Below are positions 1 to 45,451 of a stretch of 45,451 bases of DNA, in pieces. Both the position numbers and the translations under genes were made by a program. The notes below the pieces were generated by a model. It saw only the letters and a list, made by a program, of their open reading frames with translations. It had not been told where the DNA came from and did no database searches. This DNA comes from Pseudopelagicola sp. GTDB taxonomy: Bacteria; Pseudomonadota; Alphaproteobacteria; Rhodobacterales; Rhodobacteraceae. Within the stretch, counting starts at the first letter, position 1; each line of letters starts with the position of its first letter. The DNA lies in the NCBI GenBank assembly GCA_026195905.1, contig JAPHRE010000040.1:65363-110813 (forward strand). Direction: 5' to 3'.

Positions 1-240
1 TCGTAGCGCAGGCAGAAGTTTGGTCGCGGGGCCGTAATCCGTTTCAACCCTGCGGATCTCAACGCCCTCCGGCACTTGCGGCAACGTGCCATCCCAGTCT
101 GGAAACCGGCGGTAGGCTTTGGGGACATAAAGGATGATCGCCTCGGGCGGCACCGTTTGATGTCGCAGCGCCTCAAACGTCAGCGCAAGCCGGTCAAAAC
201 GCGGCGGAATCGATGAAAGCGTGATGACATAAGGCTTCAT
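1..240 (-). CDS. Glycosyltransferase-like protein, N-terminal part (runs off window)
   Basis: Only the first 80 codons are present; the gene continues past position 1. It begins with ATG at 240, and this start overlaps the stop codon of the upstream gene (ATGA), so the two are probably translationally coupled. The visible protein starts MKPYVITLSSIPPRF and then follows the upstream protein almost motif for motif, including YRRFPDWDG, VPEGVEIR and DYGPATKLLPAL. The two genes are therefore tandem paralogues. By analogy with the complete neighbour it is probably a GT-A-fold glycosyltransferase acting on a cell-surface glycan. The DxD region is not in the window, so activity cannot be judged. Confidence 0.75.
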   Translation of the reverse strand, partial: MKPYVITLSSIPPRFDRLALTFEALRHQTVPPEAIILYVPKAYRRFPDWDGTLPQVPEGVEIRRVETDYGPATKLLPALR

Positions 241-1097
241 CGCCAAATCCCATATCTATCCTGAAAAAAGCGCACCGTGGTGACATTTGAATCATCGCGC
301 CCCACACCGCCAAAGACCTGCTGATGAAGGGCCGTTTCATTCACGTGCCATGCTTGTTTCTGCGGGATCAGGATCGGCTCCTCGGCGCCCCCAATGATCC
401 ATGTCGGATGCCCATTGCGCATCGCTTGCCCCGAAAACCACACATCATCAACCGGCCATGCAAAATCGGGGATGTCAAAGACCTCTTGGGGAAAGAACTC
501 AGGCCGGACAAGGACGCCCATCCAGCCCTCGAACGCATCCGCATATCCGGGCCGCAAAATCGTGCGCCGCCCCGGTTGGACATAAGGCCGCCCGGTCATC
601 CGCGACGCTACCCAGCGCCCGGCGCAATGTAAATGGAACGGCACATTCGGATTGATCCGCAGCCGAATAACCTTGGGATGGGTGAACGCCGTGCGTCGCG
701 CGCGCCCTTCGGGCGGCAGGAAATCATCCATCGGACTGATCGCGATGCACTCCAAAGGCCGCTGCGCCCGCGCCGCCAATAGGCGCTCGGCCATCCACGG
801 GCGATAGACCTGATCGTCGTCACAAAACAGGATATCAACATCTTGGCCCGCAAACTCCTTCAAGGCCGGCAAGAGCTTGGTCGCGGGGCCGTAATCTTCT
901 TCGACAAGGCGGATTTCAACCCCCTCGGGCACCTCTGGCAACGCACCGTCCCAGTCGGGAAACCGCCGATAGTGTCGGCTGAGATATAGAATAACCCGCT
1001 CTGGCCGCACGGTCTGCGACAAGAGGCTCTCAAGCGTCAGGTGTAGCCCAGAGAACCGGGGCGGTATTGACGATAGTGTGATGACATATCCGCCCAT
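237..1097 (-). CDS. GT-A-like glycosyltransferase, paralogue of the next gene
   Basis: This encodes 286 residues from ATG at 1097, chosen because GAGGAG lies just upstream and because this start aligns with that of the downstream paralogue; the frame is open to 1175 without a better start. The N-terminus (GGYVITLSSIPPRF) and the DDD at about residues 93-95 inside an ILFCDDDQVY context resemble the nucleotide-sugar binding DxD of GT-A glycosyltransferases. A later WPVDDVWFSG segment could carry the catalytic acidic residue. There is no signal peptide or membrane helix, so it is probably cytoplasmic. Donor, acceptor and pathway are unknown. It overlaps the downstream paralogue by 4 bases. Confidence 0.72.
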   Translation of the reverse strand: MGGYVITLSSIPPRFSGLHLTLESLLSQTVRPERVILYLSRHYRRFPDWDGALPEVPEGVEIRLVEEDYGPATKLLPALKEFAGQDVDILFCDDDQVYRPWMAERLLAARAQRPLECIAISPMDDFLPPEGRARRTAFTHPKVIRLRINPNVPFHLHCAGRWVASRMTGRPYVQPGRRTILRPGYADAFEGWMGVLVRPEFFPQEVFDIPDFAWPVDDVWFSGQAMRNGHPTWIIGGAEEPILIPQKQAWHVNETALHQQVFGGVGRDDSNVTTVRFFQDRYGIWR

Positions 1098-1152
1098 ACC
1101 GGGTCTCCTCGGGTGTCGTTTGGCTGGACCCCTAGCATGGGTAACACAAAGG

Positions 1153-1305
1153 TCAAAGGGTCGGGAGCGGGTCAACCTGCACGATCGGCATCGCGCTTAA
1201 TCGAAAGACCTCGTGATCGTGCAAGACTCCAGCCCGAGCCACCAACCCAATCCCGATCGCCAGAGCCAAAATGACCAAGCGCGCGCTTTCGCCTTTCGTA
1301 AACAC
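1153..1305 (-). CDS. Small single-pass membrane protein
   Basis: A 50-residue protein read from a GTG at 1305, preceded by a strong GGGAGAGG ribosome binding site. A longer in-frame extension to 1449 exists but would run into the tRNA promoter region and has no comparable site. After a short charged N-terminus (VFTKGESAR) comes a hydrophobic stretch of about 15 residues (LVILALAIGIGLVARAG), then a polar tail ending VDPLPTL. This suggests one membrane-spanning segment with a short exported or cytoplasmic tail. It lies upstream of the glycosyltransferase pair on the same strand, 55 bases before the 1097 start. No function can be assigned. Confidence 0.55.
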   Translation of the reverse strand: MFTKGESARLVILALAIGIGLVARAGVLHDHEVFRLSAMPIVQVDPLPTL

Positions 1306-1464
1306 CGCACCTCTCCCTATCCTGTGTTTTATTTGAACATCTGTTCCTACTACGCTGTTGGGACGACGTTCCGTCGCGCTTGGCCGATAATTTTTTGCGC
1401 CACGGGGCGTTTTTCCTCTTGCGGCTGCGCACGAGTCTTTATATCTCACGCCTCACTCAATGAT

Positions 1465-1539
1465 GCGGGCGTAGCTCAGGGGTAGAGCATAACCTTGCCA
1501 AGGTTAGGGTCGGGCGTTCGAATCGCCTCGCCCGCTCCA
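1465..1539 (+). tRNA. tRNA-Gly (GCC)
   Basis: This is a 75-base tRNA with an encoded CCA end. The acceptor stem GCGGGCG pairs with CGCCCGC, the anticodon arm is TAACC-TTGCCAA-GGTTA with anticodon GCC, and the T loop is TTCGAAT. It reads the glycine codons GGC and GGU. It is followed after 22 bases by an identical copy. Confidence 0.96.
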
Positions 1540-1561
1540 TTGAAGACATAACCTTTTCGGT

Positions 1562-1636
1562 GCGGGCGTAGCTCAGGGGTAGAGCATAACCTTGCCAAGG
1601 TTAGGGTCGGGCGTTCGAATCGCCTCGCCCGCTCCA
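1562..1636 (+). tRNA. tRNA-Gly (GCC), second identical copy
   Basis: This is base-for-base identical to the tRNA at 1465-1539, with the same acceptor stem, GCC anticodon, TTCGAAT loop and encoded CCA. The 22-base spacer has no obvious promoter, so both copies are probably processed from one transcript. A hairpin terminator follows 12 bases downstream. Confidence 0.96.
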
Positions 1637-1647
1637 AAGGGTCATAC

Positions 1648-1686
1648 GAAAAAGCGCGGGGTTCACCCTGCGCTTTTCGCGTTTTT
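1648..1686. terminator. Bidirectional hairpin terminator between tRNA-Gly pair and amidohydrolase
   Basis: Stem AAAAGCGCGGGG and CCCTGCGCTTTT (one G-T wobble) around a TTCA loop, followed by a T run at 1682-1686. A-rich and T-rich flanks make it usable in both directions. It separates the plus-strand tRNAs from the convergent minus-strand gene ending at 1697. Confidence 0.75.
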
Positions 1687-1696
1687 GGGGTCCGCT

Positions 1697-3034
1697 TTAC
1701 CCATCCGCCAATGCCCGCGCCAAGGCATTCTGCCGCTCGATCACGCACGGCAGGTCAATCGTGGTGACATGACCATCCCGCACCACCTGCCGCCCCTCAA
1801 TGAAAAGATCCCGCACCGTCACTGGCCCCGCAAGCAAAAGCGCCGCCGGATCCCAGCTCCCGGCGCTCTCGATTCCGCGTATATCCCAAAGCGCAACATC
1901 CGCGCGCTTCCCGACCGCGATCTGCCCGCAATCATCGCGCCCAAGAACCTCGGCCCCGCCGCGTGTCGCAATCTCAAGCGCCTCGCGGGCGCTCATGGCA
2001 TCAGCCCCGCGCGCGACCCGCTGCAATAGCATCGCCTGACGCGCCTCAAGCACAAGGTTACCCGCATCGTTACTGGCCGACCCGTCAACCCCAAGACCAA
2101 CCGGCACACCCGCATCCCGCATCGCCCGCACTGGCGCGATCCCGCTGCCAAGGCGGCAATTGGAACAGGGACAATGCGCCACCCCGGTTTTGGTGCGCGC
2201 AAACAGGTCGATCTCGCGGGTATCAAGCTTGACGCAATGCGCATGCCAGACATCCTCGCCGGTCCAGCCGAGGTCTTCGGCATATTGCCCCGGACGACAG
2301 CCAAATGTCTCAAGGCTATAGGCGATATCCTCGTCATTCTCGGCAAGGTGGGTGTGCAGCATGACGCCCTTGTCGCGCGCAAGGAGCGCCGCATCCCGCA
2401 TCAAGTCCTGGCTAACGGAAAACGGCGAACAGGGCGCAATGCCAACCCGACACATCGCCCCCTCGCCCGCATCGTGAAACCGGTCCACAACCCGCACCGC
2501 GTCCTTGAGGATCGCGTCTTCACGCTCGACAAGGTGATCGGGCGGCAACCCGCCATCGCTCTCGCCAATGCTCATCGCGCCGCGTGTCGGATGAAACCGC
2601 ATCCCGATCTCGCGGGCCGCATGGATCGTATCGTCAAGCGTCGCCCCGTTGGGATAGAGATAGAGATGGTCCGACGTCAGCGTGCAGCCCGAAAGCATCA
2701 GCTCCGCAATCCCGACCTGCGCCGAGACGAACATCTCTTCCGGGCCAAACCGGCTCCAGATCGGGTAAAGCGTCTGCAACCAGCCGAACAAGAGCGCGTC
2801 CTGCCCGCCCGGCACGGCGCGCGTCAGGCTCTGGTATAGATGATGGTGCGTATTGACGAGGCCCGGCGTCACAACACAGCCCTCCGCCTCGATCACCTCG
2901 CCTTCGCTTGTCAAACCGGACCCAATCTCGACAATCGCGCCGTCCCTAAAGCGCAGGTCCGCGCCGGAAAGCTCCTGACGCATGTCGTCCATCGTCAGAA
3001 CATAACTGGCATTGCGGATTAAAATTTCCGGCAT
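1697..3034 (-). CDS. Amidohydrolase, probable 8-oxoguanine deaminase
   Basis: A 445-residue cytosolic metal-dependent amidohydrolase of the TRZ/ATZ (cytosine deaminase-like) family. Visible metal-site motifs are NTHHH at residues 61-65, HTHLAEN in the middle, HAHCVKL, and GVDGSASND towards the C-terminus. The small flanking beta domain is formed by both ends, with ending phrases such as GKRADVALWD. The NTHHHLYQSLTR segment and the GSASND context fit the subgroup that deaminates 8-oxoguanine to urate, a nucleobase salvage and repair role; isoguanine or guanine deaminase remain possible. ATG at 3034 is preceded by AAAGGA. The gene stands alone, with the HisN-like gene upstream on the same strand after a 121-base gap. 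Confidence 0.78.
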   Translation of the reverse strand: MPEILIRNASYVLTMDDMRQELSGADLRFRDGAIVEIGSGLTSEGEVIEAEGCVVTPGLVNTHHHLYQSLTRAVPGGQDALLFGWLQTLYPIWSRFGPEEMFVSAQVGIAELMLSGCTLTSDHLYLYPNGATLDDTIHAAREIGMRFHPTRGAMSIGESDGGLPPDHLVEREDAILKDAVRVVDRFHDAGEGAMCRVGIAPCSPFSVSQDLMRDAALLARDKGVMLHTHLAENDEDIAYSLETFGCRPGQYAEDLGWTGEDVWHAHCVKLDTREIDLFARTKTGVAHCPCSNCRLGSGIAPVRAMRDAGVPVGLGVDGSASNDAGNLVLEARQAMLLQRVARGADAMSAREALEIATRGGAEVLGRDDCGQIAVGKRADVALWDIRGIESAGSWDPAALLLAGPVTVRDLFIEGRQVVRDGHVTTIDLPCVIERQNALARALADG

Positions 3035-3155
3035 GTCACCGTCCTTTCACACTTCCCAAAGGCCCGTTTCGGTCAAACTGAAGTGTGAACGCGCCGACAG
3101 AATACGGGCAAAGGACTCGGCGCGGCCTCACTCATACCCGCCGCACAGGACGCGA

Positions 3156-3965
3156 TCAATACTGCCGCAGAATCTCCAAGGCGGCGGCGTGGATCTGCCG
3201 GTTCGCCGCCGCAATCACCCGCCCGCCATTATGGGCCGGACCACCGCGCCAGTCCGTGACAATACCGCCCGCAGCCTCGATGACCGCTATCGGTGCTTGC
3301 ACATCATAGTCGTTCAGCCCCGCCTCAATCACAAGGTCAACCTGCCCCGCCGCAACAAGCGCATAGGCATAGCAATCCATGCCATAGCGTGTAAGCCGCA
3401 CCTTCTCGGATACGGCGCGAAATGCTGCCGCCTCTGTGTCGCTGCCAACTTCTGGAAAGGTTGTGAAAAGGGTCGCCTCGCCAAGCTCTGAGGTTTCCCC
3501 CGTGCCAAGCCTCTTGCGCCCTTGCGGGCCTTCGACGAACGCCTCGCCAAAACCGCCGACAAAGCGTTCTGCGATATAGGGTTGGTCGATGATCCCAAAC
3601 ACCGGCCCGCTTTTATTTGCCAGCGCGATCAAAACGCCCCAGGTCGGCGTGCCGCTCATGAAACCGCGTGTGCCATCAATCGGATCAAGCACCCATGTCA
3701 GGCCGCTCGTCCCTGTGCTGCGCCCCATTTCTTCGCCGAATACCCCGTCTTCGGGGCGCATCTCCGCCAGAACTGCGCGCATTGCCGCCTCTCCGGCGCG
3801 GTCGCCCTCGGTCACCGGGTCAAACCCTTCCGAAAGCTTATTATCCGTCACAAGTCCCCGTGCGCGAAAATACGGCAAAATAGCCAAACGGGCCGCCTCC
3901 GCCATCGCGAAAGCAGCCCGTTTGATATCGTCTTGTTCTTGTCGTTCTATATCCAGTCTCACCAC
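3156..3965 (-). CDS. hisN: Inositol-monophosphatase family, HisN-type histidinol-phosphatase
   Basis: A 269-residue member of the Mg-dependent inositol monophosphatase family. The metal and catalytic motifs are present: GEE at about 77-79, LDPIDGT at 93-99, and DYDVQAPIAVIEAAGG near 220. The phrase LDPIDGTRGFMSGTPTWG is typical of the HisN subgroup, which dephosphorylates L-histidinol phosphate in the penultimate stage of histidine synthesis in alphaproteobacteria and actinobacteria. A general IMPase activity cannot be excluded. The likely start is GTG at 3965, with GGGAG seven bases upstream; the next codon is also GTG. It lies 58 bases downstream of the XRE regulator on the same strand and may share its transcript. 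Confidence 0.75.
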   Translation of the reverse strand: MVRLDIERQEQDDIKRAAFAMAEAARLAILPYFRARGLVTDNKLSEGFDPVTEGDRAGEAAMRAVLAEMRPEDGVFGEEMGRSTGTSGLTWVLDPIDGTRGFMSGTPTWGVLIALANKSGPVFGIIDQPYIAERFVGGFGEAFVEGPQGRKRLGTGETSELGEATLFTTFPEVGSDTEAAAFRAVSEKVRLTRYGMDCYAYALVAAGQVDLVIEAGLNDYDVQAPIAVIEAAGGIVTDWRGGPAHNGGRVIAAANRQIHAAALEILRQY

Positions 3966-4023
3966 CTAAATTCTCCCGACGCGATGCTTTGCGAAAAAGC
4001 GCTAGCGCAGCGTCGGTGCAAAC

Positions 4024-4392
4024 TCAAGCAACGTCAGACAACACCCGAGCAAGCTCGAAAAGACGACGACGTTGATTCTCTGGGATCGAATAATAGGACC
4101 GTACGAGGTCAAGCGCCTCTTTGTCGCCCATAATATCAGCCGGAACCTTGGCCGACGCCTCGTTGGTATCGTCTGCTTCTATACCTTCAAAGAAAAAGCT
4201 CACCGGGACGTCAAGTGCATCGGCAATATCCCAAAGGCGGGAGGCGCTGACGCGGTTGGCACCGGTTTCATATTTTTGAATTTGTTGGAATTTAATTCCG
4301 ACCTTCTGAGCCAACTGCTGCTGCGTCATACCTGTAAGCCACCGCCTCTGGCGGATGCGCTTGCCGACATGAACGTCCACTGGATGGGCCAT
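4024..4392 (-). CDS. XRE-family HTH transcriptional regulator
   Basis: A 122-residue cytoplasmic DNA-binding protein. The helix-turn-helix spans roughly residues 8-62 and includes GKRIRQRRW, MTQQQLAQKVG, FQQIQKYETG and RVSASRLWDIADAL, the classic Cro/C1 layout. The C-terminal half (after SFFFEG) contains a short acidic stretch and a helix ending FELARVLSD. This architecture, with the MAHPVDVHVGKRIR opening, is widespread in alphaproteobacteria. ATG at 4392 is preceded by AAGGAG; an extension to 4416 lacks a comparable site. Its targets are unknown; hisN downstream and the divergent oxidoreductase are the nearest candidates. Confidence 0.85.
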   Translation of the reverse strand: MAHPVDVHVGKRIRQRRWLTGMTQQQLAQKVGIKFQQIQKYETGANRVSASRLWDIADALDVPVSFFFEGIEADDTNEASAKVPADIMGDKEALDLVRSYYSIPENQRRRLFELARVLSDVA

Positions 4393-4639
4393 AGAACGTC
4401 TCCTTTTCCTAATCACTCACGGCGCTCCGCCGTCACACCCGGCCATAAGACCGACGAGAGCCGCACGCCCCTCCAAACGAAAGAGTGTGCGTCCCTATGT
4501 GTTCTACAGTAACGGGTTTTGCCTCCAGATCAAGAACATTAGCACAAGTAAGCCGTTAACCAAGTTGTGAGAAAAACAATTAAAAGGTGTTTCCTGACGC
4601 CCCTTCACACCCCGGCCCTGCCTTCCGTTAGGTAAATTT
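4393..4639. other. Divergent intergenic region, no gene seen
   Basis: About 300 bases separate the XRE gene (minus) from the quinone oxidoreductase (plus, start 4696). The stretch from 4510 to 4600 is visibly more AT-rich than its surroundings and should hold the XRE promoter. I could not assign convincing -35/-10 boxes for the minus strand or find a small gene with a ribosome binding site. Confidence 0.5.
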
Positions 4640-4681
4640 TTGACATGCCCGGCGTTCCGGTTAAACCGTTGAAAACGGAAC
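4640..4681 (+). promoter_or_regulatory. Candidate promoter and inverted repeat upstream of quinone oxidoreductase
   Basis: A perfect TTGACA lies at 4640-4645; the -10 position 17 bases on (AAACCG) is poor. Overlapping it is an inverted repeat, GTTCCG at 4654-4659 and CGGAAC at 4676-4681, with a small inner repeat CCGTT-AACGG. The arrangement could be an operator overlapping the transcription start, but this is inference from position alone. Confidence 0.35.
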
Positions 4682-4695
4682 AACCGGAGGACACC

Positions 4696-5658
4696 ATGCG
4701 CGCCTATCAGATCACATCCCATGACCTGCCCCCCTGCGTCACCGATCTGGCCACCCCAACGCCCCAACCGGGCGAGATCAGGGTCAGGATTCATGCCTGC
4801 GGGTTGAACTTCGCCGATCTCCTTATGCAAAAGGGCACCTATCAAGACACGCCCGCCCTGCCTTTCGTTGGCGGCATGGAAATCGCAGGCGTCGTAGATG
4901 CCCTTGGCCCGGACACGGACGGCCCCGCTCCGGGCACACGGGTCGCGGTCTTCGCCGGGCATGGTGGGCTTGCAGAATATGGATGTTTCGACGCCCGGCG
5001 CGCGGTGCCTCTCCCTGACTCGATGCCCTTTGAAGACGCTGCGGCGTTCATGGTTGCCTACGGGACAAGCCACGTTGCCCTCGACTACCGCGCCCGCCTC
5101 CAACCCGGCGAGACGCTTCTTGTCTTGGGCGCAGCGGGCGGCGTCGGCCTGACAGCGGTGGAAATCGGCAAGCTCATGGGGGCCAATGTAATCGCCTGCG
5201 CGCGCGGCGCAGATAAACTTGCGATCGCCAAACAAGCCGGGGCCGATCACCTTCTCGACGCAACAACCGCCGATATTCGGGCCGACGTCAAAGCCCTTGG
5301 CGGGGCCGATGTGGTCTATGATCCGGTGGGCGGCGAGCAATGGAAAGCCGCCTTTCGCGCCTGCAACCCCGAGGCCCGCCTCCTTCCCATCGGCTTTGCC
5401 AGTGGCGACGTGCCAAAAATCCCGGCCAATCATCTATTGGTCAAAAACCTCACTGTGATGGGCCTCTATTGGGGCGGCTACCTCGCGTTCAAGCCCTCGG
5501 TCGTCTCCGAGAGCCTCGCCACATTGCTGGACTGGTATGACCAAGGCCGCCTCAAACCCCATGTAAGCCACACCCTGCCGCTGGCACAGGCCGCCGACGC
5601 GATGGAGCTTTTGCGCACGCGCAAATCAACCGGCAAGGTGGTCGTGACAATGGGCTAA
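4696..5658 (+). CDS. NADPH:quinone oxidoreductase family (zinc-free MDR)
   Basis: A 320-residue medium-chain dehydrogenase/reductase of the QOR type. The N-terminal GroES-like half includes GEIRVRIHACGLNFADLL and LPFVGGMEIAGVV; the Rossmann half includes the cofactor loop LGAAGGVGLTAVEIGK at about 142-157. The zinc ligands of alcohol dehydrogenases are missing, as expected for quinone oxidoreductases, which pass hydride from NADPH to quinones or enones in the cytosol. The ATG at 4696 follows a strong GGAGG, so this start is preferred over one 51 bases upstream. Its TAA overlaps the stop of the convergent LysR gene. Confidence 0.85.
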   Translation: MRAYQITSHDLPPCVTDLATPTPQPGEIRVRIHACGLNFADLLMQKGTYQDTPALPFVGGMEIAGVVDALGPDTDGPAPGTRVAVFAGHGGLAEYGCFDARRAVPLPDSMPFEDAAAFMVAYGTSHVALDYRARLQPGETLLVLGAAGGVGLTAVEIGKLMGANVIACARGADKLAIAKQAGADHLLDATTADIRADVKALGGADVVYDPVGGEQWKAAFRACNPEARLLPIGFASGDVPKIPANHLLVKNLTVMGLYWGGYLAFKPSVVSESLATLLDWYDQGRLKPHVSHTLPLAQAADAMELLRTRKSTGKVVVTMG

Positions 5659-6572
5659 AGCCCGCCGCTGCCCGCGCCCGCAACAAGGCGTTTTTCGGCG
5701 GTGGAAAGCTCATAGCGCCCGCGCATCGGGGTAAACCCGGTGCGCAACAGCCCGGCAAGGAAGTTCACCACCTCGCCCTTGCTCTGATCTGCGCCATACA
5801 TATTGATATGCTGAACCCCAAGATCCGGCAGCGCGCCGCCGTGCTCGATCACCTCGAAATAGGGCGCTTGCGTGCCCTCGATCATCGCCATGACGCCGAG
5901 ATCGGCGCTCACTGTCGCCTCAACCGTGCGCTCAGATGAGGTGGCAACGGCCATCTCCCATTCGATCCCGGCATCATCAAGCGCACGAATCGCCTTGGCG
6001 CGGAAAAGACAATTGTCCCCCGATGCAAACTTAAAGGGACGACGGCGCCACGTTGCACCGCCCGGCGCCCCGATCCACACAAGCGGAAGCGAACAAAGCC
6101 CCTCCGCCCCGGCCCCGGTCTCGCCCTCTGTCGTCAGGATGATATCAATCTCCCCCTTGTCAAAGCGCGGCTTGAGATCGCGGGTATAGGAGGACAAAAG
6201 ATGCACTTTGACCCGCGGATAGGCGGCTGCAAATTGCTGCATCGCGCGCGGAACCACCGGATAAACGATGTCATGTGGAACCCCTAACGCGACCTCGCCT
6301 TCAAATTCTTCATGCGTCAGACGGCGGATCACCTCGTCATTGAGCGTCACCATACGGCGCGCATACCCCAATAGCTGCTCGCCCTCCGGCGTAAGCGCGA
6401 TCCCCCGACCGGAGCGATCCAAAAGGCCAACACCGATCAATTCTTCAAGCCTTTTCAACTGCATAGAGACCGCAGATTGCGTCAGGTGCAGAAACCCCGC
6501 TGCCTTTGTCACGCCGCCCAAATCGGCAACGGCAACGAAACTGCGTAACGTGGTGACATCGAGATTTCGCAT
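5655..6572 (-). CDS. LysR-family transcriptional regulator
   Basis: A 305-residue LysR regulator. The winged helix-turn-helix is at residues 4-62 (TLRSFVAVADLGG, AAGFLHLTQSAVSMQLKRLE), followed by a type 2 periplasmic-binding-like effector domain from about 90 to 295. It is divergent from the DUF1127 gene at 6704, and the 131-base gap holds a perfect palindrome at 6641-6657 plus a second LysR-style site at 6575-6589 next to its own start. This is the usual layout for autoregulation and control of the divergent gene. The inducer is unknown. The 3' end overlaps the convergent oxidoreductase stop by three bases. Confidence 0.88.
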   Translation of the reverse strand: MRNLDVTTLRSFVAVADLGGVTKAAGFLHLTQSAVSMQLKRLEELIGVGLLDRSGRGIALTPEGEQLLGYARRMVTLNDEVIRRLTHEEFEGEVALGVPHDIVYPVVPRAMQQFAAAYPRVKVHLLSSYTRDLKPRFDKGEIDIILTTEGETGAGAEGLCSLPLVWIGAPGGATWRRRPFKFASGDNCLFRAKAIRALDDAGIEWEMAVATSSERTVEATVSADLGVMAMIEGTQAPYFEVIEHGGALPDLGVQHINMYGADQSKGEVVNFLAGLLRTGFTPMRGRYELSTAEKRLVAGAGSGGL

Positions 6573-6574
6573 AT

Positions 6575-6589
6575 ATCAATTTCCGTGAT
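6575..6589. promoter_or_regulatory. Candidate LysR site near the regulator start
   Basis: ATCA and TGAT arms are separated by seven bases, giving the T-N11-A form typical of LysR boxes. It begins 3 bases upstream of the LysR start codon, as expected for an autorepression site. The short arms mean it could be chance. Confidence 0.35.
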
Positions 6590-6640
6590 GGATTATCTCA
6601 CAAACATTCACTTTCAACATAGATCACAAATTGGCATATG

Positions 6641-6657
6641 CATCAAGTCTCTTGATG
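6641..6657. promoter_or_regulatory. Perfect palindrome, probable LysR operator
   Basis: CATCAAG and CTTGATG form a perfect 7-base inverted repeat around TCT. It lies 46 bases before the DUF1127 start and 68 bases from the LysR start, in the centre of the divergent gap. Position and symmetry fit the main recognition site of the neighbouring LysR protein. Confidence 0.55.
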
Positions 6658-6703
6658 GAAACATCGTGACTCATCGCAAAATGCCTTAAGAAAGGATCAG
6701 GCT

Positions 6704-6925
6704 ATGACTGTTATCACCACACTAGGTCGCCAAGTCGGCCTCTCTTTCGCAACCACGGCTCGCAAGACCCTCTCGCTCGCAGATTTTGCCGCGCTCTACC
6801 GCCAGCGCCGGGCCTTGGCCAAACTCGACGCGCGCAGCCTCGAAGATATGGGCATTTCGCGCCGCGACGCCGAGGCCGAATCCCGCCGCCCGGTCTGGGA
6901 CGTGCCCGCCGCTTGGCGCAGCTAA
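6704..6925 (+). CDS. DUF1127 domain protein
   Basis: A 73-residue arginine-rich protein whose C-terminal half carries the DUF1127 pattern (LDARSLEDMGISRRDAEAES). Small DUF1127 proteins in alphaproteobacteria are implicated in RNA turnover and phosphate or stress adaptation in some species, but this longer form has no known role. AAGGA lies upstream of the ATG at 6704. The gene is divergent from a LysR regulator with a clear palindrome between them, so it is probably the regulator's main target. Confidence 0.8.
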   Translation: MTVITTLGRQVGLSFATTARKTLSLADFAALYRQRRALAKLDARSLEDMGISRRDAEAESRRPVWDVPAAWRS

Positions 6926-6979
6926 GTCGCAAACCGGGAAATCACGTTACAATTTCGCGTTATTTTCCGACTATGCGAC

Positions 6980-7008
6980 TTGAAAAGTCCCCGGACCTCC
7001 CCGATATT
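6980..7008 (+). promoter_or_regulatory. Candidate sigma70 promoter for the BI-1 gene
   Basis: TTGAAA at 6980-6985 and GATATT at 7003-7008 are separated by exactly 17 bases. Start of transcription would fall near 7015, giving a leader of about 55 bases with a small hairpin (AGCCGCC and GGCGGCT arms, 7018-7042) before the GGAGG ribosome binding site. Confidence 0.5.
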
Positions 7009-7069
7009 TCAAACCAAAGCCGCCGGATATGTTCGGGCGGCTCACAAGGTTTAACCATCGGAGGTTTGA

Positions 7070-7807
7070 ATGGCTGACTTTAATACAATCCGGACCGCAG
7101 CGGGCACACGCACGGCCGCGATTGATGAAGGGCTTCGCGCCCATATGAACAAGGTCTACGGCACCATGTCCGTAGGCACGTTTGTGACGTTCCTCGTGGC
7201 TTGGGCCGTGGGGACATCACCGGCGCTTCTGTCGGTCTTCCGCGACCCCGCCACGCTTCAGCCCAATATCCTTGGCTGGATCGTCATGTTTGCCCCCCTC
7301 ATCATGGTGTTTGCCTTTGGCGCGGCGCTCAACCGCCTGTCCGCCGCCGGGGCACAGCTTTTCTTCTGGGTCTTCGCCGCCGTGATGGGCTTGTCGATGT
7401 CGTGGATTTTTGTCGCCTTTACCGGCTACTCAATCGCACAGGTGTTCCTCGTGACCTCGATCGCCTTTGCCGGTCTGTCGCTCTGGGGCTACACCACGAA
7501 GAAAGACATCTCCGGCTGGGGGGCGTTCCTCATCATGGGCGTGATCGGTATCCTTGTGGCGTCGATCGTCAACATCTTCCTCGGCTCGCCCGCGATTGCC
7601 TTCGCTGTGTCGGTCCTCGGCGTGTTGATTTTCGCCGGCCTGACCGCCTATGACACCCAGAAGATCAAAGCCACCTACCTGCAACACGCCCACACCGGCG
7701 ATCAGGAATGGCTCGGCAAGGCCGCCATCATGGGCGCGCTAAGCCTCTATCTGGACTTCATCAACATGTTCATGTTCCTGCTGCAACTCTTCGGCAATCG
7801 CGAATAA
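7070..7807 (+). CDS. Bax inhibitor-1/YccA family membrane protein
   Basis: A 245-residue integral membrane protein with about seven hydrophobic segments between residues 32 and 242. Family marks are the N-terminal FNTIRTAAGTRTAAIDEGLR region, LTAYDTQKIK, and the final segment with LSLYLDFINMFMFLLQLFG. The conserved aspartates in the YDTQ and YLDFIN motifs correspond to the proposed pH-sensing, calcium-leak site of bacterial BI-1 homologues; E. coli relatives YccA and YbhL interact with or affect FtsH-related membrane quality control. CGGAGG precedes the ATG. A hairpin terminator follows at 7832, so it is probably monocistronic. Confidence 0.92.
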   Translation: MADFNTIRTAAGTRTAAIDEGLRAHMNKVYGTMSVGTFVTFLVAWAVGTSPALLSVFRDPATLQPNILGWIVMFAPLIMVFAFGAALNRLSAAGAQLFFWVFAAVMGLSMSWIFVAFTGYSIAQVFLVTSIAFAGLSLWGYTTKKDISGWGAFLIMGVIGILVASIVNIFLGSPAIAFAVSVLGVLIFAGLTAYDTQKIKATYLQHAHTGDQEWLGKAAIMGALSLYLDFINMFMFLLQLFGNRE

Positions 7808-7831
7808 CCGCAGCTTGGATAGCAGACCATC

Positions 7832-7861
7832 AAGGCCGGCCCCTCGGGACCGGCCTTTTTC
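7832..7861 (+). terminator. Rho-independent terminator after the BI-1 gene
   Basis: AAGGCCGGCCC and GGGACCGGCCTT form a strong stem around a TC-rich loop, followed by TTTTTCTTT. It lies 25 bases after the stop codon. Confidence 0.85.
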
Positions 7862-7972
7862 TTTGCATTCGCCTTTGCATCGGCAATATTTCGCGGCCCC
7901 TCAAAAATGGGGATTCCCTTTCGACCGACCTAAAGCCATATTTCCGGCAAATAATGTTTACGGAGACGCCCC

Positions 7973-8416
7973 ATGTCCATCAGCCGCCTCGCCCTCGCCG
8001 CCGCACTCGGCAGCACCGCCCACGCCGCCACAGCCGAGACCGCAGCGCCCAAAGACGTATGGCAGGTGCTTGACCAGATCGAGATCGAAGAGGTCATCAC
8101 CGAGACCTCCTACGAGGTGCGCAAAACCTTCCCCGAGGCCCTGCGCAAAGGTGCGCTTGAGATCGAGATCACGGGCTACGCCGTGCCCGCCCTGCCCGGC
8201 GATACCATCCGCGAGTTGATCCTTGTGTCTGACATGGGCCTTTGCCCCCTTTGCGGCGGGACCGACCACGGTGCCAGCCTTCAGGTCGCCCTCAACGACA
8301 CCATCCCCACCTTCGAAGAAAGCCGCCGCGTGACCCTGCGTGGCACCCTCTCGGCGGTGACGGACCCCGAGACATGGCAGGCCGCCATCCTCGAAAACGC
8401 CACCATTATCGAATAG
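7973..8416 (+). CDS. Small exported protein with CxxC motif, DUF3299-like
   Basis: A 147-residue protein with a short signal peptide (hydrophobic residues 5-14, probable cleavage after AHA near residue 18). The mature part contains LEIEITGYAVP, a CPLCGG motif with cysteines at 91 and 94, and a C-terminal RGTLSAVTDPETWQAA segment. This order (beta strands, small Cys motif, then a short beta-rich end) is reminiscent of DUF3299-type periplasmic proteins, which often accompany ABC export systems, but I am not sure of the match. The two cysteines could bind a metal or form a disulfide. GGAG lies upstream of the ATG. It is flanked by a terminator upstream and has no operon partner. Confidence 0.6.
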   Translation: MSISRLALAAALGSTAHAATAETAAPKDVWQVLDQIEIEEVITETSYEVRKTFPEALRKGALEIEITGYAVPALPGDTIRELILVSDMGLCPLCGGTDHGASLQVALNDTIPTFEESRRVTLRGTLSAVTDPETWQAAILENATIIE

Positions 8417-8612
8417 CCCACGCTCAAAATCTGCGCCGGACCAGAGTCCGGGGCAGACAAGGCCGGATCGACCCGTCGGGACATCTACGTCGCCGTCGTC
8501 GGATCAGCCTTGCGCGCAGACCGGATCGAAACACTTGAAACCGTGAGAGACATAGCGCGGCATCCTTCCACGCCTGTGCTCCAAGACACGACCCGACCGA
8601 ATACAGCAACGC

Positions 8613-8639
8613 AAAAAGCCGCGCCAAAACGGCACGGCT
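8613..8639 (-). terminator. Rho-independent terminator after rpmG
   Basis: On the minus strand AGCCGTGCC and GGCGCGGCT (one wobble) flank a GTTTT loop and are followed by TTTTT. It lies 25-50 bases downstream of the rpmG stop. The remaining bases between 8417 and 8612 hold no gene I can support. Confidence 0.75.
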
Positions 8640-8663
8640 CCTGCATGTATTAGAAAGGCGATC

Positions 8664-8831
8664 TTACTTGATCTTGCCTTCTTTATACTCGACGTGCTTA
8701 CGCACCACCGGGTCGTACTTACGTACAACCATCTTTTCGGTCATGGTGCGTGCGTTTTTCTTGGTCACGTAGAAATGGCCCGTGCCCGCGGTCGAGTTCA
8801 GACGGATCTTGATGGTCGTCGGCTTCGCCAT
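8664..8831 (-). CDS. rpmG: 50S ribosomal protein L33
   Basis: A 55-residue basic protein beginning [19 protein letters not shown] and ending YKEGKIK, the E. coli-like L33 of the large ribosomal subunit near the E site. It has no cysteine, so it is the zinc-independent form. The ATG at 8831 follows AGGAG; an extension to 8915 is not supported. It has its own terminator and appears monocistronic. It is divergent from the ATP-grasp array. Confidence 0.96.
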
Positions 8832-9035
8832 TGTTTTTCTCCTGCGCCGGGCAGCCGCAGCGCCCGTGAAATTCTCATGAAACCCGCCTTGTAAGGATGC
8901 GTGGCCCCGAGTCAATGGGCCTGATCCCTGAAATCAGGACAAATTCAAAAAATCCGCGTCGGAAAGGCATATTCGGCTATCCTCCGCCGCCCTGCCTGAC
9001 ATAAAACGCAGGAAACACAAAATAGAGGGCGCGCG

Positions 9036-10076
9036 ATGAAACCGCAAATGACAGAGGCTTGCCGGGATCTCGTTGAGGGGGTTCAACACAGGATGAAACG
9101 GGCCAAACGGCAGGCACTGCTCCATCCGCGCGCCGACCGGCAACGCTTCATCTACGACAACACCTTCCGCAACGAAATTGAGGCCGTCGCCTATTTTCTT
9201 GCCGAGAACATTGGCCGCATTCCCGATTTCAATACCCCCGAGACCTACCCCGAATTGATGCGCGGGCAATTCCTGACCCACCCCAACCCGCTGATGTCGA
9301 TCGCTGCCGACAAGATCGCCATGCGCGATTATTGCGATCTATTCGATCTGCCAATCCGTCCGCCAAACCTCATCGCGACATTCGACTCCCCTGATGAACT
9401 CGACCTGCGCGATCTGCCCGAAACCTGCATGATCAAGATCAACGATGGCTGCAAAATGCATATCCTGCACGGGCCGGGCATGCCGGTGACGCCCTTCGCC
9501 TATCGCCTGTTTCTGTATAAATACTGGAATATTGATCACTGGCGGCGTCATGCAGAACTGCATTACCGCGATATTCCCAAACGCATCCTTGTCGAAGAGG
9601 CGCTGTTGCCAATGAAGATGCTTCGCGAGCCGAGTGTGTTCTGCGCTATGGGCGATCCCTATGTGATCATCGATTCAAAACACCGCACCGCCCTCAAAGA
9701 GCACCTGAAGCCGCTTGAATTCGCAAGAGGGCGCTGGCAATCGGCCCCGCTCTCCCATTTTGGAACCAAGGCGGAAACCGATGCCATGCTGCAAACGGCG
9801 CGTCTTTTGTCCCAACATCTTGCCCATTGTCGCATTGATTTCATGCGCCTCGGAGACCGCCTGTGCCTGTGCGAAATCACCATATCGCCAAGCGGCTACT
9901 ACGTTCCCCTCGACAGCCAAGAGCAATCCACATTGCGCACCGACCTGATCGACAGCGACCGCTTTCCGGATATCGTCGACGCCGGGCGCAAGATTGCCGC
10001 AACCCTTGGCCGCTCACCCGATACAAGCTTTGGCCACTTCGCTGGCGACCCCCGTCTCTCCACGGGCGGCCAATAA
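9036..10076 (+). CDS. TupA-like ATP-grasp protein, array member 1
   Basis: A 346-residue protein, first of four tandem paralogues. The likely domain is TupA-like ATP-grasp, named after a protein implicated in teichuronopeptide synthesis; members are thought to form amide bonds on surface polymers. The pattern LTHPNPLMSIAADKIAMRDY, the ATP-binding Lys in IKINDGCKM (about residue 134), LVEEALLP and a late CRIDFM-CEIT pair follow the family's order. The usual NHGSG-like glycine loop is NDGC here. It lacks roughly a dozen residues before the KPLE segment compared with its three neighbours and is the most diverged copy. No signal peptide, so cytoplasmic. An AGAGGG site precedes the ATG. The true substrate is unknown. 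Confidence 0.72.
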   Translation: MKPQMTEACRDLVEGVQHRMKRAKRQALLHPRADRQRFIYDNTFRNEIEAVAYFLAENIGRIPDFNTPETYPELMRGQFLTHPNPLMSIAADKIAMRDYCDLFDLPIRPPNLIATFDSPDELDLRDLPETCMIKINDGCKMHILHGPGMPVTPFAYRLFLYKYWNIDHWRRHAELHYRDIPKRILVEEALLPMKMLREPSVFCAMGDPYVIIDSKHRTALKEHLKPLEFARGRWQSAPLSHFGTKAETDAMLQTARLLSQHLAHCRIDFMRLGDRLCLCEITISPSGYYVPLDSQEQSTLRTDLIDSDRFPDIVDAGRKIAATLGRSPDTSFGHFAGDPRLSTGGQ

Positions 10077-10092
10077 TAGACTAGGATCAAGC

Positions 10093-11181
10093 ATGCCCGC
10101 CTCGACCTCCCCCCCAATGACCGAAGACTGCCGCGACTTCGTTGCCGGGGTGGAAAAGCGCGCCCAAGACGCCACACGCCGGGCGCGTTTTCTACCCCGC
10201 AAAGAGCGTCAGGCCTTTATCTACGACAACACCTTCCGCAACGATATCGAAGCCGTCGCCTATCCGCTGGCGCATGTGCTTGGCCGGGTGCCGGATTTCG
10301 CCAACCCGACCGCCTATTGCGAAAAGATGCGCGGCCTCTATCTCACGCACCCCAACCCGCTCATGGCGCTGGCGGCGGACAAGGTGGATATGCACCGCCT
10401 TTGCGACCACCTCGACACACCAATACGCCCCCCCAAGCTTTACGCCGCCTATGACGACCCCAGCGCGCTTGACCTCACAACGCTGCCGGAAACCGCCATG
10501 CTCAAGGTCAGCGATGGCTGCAATATGAATATTCTGCACGGTCCCGGCCTGCCGATAACGCCCTTCGCTTATCGGTTTTTCCTTTGGAAATACTGGCATA
10601 TCGAACACTGGCGGCGACATGGAGAGCTGCATTACCGCGACATCCCGCGCCGTATTATGCTCGAAGAAGCCCTGCTGCCCATCGAATCCTTGACCGAGAC
10701 CTGTTTCTTCTGCGCCTTTGAGACGCCCTATATGCTTTTGACGAAACATGGCTACGCGCCCACCAAATCCTACGCGACTATGGGCGGCTACCTCGCCCTT
10801 GAAGAGCGCCTGAAACCGATTGAACGCGCGTCCAAAACCAAGAAACCAACCTTTGAGGAGGCCTGCCCCGCCCAACACCGCGACGCAATGTTTGAAACCG
10901 CCCGCCTCATTGGCGCGCACCTGCCAAGCTCCCGCGTCGACTTTATGTTCCACGGCGATCACTGCTACCTCGGGGAAATCACCGTCTCCTCCGCAGCCTA
11001 TGTGATGACCCACGAAACCCAAGAACAGGAAGACCTCAGAAGCAACCTGATTGACGTCTCCCGCCTGCCCGATTGCCTCGCCTCCGCCCGCAAGATCGCT
11101 GCCGCCCTCGACTGGCCCACCGAGCCGAGCTTTGGCCACTACGCCCCCGACGACCCCCGCCTTGCAACCGGGGGGCAATAG
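10093..11181 (+). CDS. TupA-like ATP-grasp protein, array member 2
   Basis: A 362-residue paralogue starting at ATG 10093 after AGGA, 16 bases behind member 1; the frame is open further upstream inside that gene but without a supporting site. Family features are FIYDNTFRNDIEAVAYPLA (42-60), THPNPLMALAADKVDM (85-100), the putative ATP-contacting K138 followed by SDGC, LEEALLP (190-196), RVDFM (281-285) and GEIT (294-297), the last two giving the expected acidic metal ligands. The C-terminus is the shared tail SFGHYAPDDPRLATGGQ. Compared with member 1 it has the longer region around 215-240. It is probably co-transcribed with the other three. Confidence 0.72.
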   Translation: MPASTSPPMTEDCRDFVAGVEKRAQDATRRARFLPRKERQAFIYDNTFRNDIEAVAYPLAHVLGRVPDFANPTAYCEKMRGLYLTHPNPLMALAADKVDMHRLCDHLDTPIRPPKLYAAYDDPSALDLTTLPETAMLKVSDGCNMNILHGPGLPITPFAYRFFLWKYWHIEHWRRHGELHYRDIPRRIMLEEALLPIESLTETCFFCAFETPYMLLTKHGYAPTKSYATMGGYLALEERLKPIERASKTKKPTFEEACPAQHRDAMFETARLIGAHLPSSRVDFMFHGDHCYLGEITVSSAAYVMTHETQEQEDLRSNLIDVSRLPDCLASARKIAAALDWPTEPSFGHYAPDDPRLATGGQ

Positions 11182-11189
11182 ACCACGCC

Positions 11190-12278
11190 ATGTTTGCCCC
11201 CTTGCCCGCGCCGCCAACCCCAGAATGCCAGTCGTTTATCAAGCGCGTGGAACAGCGAAAGCAACAGGCGCGGCGCAAGGCGCTCTTGCTCCCCCGTACC
11301 AAACGCCAAGCCTATATCTACGAGCACACGTTCGAAAACGAGATTGAGGCCGTCGCCTATCCCCTCGCCAAAGCCATTGGACGTGTGCCCAATTTCGCCG
11401 CCCCCGCGCTCTATGCGGAAAAACTACGCAGCCTCTACCTCACGCACCCAAATCCGCTTTTGTCGCTCGTCTCGGACAAGGTGACTTTGCCGCGCTATTG
11501 CGCCTACCTCGACACACCGATCCGCCCGCCCGAACAGATCGCCGCATATGACGACCCAAGCGCACTTGACCTGACAACGCTGCCCGAATCCGCCATGCTC
11601 AAAGTGAGCGACGGCTGCAAGATGAATATCCTGCACGGCCCCGGCATGCCGGTCACGCCCGTCTCCTATCGTTTCTTTCTCTATAAATATTGGCATATCG
11701 ACCACTGGCGGCGTCATTCCGAACTGCACTACCGCGACATCCCGCGCCGCCTCCTGGTCGAAGACGCGCTCTTGCCGGTTGAGGGCATTCGCGAAACAGG
11801 CGTCTTTTGCGCCTTTGGCAAACCCTACATGGCCATCACCAAAGGTCGCTACACCAGCACCAATTTCGGGGCGAGCATCCACGGCATCCTCGCCCTCGAA
11901 GACCGCCTGAAACCCCTCGAATCCTATCTCCACATGCGCCCGCCTCCCTTCGACGAGGCTTTCCCGAAACCGTTTCGCGACGCAATGTTCGAAACCACAC
12001 GACGAGTCGCCGCGCCCCTGCCCCACTGCCGGGTTGATTTCATGATGCTACGGGATCGCTGTGTGCTCGGGGAAATTACGATCTCCCCCGTTGCCCTATG
12101 CGACTATTATCACGACCCCGCACAGCAAAAACTTGAAAGCGACCTTTACGATTTCTCCAAACTCCCCGACACGCTCAAGAAAGCCCGCGAAATCGCCACC
12201 GCCCTTGACTGGCCCACCGAGCCGAGCTTTGGCCACTACGCCCCCGACGATCCCCGCCTTGCGACCGGAGGGCAATAA
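11190..12278 (+). CDS. TupA-like ATP-grasp protein, array member 3
   Basis: A 362-residue paralogue, ATG at 11190 only 8 bases after the previous stop; its ribosome binding site is weak (a G-run about 14 bases upstream), which suggests translational coupling. The frame stays open back to 11073 but that part lies inside member 2 and does not align with the family. Core motifs match the neighbours: YIYEHTFENEIEAVAYPLA, LTHPNPLLSLVSDKV, LKVSDGCKMNILHGPGMP, HWRRHSELHYRDIPRR, CRVDFM and GEITISP. It ends with the same SFGHYAPDDPRLATGGQ tail as member 2. The 3' 125 bases are nearly identical to those of member 4. Confidence 0.72.
   Translation: MFAPLPAPPTPECQSFIKRVEQRKQQARRKALLLPRTKRQAYIYEHTFENEIEAVAYPLAKAIGRVPNFAAPALYAEKLRSLYLTHPNPLLSLVSDKVTLPRYCAYLDTPIRPPEQIAAYDDPSALDLTTLPESAMLKVSDGCKMNILHGPGMPVTPVSYRFFLYKYWHIDHWRRHSELHYRDIPRRLLVEDALLPVEGIRETGVFCAFGKPYMAITKGRYTSTNFGASIHGILALEDRLKPLESYLHMRPPPFDEAFPKPFRDAMFETTRRVAAPLPHCRVDFMMLRDRCVLGEITISPVALCDYYHDPAQQKLESDLYDFSKLPDTLKKAREIATALDWPTEPSFGHYAPDDPRLATGGQ
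12153..12276 (+). repeat. Near-identical 3' end shared by ATP-grasp members 3 and 4 (copy 1)
   Basis: The last 124 bases or so of member 3 match 13258-13381 with about seven differences counted by eye (roughly 94 percent). Immediately upstream the two genes differ strongly. Part of the block (about 44 bases starting GACTGGCCCACC) is also identical in member 2. Confidence 0.8.
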
Positions 12279-12291
12279 GGACAAACACATC

Positions 12292-13383
12292 ATGTCAGGA
12301 CCGAAATTCGCCGCCGAAATGACCTCCGACTGCCGCGCCTTTGTCGACCGTATCGAAGGCCGTGCCCGCACGGCCCGACGTAAGGCGGCACTCCTACCGC
12401 GCGTGAAACGTCAGGCTTTTATCTACAACGCCACCTTCCAAAATGACATTGAGGCCGTTGCCTATCCACTGGCCAAGGTGCTCAAACGCATACCCGATTT
12501 TCTCACCCCCAAAACCTATTGTGAAAAAATCAGGATCCTCTACCTCACCCATCCCAATCCCCTGATGCCGCTCGCGGCCGACAAGGTCGATATGCACCGC
12601 CTCTGCGACCATCTCGACCCGCCAATCAAGCCGCCCGCGCTCTACGCGAGCTTTAACGATCCCCACGATCTCGACCTCAGAAATCTGCCGGAAAACACCA
12701 TGCTCAAAGTCGCGGATGGCTGTAAGATGAACATGCTACACGGCCCCGGCATGCCCATAACCCCATTTGCCTATCGTCGCTTCCTGCGTCAAAACTGGCA
12801 CTTCGATCACTGGCGCAGACACGGCGAACTTCACTACCGAGATATCCCCCGTCGCCTGCTTCTCGAAGAGGCTCTGCTGCCCATCGAAGGGTTAACCGAA
12901 ACCTGCATCTTCTGCGCATTCGGCGCCCCCTACATGACGCTGACCAAAAGCGACTATGGCGCAAATAAACCTGCGGGCAAGAACGGCGGCTATACCGCCC
13001 TCGCGCCACATCTGAAACTACTAGAGCCATATGCCGATTTCGTGCCACAGCCGATGGATTTCGCCCTTCCGCCCCAACACCGTGAGGCGATGCTCAAAAC
13101 CGCCCGCATCCTAAGCGCGGCCCTGCCCAATTGCCGGGTCGATTTCATGTTTCTGGGGGATCAATGCTATCTTGGTGAAATCACCATATCCTCCGCGGCG
13201 CTCACAAAACCCTATGAGGAGCGCGCGAGAGAAGAGCTTCTCGGCTCCCTCTACGACTTTTCCAAACTCCCCGACACGCTCAAGAAAGCCCGCAAAATCG
13301 CCGCCGCCCTAGACTGGCCCACCGAGCCGAGCTTTGGCCACTACACCCCCGACGATCCCCGCCTTGCGACCGGGGGGCACTAA
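12292..13383 (+). CDS. TupA-like ATP-grasp protein, array member 4
   Basis: A 363-residue paralogue, last of the array, from ATG 12292 (13 bases after the previous stop, with AAGGA upstream). The open frame extends back to 12061 inside member 3 and is not part of the gene. It carries FIYNATFQNDIEAVAYPLA, LTHPNPLMPLAADKVDM, LKVADGCKMNMLHGPGMP, LLEEALLP, CRVDFM and GEITISS, then the shared tail ending TGGH in place of TGGQ. The gene is convergent with rnpB; a T-rich stretch between them at 13384-13400 may terminate rnpB. Function is as uncertain as for the other copies. Confidence 0.72.
   Translation: MSGPKFAAEMTSDCRAFVDRIEGRARTARRKAALLPRVKRQAFIYNATFQNDIEAVAYPLAKVLKRIPDFLTPKTYCEKIRILYLTHPNPLMPLAADKVDMHRLCDHLDPPIKPPALYASFNDPHDLDLRNLPENTMLKVADGCKMNMLHGPGMPITPFAYRRFLRQNWHFDHWRRHGELHYRDIPRRLLLEEALLPIEGLTETCIFCAFGAPYMTLTKSDYGANKPAGKNGGYTALAPHLKLLEPYADFVPQPMDFALPPQHREAMLKTARILSAALPNCRVDFMFLGDQCYLGEITISSAALTKPYEERAREELLGSLYDFSKLPDTLKKARKIAAALDWPTEPSFGHYTPDDPRLATGGH
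13258..13381 (+). repeat. Near-identical 3' end shared by ATP-grasp members 3 and 4 (copy 2)
   Basis: This is the counterpart of 12153-12276 at the end of member 4. The sharp edge of similarity suggests gene conversion or recombination limited to the 3' ends. Confidence 0.8.
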
Positions 13384-13404
13384 AAAAGAGGGCAATAAAC
13401 GCGC

Positions 13405-13800
13405 AGAGAGCCTATAAGCCGGATTCTGTCCAAGGGGTTGCCCCCTCTGGATGACCATTCTTCTTGAGAGCGCGTTACCGCGCCCCCTCTAGCTGCCAAC
13501 CCGGACCTCTGGGCCAAAGCGTCCCTGCGGCGATATCCCGAAGGATCAATCCCGCGCGAGGTCCCTATTCGGCATTGCTCCCGGTGGGGCTTGCCATGCC
13601 ACCCCTGTTACCAGCGGCGCGGTGGGCTCTTACCCCACCTTTTCACCCTTGCCCCCGCAAGCGAGGGCGGTTTGTTCTCTGTGGCGCTTTCCCTCGGGTT
13701 TCCCCGGCCGGGCGTTACCCGGCACCGTTGCCTTGTGGAGTCCGGACTTTCCTCGCAGACCTTGCGGCCCCCGCGGCCATCCAGCCCTCTGCGCCTCGCT
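13405..13800 (-). ncRNA. rnpB: RNase P RNA, bacterial type A
   Basis: The catalytic RNA of RNase P, which trims 5' leaders from tRNA precursors. On the minus strand the 5' part contains the conserved GAGGAAAGTCCGGACTCC region (one strand of P4) and the 3' part contains ACAGAATCCGGCTTATAGGC (the other strand of P4 and the 3' end). The distance, about 400 bases, fits an alphaproteobacterial type A RNA. Exact ends are estimates to within about 6 bases. Frames open through this region are not genes. It sits downstream of the amidase gene and convergent to the ATP-grasp array. Confidence 0.96.
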
Positions 13801-13829
13801 GACTTAGGCGCTCATGCGCCCTGCGTCAA
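13801..13829 (-). promoter_or_regulatory. Candidate rnpB promoter
   Basis: On the minus strand TTGACG (13829-13824) is followed after 17 bases by TAAGTC (13806-13801). The -35 is good and the -10 moderate. Transcription would start at about 13794, close to the expected 5' end of RNase P RNA. Confidence 0.5.
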
Positions 13830-13862
13830 TCGGCGGGATGGGCGGAAAGGTCAGGATTTTTT

Positions 13863-13883
13863 GAGTATTTTTACCAAGATGAA
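13863..13883 (-). repeat. Interspersed motif, copy overlapping the amidase stop codon
   Basis: Read on the minus strand this is TTCATCTTGGTAAAAATACT and one more C, matching 24021-24041 at all but one base. The amidase stop codon TAA lies inside it, so the repeat supplies its last few codons. Confidence 0.6.
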
Positions 13884-14554
13884 GAACAAGCCCGCGCCAT
13901 TCCGGCGGCGATTTGCATGTCTTCGGCGGCCAATGCGCCCCGCCCCCAAGGTCGAAACCGCAGGCGCACAGCCCGCAGCAAAACCTCGTCCCCTACATCA
14001 GGAAAACCAAAGCCCCGCGCCGCATCGCGAAAGGCCCGCCAATCGGGCACGCCTGGCGCGGCCTTGGACAAGCCAAGCGCCAATCCCTGCCGCGCCAGCC
14101 GTGCCCAATCAAACCTCGGCCCCGGATCGTCCTTGCGCATCGGGGCCATGTCGGAATGCCCAATCACGCCCGCTGGCGCGATGCTCCAACGCGCCATGAT
14201 CCCCGCCATGAGCACCTCAAGCGCCGCCATCTGCGGCTCGGAAAAAGGATGATCGCCCCGGTTGGCCAACTCAATGCCGATCGACCGGGAATTGACGTCG
14301 GTGATATCGCGCCATTGTCCCGCGCCCGCATGCCAGGCCCGCGCCGCTTCCTCGACCATCTGCCAGACGCGGCCATCCTCTGCGATCAGGTAATGCGCCG
14401 AAACCTCGACCGTGGGATCACAGAGCCGCGCAAGCGCTGCCTCGGCGCTCTGCATCGCGGTATAATGCAGGACGATCATATCGGGCCGCGCGCCATTGCG
14501 GCGCGGCCCATAACTCTCGCAAGGCTGCCGCCGGATATCCGGCGCGCCACTCAC
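13871..14554 (-). CDS. N-acetylmuramoyl-L-alanine amidase (Amidase_2, AmiD-like)
   Basis: A 227-residue zinc amidase that cleaves the bond between muramic acid and the stem peptide of peptidoglycan fragments. Visible motifs are IVLHYTAM with the first zinc histidine at about residue 30, SAHYLI, RSIGIELANRG with the conserved Glu, and GHSDMAPMRKDDPG carrying the second His and the downstream Asp. A C-terminal helical part after residue 165 may be a peptidoglycan-binding-like domain. No clear signal peptide is visible, which favours cytoplasmic recycling (AmpD-like) or leaderless export. Its start overlaps the stop of the upstream Excalibur lipoprotein by 4 bases, so the two are coupled. The last residues are encoded within a dispersed repeat. 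Confidence 0.85.
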   Translation of the reverse strand: MSGAPDIRRQPCESYGPRRNGARPDMIVLHYTAMQSAEAALARLCDPTVEVSAHYLIAEDGRVWQMVEEAARAWHAGAGQWRDITDVNSRSIGIELANRGDHPFSEPQMAALEVLMAGIMARWSIAPAGVIGHSDMAPMRKDDPGPRFDWARLARQGLALGLSKAAPGVPDWRAFRDAARGFGFPDVGDEVLLRAVRLRFRPWGRGALAAEDMQIAAGMARACSSSW

Positions 14555-15402
14555 CCGCCGCGCGCCGCGCGCCGGTAAGGCTCCGGGTTCCAGCCGCAGG
14601 CATAGCCGTCGCCGTCAGGATCAAGCCCCATACGGTCGCGTTTGGGGCCACCTGCGGCCAAGAAGGCCGATTGTGCGTCATTGGAGGTTGGAAATTCCGC
14701 GCAGGCTTTAGCCGAACGCGATTTGGGCAACAGGTTGATCCGCCGATAGGCCTTGGTCCCGACCGGATGTGTCAGACTCAGCGCATAGGCGACGATATTC
14801 GGCCCGGTGTCGGTGCGCTTGGGCACCGCCGTGGGCTGAATGACCTTGTAATTGTCGCGGTTCGCCTGAAGCCGTGCCGCATCATCCTGGATCGACCGGC
14901 GCGACCCGACAGCTTCGAAGTCATTTTCGTCCGAGATACCGGGGTTATCCCTCAGCACCGGCGCCGGATTGCTCGGGCTGGCATGCACGATACCATCCGA
15001 CGTGGTCTGCGGCGCGCCGGGCGCACGCACACGCGGCCCGTCAGCCTCTCCTGTGGCATCCGCTTCAAGCGCGCCAAGGGCCGCCGCCGCAACCGCACTC
15101 GCCTCTGACGCAGGGTGCGCAGCGGTCGCACGCGGCGTCGCCGCGAGGGCCGTGGTCGCCATCGGCGCCCCCACAGAAGCCTGTGAACGGGCGGGGGGGG
15201 ATCGTGGCGTCGGGGGGGCGGACAGCGCCTCTCCCGACACCGACCTTGCGGGCGGTATCGCCGCTATGACCGTGTCATTGCTTGGGGCCGGGCGGGGCGA
15301 AAGATTGGCATTGTCAAACCCAACACCCGCCGCACTGTCGGGGATGGCCGGTTGACAAGCGGCCAGCGCCAAAACGGCGCAACCGGTTAGAATAGCTCGC
15401 AT
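14551..15402 (-). CDS. Lipoprotein with C-terminal Excalibur-like calcium-binding motif
   Basis: A 283-residue probable lipoprotein. The signal peptide ends in ALAAC with the lipidated cysteine at residue 16. A long Ala/Pro-rich low-complexity linker covers about 20-150. The C-terminal part has a conserved block (IVAYALSLTHPVGTKAYRR) and ends DRMGLDPDGDGYACGWNPEPYR, which matches the Excalibur pattern DxDxDGxxC of extracellular calcium-binding modules. It is likely tethered in the cell envelope and, being translationally coupled to an amidase, may work on peptidoglycan. The partner reaction is unknown. Confidence 0.75.
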   Translation of the reverse strand: MRAILTGCAVLALAACQPAIPDSAAGVGFDNANLSPRPAPSNDTVIAAIPPARSVSGEALSAPPTPRSPPARSQASVGAPMATTALAATPRATAAHPASEASAVAAAALGALEADATGEADGPRVRAPGAPQTTSDGIVHASPSNPAPVLRDNPGISDENDFEAVGSRRSIQDDAARLQANRDNYKVIQPTAVPKRTDTGPNIVAYALSLTHPVGTKAYRRINLLPKSRSAKACAEFPTSNDAQSAFLAAGGPKRDRMGLDPDGDGYACGWNPEPYRRAARGG

Positions 15403-15436
15403 AACGAGGACCTGCTCAATTTTGTTTTGAGCCGTT

Positions 15437-16924
15437 TTACCACCATTTTCCCGGTTTGGCTACAAACCCGGCCGCCGCCTCAAGCGCATAGGCGGTATTG
15501 AGCAGATCGCCCTCTTCCCACGGACGCCCGATAAGCTGCAACCCAAGCGGAAGCCCCTGATGATCGACCCCCGTCGGCACCGAAATCCCCGGCAACCCGG
15601 CAAGGTTAACCGTCACGGTAAAGACGTCGTTGAGATACATCTTGACCGGATCTTCGTCGTTCATCTCGCCAAGACCAAAAGCCGCAGAGGGCGTCGCAGG
15701 CGTCAGGATCGCGTCGATCCCGGCGGTAAAGGCATCATCAAAGTCTTTCTTGATCAACGCGCGCACCTTGCGGGCACGGTTGTAATAGGCGTCATAGAAC
15801 CCGGCCGACAGCACATAGGTGCCAACCATCACCCGGCGTTTGACCTCGTCGCCAAAGCCTTCGGCGCGGGTTTTTTCATACATCTCGGTGATGCCATCCC
15901 CTGCCGCGAGCGTGGCGCGATGTCCGAACCGCACCCCGTCATAGCGCGCAAGGTTCGACGACGCCTCGGCCGGCGCAATCACATAATAGGTCGGCAGGGC
16001 GTATTTCGTATGCGGCAACGAGATATCGACGATCTCGGCCCCCGCAGCCTTGAGCATCGCACGCCCCTCGGCCCAAAGCGCCTCGATCTCATCAGGCATC
16101 CCGTCCATGTGATATTCGCGCGGAATACCGATCTTCTTGCCCTTGATATCGCCGGTCAGCATGGCCTCGAAATTCGGCACGGCGAGATCGGCGCTGGTGC
16201 TGTCTTTGGGATCATGACCACACATCGCCTCAAGCATGATCGCCGCATCGCGCACCGATTTGGTCATCGGCCCCGCCTGATCGAGCGACGAGGCAAAAGC
16301 GACAATGCCCCAACGCGAACACCGCCCATAGGTCGGCTTGATGCCGACAATGCCGGTAAACGCGGCGGGCTGACGGATCGAGCCGCCGGTATCCGTCCCG
16401 GTCGCCGCAAGGCAAAGATCAGCCGCCACAGCAGAGGCCGACCCCCCCGAAGAGCCGCCCGGCGTCAGCGCAGTCTCCTCATCGCCACGACGCCACGGGC
16501 TGACCGCGTTGCCATAAACCGAGGTCTCGTTTGACGAGCCCATCGCAAACTCGTCCATGTTGAGCTTGCCGAGCATAACCGCGCCCGCATCGAACAGGTT
16601 CTGGGTCACGGTCGATTCGTATTGCGGCTTGAACCCCTCAAGGATGCCCGAGGCGGCCTGCGACGGCACGTCCTTGGTGCAAAACAAATCCTTGATGCCA
16701 AGCGGCAAACCGCACATCGCCGGCGCGTCGCCTTTTGCGATCCGCGCATCGGCGGCCTTGGCCTGCGCAAGGGCGATATCCGGGGTATGATGCACAAACG
16801 CATTCAGCGCCCCTGCGCCTTCGGCCGCCTTGAGGCAAGCCTCGGTCAACTCAACCGAGGTCACGTCCTTGCGACGCAGCTTGTCGCGTGCATCCGAAAG
16901 GGTCAGCGTATTCAGATCAGTCAT
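15437..16924 (-). CDS. gatA: Asp-tRNA(Asn)/Glu-tRNA(Gln) amidotransferase subunit A
   Basis: A 495-residue amidase-signature protein that releases ammonia from glutamine for GatB to amidate misacylated Glu-tRNA(Gln) or Asp-tRNA(Asn). The Ser-cisSer-Lys triad is visible: K78 in LGIKDLF, S158 in [12 protein letters not shown] and nucleophile S182 in [13 protein letters not shown]. Length and C-terminus ([19 protein letters not shown]) are standard. The ATG at 16924 overlaps the gatC stop by one base (TAATG). gatB is not in the window and must lie elsewhere. Confidence 0.97.
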
Positions 16925-17211
16925 TATTCCACCACCTTCGGCACAGCAAAGAACCCCTCGCGCGCATCCGGCGCATTGGCAAGAATAGCTTCCTGCTGAT
17001 CGCCATCCGTCACCACGTCCTCGCGGCGTTTCAGGCGCATCGGCGTCACCGAGGTCATCGGCTCGACGCCTTCAACATCGACCTCGTTGAGCTGTTCGAT
17101 AAAGCCGAGAATGGTATTAAATTCCTGCGCCAGCGCGGGCAGCGCGTCTTCTTCGACCTTGATCCGCGCGAGCTTTGCCACGCGCGCGGCGGTATCCTTG
17201 TCAATCGACAT
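16924..17211 (-). CDS. gatC: Asp-tRNA(Asn)/Glu-tRNA(Gln) amidotransferase subunit C
   Basis: A 95-residue subunit that wraps around GatA and GatB to stabilise the complex. The sequence [19 protein letters not shown], the [19 protein letters not shown] segment and the C-terminal [20 protein letters not shown] are family hallmarks. It is the promoter-proximal gene of a gatCA operon, and its stop codon overlaps the gatA start. Confidence 0.96.
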
Positions 17212-17300
17212 GGGGCTTCTCCGGTTGCAACTTGGCTCCAGCGTTTAGCGCCCTCGCCAGAGCGGTGCAAGCACTGACCCGGATCACGCCCCGCAACGGG

Positions 17301-17392
17301 GCTGCTCCCGCCCCTTTCTTGAGGCAGCAAAGCTGCCCCCGAAAGCGTTGGGCGTAGCTGGGGGCGCGGCATCCAGCCCCCGGAGGCCTGAA
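17301..17392 (+). repeat. Long interspersed intergenic repeat, copy A
   Basis: This shares GCTCCCGCCCCTTT, AAAGCGTTGGGCGT and GCTGGGGGCGC in the same order with 25861-25960. It lies in the 270-base gap between the divergent gatC and metallo-hydrolase genes. It looks like a mobile or REP-like non-coding element of this genome. Confidence 0.6.
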
Positions 17393-17482
17393 ATTTCCGG
17401 CGCGACGGTCAGCCCTTGGCAACGCCCTCTTTTCTTGCGCGGACTTCGTGTTAAGCTGAGGCCAGACCAAAGGGAGGCACTC

Positions 17483-18178
17483 ATGAATATCATCTGGCTC
17501 GGACATGGCTCATTTCGCATCGAAACCTCTGATCTCGTGCTGCTGATCGACCCTTGGCTCACAGGCAATCCTGCCCTGCCCGAGGATCAGCACGATGACG
17601 CCATTGCCGGCGCAACGCATCTTGTCCTGACCCATGCCCATTTCGACCATGTGGCCGATATCCTGCCGCTGGCACGCAAGCTCGGGGTTCCGATTGTCGG
17701 CCAATATGATGTCATGTCCTATTGGGCCGAACATGAGCATCTCGAAACGGTCGGGTTCAACAAGGGCGGCACCATCTCGCTTGGCGAGGGGGTCTCTCTG
17801 GCAATGGTGCCCGCGTCGCATAGTTCGTCCTTCGCCACCCCTGATGGCCCCAAGGCCGCCGGTTCCGAGGTCGGCTATATGCTCATGGCCGAAGGTCATA
17901 CCCTCTATATTTCAGGCGACACCGCAATCATGGCCGATATGGACTGGATGGGCGATCTCTACAAACCCGACATCGGCATCCTCTCGGCAGGCGGGCATTT
18001 CACGATGGACATGAAAGGCGCGGCCTATGCGGCCCGGCGCTACTTTGATTTCAAAACGGTGATTCCCTGCCATTATCGCACCTTCCCGATCCTCGAACAG
18101 GACGCAACCGCCCTTGAAGAAGGATTGCCCGGCGTCAAAGTCATCGAGCCACAGGTGATGCAGGCGATCGAGATTTAG
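17483..18178 (+). CDS. Metallo-beta-lactamase fold hydrolase (UPF0173-like)
   Basis: A 231-residue cytosolic hydrolase with the metal-binding motif THAHFDH at residues 50-56, a later VPASHSSS histidine, SGDTAIM aspartate and a final PCHYRTFP histidine. Together these make a complete two-metal site. The short MNIIWLGHGSFRIE start and overall length fit UPF0173-type metal-dependent hydrolases, whose natural substrate is not known. The ATG at 17483 follows GGGAGG, favouring it over the longer open frame. Its stop overlaps that of the convergent tadA. Confidence 0.88.
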   Translation: MNIIWLGHGSFRIETSDLVLLIDPWLTGNPALPEDQHDDAIAGATHLVLTHAHFDHVADILPLARKLGVPIVGQYDVMSYWAEHEHLETVGFNKGGTISLGEGVSLAMVPASHSSSFATPDGPKAAGSEVGYMLMAEGHTLYISGDTAIMADMDWMGDLYKPDIGILSAGGHFTMDMKGAAYAARRYFDFKTVIPCHYRTFPILEQDATALEEGLPGVKVIEPQVMQAIEI

Positions 18179-18624
18179 CGCTTTGCGGCAAAGAACGCCT
18201 TCAATAGCGCCTCGGCCTCCGGGGCGCTGATCCCGTCATAGACCTCGGGGACATGGTGGCTCTGAGGGTGGGCGAAAATCCGTGGCCCCTGCGCCACGCC
18301 GCCCGACTTGGGATCGGCAGCACCATAATAAAGGCGCGCAATCCGCGCCTGTGAAATCAGGCTCGCGCACATCGGGCAGGGTTCAAGCGTCACATAAAGA
18401 TCATGCCCCGGCAGCCGCTCGCTCCCCGCCGCCGCACAGGCCGCCCGGATTGCCAGAACCTCGGCATGGCCCGAAGGATCACATAGCTCCCGCGTGCGAT
18501 TTCCCGCGTGCGCCACGACCGCGCCGTCAGGCGAGACAATGACCGCGCCCACAGGCACCTCGCCGCGTTCCCCCGCCGCGCGCGCCTCGTCCAATGCAAT
18601 ACCCATGTAACTGCGAAACACCAT
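18175..18624 (-). CDS. tadA: tRNA-specific adenosine deaminase
   Basis: A 149-residue zinc deaminase that converts A34 to inosine in the anticodon of tRNA-Arg(ACG). Motifs are GHAEVLAIR (H53 ligand and E55 proton shuttle) and EPCPMCASLI (C83 and C86). ATG at 18624 is preceded by AGGAAGGGG; an upstream in-frame start at 18666 is less well placed. It is divergent from the pseudouridine synthase gene (62 bases), so two RNA modification enzymes share a promoter region. Confidence 0.94.
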   Translation of the reverse strand: MVFRSYMGIALDEARAAGERGEVPVGAVIVSPDGAVVAHAGNRTRELCDPSGHAEVLAIRAACAAAGSERLPGHDLYVTLEPCPMCASLISQARIARLYYGAADPKSGGVAQGPRIFAHPQSHHVPEVYDGISAPEAEALLKAFFAAKR

Positions 18625-18686
18625 ACCCCTTCCTGCCCGCGCCAATGCCCTTTCGCAATCCCCCAATCCGCGCTATGGCCTCTTGC

Positions 18687-19544
18687 ATGAGCACAGACCC
18701 CCCCAAAGGCGACCGGATCGCCAAGGTCCTCGCCCGCGCCGGTCTCGCAAGCCGCCGCGAGGCCGAACGCATGATCGAAGCTGGCCGCGTGACGGTCAAT
18801 GGCGCAAAAATCACCAGCCCGGCGCTGAATGTGACCGACACCGACCGGATCACGGTTGATGGCAAACCGCTGGCCGAGCCGGAACCTGAACGCCTCTGGC
18901 TCTACCACAAGCCCACCGGCCTCGTGACCACGCATAAGGACGAACAGGGGCGCGAGACGATCTTTGACGCGCTGCCCGAAGACATGCCGCGGGTGATGAG
19001 CGTCGGGCGGCTCGACCTTAATTCCGAGGGGCTTTTGCTGCTGACCAATGATGGCGGCATCAAACGCCAACTTGAACTGCCCTCAACCGGATGGCTGCGC
19101 AAATACCGTGTGCGCGTCAATGGACGGCCAAACGACGATACCATTGCCCCGCTGCGCCGGGGAATCACCATCGAAGGCGAACGGTTTCAGCCGATGGATG
19201 TCTCCCTCGACCGCCAACAAGGCGCGAATGCCTGGCTGACCGTTGGCATCCGCGAGGGGCGCAACCGCGAAGTGCGCCGCGCTATGGAGGCCGTGGGTCT
19301 CTCGGTGAACCGCCTGATCCGGGTATCCTATGGTCCCTTTCAACTTGGCAATCTCAAATCCGGCGAGGTCGAGGAAGTGCGCCGCCGTGTCATGCGCGAC
19401 CAGCTTGGCCTTGACGGCGCCAAACCCGCCGAGGCCCGCCCCAAGCCCCAGCGCAGCCGCAAGCCCGGTCCCTCCAAGGGCAAACCGGCGGCCCCCTCCC
19501 GCAACCCCAAGCCAACCGGCAAACCCGGCCCGCGCCGCCGCTAA
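18687..19544 (+). CDS. RsuA/RluB-family pseudouridine synthase
   Basis: A 285-residue enzyme converting uridine to pseudouridine in rRNA. An S4 RNA-binding domain fills residues 8-65 (RIAKVLARAGLASRREAERMI) and the catalytic domain carries GRLDLNSEGLLLLTNDG with catalytic D110. After residue 235 there is a basic tail rich in Lys, Pro and Arg, common in proteobacterial RluB homologues and likely to contact RNA. RluB (23S U2605) is the most probable identity; RluE or RsuA cannot be excluded. The ATG at 18687 fits the family start, though an ATG at 18675 is also in frame and neither has a strong ribosome binding site. Confidence 0.88.
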   Translation: MSTDPPKGDRIAKVLARAGLASRREAERMIEAGRVTVNGAKITSPALNVTDTDRITVDGKPLAEPEPERLWLYHKPTGLVTTHKDEQGRETIFDALPEDMPRVMSVGRLDLNSEGLLLLTNDGGIKRQLELPSTGWLRKYRVRVNGRPNDDTIAPLRRGITIEGERFQPMDVSLDRQQGANAWLTVGIREGRNREVRRAMEAVGLSVNRLIRVSYGPFQLGNLKSGEVEEVRRRVMRDQLGLDGAKPAEARPKPQRSRKPGPSKGKPAAPSRNPKPTGKPGPRRR

Positions 19545-19702
19545 CACGCGACCCAGCGCCCGAAACCGCCGCATCTGCGCGCGCCGACCCGGCAAAACCG
19601 GCGATTTGACGCGCGCGTGCGCTTCTTCCCCCTAGCGCCCCGTCAATAAAATCCTTAGGTTTTTGGCAGGTTTCGCAGGAAGTTCGCGGGGAAAAACGCC
19701 AT

Positions 19703-19786
19703 ATGTCCGGCACCGGATTGCAAAAACTGGCCTTTGGGCTGCTTGTCATATTGATCACCTACGTCTCGATCGCAGGGGGCGTGTGA
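19703..19786 (+). CDS. 27-residue membrane microprotein, first gene of the XpaC-TelA operon
   Basis: A short open frame from ATG 19703 to TGA 19784-19786. It starts MSGTGLQKLAFGLLVILI and ends TYVSIAGGV, which is a short polar head and one hydrophobic segment long enough to cross the membrane. A GGGG-rich site lies about 9 bases upstream, and the stop is one base before the start of the XpaC-like gene, so translation is likely coupled. No family is recognised. The frame could be a coupling leader rather than a functional peptide. Confidence 0.5.
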   Translation: MSGTGLQKLAFGLLVILITYVSIAGGV

Positions 19787-19787
19787 C

Positions 19788-20675
19788 ATGGCGCAACGAT
19801 ATGGCGGAAAACATAGCCCCAATACGACCCCCAACACAGCCGCCCCGGCACCGAGCTTTCAGGGCGCACGCCGCACCCGTGCGGGCGGGCGCGTCAATCT
19901 CCTCTTCATCGCCCCCCTGCCCCTGATCTGGCAGGCCTTCGGCAACGGCCCGGTCGCGATGGCGCTCAACCTTACCGCACTTGGCCTCTTGCTGCTTGCC
20001 GCATGGCTGACCCGCGAAGGGCTTCTGGCCGAAGAGGCCTATGAGGCGCGCAAGGTTGCCCGCCGCCCCGCCGTGCCGCGCAAAATGCTCGGCTCGGTGC
20101 TGACCGGCGCGGGGCTTGCCCTCGCGGGATGGGCGGCCACTGGCGGTGCCCTCGCCCCGCTGATCTATGCCCTTGCCGGCACCGCCCTGCACGGGTTCGC
20201 CTTTGGCCTCGACCCGCTCAAGGACAAAGGGCTCGAAGGCGTCGACCTGTTTCAGACCGACCGCGTCGCCCGCGCCGTGGATGAGGCCGAGAAACACCTC
20301 TCCGCCATGCAGGAGTCGATCCTGCGTTGTGGCGACCGTGGCCTTGAGGCCCGCGTGGGCCGCTTTCAACAAGCCGCGCGCGCCCTTTTTCGCACCGTTG
20401 AAAACGATCCCCGCGACCTCACCGCCGCGCGCAAATACCTCAGCGTCTACCTCCTTGGGGCGCGCGACGCGACGGCCAAATTCGCCGATATCTATGCCCG
20501 CAATCGCAGCGCCGAAGCCCGCGCCGACTACGAAGCTCTGCTCGATGACCTCGAACAGAATTTTGCCGCCCGAACCGAAAAACTCCTGCTCGACGATCAT
20601 AGCGACCTGACGGTTGAAATCGACGTATTGCGCGATCGTCTGGCGCGCGAAGGCGTTGCCCGCCAATCCGTTTAA
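19788..20675 (+). CDS. XpaC-like (5-bromo-4-chloroindolyl phosphate hydrolysis) membrane protein
   Basis: A 295-residue protein. Residues 1-35 are polar, followed by hydrophobic segments at about 37-75 and 100-145 and then a long soluble helical part (LEGVDLFQTDRVARAVDEAE, FADIYARNR, LEQNFAARTEKLLL). This matches the XpaC family, named from a B. subtilis gene adjoining the TelA homologue yaaN. The name refers to a phenotype and not to a proven phosphatase, and I see no phosphatase motif. It is followed after 17 bases by TelA, the same pairing as in Bacillus, which supports a joint membrane-linked role. Confidence 0.8.
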   Translation: MAQRYGGKHSPNTTPNTAAPAPSFQGARRTRAGGRVNLLFIAPLPLIWQAFGNGPVAMALNLTALGLLLLAAWLTREGLLAEEAYEARKVARRPAVPRKMLGSVLTGAGLALAGWAATGGALAPLIYALAGTALHGFAFGLDPLKDKGLEGVDLFQTDRVARAVDEAEKHLSAMQESILRCGDRGLEARVGRFQQAARALFRTVENDPRDLTAARKYLSVYLLGARDATAKFADIYARNRSAEARADYEALLDDLEQNFAARTEKLLLDDHSDLTVEIDVLRDRLAREGVARQSV

Positions 20676-20692
20676 CCCAAGAGGTATTCCCC

Positions 20693-21892
20693 ATGTCCGA
20701 CACCATCCGCCAAAAGGCCGAAGCCGCCCTCGCCGAAGTTGACAAAGTCACCGCCGTGATCCTGCCGGAACCGACCGAGGCAACCGCCGTCGTGCCGCTT
20801 GCCAAGGCCGACAAACCGCTCTCGGCCGAGATCACCAAACGCATGGCCGAACTCGACATGTCCGACACCGGCTCCATCGTGCATTTCGGCTCTGCCGCTC
20901 AGGCCGAACTGCAAGAAATAAGCCAAGCCATGCTTCAGGACGTGCGCAACAAGGATGTCGGCCCCGCCGGGGATTCCCTGCGCAATATCGTGACCACGAT
21001 CCGCGGCTTTTCCGTCTCCGAACTCGACGTGCGCCGCAAACGCTCGTTCTGGGAACGCATTCTGGGCCGCGCCGCGCCCTTCGCCAAATTCACCGCACGT
21101 TTCGAAGAGGTCCAGAGTCAGATCGACCGCATCACCGACAATTTGCTGTCGCATGAACACACGCTCCTCAAGGACATCAAATCGCTCGACCTGCTCTATG
21201 AAAAAACCCTGTCCTTCTATGATGAACTGGCCCTCTACATCGCGGCGGGCGAGGCCAAGATCGCCGATCTCGACGCCAAGGACATTCCCGCCAAAGAGGC
21301 CGAAGTCGCGGCGGCCGCCGAAGACGATCAAGTCATGAAGGCTCAGGAATTGCGCGACTTGCGCGCCGCCCGTGACGATCTCGAACGCCGCGTCCACGAC
21401 CTCAAGCTGACCCGGCAAGTGACCATGCAATCCCTGCCCTCGATCCGCCTTGTGCAGGAAAACGACAAATCGCTGGTGACCAAGATCAACTCGACGCTGG
21501 TCAACACCGTGCCGCTCTGGGAAACTCAACTGGCCCAGGCCGTGACCATCCAGCGCTCCGCCGAGGCCGCCGCCGCCGTGCGCGACGCCAATGACCTCAC
21601 CAACGAGTTGCTGACCTCCAACGCCGCCAACCTGCGCCAGTCCAACAAGATGATCCGCGAGGAAATGGAGCGCGGCGTCTTTGACATCGAAGCGGTCAAA
21701 AAGGCCAATGCCGACCTCATCGGCACGATCCAGGAAAGCCTTCAGATCGCCGACGAAGGCAAGGCCAAACGCGCCGCCGCCGAGGAAGACCTCAAGAAAA
21801 TGGAAGCCGACCTGCGCGATACACTCGCCGCAGCCAAAGCCAAACAGACGGGCCTCGGCGACACCGCTGGCACCTCTGTGCCCAAAGGCTGA
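20693..21892 (+). CDS. Toxic anion resistance protein, TelA family
   Basis: A 399-residue, highly charged, mostly helical cytosolic protein. Typical TelA stretches are LRNIVTTIRG, SFWERILGRAAPFAKFTARF, IDRITDNLLSHEHTLLKDI and LVTKINSTLVNTVPLWETQL. Family members are linked to resistance to tellurite and to lantibiotics or other envelope-active agents; the mechanism is unknown. It sits between the XpaC-like gene and the DUF2927 lipoprotein in a tight plus-strand operon. An AGAGG site precedes the ATG. Confidence 0.88.
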   Translation: MSDTIRQKAEAALAEVDKVTAVILPEPTEATAVVPLAKADKPLSAEITKRMAELDMSDTGSIVHFGSAAQAELQEISQAMLQDVRNKDVGPAGDSLRNIVTTIRGFSVSELDVRRKRSFWERILGRAAPFAKFTARFEEVQSQIDRITDNLLSHEHTLLKDIKSLDLLYEKTLSFYDELALYIAAGEAKIADLDAKDIPAKEAEVAAAAEDDQVMKAQELRDLRAARDDLERRVHDLKLTRQVTMQSLPSIRLVQENDKSLVTKINSTLVNTVPLWETQLAQAVTIQRSAEAAAAVRDANDLTNELLTSNAANLRQSNKMIREEMERGVFDIEAVKKANADLIGTIQESLQIADEGKAKRAAAEEDLKKMEADLRDTLAAAKAKQTGLGDTAGTSVPKG

Positions 21893-21898
21893 TCCGGT

Positions 21899-22822
21899 AT
21901 GGTGCGCTTGCGGGGTCTGATTGTGGGTCTGGCCGTGACGCTTGTCGCGGCCTGTGAAAGCTATGCGCCAAGCCCCCGCGAGACCGCGCCCGATCCTGCG
22001 CCCGGCCCATCGCCCCGCTCCGAGGCACTGCATAGCTACTATGTGGGTGTGCAGTCTGATCTGCTTGCCCGTGGCCTCTTGCGAACCGATGGCGGCGGGC
22101 CGGATACCCCGGTCACGCCTGCCATGCTGGCGGCGAATTTTGAACGCATCGCCTTTTATGACGAATATGCGCGCGGCGGCGGGCTACGCCGCTCTACGGG
22201 CGTTGCCGGAGGGCTGCGCCGTTGGGACGGTCCGGTGCGCATCGCGGTCGAATTTGGGGCCTCCGTGCCGCAAGACACCCGCCAAAAAGATACCGAAACC
22301 GTCCAAAGCTACGTCACCCGCCTCGCCCGCATTTCCGGCCATCCGATCACAAACACAAGCCCGCGCCGCGCCAATTTTCATGTGTTGGTGATGGGGGCCG
22401 ACGACCGCGCCGAGATGATCGCCCGCGTGCGCGACATCATCCCCGGCGCGAGCCGCTCAACCCTGAACCTGTTTCGCAACACACCGCGCGAAATCCATTG
22501 CCTCGTTGTGGCCTTTTCCGACGAACAAAAGACCAACGCCTATCGCACCGCCGTCGCTATGGTGCGCGCCGAGCATCCCGACCTGATGCGCAAATCCTGT
22601 TATCACGAGGAAATCGCCCAAGGCCTCGGCCTCGCCAACGACAGCCCCGATGCCCGTCCCTCGATCTTCAACGACGATGACGAATTCGCACTGCTGACGT
22701 CCCACGACGAGGCGCTGCTGAAAATCCTCTACAACCCGCGCCTCTCCATCGGCATGTCCCTCGAGGCCGCCCGTCCCACCATCAAATCCCTCGCCCGCGA
22801 ACTCGCTGGCCGCTATTACTGA
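21899..22822 (+). CDS. DUF2927 lipoprotein
   Basis: A 307-residue probable lipoprotein with the lipobox LVAAC (C19) followed by a Pro-rich linker. The conserved part starts at about residue 45 and includes the block CYHEEIAQGLGLANDSPD (235-251) and NDDDEFALLTSHDEALL, which characterise DUF2927. The HEExxQ at 236-241 resembles a metalloprotease helix with Gln replacing the second His. It starts 6 bases after telA and probably faces the periplasm, where it may be the envelope-side partner of the operon. No activity is established. Confidence 0.8.
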   Translation: MVRLRGLIVGLAVTLVAACESYAPSPRETAPDPAPGPSPRSEALHSYYVGVQSDLLARGLLRTDGGGPDTPVTPAMLAANFERIAFYDEYARGGGLRRSTGVAGGLRRWDGPVRIAVEFGASVPQDTRQKDTETVQSYVTRLARISGHPITNTSPRRANFHVLVMGADDRAEMIARVRDIIPGASRSTLNLFRNTPREIHCLVVAFSDEQKTNAYRTAVAMVRAEHPDLMRKSCYHEEIAQGLGLANDSPDARPSIFNDDDEFALLTSHDEALLKILYNPRLSIGMSLEAARPTIKSLARELAGRYY

Positions 22823-22843
22823 CCCCGAAAGGAGCACTTTCTC

Positions 22844-23968
22844 ATGGGTATCTTCGACTTCCTCACCGGCGAATTCATCGACGTCATCCATTGGGTCGAC
22901 GACACGCGCGACACAATGGTCTGGCGCTTTGAACGCGAAGGCCATGAAATCAAATACGGTGCCAAGCTGACGGTCCGCGAGGGTCAGGCCGCCGTGTTTG
23001 TCCACGAAGGCCAATTGGCCGATGTCTTTACCCCCGGTCTCTATATGCTCGAGACCAACAACATGCCGATCCTGACGACGCTGAATCATTGGGATCACGG
23101 CTTCAAATCGCCGTTCAAATCGGAAATCTACTACGTCAACACGACCCGCTTTGCCGATCTCAAATGGGGCACCAAGAACCCGATCATCTGTCGCGATCCC
23201 GAGTTCGGCCCCGTGCGCCTGCGCGCCTTTGGCACCTACACCATCCGCGTCACCGATCCGGCCCGCTTCCTGACCGAGATCGTCGGCACCGATGGCGAAT
23301 TCACGATGGACGAGATCTCCTACCAGATCCGAAATATCATCGTGCAGGAATTCTCCCGCGTCATCGCTTCGTCTGGTATCCCCGTGCTCGACATGGCCGC
23401 CAATACCGCCGATCTCGGCAAGCTCGTGGCGGCTGAAATCTCCGGCACGCTGGCCGAGTATGGCCTGTCGATGCCCGAACTCTATATCGAAAACATCTCC
23501 CTGCCCCCCGCCGTCGAAGAGGCGATGGACAAACGCACCTCAATGGGCATCGTTGGCGACCTTGGCAAATATACCCAATTCTCCGCCGCCGAAGCCATGA
23601 CAGCCGCCGCCCAGACGCCAAACTCCGGCATGGGCGCAGGTATGGGCATGGGCGTCGGAATGGCTATGGCCCAGCAGATGGCCAACCAAGGCCCGTGGGG
23701 CGCAACGGGTAGCGCCCGCCCCGCCGCACCTCAAGCCGCCGCCGTGCCACCGCCGCCACCGGTTGAACATGTCTGGCACATCGCCGAGAACGGCGCGACC
23801 AAGGGGCCGTTCTCTAAAGCCACCCTCGGACGCATGGCAACCGCTGGCGACGTCAGCCGCGAAACCTATGTCTGGACCCCCGGTCAGGACGGCTGGATGC
23901 GCGCCGAGGACGTCACCGAACTGGCGCAGCTGTTCACCATCCTGCCCCCCCCGCCCCCCGGCGCATGA
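22844..23968 (+). CDS. SPFH-domain protein with C-terminal GYF-like domain (YdjI-type)
   Basis: A 374-residue protein. Residues 1-250 form an SPFH (virion core/YdjI-like) domain with FFxxxDVIHW-like opening, VREGQAAVFVHEG, FGTYTIRVTDPARF and LAEYGLSMPELYIENISLPP. A Gly/Met/Ala/Pro-rich linker (260-305) leads to a GYF_2-like domain at 309-365 (VWHIAENGATKGPFSKATL, TYVWTPGQDGWMRAEDV). SPFH proteins assemble on membranes into scaffold-like oligomers; in B. subtilis YdjI recruits PspA. The GYF-like end probably binds a proline-rich partner, and the next gene has a PPPPPTP segment at its N-terminus. A GGAG site precedes the ATG. Confidence 0.85.
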   Translation: MGIFDFLTGEFIDVIHWVDDTRDTMVWRFEREGHEIKYGAKLTVREGQAAVFVHEGQLADVFTPGLYMLETNNMPILTTLNHWDHGFKSPFKSEIYYVNTTRFADLKWGTKNPIICRDPEFGPVRLRAFGTYTIRVTDPARFLTEIVGTDGEFTMDEISYQIRNIIVQEFSRVIASSGIPVLDMAANTADLGKLVAAEISGTLAEYGLSMPELYIENISLPPAVEEAMDKRTSMGIVGDLGKYTQFSAAEAMTAAAQTPNSGMGAGMGMGVGMAMAQQMANQGPWGATGSARPAAPQAAAVPPPPPVEHVWHIAENGATKGPFSKATLGRMATAGDVSRETYVWTPGQDGWMRAEDVTELAQLFTILPPPPPGA

Positions 23969-23980
23969 CCTAAACCTCCC

Positions 23981-24002
23981 GCAAGGGGCACCCGCCCCTT
24001 GC
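23981..24002. promoter_or_regulatory. Perfect 9-bp hairpin within the operon
   Basis: GCAAGGGGC and GCCCCTTGC pair perfectly around ACCC, 12 bases after the SPFH stop. There is no following T run, so it is more likely an mRNA stability or processing hairpin than a terminator. Confidence 0.5.
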
Positions 24003-24020
24003 AGTCCTGCCCCGACTGGC

Positions 24021-24060
24021 TTCATCTTGGCAAAAATACTCCCGCCGGAGGCATGAAATC
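24021..24060 (+). repeat. Interspersed motif, copy upstream of the zinc-ribbon gene
   Basis: TTCATCTTGGCAAAAATACT continues into CCCGCCGGAGGCATGAAATC. Nearly the same 41 bases recur at 25981-26021, and the first half recurs inverted at 13863-13883. The repeat brings the GGAGG used here as ribosome binding site. Confidence 0.7.
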
Positions 24061-24064
24061 CAAA

Positions 24065-25171
24065 ATGTCCGACACCCCACCGCCGCCACCCACACCCGAA
24101 GAAACGCACCGCTTTCCCTGCGAACAATGCGGCGCGGACTACCGCTTTGACCCCGATCAGGGCACCCTGACCTGCGAACATTGCGGCCACACCATTGCGC
24201 TGCATGAAGGGCGAGATAGCATCCGCGAGCTGGATTTTCGCGCCGCCCTCAACGATCAACTCCCCGCGCAAGAGATCGAGGAAACCCGCACCGCCTCCTG
24301 CCCCAACTGCGGCGCGTCCGTGGAATTCGACCCGGCCACCCACGCCGCCGAATGCCCTTTCTGCGCCACGCCCGTGGTCGCCGACACCGGGGCCAACCGC
24401 CATATCAAACCGCACGCCGTGCTGCCGTTTTCCTGGAGCGAACCCGCCGCCCATAAGGCCATGAATGATTGGCTTGGCCGCCTTTGGTTTGCCCCCAATG
24501 GCCTCAAGAACTACGCCCGCAAAGGCCGCAAAATGCAAGGCATCTATACCCCCTACTGGACCTATGACGCCGACACCAAATCGCGCTACTCGGGCCAGCG
24601 CGGCACGATCTACTACGTGACCCGCACCGTCATGGTCGATGGCAAACCCCAGCAACGCCAGGTGCAGAAAATCCGCTGGACCCCGGTCTCGGGGCGCACC
24701 GCGCGCTTCTTTGATGACGTGCTTGTGCTGGCCTCGCGCGCCCTGCCCAAACGCTATACCGATGCGCTCGCCCCTTGGGATCTGTCGCAACTTACTCCCT
24801 ATAGCCCCGAATATCTCGCCGGGTTTCGCGCCGAGGCCTACACGGTCGAACTCGACGAAGGCTACGCCGAGGCCCGCGCCCTGATGGATCGCAGCATCGA
24901 ACGCGACGTGCGCTTTGATATCGGCGGCGACCGCCAACAGGTCCACCGTATCGACACCACGGTGTCGGACGTGACCTTCAAACATATCCTGCTGCCGGTC
25001 TGGCTTGCCGCCTATAAATATCGCGGCAAAACCTACCGTTTCGTCGTCAATGGCCAAACCGGACGCGTGCAGGGCGAACGCCCTTGGTCCGCTTGGAAAA
25101 TTACCTTCGCCGTAATCCTCGGGGCGCTCGTCGCCGCCGGTGTCGGCTATCTCATCGCCCAAAACCAGTAA
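24065..25171 (+). CDS. Double zinc-ribbon protein with C-terminal membrane helix
   Basis: A 368-residue protein. Two CxxC-CxxC zinc ribbons are visible: CEQC and CEHC within residues 15-45, and CPNC and CPFC near 75-100. A proline run (PPPPPTPEE) precedes them. A long beta-rich central part (GIYTPYWTYDADTKSRYSGQ, FFDDVLVLASRALP) is followed by a single C-terminal membrane segment at about 345-365. Proteins of this kind are often mislabelled as primosomal helicase; no helicase motif is present. I prefer ATG 24065, since ATG 24053 is one base from GGAGG and is part of the repeat. It closes the XpaC-TelA operon. Confidence 0.75.
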   Translation: MSDTPPPPPTPEETHRFPCEQCGADYRFDPDQGTLTCEHCGHTIALHEGRDSIRELDFRAALNDQLPAQEIEETRTASCPNCGASVEFDPATHAAECPFCATPVVADTGANRHIKPHAVLPFSWSEPAAHKAMNDWLGRLWFAPNGLKNYARKGRKMQGIYTPYWTYDADTKSRYSGQRGTIYYVTRTVMVDGKPQQRQVQKIRWTPVSGRTARFFDDVLVLASRALPKRYTDALAPWDLSQLTPYSPEYLAGFRAEAYTVELDEGYAEARALMDRSIERDVRFDIGGDRQQVHRIDTTVSDVTFKHILLPVWLAAYKYRGKTYRFVVNGQTGRVQGERPWSAWKITFAVILGALVAAGVGYLIAQNQ

Positions 25172-25176
25172 GTGAC

Positions 25177-25851
25177 ATGACCCAAAACCACAAAGCCCTC
25201 CAAACCCTGCTTGCAACCCGCCATTCCTGCCGCGCCTTTCGCGCCGATCCTGTGCCGCGCGCCGTGATCGAAACGATACTTAGCGACGCAGGCCGCGTGC
25301 CCTCATGGTGCAATGCACAACCCTGGCACGTGCACCTGACCTCGGGCGCCGCAACCGACACCTTCCGCGCGGTGATGCTCAAGGCCTTCGAGACCCAAAA
25401 GCCAGCCCCCGATTTCCCCTTCCCCGAGGGGTATAGCGGGCCGCGCAAAGACCGCCGCCAAACCTGCGGGCTGCAACTCTACGAGGCCATTGGGATCGGG
25501 CGCGGCGACAAACAGGGGCGCATCGCCCAAATGCGCGAGAACTACGCCTTCTTTGGCGCGCCACATGTGGCCCTTATCACGACCGCGACGGAACTTGGCC
25601 CCTATGGCGCGCTTGATTGCGGCGGTTTCATCACCGCCTTCTGCCTCTCCGCCGAGGCTCAGGGCATCGCCACCATCCCCCAAGCCGCCATCGCCTTTTA
25701 TGCCGACACGGTGCGCGCTCATTTCGCCATCCCCGACGAGGAACGCATCCTCGCCGCGATTTCCTTTGGCTATGAAGATACCGACCACCCCGCCAACGCC
25801 TTTCGCACCGACCGCGCCGCGCTTACTGATGTAACGACGTTCCACGACTGA
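25177..25851 (+). CDS. Nitroreductase family protein
   Basis: A 224-residue FMN-dependent oxidoreductase. The N-terminal RHSCRAFRADPVP segment with phosphate-binding arginines, the PSWCNAQPWHVHL block and GGFITAFCLSAEAQGIATIPQ are typical of the family, which reduces nitro groups, quinones or enones with NAD(P)H. FGYEDTDHPANAFRTDR near the end contributes to the flavin site. The ATG at 25177 is 5 bases after the zinc-ribbon stop, so it is probably co-transcribed with it. Whether it works with the operon or is just adjacent is open. Confidence 0.88.
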   Translation: MTQNHKALQTLLATRHSCRAFRADPVPRAVIETILSDAGRVPSWCNAQPWHVHLTSGAATDTFRAVMLKAFETQKPAPDFPFPEGYSGPRKDRRQTCGLQLYEAIGIGRGDKQGRIAQMRENYAFFGAPHVALITTATELGPYGALDCGGFITAFCLSAEAQGIATIPQAAIAFYADTVRAHFAIPDEERILAAISFGYEDTDHPANAFRTDRAALTDVTTFHD

Positions 25852-25860
25852 CAAGGAGGC

Positions 25861-25960
25861 GCTCCCGCCCCTTTGAGACGCGGACAAGCCCGCGCCACAA
25901 AGCGTTGGGCGTGGCTGGGGGCGCTGCCCCCAGACCCCCGAGGTATTTCCGCCAAAAAGA
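25861..25960 (+). repeat. Long interspersed intergenic repeat, copy B
   Basis: This is homologous to 17301-17392. It contains a perfect hairpin CTGGGGGC-GCT-GCCCCCAG at 25915-25933 followed by ACCCCCGAGGTATTTCCGCC. It lies 9 bases after the nitroreductase stop and could act as a weak terminator. Confidence 0.65.
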
Positions 25961-25980
25961 AACCAATGCACGCGCTTGTC

Positions 25981-26021
25981 TTCATCTTGGAGGAAAATAC
26001 TCCCGCCGGAGGCATGAAATC
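25981..26021 (+). repeat. Interspersed motif, second full copy
   Basis: This matches 24021-24060 almost completely: TTCATCTTGG, then AAAATACTCCCGCCGGAGG and CATGAAATC. No gene follows in this frame, so the GGAGG-CATG here is fortuitous and not a translation start. Confidence 0.7.
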
Positions 26022-26040
26022 TACTAAACGCGGTGTGGCC

Positions 26041-27105
26041 TCATTTGACGACAGGTCGTTGTCCGCGCCAAGCCGGATCCAGCGCCGTGACCGCACTTGG
26101 GTGGATGCGCTCTGATGGGTCCGTGCCGATGCGACGTTTGCGCCGCAACAAGAACATCTTGCCCCACCCCTGCCACGTGCCCACGGACGGCGCATCCGCA
26201 TCACAGGGAAACCGCGTGCGCCAGCCCTGCGGCAAAGACAACCCGCAGTCTTCTGCCCGCTCCAGCATCCAGACCAGCGCGATATTGGCCAATGGCCGCG
26301 CCCTGTCATCGCCGCCCAATTGGCCACCAATATCGCCATGCGTGCCACGGAACCAAACCTGCTCCGCATGTCCGTTCCAATCATCCCCTGTGGCCCAGAG
26401 CACCGGTGCAAAGACCTCGCGGGTTTCATCAAGCGCCAAGGCGTGAAACCCGTGCCGCACGCTCGGGCCGAGGGCGTGACTGTGAAACGCATGTCGCTCT
26501 TCCGTCAACCGCCACAGAACCGGCAGGCGCAGGCCCAGCGCCTTCACCGTGTCCCACACCCCAAGCATTTCGATATCAACCGCATCATGGCAGAACGCCG
26601 CCGCAAAGGCCCGCGCCGCATCGCTCTGCGGCGCGCCCTCATAAAGGCGATAGGCTTGCCGCACATTGCGCTCGGTCGCCGACGAGGCGGTCAAAAGCCC
26701 CACCTGGTCGATGATCCCCGCAAGCGACCGCACCGCAAACGCCCCCCGCGAATAGCCCAATAGGAAAACCCGGTCTCCGGGCCGGTAGCGCGATGCAAGA
26801 AACCCATAAGCGCGGCGGATTTGCCGGTTAAGCCCGCGCCCCATCATCACATCAAGCGTCATGCGCCAATTGGCCCATTGCACGCCCGCCTCATAATAAA
26901 GCGACACCCCGCCGCCCATCTCCTGCAAAAGGCGATAGGTCCGGCCGGCGTTGGTTTCCTGCCCCGGATCAAGGGTCGACATGGTGCCGTCAAGGATGAT
27001 GACATGGGTTCTTGGGCCACGCGACACACTGGCGGCGCTGTGTTCGGTGCGCAGTGTCTTACCGAACCACCCCAATATCCGTTTGCCAAACGCCCAAAGC
27101 GCCAT
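26041..27105 (-). CDS. DUF2235 alpha/beta hydrolase (Tle1-like phospholipase fold)
   Basis: A 354-residue protein. The nucleophile elbow GYSRG is at residues 117-121 (Ser119). HVIILDGTMSTLD near residue 35 carries the typical DUF2235 opening, and DTVKALGL and FRGTHGDIGGQ segments supply likely acid and His residues. DUF2235 includes the Tle1 class of type VI secretion phospholipase effectors, but no T6SS genes, VgrG or immunity gene are adjacent here, and many DUF2235 proteins are intracellular. The ATG at 27105 follows AAGGAG; an extension to 27150 is not preferred. It is convergent with the nitroreductase and followed by a repeat region. Confidence 0.82.
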   Translation of the reverse strand: MALWAFGKRILGWFGKTLRTEHSAASVSRGPRTHVIILDGTMSTLDPGQETNAGRTYRLLQEMGGGVSLYYEAGVQWANWRMTLDVMMGRGLNRQIRRAYGFLASRYRPGDRVFLLGYSRGAFAVRSLAGIIDQVGLLTASSATERNVRQAYRLYEGAPQSDAARAFAAAFCHDAVDIEMLGVWDTVKALGLRLPVLWRLTEERHAFHSHALGPSVRHGFHALALDETREVFAPVLWATGDDWNGHAEQVWFRGTHGDIGGQLGGDDRARPLANIALVWMLERAEDCGLSLPQGWRTRFPCDADAPSVGTWQGWGKMFLLRRKRRIGTDPSERIHPSAVTALDPAWRGQRPVVK

Positions 27106-27195
27106 GCGCCAATCTCCTTCGCGACAGCACACCATCACCGTCCCCATCAATATAGGAACGATGCGCCCGGCGCGGCAAGGGACGCGCGCCGCGTC

Positions 27196-28326
27196 TTAGC
27201 CCCTTGCGATCGTCACCACATCATGACGCCCATAACCATTGAACCCGGTCGAGATCGCCGCCGTATACGCCCCCATCCCCGGCACAATAAGATAGTCCCC
27301 CTCGCATATATCCTGCGGCAAGGGCAAAGGGTCGGGAAGACGATCAAGCGAATCACAGGTCGGACCAAAAACAACGCGCGTGCGCGGCGCTCCAACGCGC
27401 GCGCGCCCGTCCGGCGCCATCACAACCATACGCCCCGGCGCACCAAGGTCGCGCCACTCCGCAAGCGCGCCGTAAATCCCGTCGTTGAGAAACACCGCTC
27501 CCCCCTGACGCAGCGCCTTGATGCGCAATACCGCCGTGAACGCATCCGATACCATCGCCCGCCCCGGCTCACACACAAGCGCCGGACGCTGCGCCCCAAA
27601 AGCGCTCAACGCCTCTGAAATACGCGCGAAAATCGCCTCTAGGTCTGGTGCAACGCCGCCGCGATGCGCCGCAAATCCCCCGCCGACATTGAGCCGATGC
27701 AGCCGCACCCCGGCCCGCGCCGCAACCTCAGCCGCCGCCGCAACATAGACCGCCCAGGCCTCTGGATCGGCGCATTGGGTGCCGGGATGAAAGGTCAATG
27801 AAGGCGTAAATCCCATCGCTTTGGCCTGGTGCAGCAACGCTGCCGCCTCCGCTGGATCGGCCCCGAACTTTTCACCAAAATCATAGGCCGCCCCGGCCAC
27901 ATCCAAACGCAGGCGCACCGCGATCTCGCGGCCTTGGCGCGGCACATCGGCCAGTTTCGCCAATTCCTGCGGGCAATCCACCGACCAACTCTGAACCCCA
28001 TGCGCGATCCCCGCCGCGATCTCCTCTGCCGAACGCACCGGGTTGTGATAATGCAACACCGCATCGCCCTTGACCGCGCACACCCGCTCCATCTCCACGG
28101 GCGAAGCAACATCAAACGCCCCGATCCCCGCCGCCACAAGATTGGCAAGTACCGCCGGGCTATCGTTGGCCTTGACCGCATAGGTCACAAGACCATCAAA
28201 CCCGTCCTGAAACCGCCGCGCCGTCGCCTGTAGCACATCCGGCGCAAAGCAGAGCACGGGCCGGTCCGGGCGTGCCCGCACAACATAGGTTTCAGGGCTG
28301 GGCCAAAAGGCCGTTTCGTTGCGCAT
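27196..28326 (-). CDS. Ornithine decarboxylase (fold III PLP decarboxylase)
   Basis: A 376-residue alanine-racemase-fold PLP enzyme. The PLP lysine is K52 in TYAVKAND. Further family motifs are FHPGTQC, RLNVGGGF, EPGRAMV (phosphate and pyridine contacts) and GPTCDSLD, whose cysteine and aspartate shape the diamine substrate site across the dimer. This sequence class converts ornithine to putrescine; lysine activity is also seen in relatives. It is divergent from an Lrp-type regulator with a near-symmetric site between them, suggesting amino-acid-responsive control. Confidence 0.86.
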   Translation of the reverse strand: MRNETAFWPSPETYVVRARPDRPVLCFAPDVLQATARRFQDGFDGLVTYAVKANDSPAVLANLVAAGIGAFDVASPVEMERVCAVKGDAVLHYHNPVRSAEEIAAGIAHGVQSWSVDCPQELAKLADVPRQGREIAVRLRLDVAGAAYDFGEKFGADPAEAAALLHQAKAMGFTPSLTFHPGTQCADPEAWAVYVAAAAEVAARAGVRLHRLNVGGGFAAHRGGVAPDLEAIFARISEALSAFGAQRPALVCEPGRAMVSDAFTAVLRIKALRQGGAVFLNDGIYGALAEWRDLGAPGRMVVMAPDGRARVGAPRTRVVFGPTCDSLDRLPDPLPLPQDICEGDYLIVPGMGAYTAAISTGFNGYGRHDVVTIARG

Positions 28327-28386
28327 ATCCTACCTCATTCCTGTTTTCTGACAGGGTGAGGAGGATACTAGTCGATTTCACGTGTC

Positions 28387-28409
28387 ATTTCCTCTATTTT
28401 GTAGGAAAT
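28387..28409. promoter_or_regulatory. Candidate Lrp-type operator between ODC and Lrp genes
   Basis: ATTTCCT and AGGAAAT form a perfect 7-base inverted repeat around a 9-base AT-rich spacer. The centre is about 72 bases from the decarboxylase start and 37 bases from the regulator start. Length and AT-rich core fit Lrp/AsnC sites. Confidence 0.5.
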
Positions 28410-28434
28410 TTCCGATCATACCGACGAAAAAGTG

Positions 28435-28872
28435 ATGCAAATAGACGACACAGACCGCGCCCTCCTCTCGCTTCTCTCGGAAAACGCCCGCATGCCGATA
28501 GCCATGCTCGCGCGGCGTCTTGGCCTTGCGCGCACCACGGTGCAGGCCCGATTGGACCGGCTGGAAACGACCGGGGCCATCGCGGGCTATACCCTGCGCC
28601 TTGGGGCCGTCGCCCGCCCCCGCATTCGCGCCACCGCCCTATTGTCGATCGAGTTGCGAAGCGGGCCTTCGGTCTTGCAAAAGCTCAAAACCCTGCCTGC
28701 CGTGGAAACCGTGCATACCTCTTCAGGCCGGGTTGACCTTGTCGTCGAGATCGCCGCCGAGAGCACGGTCGAGTTGGATGAAACCCTGGACCGGATCGGC
28801 GAGGCGCGCGGCGTCAAAAGCTCCGAGAGCCTAATTCACCTTGCAACGAAACTGGATCGTCGCCGCGCCTGA
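28435..28872 (+). CDS. Lrp/AsnC family transcriptional regulator
   Basis: A 145-residue regulator with an N-terminal winged helix-turn-helix (residues 2-60, IDDTDRALLSLLSENARMP, LARTTVQARLDRLE) and a C-terminal RAM domain (about 65-140) that binds amino acids and oligomerises. Start is ATG 28435 or the adjoining GTG 28432; neither has a strong ribosome binding site. Divergent orientation with the ornithine decarboxylase gene and the symmetric site at 28387-28409 suggest that it controls polyamine synthesis. Confidence 0.88.
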   Translation: MQIDDTDRALLSLLSENARMPIAMLARRLGLARTTVQARLDRLETTGAIAGYTLRLGAVARPRIRATALLSIELRSGPSVLQKLKTLPAVETVHTSSGRVDLVVEIAAESTVELDETLDRIGEARGVKSSESLIHLATKLDRRRA

Positions 28873-28881
28873 CCGACACCT

Positions 28882-29814
28882 CTAATCCTTGCGGCGCCCG
28901 ATCAAGCCGATCCACCAGAACGCCCAGAGCTGCCCGGCGCTCACCACCACCAAAATCACGCACACAACCCAGAACGCCCATTGCGTCTCGGTGCCCGGTA
29001 TGCCCCCGACATTGACCCCCAATAGCCCGGTGATCAAACCCAACGGCAGGAACAATGCCGCCGCCACCGAAAGCACAAGCATCTGCCGGTTCATCCGCTC
29101 GGCGCGCGCATCCATGATTTGCTCCTGCACAATCTGCGCCCGGTCGCGGATCGCGTCCAATTCCTCTCCGAGCCGCGTCACACGCTCCGTCGCTTCGCGC
29201 AGACGCAGCCTGTCATGTGGCCTGATCCAGACCGCATCCTCGATTTCAAACGTGCTGAGGGCATCGCGCTGCGGAAAGAAATAGCGTCGAAGTTGAACCG
29301 CCCGGCGGCGCAATTGTGAAAGATCGGCGCGCGTGACCTGCCCCCCGCCGTCCTCCATAGCGTCCTCAAGTCCGTCAATCGCCTCGTTGAGATCGGCCAC
29401 CACAGGCTCCGCCCGATCCGCAAGCCGCAGCGCGATACGCACAACAAGTTCCGCCGGCCCGTCCGGCAAAGCCCCATGCGCCAATCCCGCCCGCACGTCT
29501 CCAAGCGCCCGAAGTGGGCGAAACTGCGCGCTGATGACCCCCGCCGCCGTGACCCAAAGCCGAAGCGAGACCATATCTTCCGGCTCGGCACCGGGGTTTA
29601 GGTTCACGCCACGCAGGTTGATCAAGACACCGTCGCCATGCGTCGCACAGCGTGGCCGCGTCTCGGGCGCGGTCAGGGCCGAAAACACAAGCGGCTCAAG
29701 CCCCTCCTGCTCTAACGCGGCCCGCCCCGCCTCTTGCGCAAGATCGTAGTGATGCCAAAAAAGTCCGGCACCCTCGGCTTGCGGCCCGCTGTCCCACGTG
29801 ATGACTGCTTCCAT
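28882..29814 (-). CDS. zntB: ZntB-like CorA-family zinc transporter
   Basis: A 310-residue CorA-superfamily protein. A large cytoplasmic N-terminal domain of mixed alpha/beta and long helices (about 1-245) is followed by two membrane helices. The loop between them carries the signature GVN in GLITGLLGVNVGGIPG, with PGTETQWAFW in the loop as in ZntB. ZntB transports zinc, probably coupled to protons. No regulator is adjacent. It is divergent from valS with a 131-base gap. Confidence 0.85.
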   Translation of the reverse strand: MEAVITWDSGPQAEGAGLFWHHYDLAQEAGRAALEQEGLEPLVFSALTAPETRPRCATHGDGVLINLRGVNLNPGAEPEDMVSLRLWVTAAGVISAQFRPLRALGDVRAGLAHGALPDGPAELVVRIALRLADRAEPVVADLNEAIDGLEDAMEDGGGQVTRADLSQLRRRAVQLRRYFFPQRDALSTFEIEDAVWIRPHDRLRLREATERVTRLGEELDAIRDRAQIVQEQIMDARAERMNRQMLVLSVAAALFLPLGLITGLLGVNVGGIPGTETQWAFWVVCVILVVVSAGQLWAFWWIGLIGRRKD

Positions 29815-29945
29815 TATCTGTCTCCTTGTCGTGACCTTCCGGCGAAACCGGGCCGAAGGTCAAGAAATTCGCCCCTCCACCTTTCCCTTACGCGCCCCAT
29901 TCGCTAAGGATTTGGCAACTCTGGGATCAATCAGGACCAAGACAC

Positions 29946-32900
29946 ATGGCGATGGAAAAAACCTTCAACGCAGCCGAAGCCGAAGGCCGCCTCTACGCGG
30001 CATGGGAAAAAGCGGGCTGTTTCACGGCGGGGGCCAATGCGCGCCCCGGCGCAAGCCCCTATTGCATCATGATCCCGCCCCCGAACGTCACCGGCGTTTT
30101 GCACATGGGCCACGCCTTCAACAATACGCTTCAGGACATCCTGATCCGTTGGAAACGGATGCAGGGCTTTGACACGCTCTGGCAGCCCGGCACCGATCAT
30201 GCGGGCATTGCAACGCAAATGGTCGTCGAGCGCAAACTCGCAGAAGACGGTCAGCCCTCCCGCCGCGAGCTTGGTCGCGAGAAATTCCTCGAAAAAGTCT
30301 GGGAGTGGAAAGAGCAATCCGGCGGCACCATCGTCAATCAGCTCAAGCGCCTCGGCGCATCCTGTGATTGGGACCGCACCGCCTTTACCATGTCCGGCGC
30401 GCCGGGCGCGCCCGAGTCCGAAAGCCACGGCAATTTCCACGACGCCGTGCTCAAGGTGTTTGAGGACATGTATGACAAGGGTCTGATCTATCGCGGCAAA
30501 CGCCTCGTGAACTGGGATCCGCATTTTGAAACCGCGATTTCCGACCTCGAGGTCGAGAATATCGAGGTCGCGGGCCATATGTGGCACTTCAAATACCCGC
30601 TCGCCGATGGCGTGACCTATACCTATGTCGAGAAAGACGAGGACGGCAATGTGGTGCTCGAAGAAGAGCGCGACTACATTTCGATTGCCACGACACGGCC
30701 CGAAACCATGCTCGGCGATGGCGCGGTCGCGGTGCACCCCTCGGACGAACGCTATGCGCCGATCGTCGGCAAGCTCTGCGAAATCCCCGTCGGCCCCAAA
30801 GAACACCGCCGCCTGATCCCGATCATCACCGACGAATACCCTGACAAGGACTTTGGCTCCGGCGCCGTCAAGATCACCGGCGCGCATGACTTCAACGACT
30901 ACCAGGTCGCGCGCCGCGGCGGCATCCCGATGTATCGCCTGATGGACACCAAAGGCCACATGCGCGCCGACGGTGCCCCCTACGCCGACGAGGCCGCCAA
31001 GGCCCAGGGCTTTGCCAAAGGCACCCCCTTTACCGAGAACGAGGTCGACGCCATCAACCTCGTCCCCGAAGACCTCCGCGGCCTCGACCGCTTTGAGGCC
31101 CGCAAACTCGTGGTGGATCAGATCACCTCCGAGGGTCTCGCCGTGATGGTCGACCAAAGCACAACCGACGAAGACGGCACCCTCGTGCAAACCCGCGTGC
31201 CGATGGTGGAAAACAAACCCATCATGCAGCCCTTCGGCGACCGCTCCAAAGTTGTGATCGAACCGATGCTGACCGACCAATGGTTCGTGGACGCCGAAAA
31301 AGTCGTCGGCCCCGCCCTCGACGCCGTGCGCGAAGGCCGGGTGAAAATCCTGCCCGAATCGGGCGAGAAAACCTACTATCACTGGCTCGAAAATATCGAA
31401 CCCTGGTGCATCTCGCGCCAACTCTGGTGGGGCCATCAAATCCCTGTCTGGTATGGCTTTGACCTCTCTGCCGAAGGCTTCAAGGATGACGAAGGCGACG
31501 GCGCGCTTGACCTCGTGGAAATGGGCCGCCTGCTCAATGACCAACACCTCCTGCGCGGCGACGAACGCCACCATTGCGCGCATGATTTCAACGCCGTGAC
31601 CTCGAAATTCGCCGATGTGCTCGCCGGTCTGCCGACCCCCCTCAACCACGCCACCGTGGTCGAAGTCGAAGACCGCGCCGCCGCCCGTCACGCGCTGGCC
31701 GAAAGCCTCGCCGCCTACGAGACAACCCAAGACCCGACCAAACTGGTCTATCCCGTCTGGCGCGACCCGGATGTGCTCGACACGTGGTTCTCCTCCGGCC
31801 TCTGGCCCATCGGCACGCTCGGCTGGCCCGAAGAGACCGAGGAACTGGCGAAATACTTCCCAACCTCGACCCTCATCACCGGGCAGGACATTCTCTTCTT
31901 CTGGGTCGCCCGGATGATGATGATGCAACTCGCCGTGGTCAACGATATCCCCTTCGATACCGTCTACCTGCACGGCCTCGTGCGCGACGCCAAAGGCAAA
32001 AAAATGTCGAAATCGACGGGCAACGTCATCGACCCGCTCGAAATCATCGACGAATACGGCGCCGACGCCCTGCGCTTTACCAATGCTGCTATGGCGTCGC
32101 TTGGGGGCGTGCTCAAACTCGACATGCAGCGCATCGCCGGCTACCGCAACTTTGGCACCAAGATCTGGAACGCCGTGCGCTTTGCCGAAATGAACGCGGT
32201 CTACGCCGGTGGGGCTCCGTCCTCCGACATGCCCCATGCAACCGCTACGGTGAACAAATGGATCATCGGCGAAACCGCTAAGGTGCGCGAAGTGGTCGAT
32301 GAAGCCTTCGACGCCTTCCGCTTCAACGATGCCGCGCTTGGCCTCTATGCCTTTGTCTGGGGCAAGGTCTGTGACTGGTATGTTGAATTTGCCAAGCCGC
32401 TGCTCAACGCCGAGGATGACGCCATCAAGGCCGAAACCCGCGCCACGATGGGTTGGGTGCTGGATCAATGCCTGATTATGCTGCACCCGATCATGCCCTT
32501 CATCACCGAGGAACTCTGGAACGTGACCGCAGACCGCGATGGGATGCTCGTGCACGCCGACTGGCCAAGCTACAGCGCCGTCGACCATGTCGACGCCCAT
32601 GCCGACCGCGAAATGAACTGGGTCATCTCGGTGATCGAGAACGTCCGCTCGGCCCGCGCCCAAATGCACGTGCCCGCCGGTCTCAAAATCCCGATGCTGG
32701 TGAGCGAGCTTGACGAGGCAGGCAAAACCGCTTGGGCGCGCAACGAGGCGTTGATCCAGAAAATCGCCCGCATCGACAGCCTCACAGAAGTTGCCGAATT
32801 CCCCAAAGGCACCATTACCGTGACCGTCGATGGCGGCACTTTCGGTCTGCCGCTTGCCGACATCATCGACATCGACGAAGAAAAGGCGCGGCTCGAGAAA

Positions 32901-33077
32901 TCCCTGGGCAAACTGGCCAAGGAACTCGGCGGCCTGCGCGGACGCCTCAACAATCCGAAATTCATCGAATCCGCCCCCGAAGAGGTGGTCGATGAGGCGC
33001 GCGAAAATCTCGCCGCCCGAGAAGAGGAAGACGCCCGCATCCGAAGCGCGCTCGACCGCCTCGCCGAACTGGACTAA
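29946..33077 (+). CDS. valS: Valyl-tRNA synthetase
   Basis: A 1043-residue class I aminoacyl-tRNA synthetase charging tRNA-Val. The HIGH motif appears as HMGH at 53-56 in [13 protein letters not shown] and the KMSKS motif lies at about 686-690 in [11 protein letters not shown]. The editing domain falls between them and the C-terminal coiled coil ([20 protein letters not shown], then [15 protein letters not shown]) closes the protein. It is about 100 residues longer than usual; the excess is an insertion near residues 505-605 just before [15 protein letters not shown] 29946 follows AGGA at a 9-base spacing. A perfect hairpin terminator lies 22 bases after the stop. Confidence 0.97.
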
Positions 33078-33099
33078 CGACCACAAGACCATCCCCTCG

Positions 33100-33132
33100 C
33101 CCCGCCCGCCTGAATAGGTCGGGCGGGGTTTT
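33100..33132 (+). terminator. Rho-independent terminator after valS
   Basis: CCCCGCCCG and CGGGCGGGG pair perfectly over 9 bases around an 11-base loop and are followed by TTTT. Confidence 0.85.
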
Positions 33133-33223
33133 CGGGTCATAGCGTCCCATCAGGGCTGCGCACTTAATTAATTAACATGACAACAATAATGTCCCGCCAC
33201 CGATGCACATAAAGGGTCTCTCG

Positions 33224-34411
33224 ATGACAAAATCCACGCTCGACCGTCCTGATGGCATCCTCTTTCTTGGCGGTATTACGGCCCTGACCGCGATCTCCAT
33301 CGACATCGTCTTGCCCGCCACCGCCGTCATCGCCCGCGATTTCGGCGTGGACGAGGCGCTCGGGGCGCTGCTGGTCGGCGCCTATTTCCTCGCCTTCGCT
33401 GTGGGGCAACTTTTCTGGGGGTTGTTTTCGGACGCCTTTGGCCGCCGCCGCGCCCTGATCCTTGCGCTTTCGGGCTTTACGCTCGTGACCTTTGCCTGCG
33501 CCGTAGCGCCAAACTTTGAAACCCTGATCGCCCTGCGCGCCCTTCAGGGGCTGATGGGCGGCACCCCGGTCATTGCCCGCGCTATGGTGCGCGATGAACT
33601 GTCGGGCAATGATGCCGCCCGCCTGCTTGCGGTGCTGATGGCCATCGTGACCATTGCCACGCTGATCGCCCCGGTGCTTGGCTCCGGCCTCCTTGTGCTG
33701 TTTGAGTGGCGTGCGATCTTCTGGGCGCTCGGCATCCTGTCGACGATTTTCCTCGCCTACGCGCTCTTTGCCCTCAAGGAAACCTCCGGCACGCGCCGCC
33801 CCGAACGGTTTTCCTTCGGCTTTGTCGCCACCGCCTCGCGCAGCCTCTTTGCCCTGCGCGCCTTCCGCGTGCCGATGCTGATGGGAAGCCTCGCCTTCGC
33901 CGGCTATTCCTCCATGCTCTCGGTGGGCGCGGTGCTGACCGAAACCGTTTATGACGTCTCGCCCCAGGCCTTCGGATCGCTCTTTGCGCTTGCCGCGCTG
34001 GCCAACACGGTCGGCGCGCTTGTGATCCGGGGGTTGCTCGGTCGCTTTCCTGTCGCCCGTGTCAACGCGATGGCCATCGCGCTTATGGCCGTGGCAACGC
34101 TGTTTGCCGGTCTGGTGACAACCCTGACCCCCGGCTTGCCGCTGTTCTGGGCCGCCGTGTGCCTCTATGTGACGGGCTTTGGGATGATCCTGCCCACATC
34201 TGTCGCTCTGGCAATGGAACCGGCCGGGGAATACCCCGGTTTCGCCGCCTCGTTGATGGGGGCCATGCAAATGGGCCTCGGCGCAGGCGGCGCGGCGCTG
34301 GCGACCGTGCTCTTTGATGGCACCCATACCGCGATCCCGATGACGATGGCGATCTTCGGCACACTCACCTGCCTGACCTTCCTCGTCGGACGCAAGGCAA
34401 TGCAAAGCTGA
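33224..34411 (+). CDS. Bcr/CflA-type MFS drug efflux transporter
   Basis: A 395-residue inner-membrane protein with twelve probable transmembrane helices. The first helix carries SIDIVLPATAVIARDFGV and the loop between helices 2 and 3 carries GLFSDAFGRRRALI, the MFS signature; LRALQGLMGGTPVIARAMVRD is the motif characteristic of the 12-TM Bcr/CflA subgroup of proton-driven exporters (chloramphenicol, bicyclomycin and others). ATG 33224 is preceded by AAAGGG; an alternative ATG at 33203 is in frame. Real substrate unknown. The neighbour upstream ends in a terminator, so it is transcribed independently. Confidence 0.88.
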   Translation: MTKSTLDRPDGILFLGGITALTAISIDIVLPATAVIARDFGVDEALGALLVGAYFLAFAVGQLFWGLFSDAFGRRRALILALSGFTLVTFACAVAPNFETLIALRALQGLMGGTPVIARAMVRDELSGNDAARLLAVLMAIVTIATLIAPVLGSGLLVLFEWRAIFWALGILSTIFLAYALFALKETSGTRRPERFSFGFVATASRSLFALRAFRVPMLMGSLAFAGYSSMLSVGAVLTETVYDVSPQAFGSLFALAALANTVGALVIRGLLGRFPVARVNAMAIALMAVATLFAGLVTTLTPGLPLFWAAVCLYVTGFGMILPTSVALAMEPAGEYPGFAASLMGAMQMGLGAGGAALATVLFDGTHTAIPMTMAIFGTLTCLTFLVGRKAMQS

Positions 34412-34461
34412 GTTTTCGTCGCCCACCGCGCGTTTACAAGTCGCCCCGTGCCAAGCACCGC

Positions 34462-34505
34462 ACCGACGCGATACAGACGCAATACCGACGTGATACCGAC
34501 GTGCG
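34462..34505. repeat. Four tandem 11-bp units
   Basis: ACCGACGCGAT, ACAGACGCAAT, ACCGACGTGAT and ACCGACGTGCG lie head to tail in the gap between the MFS gene and the convergent enoyl-CoA hydratase. The period is one helical turn, so the units sit on one face of the DNA. Confidence 0.8.
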
Positions 34506-34523
34506 TTTTGCCGTTAAGACTCT

Positions 34524-34545
34524 TCTTCTCTGTGGCAAATACTCT
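34524..34545 (+). repeat. Diverged interspersed motif
   Basis: TTCTCTGTGGCAAATACTC resembles the motif at 24021 and 25981 (TTCATCTTGG followed by AAAAATACTC) and also precedes a GC-rich hairpin. The match is weaker than the others. Confidence 0.35.
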
Positions 34546-34553
34546 TGGGTAAA

Positions 34554-34574
34554 TTGCCCCGGTTTTCGGGGCAA
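34554..34574. terminator. Hairpin between convergent MFS and enoyl-CoA hydratase genes
   Basis: TTGCCCCG and CGGGGCAA pair perfectly around GTTTT. There is no long T run after the stem on the plus strand, so termination strength is uncertain. Confidence 0.45.
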
Positions 34575-34615
34575 GAGGGGCTGGCTCCTCCCCTTATTTG
34601 GCCCCGATTTGATCC

Positions 34616-35407
34616 CTACTTAAAGACGGGCGCGCGCTTTTGCATGTTGGCCATCACGACCTCCATCTGCTCGGGTTTGCCGATCAACTCGGCTTGTTCC
34701 CGGCTCTCCTCAAGGAGCACCGCCTCGACGCCATTTTCATGGGATTCTGCGTATGCAATCAACCGCTTAGCTGCCCGGATCGCCGAAGGGCTCTTGCCCG
34801 CAATCTCGTGCGCCAACGCCAAGGCCCGCGCCTCGGGGTCGTCGCTGATCTCGGTCACAAGCCCCCAGGATTCCGCCTGCGCAGCATCCACCAACTCATT
34901 GGTATAGGTCAACTTTCTAAGAACATCCGAGCGCACAAGATTGGGCAGAATCGCCATTCCCCCCATATCCGGCACCAAGCCCCACTTCATCTCCATCACC
35001 GAGACCCGCACATCCCGCCCCGCAACCCGTATATCCGCCCCAAGCGCGATCTGAAGCCCGCCTCCGATACACACGCCTCTGATCGCCGCAATGACCGGCA
35101 CAGGTATCTTCTGCCACACCATACAGACCTCCTGAAAGCGGTTGCTATCGCCATACACCCGCGGCATCAGAACCTCCGCCGGATCCTGCTGCGCCAACGC
35201 GGCAAAACTGGCGACATCAAGCCCCGCACAGAACGCCTCACCCTCGCCCATCAAGACCACGGCCCGCACATCATCGCGGTCGATAAGGCTTTGACCTGCC
35301 TCGATAATTGCATCAATCATCGCGCTATCAAGCGCGTTCATTTTGTCGCCCCTTGTGAGGGTCACACGGGCGATATGGTTTTCGATTTCAAGCGATACAC
35401 GAGACAT
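34616..35407 (-). CDS. Enoyl-CoA hydratase/isomerase family (crotonase)
   Basis: A 263-residue crotonase-fold enzyme acting on acyl-CoA thioesters in fatty acid or aromatic compound breakdown. The oxyanion-hole segments are EAFCAGLDVASF at about 62-73 and IRGVCIGGGLQIALGADIRVA at 105-125. The catalytic Glu pair of true hydratases is not fully present: the second site reads VPDMGGMA, suggesting an isomerase-like or other crotonase. The ATG at 35407 follows GGAGGAG; the longer open frame to 36049 lies in the aminotransferase gene and is not used. It is divergent from that gene. Confidence 0.85.
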   Translation of the reverse strand: MSRVSLEIENHIARVTLTRGDKMNALDSAMIDAIIEAGQSLIDRDDVRAVVLMGEGEAFCAGLDVASFAALAQQDPAEVLMPRVYGDSNRFQEVCMVWQKIPVPVIAAIRGVCIGGGLQIALGADIRVAGRDVRVSVMEMKWGLVPDMGGMAILPNLVRSDVLRKLTYTNELVDAAQAESWGLVTEISDDPEARALALAHEIAGKSPSAIRAAKRLIAYAESHENGVEAVLLEESREQAELIGKPEQMEVVMANMQKRAPVFK

Positions 35408-35524
35408 ATTGGCTCCTCCGGTCTGGTCCTGCCAAGACTGCCCTTCTGTCCCCGCCAAATCCACCGTGACGTGAGGGCAGAGCACATCTTGCCTTTGTCG
35501 GTCTCTTGGGCCACTTTCCCGCCC

Positions 35525-36628
35525 ATGACCACACCACGCTATACCCCGCTCGTCGCAAGCCTGCCCTCCACCGTGCCGTTCGTCGGCCCCGAAGTGCAGG
35601 AGCGCGACCGCGGCGCGCCCTTCCGCGCCCGCCTTGGCGCCAATGAAAACGTTTTTGGCCCCTCGCCCAAGGCGCTCGACGCCATGCGCGCCGAAGCCAG
35701 CGAAATCTGGAAATACCCGGACGCAAGCAGCTACGATCTGCGCCACGCGCTGGCCGCGCATCACGGCGTTGCACCGGAAAATATCCTTGTCGGAGAAGGC
35801 ATTGACGGGCTTCTTGGGTATCTTGCGCGACTTCTCATTGCTCCTGGCGATGCGGTCGTGACCTCCGATGGCGCCTACCCAACCTTCAGCTACCACGTCG
35901 CCGGATATGGCGGCACGCTGCATAAAGTGCCCTACCGCGACGACCACGAAGACCTGCCCGCCCTGATCGCCAAGGCGGCCGAGGTGGATGCCAAGCTGGT
36001 CTATTTCGCCAATCCCGACAACCCGATGGCCTCTTGGACACGGGGGCAAGACGTTCTGGCCGCGCTTGAGGCGCTTCCCGACGGCACGCTCTTGCTGCTG
36101 GACGAGGCCTATATCGACTTTGCCCCCGAAGGCACCGCCACACCAATCGAGATCGAAGACCCGCGTGTCATTCGTATGCGCACCTTTTCAAAGGCTTACG
36201 GCATGGCAGGCGCACGTGTCGGCTATGCAATGGGCACGCGCGATCTGATCCGGTCCTTCGACAAAATTCGCAACCATTTCGGCATGAACCGCGCCGCCCA
36301 GGCCGGGGCGCTCGCCGCACTTGCGGACCAAGAGTATCTCGCCACCACGCTCTCCCGCGTGGCCCAAGCGCGTGACGAGATCGCCCGTATCGCCGCCGCC
36401 AACGGCCTGACCGCGCTGCCCTCTGCGGCGAATTTCGTCGCCGTAGACTGCGGACGCGACGCCACATATGCCAAGGCTGTTCTCGACGGCCTTGTGGCGC
36501 GTGGCATCTTCGTGCGCATGCCCTTCGTCGCGCCGCAAAACCGCTGCATCCGCATCTCCTGTGGCCGCCCGCAAGATATTGCGCTTTTGGCCGAAGAGCT
36601 GCCAAAGGTGCTGGCCGAGATCTCCTGA
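35525..36628 (+). CDS. Histidinol-phosphate aminotransferase-like PLP enzyme
   Basis: A 367-residue fold-type I aminotransferase of the HisC group. The PLP lysine is K223 in RTFSKAYGMAGARVGYAMG. Further motifs are GANENVFGPSPKAL, EGIDGLLGYLAR, NPDNPMASW (in place of the commoner NPNNPTG), LLDEAYIDF and RISCGRPQDI. It could make histidinol phosphate or transaminate aromatic amino acids; a second HisC paralogue is common in this group. The start at 35525 has a weak ribosome binding site but aligns with the family; the frame is open much further upstream on the reverse of the hydratase gene. Confidence 0.82.
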   Translation: MTTPRYTPLVASLPSTVPFVGPEVQERDRGAPFRARLGANENVFGPSPKALDAMRAEASEIWKYPDASSYDLRHALAAHHGVAPENILVGEGIDGLLGYLARLLIAPGDAVVTSDGAYPTFSYHVAGYGGTLHKVPYRDDHEDLPALIAKAAEVDAKLVYFANPDNPMASWTRGQDVLAALEALPDGTLLLLDEAYIDFAPEGTATPIEIEDPRVIRMRTFSKAYGMAGARVGYAMGTRDLIRSFDKIRNHFGMNRAAQAGALAALADQEYLATTLSRVAQARDEIARIAAANGLTALPSAANFVAVDCGRDATYAKAVLDGLVARGIFVRMPFVAPQNRCIRISCGRPQDIALLAEELPKVLAEIS

Positions 36629-36734
36629 CGGGGGCGATCAAACGGGGCGTCAAGCTGCCGCATGTTAAATATCACATTTGGAACGCATCTATTTTGCAAC
36701 GACCCAAGACACCTCGCGCAAAAGGATAGGCCCG

Positions 36735-37124
36735 ATGAAACAATCCCTCCTCATGGAACGCTACCCGGTCTTTGACATGACCCTCGCCAAGACCGAAACG
36801 ACCTATACCTCGGTCGACGAGATTCTCGCCGCCCTGAAAGAGAAAATCGACGCCCACCCCAAGGTCGCCTATATCGCGACTTTCGACCACTACACGCACA
36901 CCAATGCGATTGACGGCGATATCGCCGGTAGCATCAAGGACGCCAAGAACATCATCTTTTGTTTCGGCGTAAAGCTTCCCAACCCGCATGTGCTTGCCGT
37001 GCGCCCGCGCTCCATCGGCGTGGCCGATATGCAGGACCATTTCCATATCACATTCATGGAACCGCCGATGGAAGTTGCCACCACGGCAATGGAAAGCTGG
37101 TGCAAAGACTTGGTCAACGCCTGA
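36735..37124 (+). CDS. Small conserved protein, DUF6858-like
   Basis: A 129-residue soluble protein starting at ATG 36735 after AGGATAGG. Recognisable phrases are ERYPVFDMTLAK, YIATFDHYTHT, DAKNIIFCFGVKLPNP and LAVRPRSIGVADM. I recall this pattern from DUF6858 proteins found in several proteobacteria but am not certain of the number. It has one conserved cysteine (CFG) and a likely alpha/beta fold. Function is unknown. It lies between the HisC-like gene (107 bases upstream) and a convergent class V aminotransferase, with a hairpin in the gap. Confidence 0.65.
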   Translation: MKQSLLMERYPVFDMTLAKTETTYTSVDEILAALKEKIDAHPKVAYIATFDHYTHTNAIDGDIAGSIKDAKNIIFCFGVKLPNPHVLAVRPRSIGVADMQDHFHITFMEPPMEVATTAMESWCKDLVNA

Positions 37125-37133
37125 AGCTATCAT

Positions 37134-37174
37134 GCGGACCAAGGGGGATATGCGCCCTCTTGGTGCCGGTCCGC
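37134..37174. terminator. Bidirectional hairpin between convergent genes
   Basis: An outer stem GCGGACC-GGTCCGC encloses an inner stem ACCAAGGGGG-CCCTCTTGGT with one wobble. It separates the DUF6858-like gene (plus) from the aminotransferase (minus). Confidence 0.65.
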
Positions 37175-37175
37175 C

Positions 37176-38372
37176 TTAGCCGCGCGCAATGACCTTTGCC
37201 GCTGCATCAAGCCCGCCCGGCCCATACGGCACCCCGATTGCGCTCATGCCGGCCTGCACACTGGCAAGCATACCAAGCACCATATGTGCATTCACATGCC
37301 CCATATGACCAAAACGGAAAAATCCGTCGCCTTTGGGATCGTCCTTTGTGGACATGCCAAGGCCAATCCCAAGCGTCACCCCCACCTCATATTCGGTCCA
37401 GCGGCGCAAGGCCGTGCCATGCGGCGCCCCGATCCGCAGCGACGTGACGGCATGGCTACGCATCGCACGATCCGCCACGTTTAGCTCGATTGGCCCGCCC
37501 TCTCCCCAGGTCTCAACCGCGGCCCAGATTGCCTCTGCCAAGGTCGCATGGCGGGCATAGACGGCCTCTAGCCCTTCTTCGTGGATCATGTTCAATGCCT
37601 CGCGCAGAGCAAAGAGATGATGCGTCGGGGCGGTGCCGCCAAAATACTGATAAAAGAACTCTGGCGTGGCCCGTGCGGTCCAATCCCAATAGAGGCTGAC
37701 CCGTGGCATGGCGGCGCGCACCTCTGCCGCCTTGTCGTTGAAAAACACAAACCCAAGCCCCGGTGGCACCATCAATCCCTTTTGGCTGGCGGCGACCATG
37801 ACATCAACGCCCCAGGCATCCATCTCAAACCGATCACAGCCCAGCGACGCAATACAGTCCGCCATCAAAAGCGCCGGATGCGCCGCCGCATCAAGCGCGG
37901 CCCGCAAGCCCCGCATATCTGTTCGGATCGAACTTGACGTATCGACATGCACGCCCAACACCGCCTTGATCTTATGGGCTTTGTCTGCTGCAAGCGTTGC
38001 CGCGACCCGGTCCATATCCATGCCGTCGCGCAGGCCGAAATCAATGACCTCAACCTCGGCACCGATCCCCTGCGCCATCTCGGCCCAGCCATAGCCAAAC
38101 CGCCCCGTCACCGGAACAAGAACCTTGTCGCCGGGCGCAATCACATTCGAAAGGGCGGCTTCCCAAGCGCCATGACCGTTGCTGATATAGATCGTGGCAA
38201 AATGTTTGGTCCCGGCAATCCGCTTGAGATCGGGCATGATCCCATCCGTCATCTCGACCAATGCGCCCTCGTAGATATTGGGCGCACTACGGTGCATCGC
38301 CCGCAAGACCCGCTCGGGGCTAACGGACGGGCCGGGAATGGCAAGATAGGGGCGGCCATTGGCAAGGGACAT
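37176..38372 (-). CDS. Class V aminotransferase (alanine/serine-glyoxylate aminotransferase type)
   Basis: A 398-residue fold-type I PLP enzyme. The PLP lysine is K198 in MVAASQKGLMVPPGLGF, and the family start LAIPGPSVSPERVLRAM and DCIASLGCDRFEMDAWGVD precede it. The class converts glyoxylate to glycine using alanine, serine or a related donor; FGHMGHVNAHMVLGML near the end is the usual C-terminal signature. ATG 38372 lies 8 bases from GGAG; two upstream ATGs fit less well. It is divergent from the ABC exporter gene. Confidence 0.87.
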   Translation of the reverse strand: MSLANGRPYLAIPGPSVSPERVLRAMHRSAPNIYEGALVEMTDGIMPDLKRIAGTKHFATIYISNGHGAWEAALSNVIAPGDKVLVPVTGRFGYGWAEMAQGIGAEVEVIDFGLRDGMDMDRVAATLAADKAHKIKAVLGVHVDTSSSIRTDMRGLRAALDAAAHPALLMADCIASLGCDRFEMDAWGVDVMVAASQKGLMVPPGLGFVFFNDKAAEVRAAMPRVSLYWDWTARATPEFFYQYFGGTAPTHHLFALREALNMIHEEGLEAVYARHATLAEAIWAAVETWGEGGPIELNVADRAMRSHAVTSLRIGAPHGTALRRWTEYEVGVTLGIGLGMSTKDDPKGDGFFRFGHMGHVNAHMVLGMLASVQAGMSAIGVPYGPGGLDAAAKVIARG

Positions 38373-38418
38373 ACGCATTTCTCCATTAGAACCGCATGAC
38401 ATTGAGACCGTGCCGCAA

Positions 38419-38435
38419 GAAGGTCAATCACCTTC
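38419..38435. promoter_or_regulatory. Inverted repeat between aminotransferase and ABC exporter
   Basis: GAAGGT and ACCTTC form a perfect repeat around CAATC, with one further match outside each arm after a mismatch. It lies 47 bases upstream of the aminotransferase start and may be an operator. Confidence 0.35.
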
Positions 38436-38590
38436 CTGTGCGCCCTCGTGTTGCACCGCCTCTTGCCCCGTGCGTGTCATTGCATTAGGCAAACCCGGCG
38501 CAAGACTGGCTGGACAGACGTCCGGCCCCACGCCAAAGTTGCCGGACGGCCTACCGCCTTCCGCCATGTCCGACAAAGGGACCAGCCACC

Positions 38591-40468
38591 GTGAGCGAGA
38601 CGGACAAAGACACGCCACATCAGCCCCCAAACGGGCTCGTGCAATGGCTTTGGCGCGAGTATCTCCGCAAGTATATCTGGCTCCTTGCGATTGCCATGAT
38701 CTTCATGGCCATTCAGGGCTCGATGCTCGGCGCGATGAGCTACATGATGGAGCCGATGTTCGACAGGGTCTTTTCTGAGGGCAACAAGGCTGCTGTCTGG
38801 GGGGTTGGCCTTATCTATTTCGCGATTTTCTGTATCCGCGGCGCTTCGAGCATGATTCAGAAAGTCACCCTTGCCCAGATTTCGCAAAAAATCGCCGCCG
38901 AACTCCGCCAGACCATGCTGGCGCGCCTGATGGTGCAAGACGGGAGTTTTCACCAAACACATCCCCCCGGCTACCTGATTCAGCGGATTCAAACGGATGT
39001 GCAGTCGATCAACACGGTCTGGACCTCAATCATTACAGGCATTGGGCGCGATGCCATTTCGGTTATTGTGCTGCTCGCCGTTGCCGTCAACGTCGACTGG
39101 AAATGGACATTGGTTGCCCTGGTCGGCACGCCGATTCTTGTCCTGCCGTCGATCGTTGCCCAACGGTTTGTGCGCCGCTATGCTCGCAATGCCCGTGATC
39201 TCGGCGCGCGCCTCTCAACGCGCCTTGATGAGGTATTCCACGGCATCACATCGGTCAAACTCAACCGCCTTGAGACCTATCAATCCAAACGCTTTGGGGA
39301 ACTGACATCCCAATACGTGCGCTCGGAGGTTCGGGTCGTCTTTGGCTCAACCGTCATCGTGGCGCTTATTGATGTCATGGCGGGCCTTGGGTTCCTCGCC
39401 GTGCTGGTCTACGGCGGCGGCGAAATCATCGCCGGAGAAAAGACCGTCGGCCAATTCATGAGCTTTTTTACCGCCATCGGCTTTGCCTTTCAGCCTTTGC
39501 GCCGTTTGGGGGCGCTTTCCGGCATGTGGCAGGTCGCGGCCTCTGGAATTGAGCGCATCAAGGATTTGATCGAGGCCGAACCGACCCTCAAATCCCCCGC
39601 CAAGCCGGTGCCGGCACCTACTGGCGTGCCGGAAATCCGGCTTGAGAACGTGCATCTTTCCTATGGCGATACCAAGGTTCTTAACGGCACGAGCTTTGTC
39701 GCCGAAGCGGGCAAAACCACGGCCATCGTCGGCGCCTCAGGGGCCGGTAAATCCACGGTCTTCAATGTCCTGTCCCGCCTCGTTGATCCGCAACAGGGCA
39801 AAGTGTTGATCGGCGGTGTCTCTGCCTCTGCCATGTCCCTGCCTGACCTGCGCGATCTGTTTTCCGTCGTGTCGCAGGAGGCGCTGCTTTTTGACGAAAC
39901 ACTGCGCGAAAATATCCTTCTGGGACAGACCAACATTCCCGATGCACGCTTGCTCAAAGTGTTGAAAGCCGCCCATGTGCAGGACTTCCTGCCCAAGCTC
40001 TCCGACGGGCTTGAGACCGAAGTCGGCCCGCGCGGATCAAACCTCTCCGGCGGCCAGCGCCAGCGCGTCGTCATCGCTCGCGCCCTGCTGCGCAATACGC
40101 CGATCCTGCTTCTTGACGAAGCAACCTCCGCGCTTGATGCGCAATCCGAAACCGTAGTGCACGAGGCGCTTGAAAAGCTCTCCAAAGGCCGCACAACCCT
40201 TGTCATCGCCCATCGCCTCTCGACGGTGCGCGAAGCCGATAAGATCGTGGTGATGGACAAAGGCAGTGTTGTTGATGAAGGCACGCATGATGAATTGCTG
40301 GCCCGCGACGGGCTTTATGCCGAACTCTACAAGCTGCAATTCAATACCGATGGCATCACCGCAGAAGAGCGCGCGATGAAAAATCAGGTCGTGCCCAGCG
40401 GCACCGCCCGCACAACGCCGCGCAAATCTTGGGTGGGTCGCCTCTTTTCCCGGCTGCCGGGCGTCTGA
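38591..40468 (+). CDS. ABC exporter, fused permease and ATPase (MsbA-like)
   Basis: A 625-residue half-transporter. Six membrane helices occupy about 30-315 and the nucleotide-binding domain follows at about 345-590. Walker A is GASGAGKST (about 379-387), the signature is NLSGGQRQRVVIARALL and Walker B is ILLLDEATSALD; the switch His is in VIAHRLSTV. This arrangement fits the MsbA-type lipid A or lipid flippase group. The start codon is GTG at 38591. A C-terminal tail beyond 595 is basic. It is followed at 30 bases by the convergent glycosyltransferase gene. Confidence 0.9.
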   Translation: MSETDKDTPHQPPNGLVQWLWREYLRKYIWLLAIAMIFMAIQGSMLGAMSYMMEPMFDRVFSEGNKAAVWGVGLIYFAIFCIRGASSMIQKVTLAQISQKIAAELRQTMLARLMVQDGSFHQTHPPGYLIQRIQTDVQSINTVWTSIITGIGRDAISVIVLLAVAVNVDWKWTLVALVGTPILVLPSIVAQRFVRRYARNARDLGARLSTRLDEVFHGITSVKLNRLETYQSKRFGELTSQYVRSEVRVVFGSTVIVALIDVMAGLGFLAVLVYGGGEIIAGEKTVGQFMSFFTAIGFAFQPLRRLGALSGMWQVAASGIERIKDLIEAEPTLKSPAKPVPAPTGVPEIRLENVHLSYGDTKVLNGTSFVAEAGKTTAIVGASGAGKSTVFNVLSRLVDPQQGKVLIGGVSASAMSLPDLRDLFSVVSQEALLFDETLRENILLGQTNIPDARLLKVLKAAHVQDFLPKLSDGLETEVGPRGSNLSGGQRQRVVIARALLRNTPILLLDEATSALDAQSETVVHEALEKLSKGRTTLVIAHRLSTVREADKIVVMDKGSVVDEGTHDELLARDGLYAELYKLQFNTDGITAEERAMKNQVVPSGTARTTPRKSWVGRLFSRLPGV

Positions 40469-40498
40469 GCGACCTGCAATCCCCCTGACGGCCGGAGC

Positions 40499-41182
40499 CT
40501 AGCGCCTGTAGTCTTTCGCCAATCGCTCTGGCGTGATCCCGACGAAATACCGCAGCAAGGTCCATAGATTGCGTGCGCCCCTGCGAAACCATCCCTGTTG
40601 GCGGTATTTCTCCGCACTCGTCACCGCCAAAGCATCGAGCGCCCCAAGACGACGTCGCCCCAAGGCCCGCGCAATCGCCACGTCCTCCATCAACGGTATA
40701 TCCGCATAGCCGCCCACCTGCTCATAGAGCCTGCGTTCGATAAGCAATCCTTGATCTCCGTAGGGAAGCCCAAAAACCCGCGCCCGAAGGTTGGCCCATC
40801 CCGCCACCCATCGTGCCGCGCCGCCAGTGTCATCAAATCCAAGCCGGAAATACCCTGCGCAAGGTTTGGAAAGATGCGCCGCAACAGCCTCGCTCCATCC
40901 CTCCTCAAGGATCGTATCTGCGTGCAGCACCAGGAGCCACGCCCCCTGCGCCGCCGCGCAGCCACTGCGCAATTGCCCCCCGCGCGACGGGGCGTCCAGC
41001 TCAAGAACCTGCGCCCCGGCCTCTTGGGCGATCTCAACGCTTCGGTCCTCTGATCCGCCGTCAACAACGATCAACTCGCGGATCAACCCGGCCTGCACAC
41101 CCTCGTAAAGGGCTGCAAGGCACGGCCCAAGCACCGTTTCGCCATTGAGCACCGGCATGACAACACTCAGCGGTGCGCGCAT
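40499..41182 (-). CDS. GT2-type glycosyltransferase, TIGR04283 family
   Basis: A 227-residue GT-A glycosyltransferase. The N-terminus is APLSVVMPVLNGE, followed by LIVVDGGSEDRSVE and LHADT at about 95 as the DxD-like metal site. The YGDQGLLIERRLYEQVGGY and PLMEDVAIARALGR segments hold the acceptor loop. It corresponds to the TIGR04283 subgroup often seen in proteobacterial lipid or glycolipid loci. ATG 41182 follows AGGGGA; an extension to 41290 overlaps the ygfZ start and is not used. Confidence 0.84.
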   Translation of the reverse strand: MRAPLSVVMPVLNGETVLGPCLAALYEGVQAGLIRELIVVDGGSEDRSVEIAQEAGAQVLELDAPSRGGQLRSGCAAAQGAWLLVLHADTILEEGWSEAVAAHLSKPCAGYFRLGFDDTGGAARWVAGWANLRARVFGLPYGDQGLLIERRLYEQVGGYADIPLMEDVAIARALGRRRLGALDALAVTSAEKYRQQGWFRRGARNLWTLLRYFVGITPERLAKDYRR

Positions 41183-41252
41183 TTGCAATCGTCCCCTGTT
41201 GCAAGACCGCATCCTCCCTATATGACTCGGGACGGAAACAACAGGACAGATC

Positions 41253-41990
41253 ATGGCACGCAGCATTCTCGAAATCACCGGCCCGGACACAGAACACTTC
41301 CTTCAAGGCCTCGCGACAAACGACGTCACACACCTCTCTGACGGTCTTGTCTATACCGCGATGCTGACGCCGCAGGGCAAGTATCTTGCCGATTTCTTTC
41401 TCGCCCCTAAAGGCGATACCGTGCTTCTCGATGTCGACACGACCCTCGCGCCGACCCTTTTGGCGCGCCTCAATATGTATAAGCTGCGCGCCAATGTGAC
41501 GATTGCCCAAACCGATCACTACCTCCACCGCGGCACCGGCCCGACCCCAGAAGACGGTTTTGCCGACCCTCGGCACCCCGCGCTTGGCTGGCGCACCTAT
41601 CGCGATACGCCTCAGAGCGAGGACGCGACGGATTGGGACGCGCTCCGCGTGGCGCATTGCATCCCCGAAACCGGCATCGAACTCACCCCCGATACCTTTA
41701 TCCTCGAAGCAGGCTTTGAACGGCTGCACGGTGTCGATTTCCGCAAAGGCTGTTACGTGGGCCAAGAAGTCACCGCGCGCATGAAGCACAAAACCGAATT
41801 GCGCAAAGGCCTCACCACCGTTGCCTTAACCGGCCCCGCACCCGCACCCGGCACACCGATCGAAAGAGACGGACGCGCCGTGGGCACGCTCTTTACCGCA
41901 TCCGGCGACAAGGCGCTTGCCCATCTGCGGTTTGATCGCGCTGGCGACGGCATGACCGCCGGAAGGGCCACCGTGACCTGGCCGCTCTAA
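41253..41990 (+). CDS. ygfZ: Folate-binding tRNA-modification/Fe-S protein YgfZ
   Basis: A 245-residue protein related to the glycine-cleavage T protein. The diagnostic KGCYVGQE motif is at about 165-172, with its cysteine and surrounding residues required for folate-dependent repair or assembly of certain iron-sulfur enzymes such as MiaB. LTPQGKYLADFFL is the typical N-terminal part. ATG 41253 follows AGGA. Its stop is 18 bases before a hairpin terminator shared with efp. Confidence 0.9.
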   Translation: MARSILEITGPDTEHFLQGLATNDVTHLSDGLVYTAMLTPQGKYLADFFLAPKGDTVLLDVDTTLAPTLLARLNMYKLRANVTIAQTDHYLHRGTGPTPEDGFADPRHPALGWRTYRDTPQSEDATDWDALRVAHCIPETGIELTPDTFILEAGFERLHGVDFRKGCYVGQEVTARMKHKTELRKGLTTVALTGPAPAPGTPIERDGRAVGTLFTASGDKALAHLRFDRAGDGMTAGRATVTWPL

Positions 41991-42007
41991 ACACCCCATC
42001 AAAACAC

Positions 42008-42036
42008 AAAAAGCCCGCCATACCGGCGGACTTTTT
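42008..42036. terminator. Bidirectional terminator between ygfZ and efp
   Basis: AAAAAGCCCGCC and GGCGGACTTTTT form a stem with one mismatch around ATACC, with A and T runs serving both orientations. Confidence 0.8.
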
Positions 42037-42055
42037 ACAGCTAAACGATACGCCA

Positions 42056-42619
42056 TTAGGCGCGTTCAGAGTAATCCATAGTTTCCGTATTGACGATGAT
42101 CGCCTCTCCGGTGCCAACGAAAGGCGGCACCATGACACGCACGCCATTATCAAGCAGCGCCGGTTTGAACGAGTTCGCCGCCGTCTGGCCTTTGACCACC
42201 GGCTCGGTCTCTTCGATCGTGCAGGTGACTTTCTGCGGTAGGCTCGCGTTGAGCGCCTCGTTGTCATAAAACTCCACGACGATGGTCATGCCGTCCTGAA
42301 GGAAGGGGCGACGCTCGCCAAGAAGGTCCGCCGCAACCTGCACCTGATCGTAGGTTTCGGTATCCATGAAGATGAGCATCCCATCATCTTCATAAAGGAA
42401 CTGCATGTCTTTCTGCTCAAGACGCACACGCTCGACCTTATCGGCGCTGCGGAAGCGTTCATTGAGTTTAGACCCGTTGCGAAGGTTCTTGAGTTCGACT
42501 TGGGCAAAGGCACCGCCCTTGCCGGGCTTGACGTGATCGACCTTCACCGCAGCCCACAGGCCACCGTTATGTTCGAGGACGTTACCGGGACGGATTTCGT
42601 TACCGTTAATCTTGGGCAT
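42056..42619 (-). CDS. efp: Translation elongation factor P
   Basis: A 187-residue, three-beta-barrel factor that relieves ribosome stalling at polyproline. The tip of domain I carries PGKGGAF with Lys34, the residue modified by EpmA/EpmB in gammaproteobacteria. The C-terminus YSERA is standard. The start at 42619 is fixed by [19 protein letters not shown]; there is no clear Shine-Dalgarno. It ends at a shared terminator with ygfZ. Confidence 0.97.
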
Positions 42620-42707
42620 GTGGCAAAACCATGACTGCGTGGTTGATATAAAACTGCGCGCACCTATATCTGGCCCATCAACAGGTGGCAAGCCGCCGGA
42701 TTTCGTG

Positions 42708-42753
42708 CTGCAATTGCAGAAAGCTATGCGAAAATTGCATACAAGCCATGCAA
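42708..42753. promoter_or_regulatory. Cluster of TTGCA-type palindromes upstream of the 106-aa gene
   Basis: A perfect 12-base palindrome CTGCAATTGCAG lies at 42708-42719. Then TTGCAT (42735-42740) and ATGCAA (42748-42753) form a 6-base inverted repeat around 7 bases. The cluster is 85-130 bases from the plus-strand start and about 90-135 from efp, so it could serve either. No regulator is identified. Confidence 0.4.
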
Positions 42754-42837
42754 ATCAAGGCTATCCGAATCGCCTGAACTAGGTCATAAGAGGCGTCACG
42801 CCGAAAAGACAAGAGCAATAATTCAAAGGACGACGAG

Positions 42838-43158
42838 ATGCGAGATTTCGTTGATGGCACGGCTTTCAATAACGAACAGGGCAACCGCGCACGCAAGCTT
42901 TTCGCTGCTGTTGTGCTGGCTGCACTGGATGATGCTATTGCCGACGACAAGAAATATGGCAACGGCCCCGAACAGATCGCCCGCTGGGCGCGGTCGCGCG
43001 ATGGGCGCGAAGTTCTGAGCTGTGCCGGTATTGACCCCAACGAACGCGTTGTTCAGGGTCTCATGGAATTCGTGGGCAAAGGTGTGCGCACGTCTGTCGC
43101 GCTCTCGCGCGAAGAAAGCGAACGCCGCAATGCCGCGCAACAGGCCGAAGCCGCCTGA
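42838..43158 (+). CDS. Conserved 106-aa protein, probably DUF6280
   Basis: A 106-residue soluble helical protein, MRDFVDGTAFNNEQGNRAR at the start, with ALDDAIADDKKYGNGPEQIARW and SREESERRNAA at the end. I recall very similar sequences across Rhodobacterales, probably under DUF6280, but have no function. It is followed by a clear terminator, so it is monocistronic. AAAGGA precedes the ATG. The promoter region contains the TTGCA palindromes. Confidence 0.7.
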   Translation: MRDFVDGTAFNNEQGNRARKLFAAVVLAALDDAIADDKKYGNGPEQIARWARSRDGREVLSCAGIDPNERVVQGLMEFVGKGVRTSVALSREESERRNAAQQAEAA

Positions 43159-43186
43159 CAAAGTCGCGACATTTCTATCAAGAATG

Positions 43187-43210
43187 GCGCGCCCACCGAG
43201 GCGCGCTTTT
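43187..43210 (+). terminator. Rho-independent terminator after the 106-aa gene
   Basis: GCGCGCC and GGCGCGC pair perfectly around CACCGA, followed by TTTTCTTTT. Confidence 0.85.
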
Positions 43211-43227
43211 CTTTTACCGGATGCCCA

Positions 43228-44118
43228 ATGCAAAAGAGACGGATATCCCCTACCACGCAAGGCAGCCTCTGGATGGTGGCCGCGATGGCAGGGTTTGCCG
43301 TTGAGGACGCCCTCATCAAGCAGGCCAGCACCGGCCTGCCGGTGGGCGAGATCATGGCGATCTTCGGTTTCGGCGGCTGGCTTGGCTTTCTTCTGCTGAC
43401 TTGGCGCAAAGGACAGCGCGCCTTGATGCCGGATATCCTGCGCCCCACGCTGCTATTGCGCGCCGGGACCGAGATTTTTGGGCGCCTGTTTTTTACCCTT
43501 TCTCTTGCCTATAGCAGCCTCGCCGCGACCTCGGCCATTCTCCAAGCCACACCGCTTGCCGTAACCCTTGGCGCAGCGATTTTTTTCGGCGAACAGGTCT
43601 CATGGCGACGCTGGGGGGCAATCCTTGTGGGTTTTCTGGGCGTCCTGTTGATCCTGCGCCCCCTCCCCCAAAGTTTTGATCCGGCAAGCCTTCTGGCGCT
43701 CTTGGGCATGCTTGGCTTTGCCGGGCGCGATCTTGCGACCCGCGCCGCGCCGCCGCGCCTGTCGCATCTGCAATTGGGGGTTTACGGGTTTTTCGTCCTC
43801 ATTCCGACGGGGCTTGGCCTTATGCTCTGGGAGGGGCGCGCTGTGTTGCCCACCGGGACACAAACGCTCTGGCTCTGCGCGACGATCCTTGTCGGCATCG
43901 CGGCTTACTACGCCATTACCTCGGCCATGCGCCTCGGCGCGGTTTCCGTCGTGGCCCCATTCCGGTATTCGCGGCTTTTATTTGCCCTGATCCTCGCGGT
44001 GGTTCTGTTTGGAGAGCGCCCGGACACACTGACCCTGATCGGGGCCGTGATCGTCGTGCTCAGCGGGCTTTTCATGCTCCGCGAAGGGCATCTCTCCGCG
44101 CGCCTAGAAGAGGCCTGA
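43228..44118 (+). CDS. DMT-superfamily (EamA) transporter
   Basis: A 296-residue inner-membrane protein with about ten hydrophobic helices in two EamA repeats (roughly 10-140 and 150-285). Typical phrases are SLAYSSLAATSAILQATPL, LGAAIFFGEQVSWRRWGAIL and LFGERPDTLTLIGAVIVVLSG. The family exports metabolites, amino acids or drugs; no substrate can be named. The stop is directly adjacent to that of the convergent PopZ-like gene. Confidence 0.87.
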   Translation: MQKRRISPTTQGSLWMVAAMAGFAVEDALIKQASTGLPVGEIMAIFGFGGWLGFLLLTWRKGQRALMPDILRPTLLLRAGTEIFGRLFFTLSLAYSSLAATSAILQATPLAVTLGAAIFFGEQVSWRRWGAILVGFLGVLLILRPLPQSFDPASLLALLGMLGFAGRDLATRAAPPRLSHLQLGVYGFFVLIPTGLGLMLWEGRAVLPTGTQTLWLCATILVGIAAYYAITSAMRLGAVSVVAPFRYSRLLFALILAVVLFGERPDTLTLIGAVIVVLSGLFMLREGHLSARLEEA

Positions 44119-45147
44119 CTATTCAAGCTCATGCGCAGCAAGCGCACGGTGGATTTCGCGCCGCACAAGTTTGCGCACATTGCGGGTAATCCGCTCCCCG
44201 AGCGCCCCCTGCAATTCCTGACGCACAATATCCGCCACCATATCGCGCAATACGGCCTCATCAAGTTCCATCGCATCATCGCCCGCAAGGTCGTCAAGTG
44301 CCGCCTCCGGGGTAAGCTCTGCTTCGATCTGGCCGGGAATGCTGTCGTGCAATTCCGCTTCGATCCGCCCTGCCAAACCGGCCAAAGCCTCTTCCGCAGA
44401 CGTCTCCTCTACGTAGGGCCGGTCGGAGCGATCCTGCGGATCAGTGTGCGGTGTTTTCGCCTCTGGGTCTTGCTTAAAATCCCCGGCAAAGCCTTCTGCC
44501 CTGTCGGGTGCCTTGGTATCCTCTTCGAGAGCGTCGGGGAGATCATCCTGCCACTCAAGCGGCTCAACATCGGTTCCGGCATAATCGCTATCGCCCGGCT
44601 CATCTGGCTCATAGGCGGATGCATCCGCAGATCCCCCGGCCTCGGCCATCTTGTCCCAATGCACAATCCGCGAATCAAGCTCACGGGCCCGCTTGAGCGA
44701 TACCCCGTCCACCGGGTCAAACCCCGCCTCGCTCAGGTCTTCCTCGATCTCCGCCGCAATCTCATCCGCTGCGCCATGCGCCTCGTCAAAGGCCGCTTCT
44801 TCCTCCGCATCAAAGGTGGCCCCGGCATCCTCCCACGCGTGATCATGCGGCTCATGTAACGCCTCTTCGGCGACACTCTCCGAAGGCTGGCTCTCGGAAG
44901 GCTGAGACTCTGCATCATCCAACTCGGGCGTCTCGGGCGCGACTTCCGCAACCCGCAACGCCGGCGTCAGCACAAGCCGATCCCGCGCAGCCTCGGCATC
45001 CGCCGTCTCGACCGCGCTATGCGGTGCTTCAGACACCGCCGATGACACCGAAGCCCGCGGTTTTGGACTGCGGTCATTTTCGGAAATCAGCCGCCGGATG
45101 GACGACAAAACATCTTCGATTTCCACGTTGGTTACGGGATCAGACAT
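44119..45147 (-). CDS. Acidic disordered protein with PopZ-like ends
   Basis: A 342-residue protein with three parts. A short amphipathic helix at residues 8-23 (VEIEDVLSSIRRLISEN) resembles the start of the alphaproteobacterial polar organiser PopZ (EEILASIRRIISED). A long Glu/Asp/Ala-rich, probably disordered middle follows (25-285), including the small repeat SQPSESQPSES. The C-terminal helices (LRDMVADIVRQELQGAL, then RNVRKLVRREIHRALA) resemble the PopZ oligomerisation region. PopZ forms a polar condensate that tethers chromosome origins and signalling proteins. Homology is suggested by architecture and not proven. ATG 45147 follows TAGGCG. Confidence 0.6.
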   Translation of the reverse strand: MSDPVTNVEIEDVLSSIRRLISENDRSPKPRASVSSAVSEAPHSAVETADAEAARDRLVLTPALRVAEVAPETPELDDAESQPSESQPSESVAEEALHEPHDHAWEDAGATFDAEEEAAFDEAHGAADEIAAEIEEDLSEAGFDPVDGVSLKRARELDSRIVHWDKMAEAGGSADASAYEPDEPGDSDYAGTDVEPLEWQDDLPDALEEDTKAPDRAEGFAGDFKQDPEAKTPHTDPQDRSDRPYVEETSAEEALAGLAGRIEAELHDSIPGQIEAELTPEAALDDLAGDDAMELDEAVLRDMVADIVRQELQGALGERITRNVRKLVRREIHRALAAHELE

Positions 45148-45220
45148 GAATTCGCCTACTTTCGCTTACTGGAAAGTGTAGCCGCTGACCCCGCGCCAGA
45201 CAACAGATAGTGAGAATTGC

Positions 45221-45451
45221 TCACTCTTTACCGATCGCTTTTAGAACTTTGTCGAGCTGCTGACCGCGCTTGGAGCGGTTGATAGGCGCGGTTTTAACAA
45301 GGTTATAATAGGCTTCCGGGTCATAGCGCTCGACTTTAAGGTTGAGCTTCTCCGCCGTCAAAAGCCCCATCGAGGCAAGAACCGAATAGGCCGCTGTGAC
45401 TTCTGACGCCCGCGCCGTGATCCGGTTTGATTCGGCATCGAGAAGATCCTG
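45221..45451 (-). CDS. TolC-family outer-membrane protein, C-terminal end (runs off window)
   Basis: The last 76 codons of a gene that starts beyond the window. The visible sequence starts QDLLDAESNRITARASEV and has AAYSVLASMGLLTAEKLNL and YDPEAYYNLV, followed by a basic end. This pattern (LDAE, then A-rich helix with LLAxMG-LTA, then YDPEAYY) is that of TolC/type I secretion outer-membrane channels in Rhodobacterales. The partner ABC and membrane-fusion genes are not in view. It lies upstream-adjacent to the PopZ-like gene, 73 bases away on the same strand. Confidence 0.8.
   Translation of the reverse strand, partial: QDLLDAESNRITARASEVTAAYSVLASMGLLTAEKLNLKVERYDPEAYYNLVKTAPINRSKRGQQLDKVLKAIGKE

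Follow-up and report, generated by a model that had tools for sequence, protein, structure and literature searches.

The rpmG-rnpB interval of the window, a 45,451-nucleotide stretch of DNA from Pseudopelagicola sp., carries four intact genes arranged head to tail (9036-13383, plus strand). On balance, this array is probably an operon of paralogous TupA-like ATP-grasp carboxylate-amine ligases that supplies a repertoire of alternative specificities and turns over by recombination. Each copy keeps the ATP and metal site, and the differences lie in segments that probably bind the acid or the amine. As a set they would then act as alternative specificities rather than as a fixed assembly line. 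Recombination between neighbouring copies would add, remove and patch them, leaving each species with its own set. No published report of this array was found in the open-licence papers searched.

The array and its protein family

The left border of the insertion site is rpmG, which encodes ribosomal protein L33 (8664..8831, minus strand, identified from its translation) and is divergent from the array. Copy 1 (9036..10076, 346 aa), copy 2 (10093..11181, 362 aa), copy 3 (11190..12278, 362 aa) and copy 4 (12292..13383, 363 aa) follow on the plus strand, separated by 16, 8 and 13 bases. The initial annotation had described this set of four paralogues with an operon-like layout, and it was found as described. 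Copies 2-4 are 52-55% identical to copy 1, and pairwise residue differences among the window copies range from 35 to 48%. The right border is rnpB, a class A RNase P RNA (13399..13792, minus strand; Rfam RF00010, 293 bits). With rnpB just 15 bases beyond the stop codon of copy 4, there is no space for a terminator between them. A promoter and terminator scan gave nothing that clearly exceeded shuffled sequences, and no terminator between copy 4 and rnpB.

The TupA-like ATP-grasp family PF14305, to which the initial annotation had assigned the genes, was matched by 4/4 window copies at or above the cut-off of 25 bits. Copies 1-4 scored 36.5, 25.0, 25.3 and 28.5 bits, so that three of the matches are weak (within 4 bits). 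No further PF14305 match was found in the window's genome, and 4/8 copies from Shimia aestuarii pass the cut-off. The conserved lysine and acidic ligands, whose loss the initial annotation had named as telling against the assignment, are retained. K138, G142, D183, E191, D283, E295 and T297 (copy 2 numbering) are invariant in 18/18 aligned proteins: four from the window, eight from S. aestuarii, three from a metagenome-assembled genome (MAG) whose gapped copy was excluded, and one each from an uncultured Shimia, S. litoralis and S. biformata. By analogy with other ATP-grasp enzymes, the conserved residues include the ATP lysine and the metal ligands. The R-x-D...E-x-T motif was present in 30/34 frames from other PF14305 or profile-matched loci.

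An AlphaFold2 model of copy 2, built on the 18-row alignment (pLDDT 90.1, pTM 0.89), agrees with the family assignment. Foldseek gave 127 matches in the PDB with E values of at most 0.001. The best 50 of the 127 had E values of 1.5e-5 to 1.4e-4 and TM scores of 0.31-0.39 by query length, and therefore support the fold at the superfamily level. By title, these 50, known as ATP-grasp enzymes, were mostly RimK, ArgX, LysX, PsnB, DcsG and Ddl, with one phosphoribosylamine-glycine ligase and one phosphoribosylaminoimidazole carboxylase. RimK, ArgX, Ddl and PsnB share the ATP-grasp core fold with copy 2, but at 8-16% identity and with TM below 0.4 by query length, and copy 2 has a long N-terminal helical part. 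In the Foldseek viral library, the second-ranked match was named TupA-like ATPgrasp (TM 0.55). Searches by sequence gave no PDB match at E 10, and none of the four array proteins had an NCBIfam match at E 1. By profile, alignment and model, the window copies are TupA-like ATP-grasp proteins with a conserved active site and an ATP-grasp fold.

Several other readings were examined and rejected. PADLOC anti-phage models gave no match at E 0.1 for 4/4 proteins, and defence or phage families were rejected for lack of a match. For a mobile origin, two peptide patterns revealed no relatives in viral contigs, while the copy 2 query retrieved only 8 Brachyspira records from plasmids (~24% identity) and one record from phages (24% identity). 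A Pup-like C-terminal GGQ was also rejected, as its final residue is not constant and three copies extend past it.

Copy number and rarity among relatives

The initial annotation had proposed a survey of copy number in related genomes, and this revealed relatives with 8, at least 4, 1 or no copies at the same site. At E 1e-5 the array profile matched 5/25 genus genomes: the window's own (4 matches), S. aestuarii AMM-P-2 (8), MAG P03SST1bin.14 (5 pieces), uncultured Shimia 4-924 (1) and a fifth genome, G303 (1), whose weak match is on a different contig from its rnpB. All 8 S. aestuarii copies are in tandem and share one orientation, spaced -4 to 14 bases apart. Of the four genes in the MAG, the third is broken by a run of N, so that the copy number there is at least 4; a frame break in this copy was rejected because the run of N is an assembly gap. 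The order rpmG-array-rnpB is common to the four genomes (8, at least 4, 4 and 1 copies). The rpmG bordering the array is 100% identical in S. aestuarii, the MAG and the uncultured Shimia, and in an alignment of the four genomes the upstream DNA is conserved mainly toward rpmG.

The array is absent from 21/25 genus genomes, so its function is dispensable. No array-gene match at 1e-6 was found on the rpmG side of rnpB in 20/21 array-less genomes (G295 was excluded). One of these (G310) has an empty site, with rpmG and rnpB 186 bases apart, and in two others (G317 and G298) the gap is occupied by other genes. For the remaining 17, the 16 kb fetched revealed no rpmG. At 0.001, PF14305 matched 10/25 genus genomes, a count that includes scattered genes away from the rpmG-rnpB site. 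The uncultured Shimia carries a second PF14305 gene on another contig.

Wider samples gave few matches. The array profile at 1e-10 matched 9/295 genomes in the family sample, the window's own included, and a wider profile matched 19/292 in the order sample; adjacent copies were found in these two samples only in the window's own genome. PF14305 matched 27/398 genomes in the phylum sample, where 10 other genomes had at least two copies, none of them adjacent (the closest 11 kb apart). In the class sample 22/385 genomes matched, with neighbouring pairs in two (G1099 and G1128). A further member of that sample (G964) has two weak PF14305 pieces in short frames 170 bases apart. Tandem pairs therefore exist elsewhere, and arrays of at least four copies were seen only in this Shimia group among the samples searched within the window's phylum.

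The nearest relatives found outside the array are single-copy proteins of S. litoralis, S. biformata and Amaricoccus (31-37% identity). Those of S. litoralis and S. biformata have the C-terminal GDPxLxTxG tail in common with the array. Each of these relatives is one array-like copy near a gyrase A/topoisomerase IV-type gene, whereas the array adjoins rnpB.

Variable segments and exchange between copies

Variation among the copies is unevenly distributed. Averaged over blocks of 15 residues, entropy is 0.4-0.9 bits for the ATP-binding part (aa 136-195) and close to the tail, and 1.7-2.2 bits for aa 211-255 and 301-315 of copy 2. Segment 1 (aa 211-260; 10723..10872, plus strand; 1.6-2.2 bits) is a predicted hairpin and linker ahead of the catalytic Asp, placed by entropy and predicted secondary structure; copy 1 and its kin are of a short type that lacks ~12 hairpin-loop residues here. 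Segment 2 (aa 300-316; 10990..11040, plus strand) directly follows the catalytic E-x-T motif, and its mean entropy is 2.2 bits over aa 301-315. In related ligases such as Ddl, the neighbourhood of these segments holds the acceptor. The view that the copies are diverged enough for different substrates gains support, since divergence beside the active site suggests that substrates differ. The first 30 residues are also variable (1.7-1.9 bits), and the single-copy outgroup pair from S. litoralis and S. biformata is 41% identical in the N part vs 32% in the C part, so the lower identity of the C half relative to the N half is partly a property of the family. For these two reasons the variable segments are not by themselves proof of diversifying selection.

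The copies are more diverged between genomes than are their neighbours. Flanking proteins of the window are 79-100% identical to those of two sister genomes, S. aestuarii and the MAG (rpmG 100, Bax1-I 97, GatA 95-96, amidase 80-84), and the best full-length array matches are 62-70% identical; the halves of the gapped third copy of the MAG reach 73 and 77%. The dS values for five flanking genes, window vs each sister, were 0.46-1.05, and those for the best cross-species array pairs (nine, including two of S. aestuarii vs MAG) were 1.1-1.8. Choosing best pairs should bias dS toward low values. Array dS exceeds flanking dS despite this choice, so many of the pairs are probably not simple orthologues. 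The excess suggests turnover of copies: copies that predate the species were probably kept or lost differentially, or swapped between lineages. Some cross-species pairs may be true orthologues; the lowest array dS (1.12, window copy 4 with S. aestuarii copy 3) is close to the highest flanking dS (1.05), and the values are approximate owing to saturation. Across 14 full-length array pairs dN/dS was 0.15-0.33, below 1 throughout, which indicates purifying selection on the array copies.

In the tree, in which 5/15 inner branches are weak, the 16 array-type proteins group together (support 99/98). Below, W, Sa and M with a number denote copies from the window, S. aestuarii and the MAG. The cross-species pairs W3-Sa6 and Sa1-M1 each have support of 100/99. 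Members of a copy-1 clade (W1, Sa1, Sa2, M1 and M2; 100/99) head all three multi-copy arrays.

Neighbouring copies carry patches of near identity. Sa4 and Sa8 match at 292/300 bases across roughly their first 100 codons, yet their variable parts are 55-58% identical. Where the two encode the same residue, codons agree at 97/101 sites in columns 13-120 vs 91/155 elsewhere (p 9e-13). The ends of copy 3 (12129..12275, plus strand) and copy 4 (13234..13380, plus strand) form a gene-conversion tract in which 35/40 same-residue codons are identical vs 81/169 elsewhere (p 2.3e-6). The tail of copy 2 (aa 337-362; 11101..11178, plus strand) is homogenised with those of copies 3 and 4, its last 24 codons matching theirs at 67-68/72 bases (p 0.018 and 7e-4 by the codon test). 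We relied on the codon test because a run-of-sites permutation test can be inflated by uneven conservation. Within genomes, 7/9 tracts tried had p below 0.05, values that are nominal as the tracts were chosen post hoc; the two that did not pass were the Sa5-Sa6 tail (p 0.55) and W2-W3 columns 111-160 (p 0.29). None of 12 between-genome controls fell below 0.05 (lowest 0.06). With such tracts within genomes and none between them, recombination trades fronts and tails, while the variable parts remain distinct. Homogenisation of whole genes was rejected; in most segments synonymous codons are about equally different within and between genomes.

Function of the array

The type protein of PF14305 is TupA of teichuronopeptide synthesis in Bacillus halodurans. 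It has in common with the array the family match and the R-x-D...E-x-T motif; the array differs in its low scores, its four genes and the lack of cell-wall polymer genes found adjoining it. The B. halodurans C-125 genome is reported to have no tupA paralog (PMC8153356). The Cj1438 C-terminal domain of C. jejuni is TupA-like and is reported to form amides of glucuronic acid with serinol-P or ethanolamine-P (PMC11800379). Cj1438 is fused to a glycosyltransferase within a capsule cluster, whereas the array consists of stand-alone enzymes without one.

No glycosyltransferase was found by Pfam among 20 of the window's ORFs outside the array, and some of those without a match are probably not real genes; the initial annotation had likewise seen none. 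Its statement that such genes usually occur singly among glycosyltransferases holds in part. Neighbouring ORFs (simple caller, at most three per side, none of 1100 aa or more) were counted by family, with figures among the 25 commonest families. Across the phylum 20/45 PF14305 places were fetched and one (L166) was dropped because no gene was called at the match. Around the other 19 loci Glycos_transf_1 was the commonest family (10 of 112 neighbour ORFs), alongside ABC_tran (8), flagellin (4) and Glycos_transf_2 (3). Against the statement stand the tandem pairs in two genomes and the Rhodobacterales relatives, where Glycos_transf_1 made up 2/105 (105 of 137 neighbours were covered) and neighbours were mostly unrelated to polymers. 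With these neighbourhoods, a surface-polymer role is not transferable by context from Cj1438 in its capsule cluster. Among the 20 window ORFs scanned, no substrate, partner gene or polymer cluster adjoining the array was found.

The likeliest chemistry, by analogy with the family, is ATP-dependent amide formation. More weakly, the product may be a decorated surface glycan or peptide under selection for variation. The initial annotation had proposed that the copies add residues in sequence to a surface polymer; neither the polymer, for which no gene was found near the array, nor the sequence of steps was borne out. If the ligases acted in order, each adding one residue to an oligopeptide or polymer side chain, the close head-to-tail packing in a single operon and the copy-1 clade leading all three multi-copy arrays would be expected features. 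Copy numbers of 1, 4, at least 4 and 8 across relatives argue against such an order, as do best cross-species pairs that appear to predate the species split, the scarcity of clear one-to-one matches and the lack of an evidently conserved set of steps, and we regard it as highly improbable. Alternative specificities fit better than fixed steps because copy number changes among relatives. Changing copy number is also expected if the copies share one job, as extra dosage or as neutral duplicates persisting by chance, and the gene-conversion patches and the lack of any dN/dS above 1 agree with this. The window copies are nevertheless 35-48% different and highly variable beside the active site, yet intact under purifying selection, which makes a single shared job quite improbable.

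The enzymes may instead be RimK-like or graspetide-like and ligate residues to a protein or precursor peptide encoded elsewhere. The nearest solved folds include RimK, ArgX and PsnB, and the Rhodobacterales relatives lie mostly among non-polymer genes. The fold match is at the superfamily level, with TM under 0.4, and a precursor gene would not fit into the 8-16 bases that separate the copies; we consider such modifiers unlikely. Returning to a repertoire of alternative specificities, a more specific form of it is a tentative suggestion that we hold with considerable doubt: the rpmG-rnpB array would be a diversity locus whose copies differ in substrate-facing segments and trade ATP-binding halves and tails by gene conversion, producing strain-specific patterns of amide-linked decoration, with phages, grazers or competitors maintaining the variation.

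To our knowledge, substrates are known for few TupA-like ligases. With as many as eight intact paralogues that diverge around the active site, and relatives that have one or none, the array provides a panel for mapping what determines substrate choice in this family. If the copies make different amides, surface or peptide chemistry would be varied through the gene repertoire and not by phase switching. The array looks like a fast-changing enzyme repertoire rather than one fixed gene.

The rpmG–rnpB interval and relatives of the array

The content of the rpmG–rnpB interval varies among Shimia-group species that lack the four-gene TupA-like ATP-grasp (PF14305) array. The interval is empty in genome G310 (L132, 990-1756); in G317 (L133, 962-3152) it holds a 403-aa ORF named by eye as an RsgA-type GTPase-like protein. 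Sulfatase-like and AraC-like ORFs, also named by eye, were found in G298 (L138, 1201-5635).

In the related MAG with at least four copies at this site, a run of N interrupts the third of them (L034, around 10470-10570) and is flanked on each side by an identical short sequence. The run looks as if the assembler had failed on repeats, and additional array copies may be hidden there.

S. litoralis and S. biformata each carry a single-copy relative, and these two share a neighbourhood that differs from the array site; SH3-domain and gyrase A-type genes lie nearby (L037, L038). Adjacent pairs of PF14305 matches were observed in two other Alphaproteobacteria, G1099 (C97:2039-3820) and G1128 (C1:1686778-1688854).

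Overlapping long frames in the window

Two open frames, each of more than 1000 codons, overlap on opposite strands at 29931-33140. The Pfam scan, which covered the minus-strand frame (1069 aa), gave no match for it; therefore the plus-strand frame (1043 aa) is probably the real gene.

The array end and rnpB

The array and rnpB are convergent, with 15 bases between the array stop codon and the RNA gene (13383-13399). The terminator scan identified only one plus-strand terminator-like site nearby, at 13646-13667, inside rnpB, and sites of this kind are no more frequent than expected by chance. Unless transcription ends within the array, read-through from it could generate an antisense RNA to RNase P RNA.
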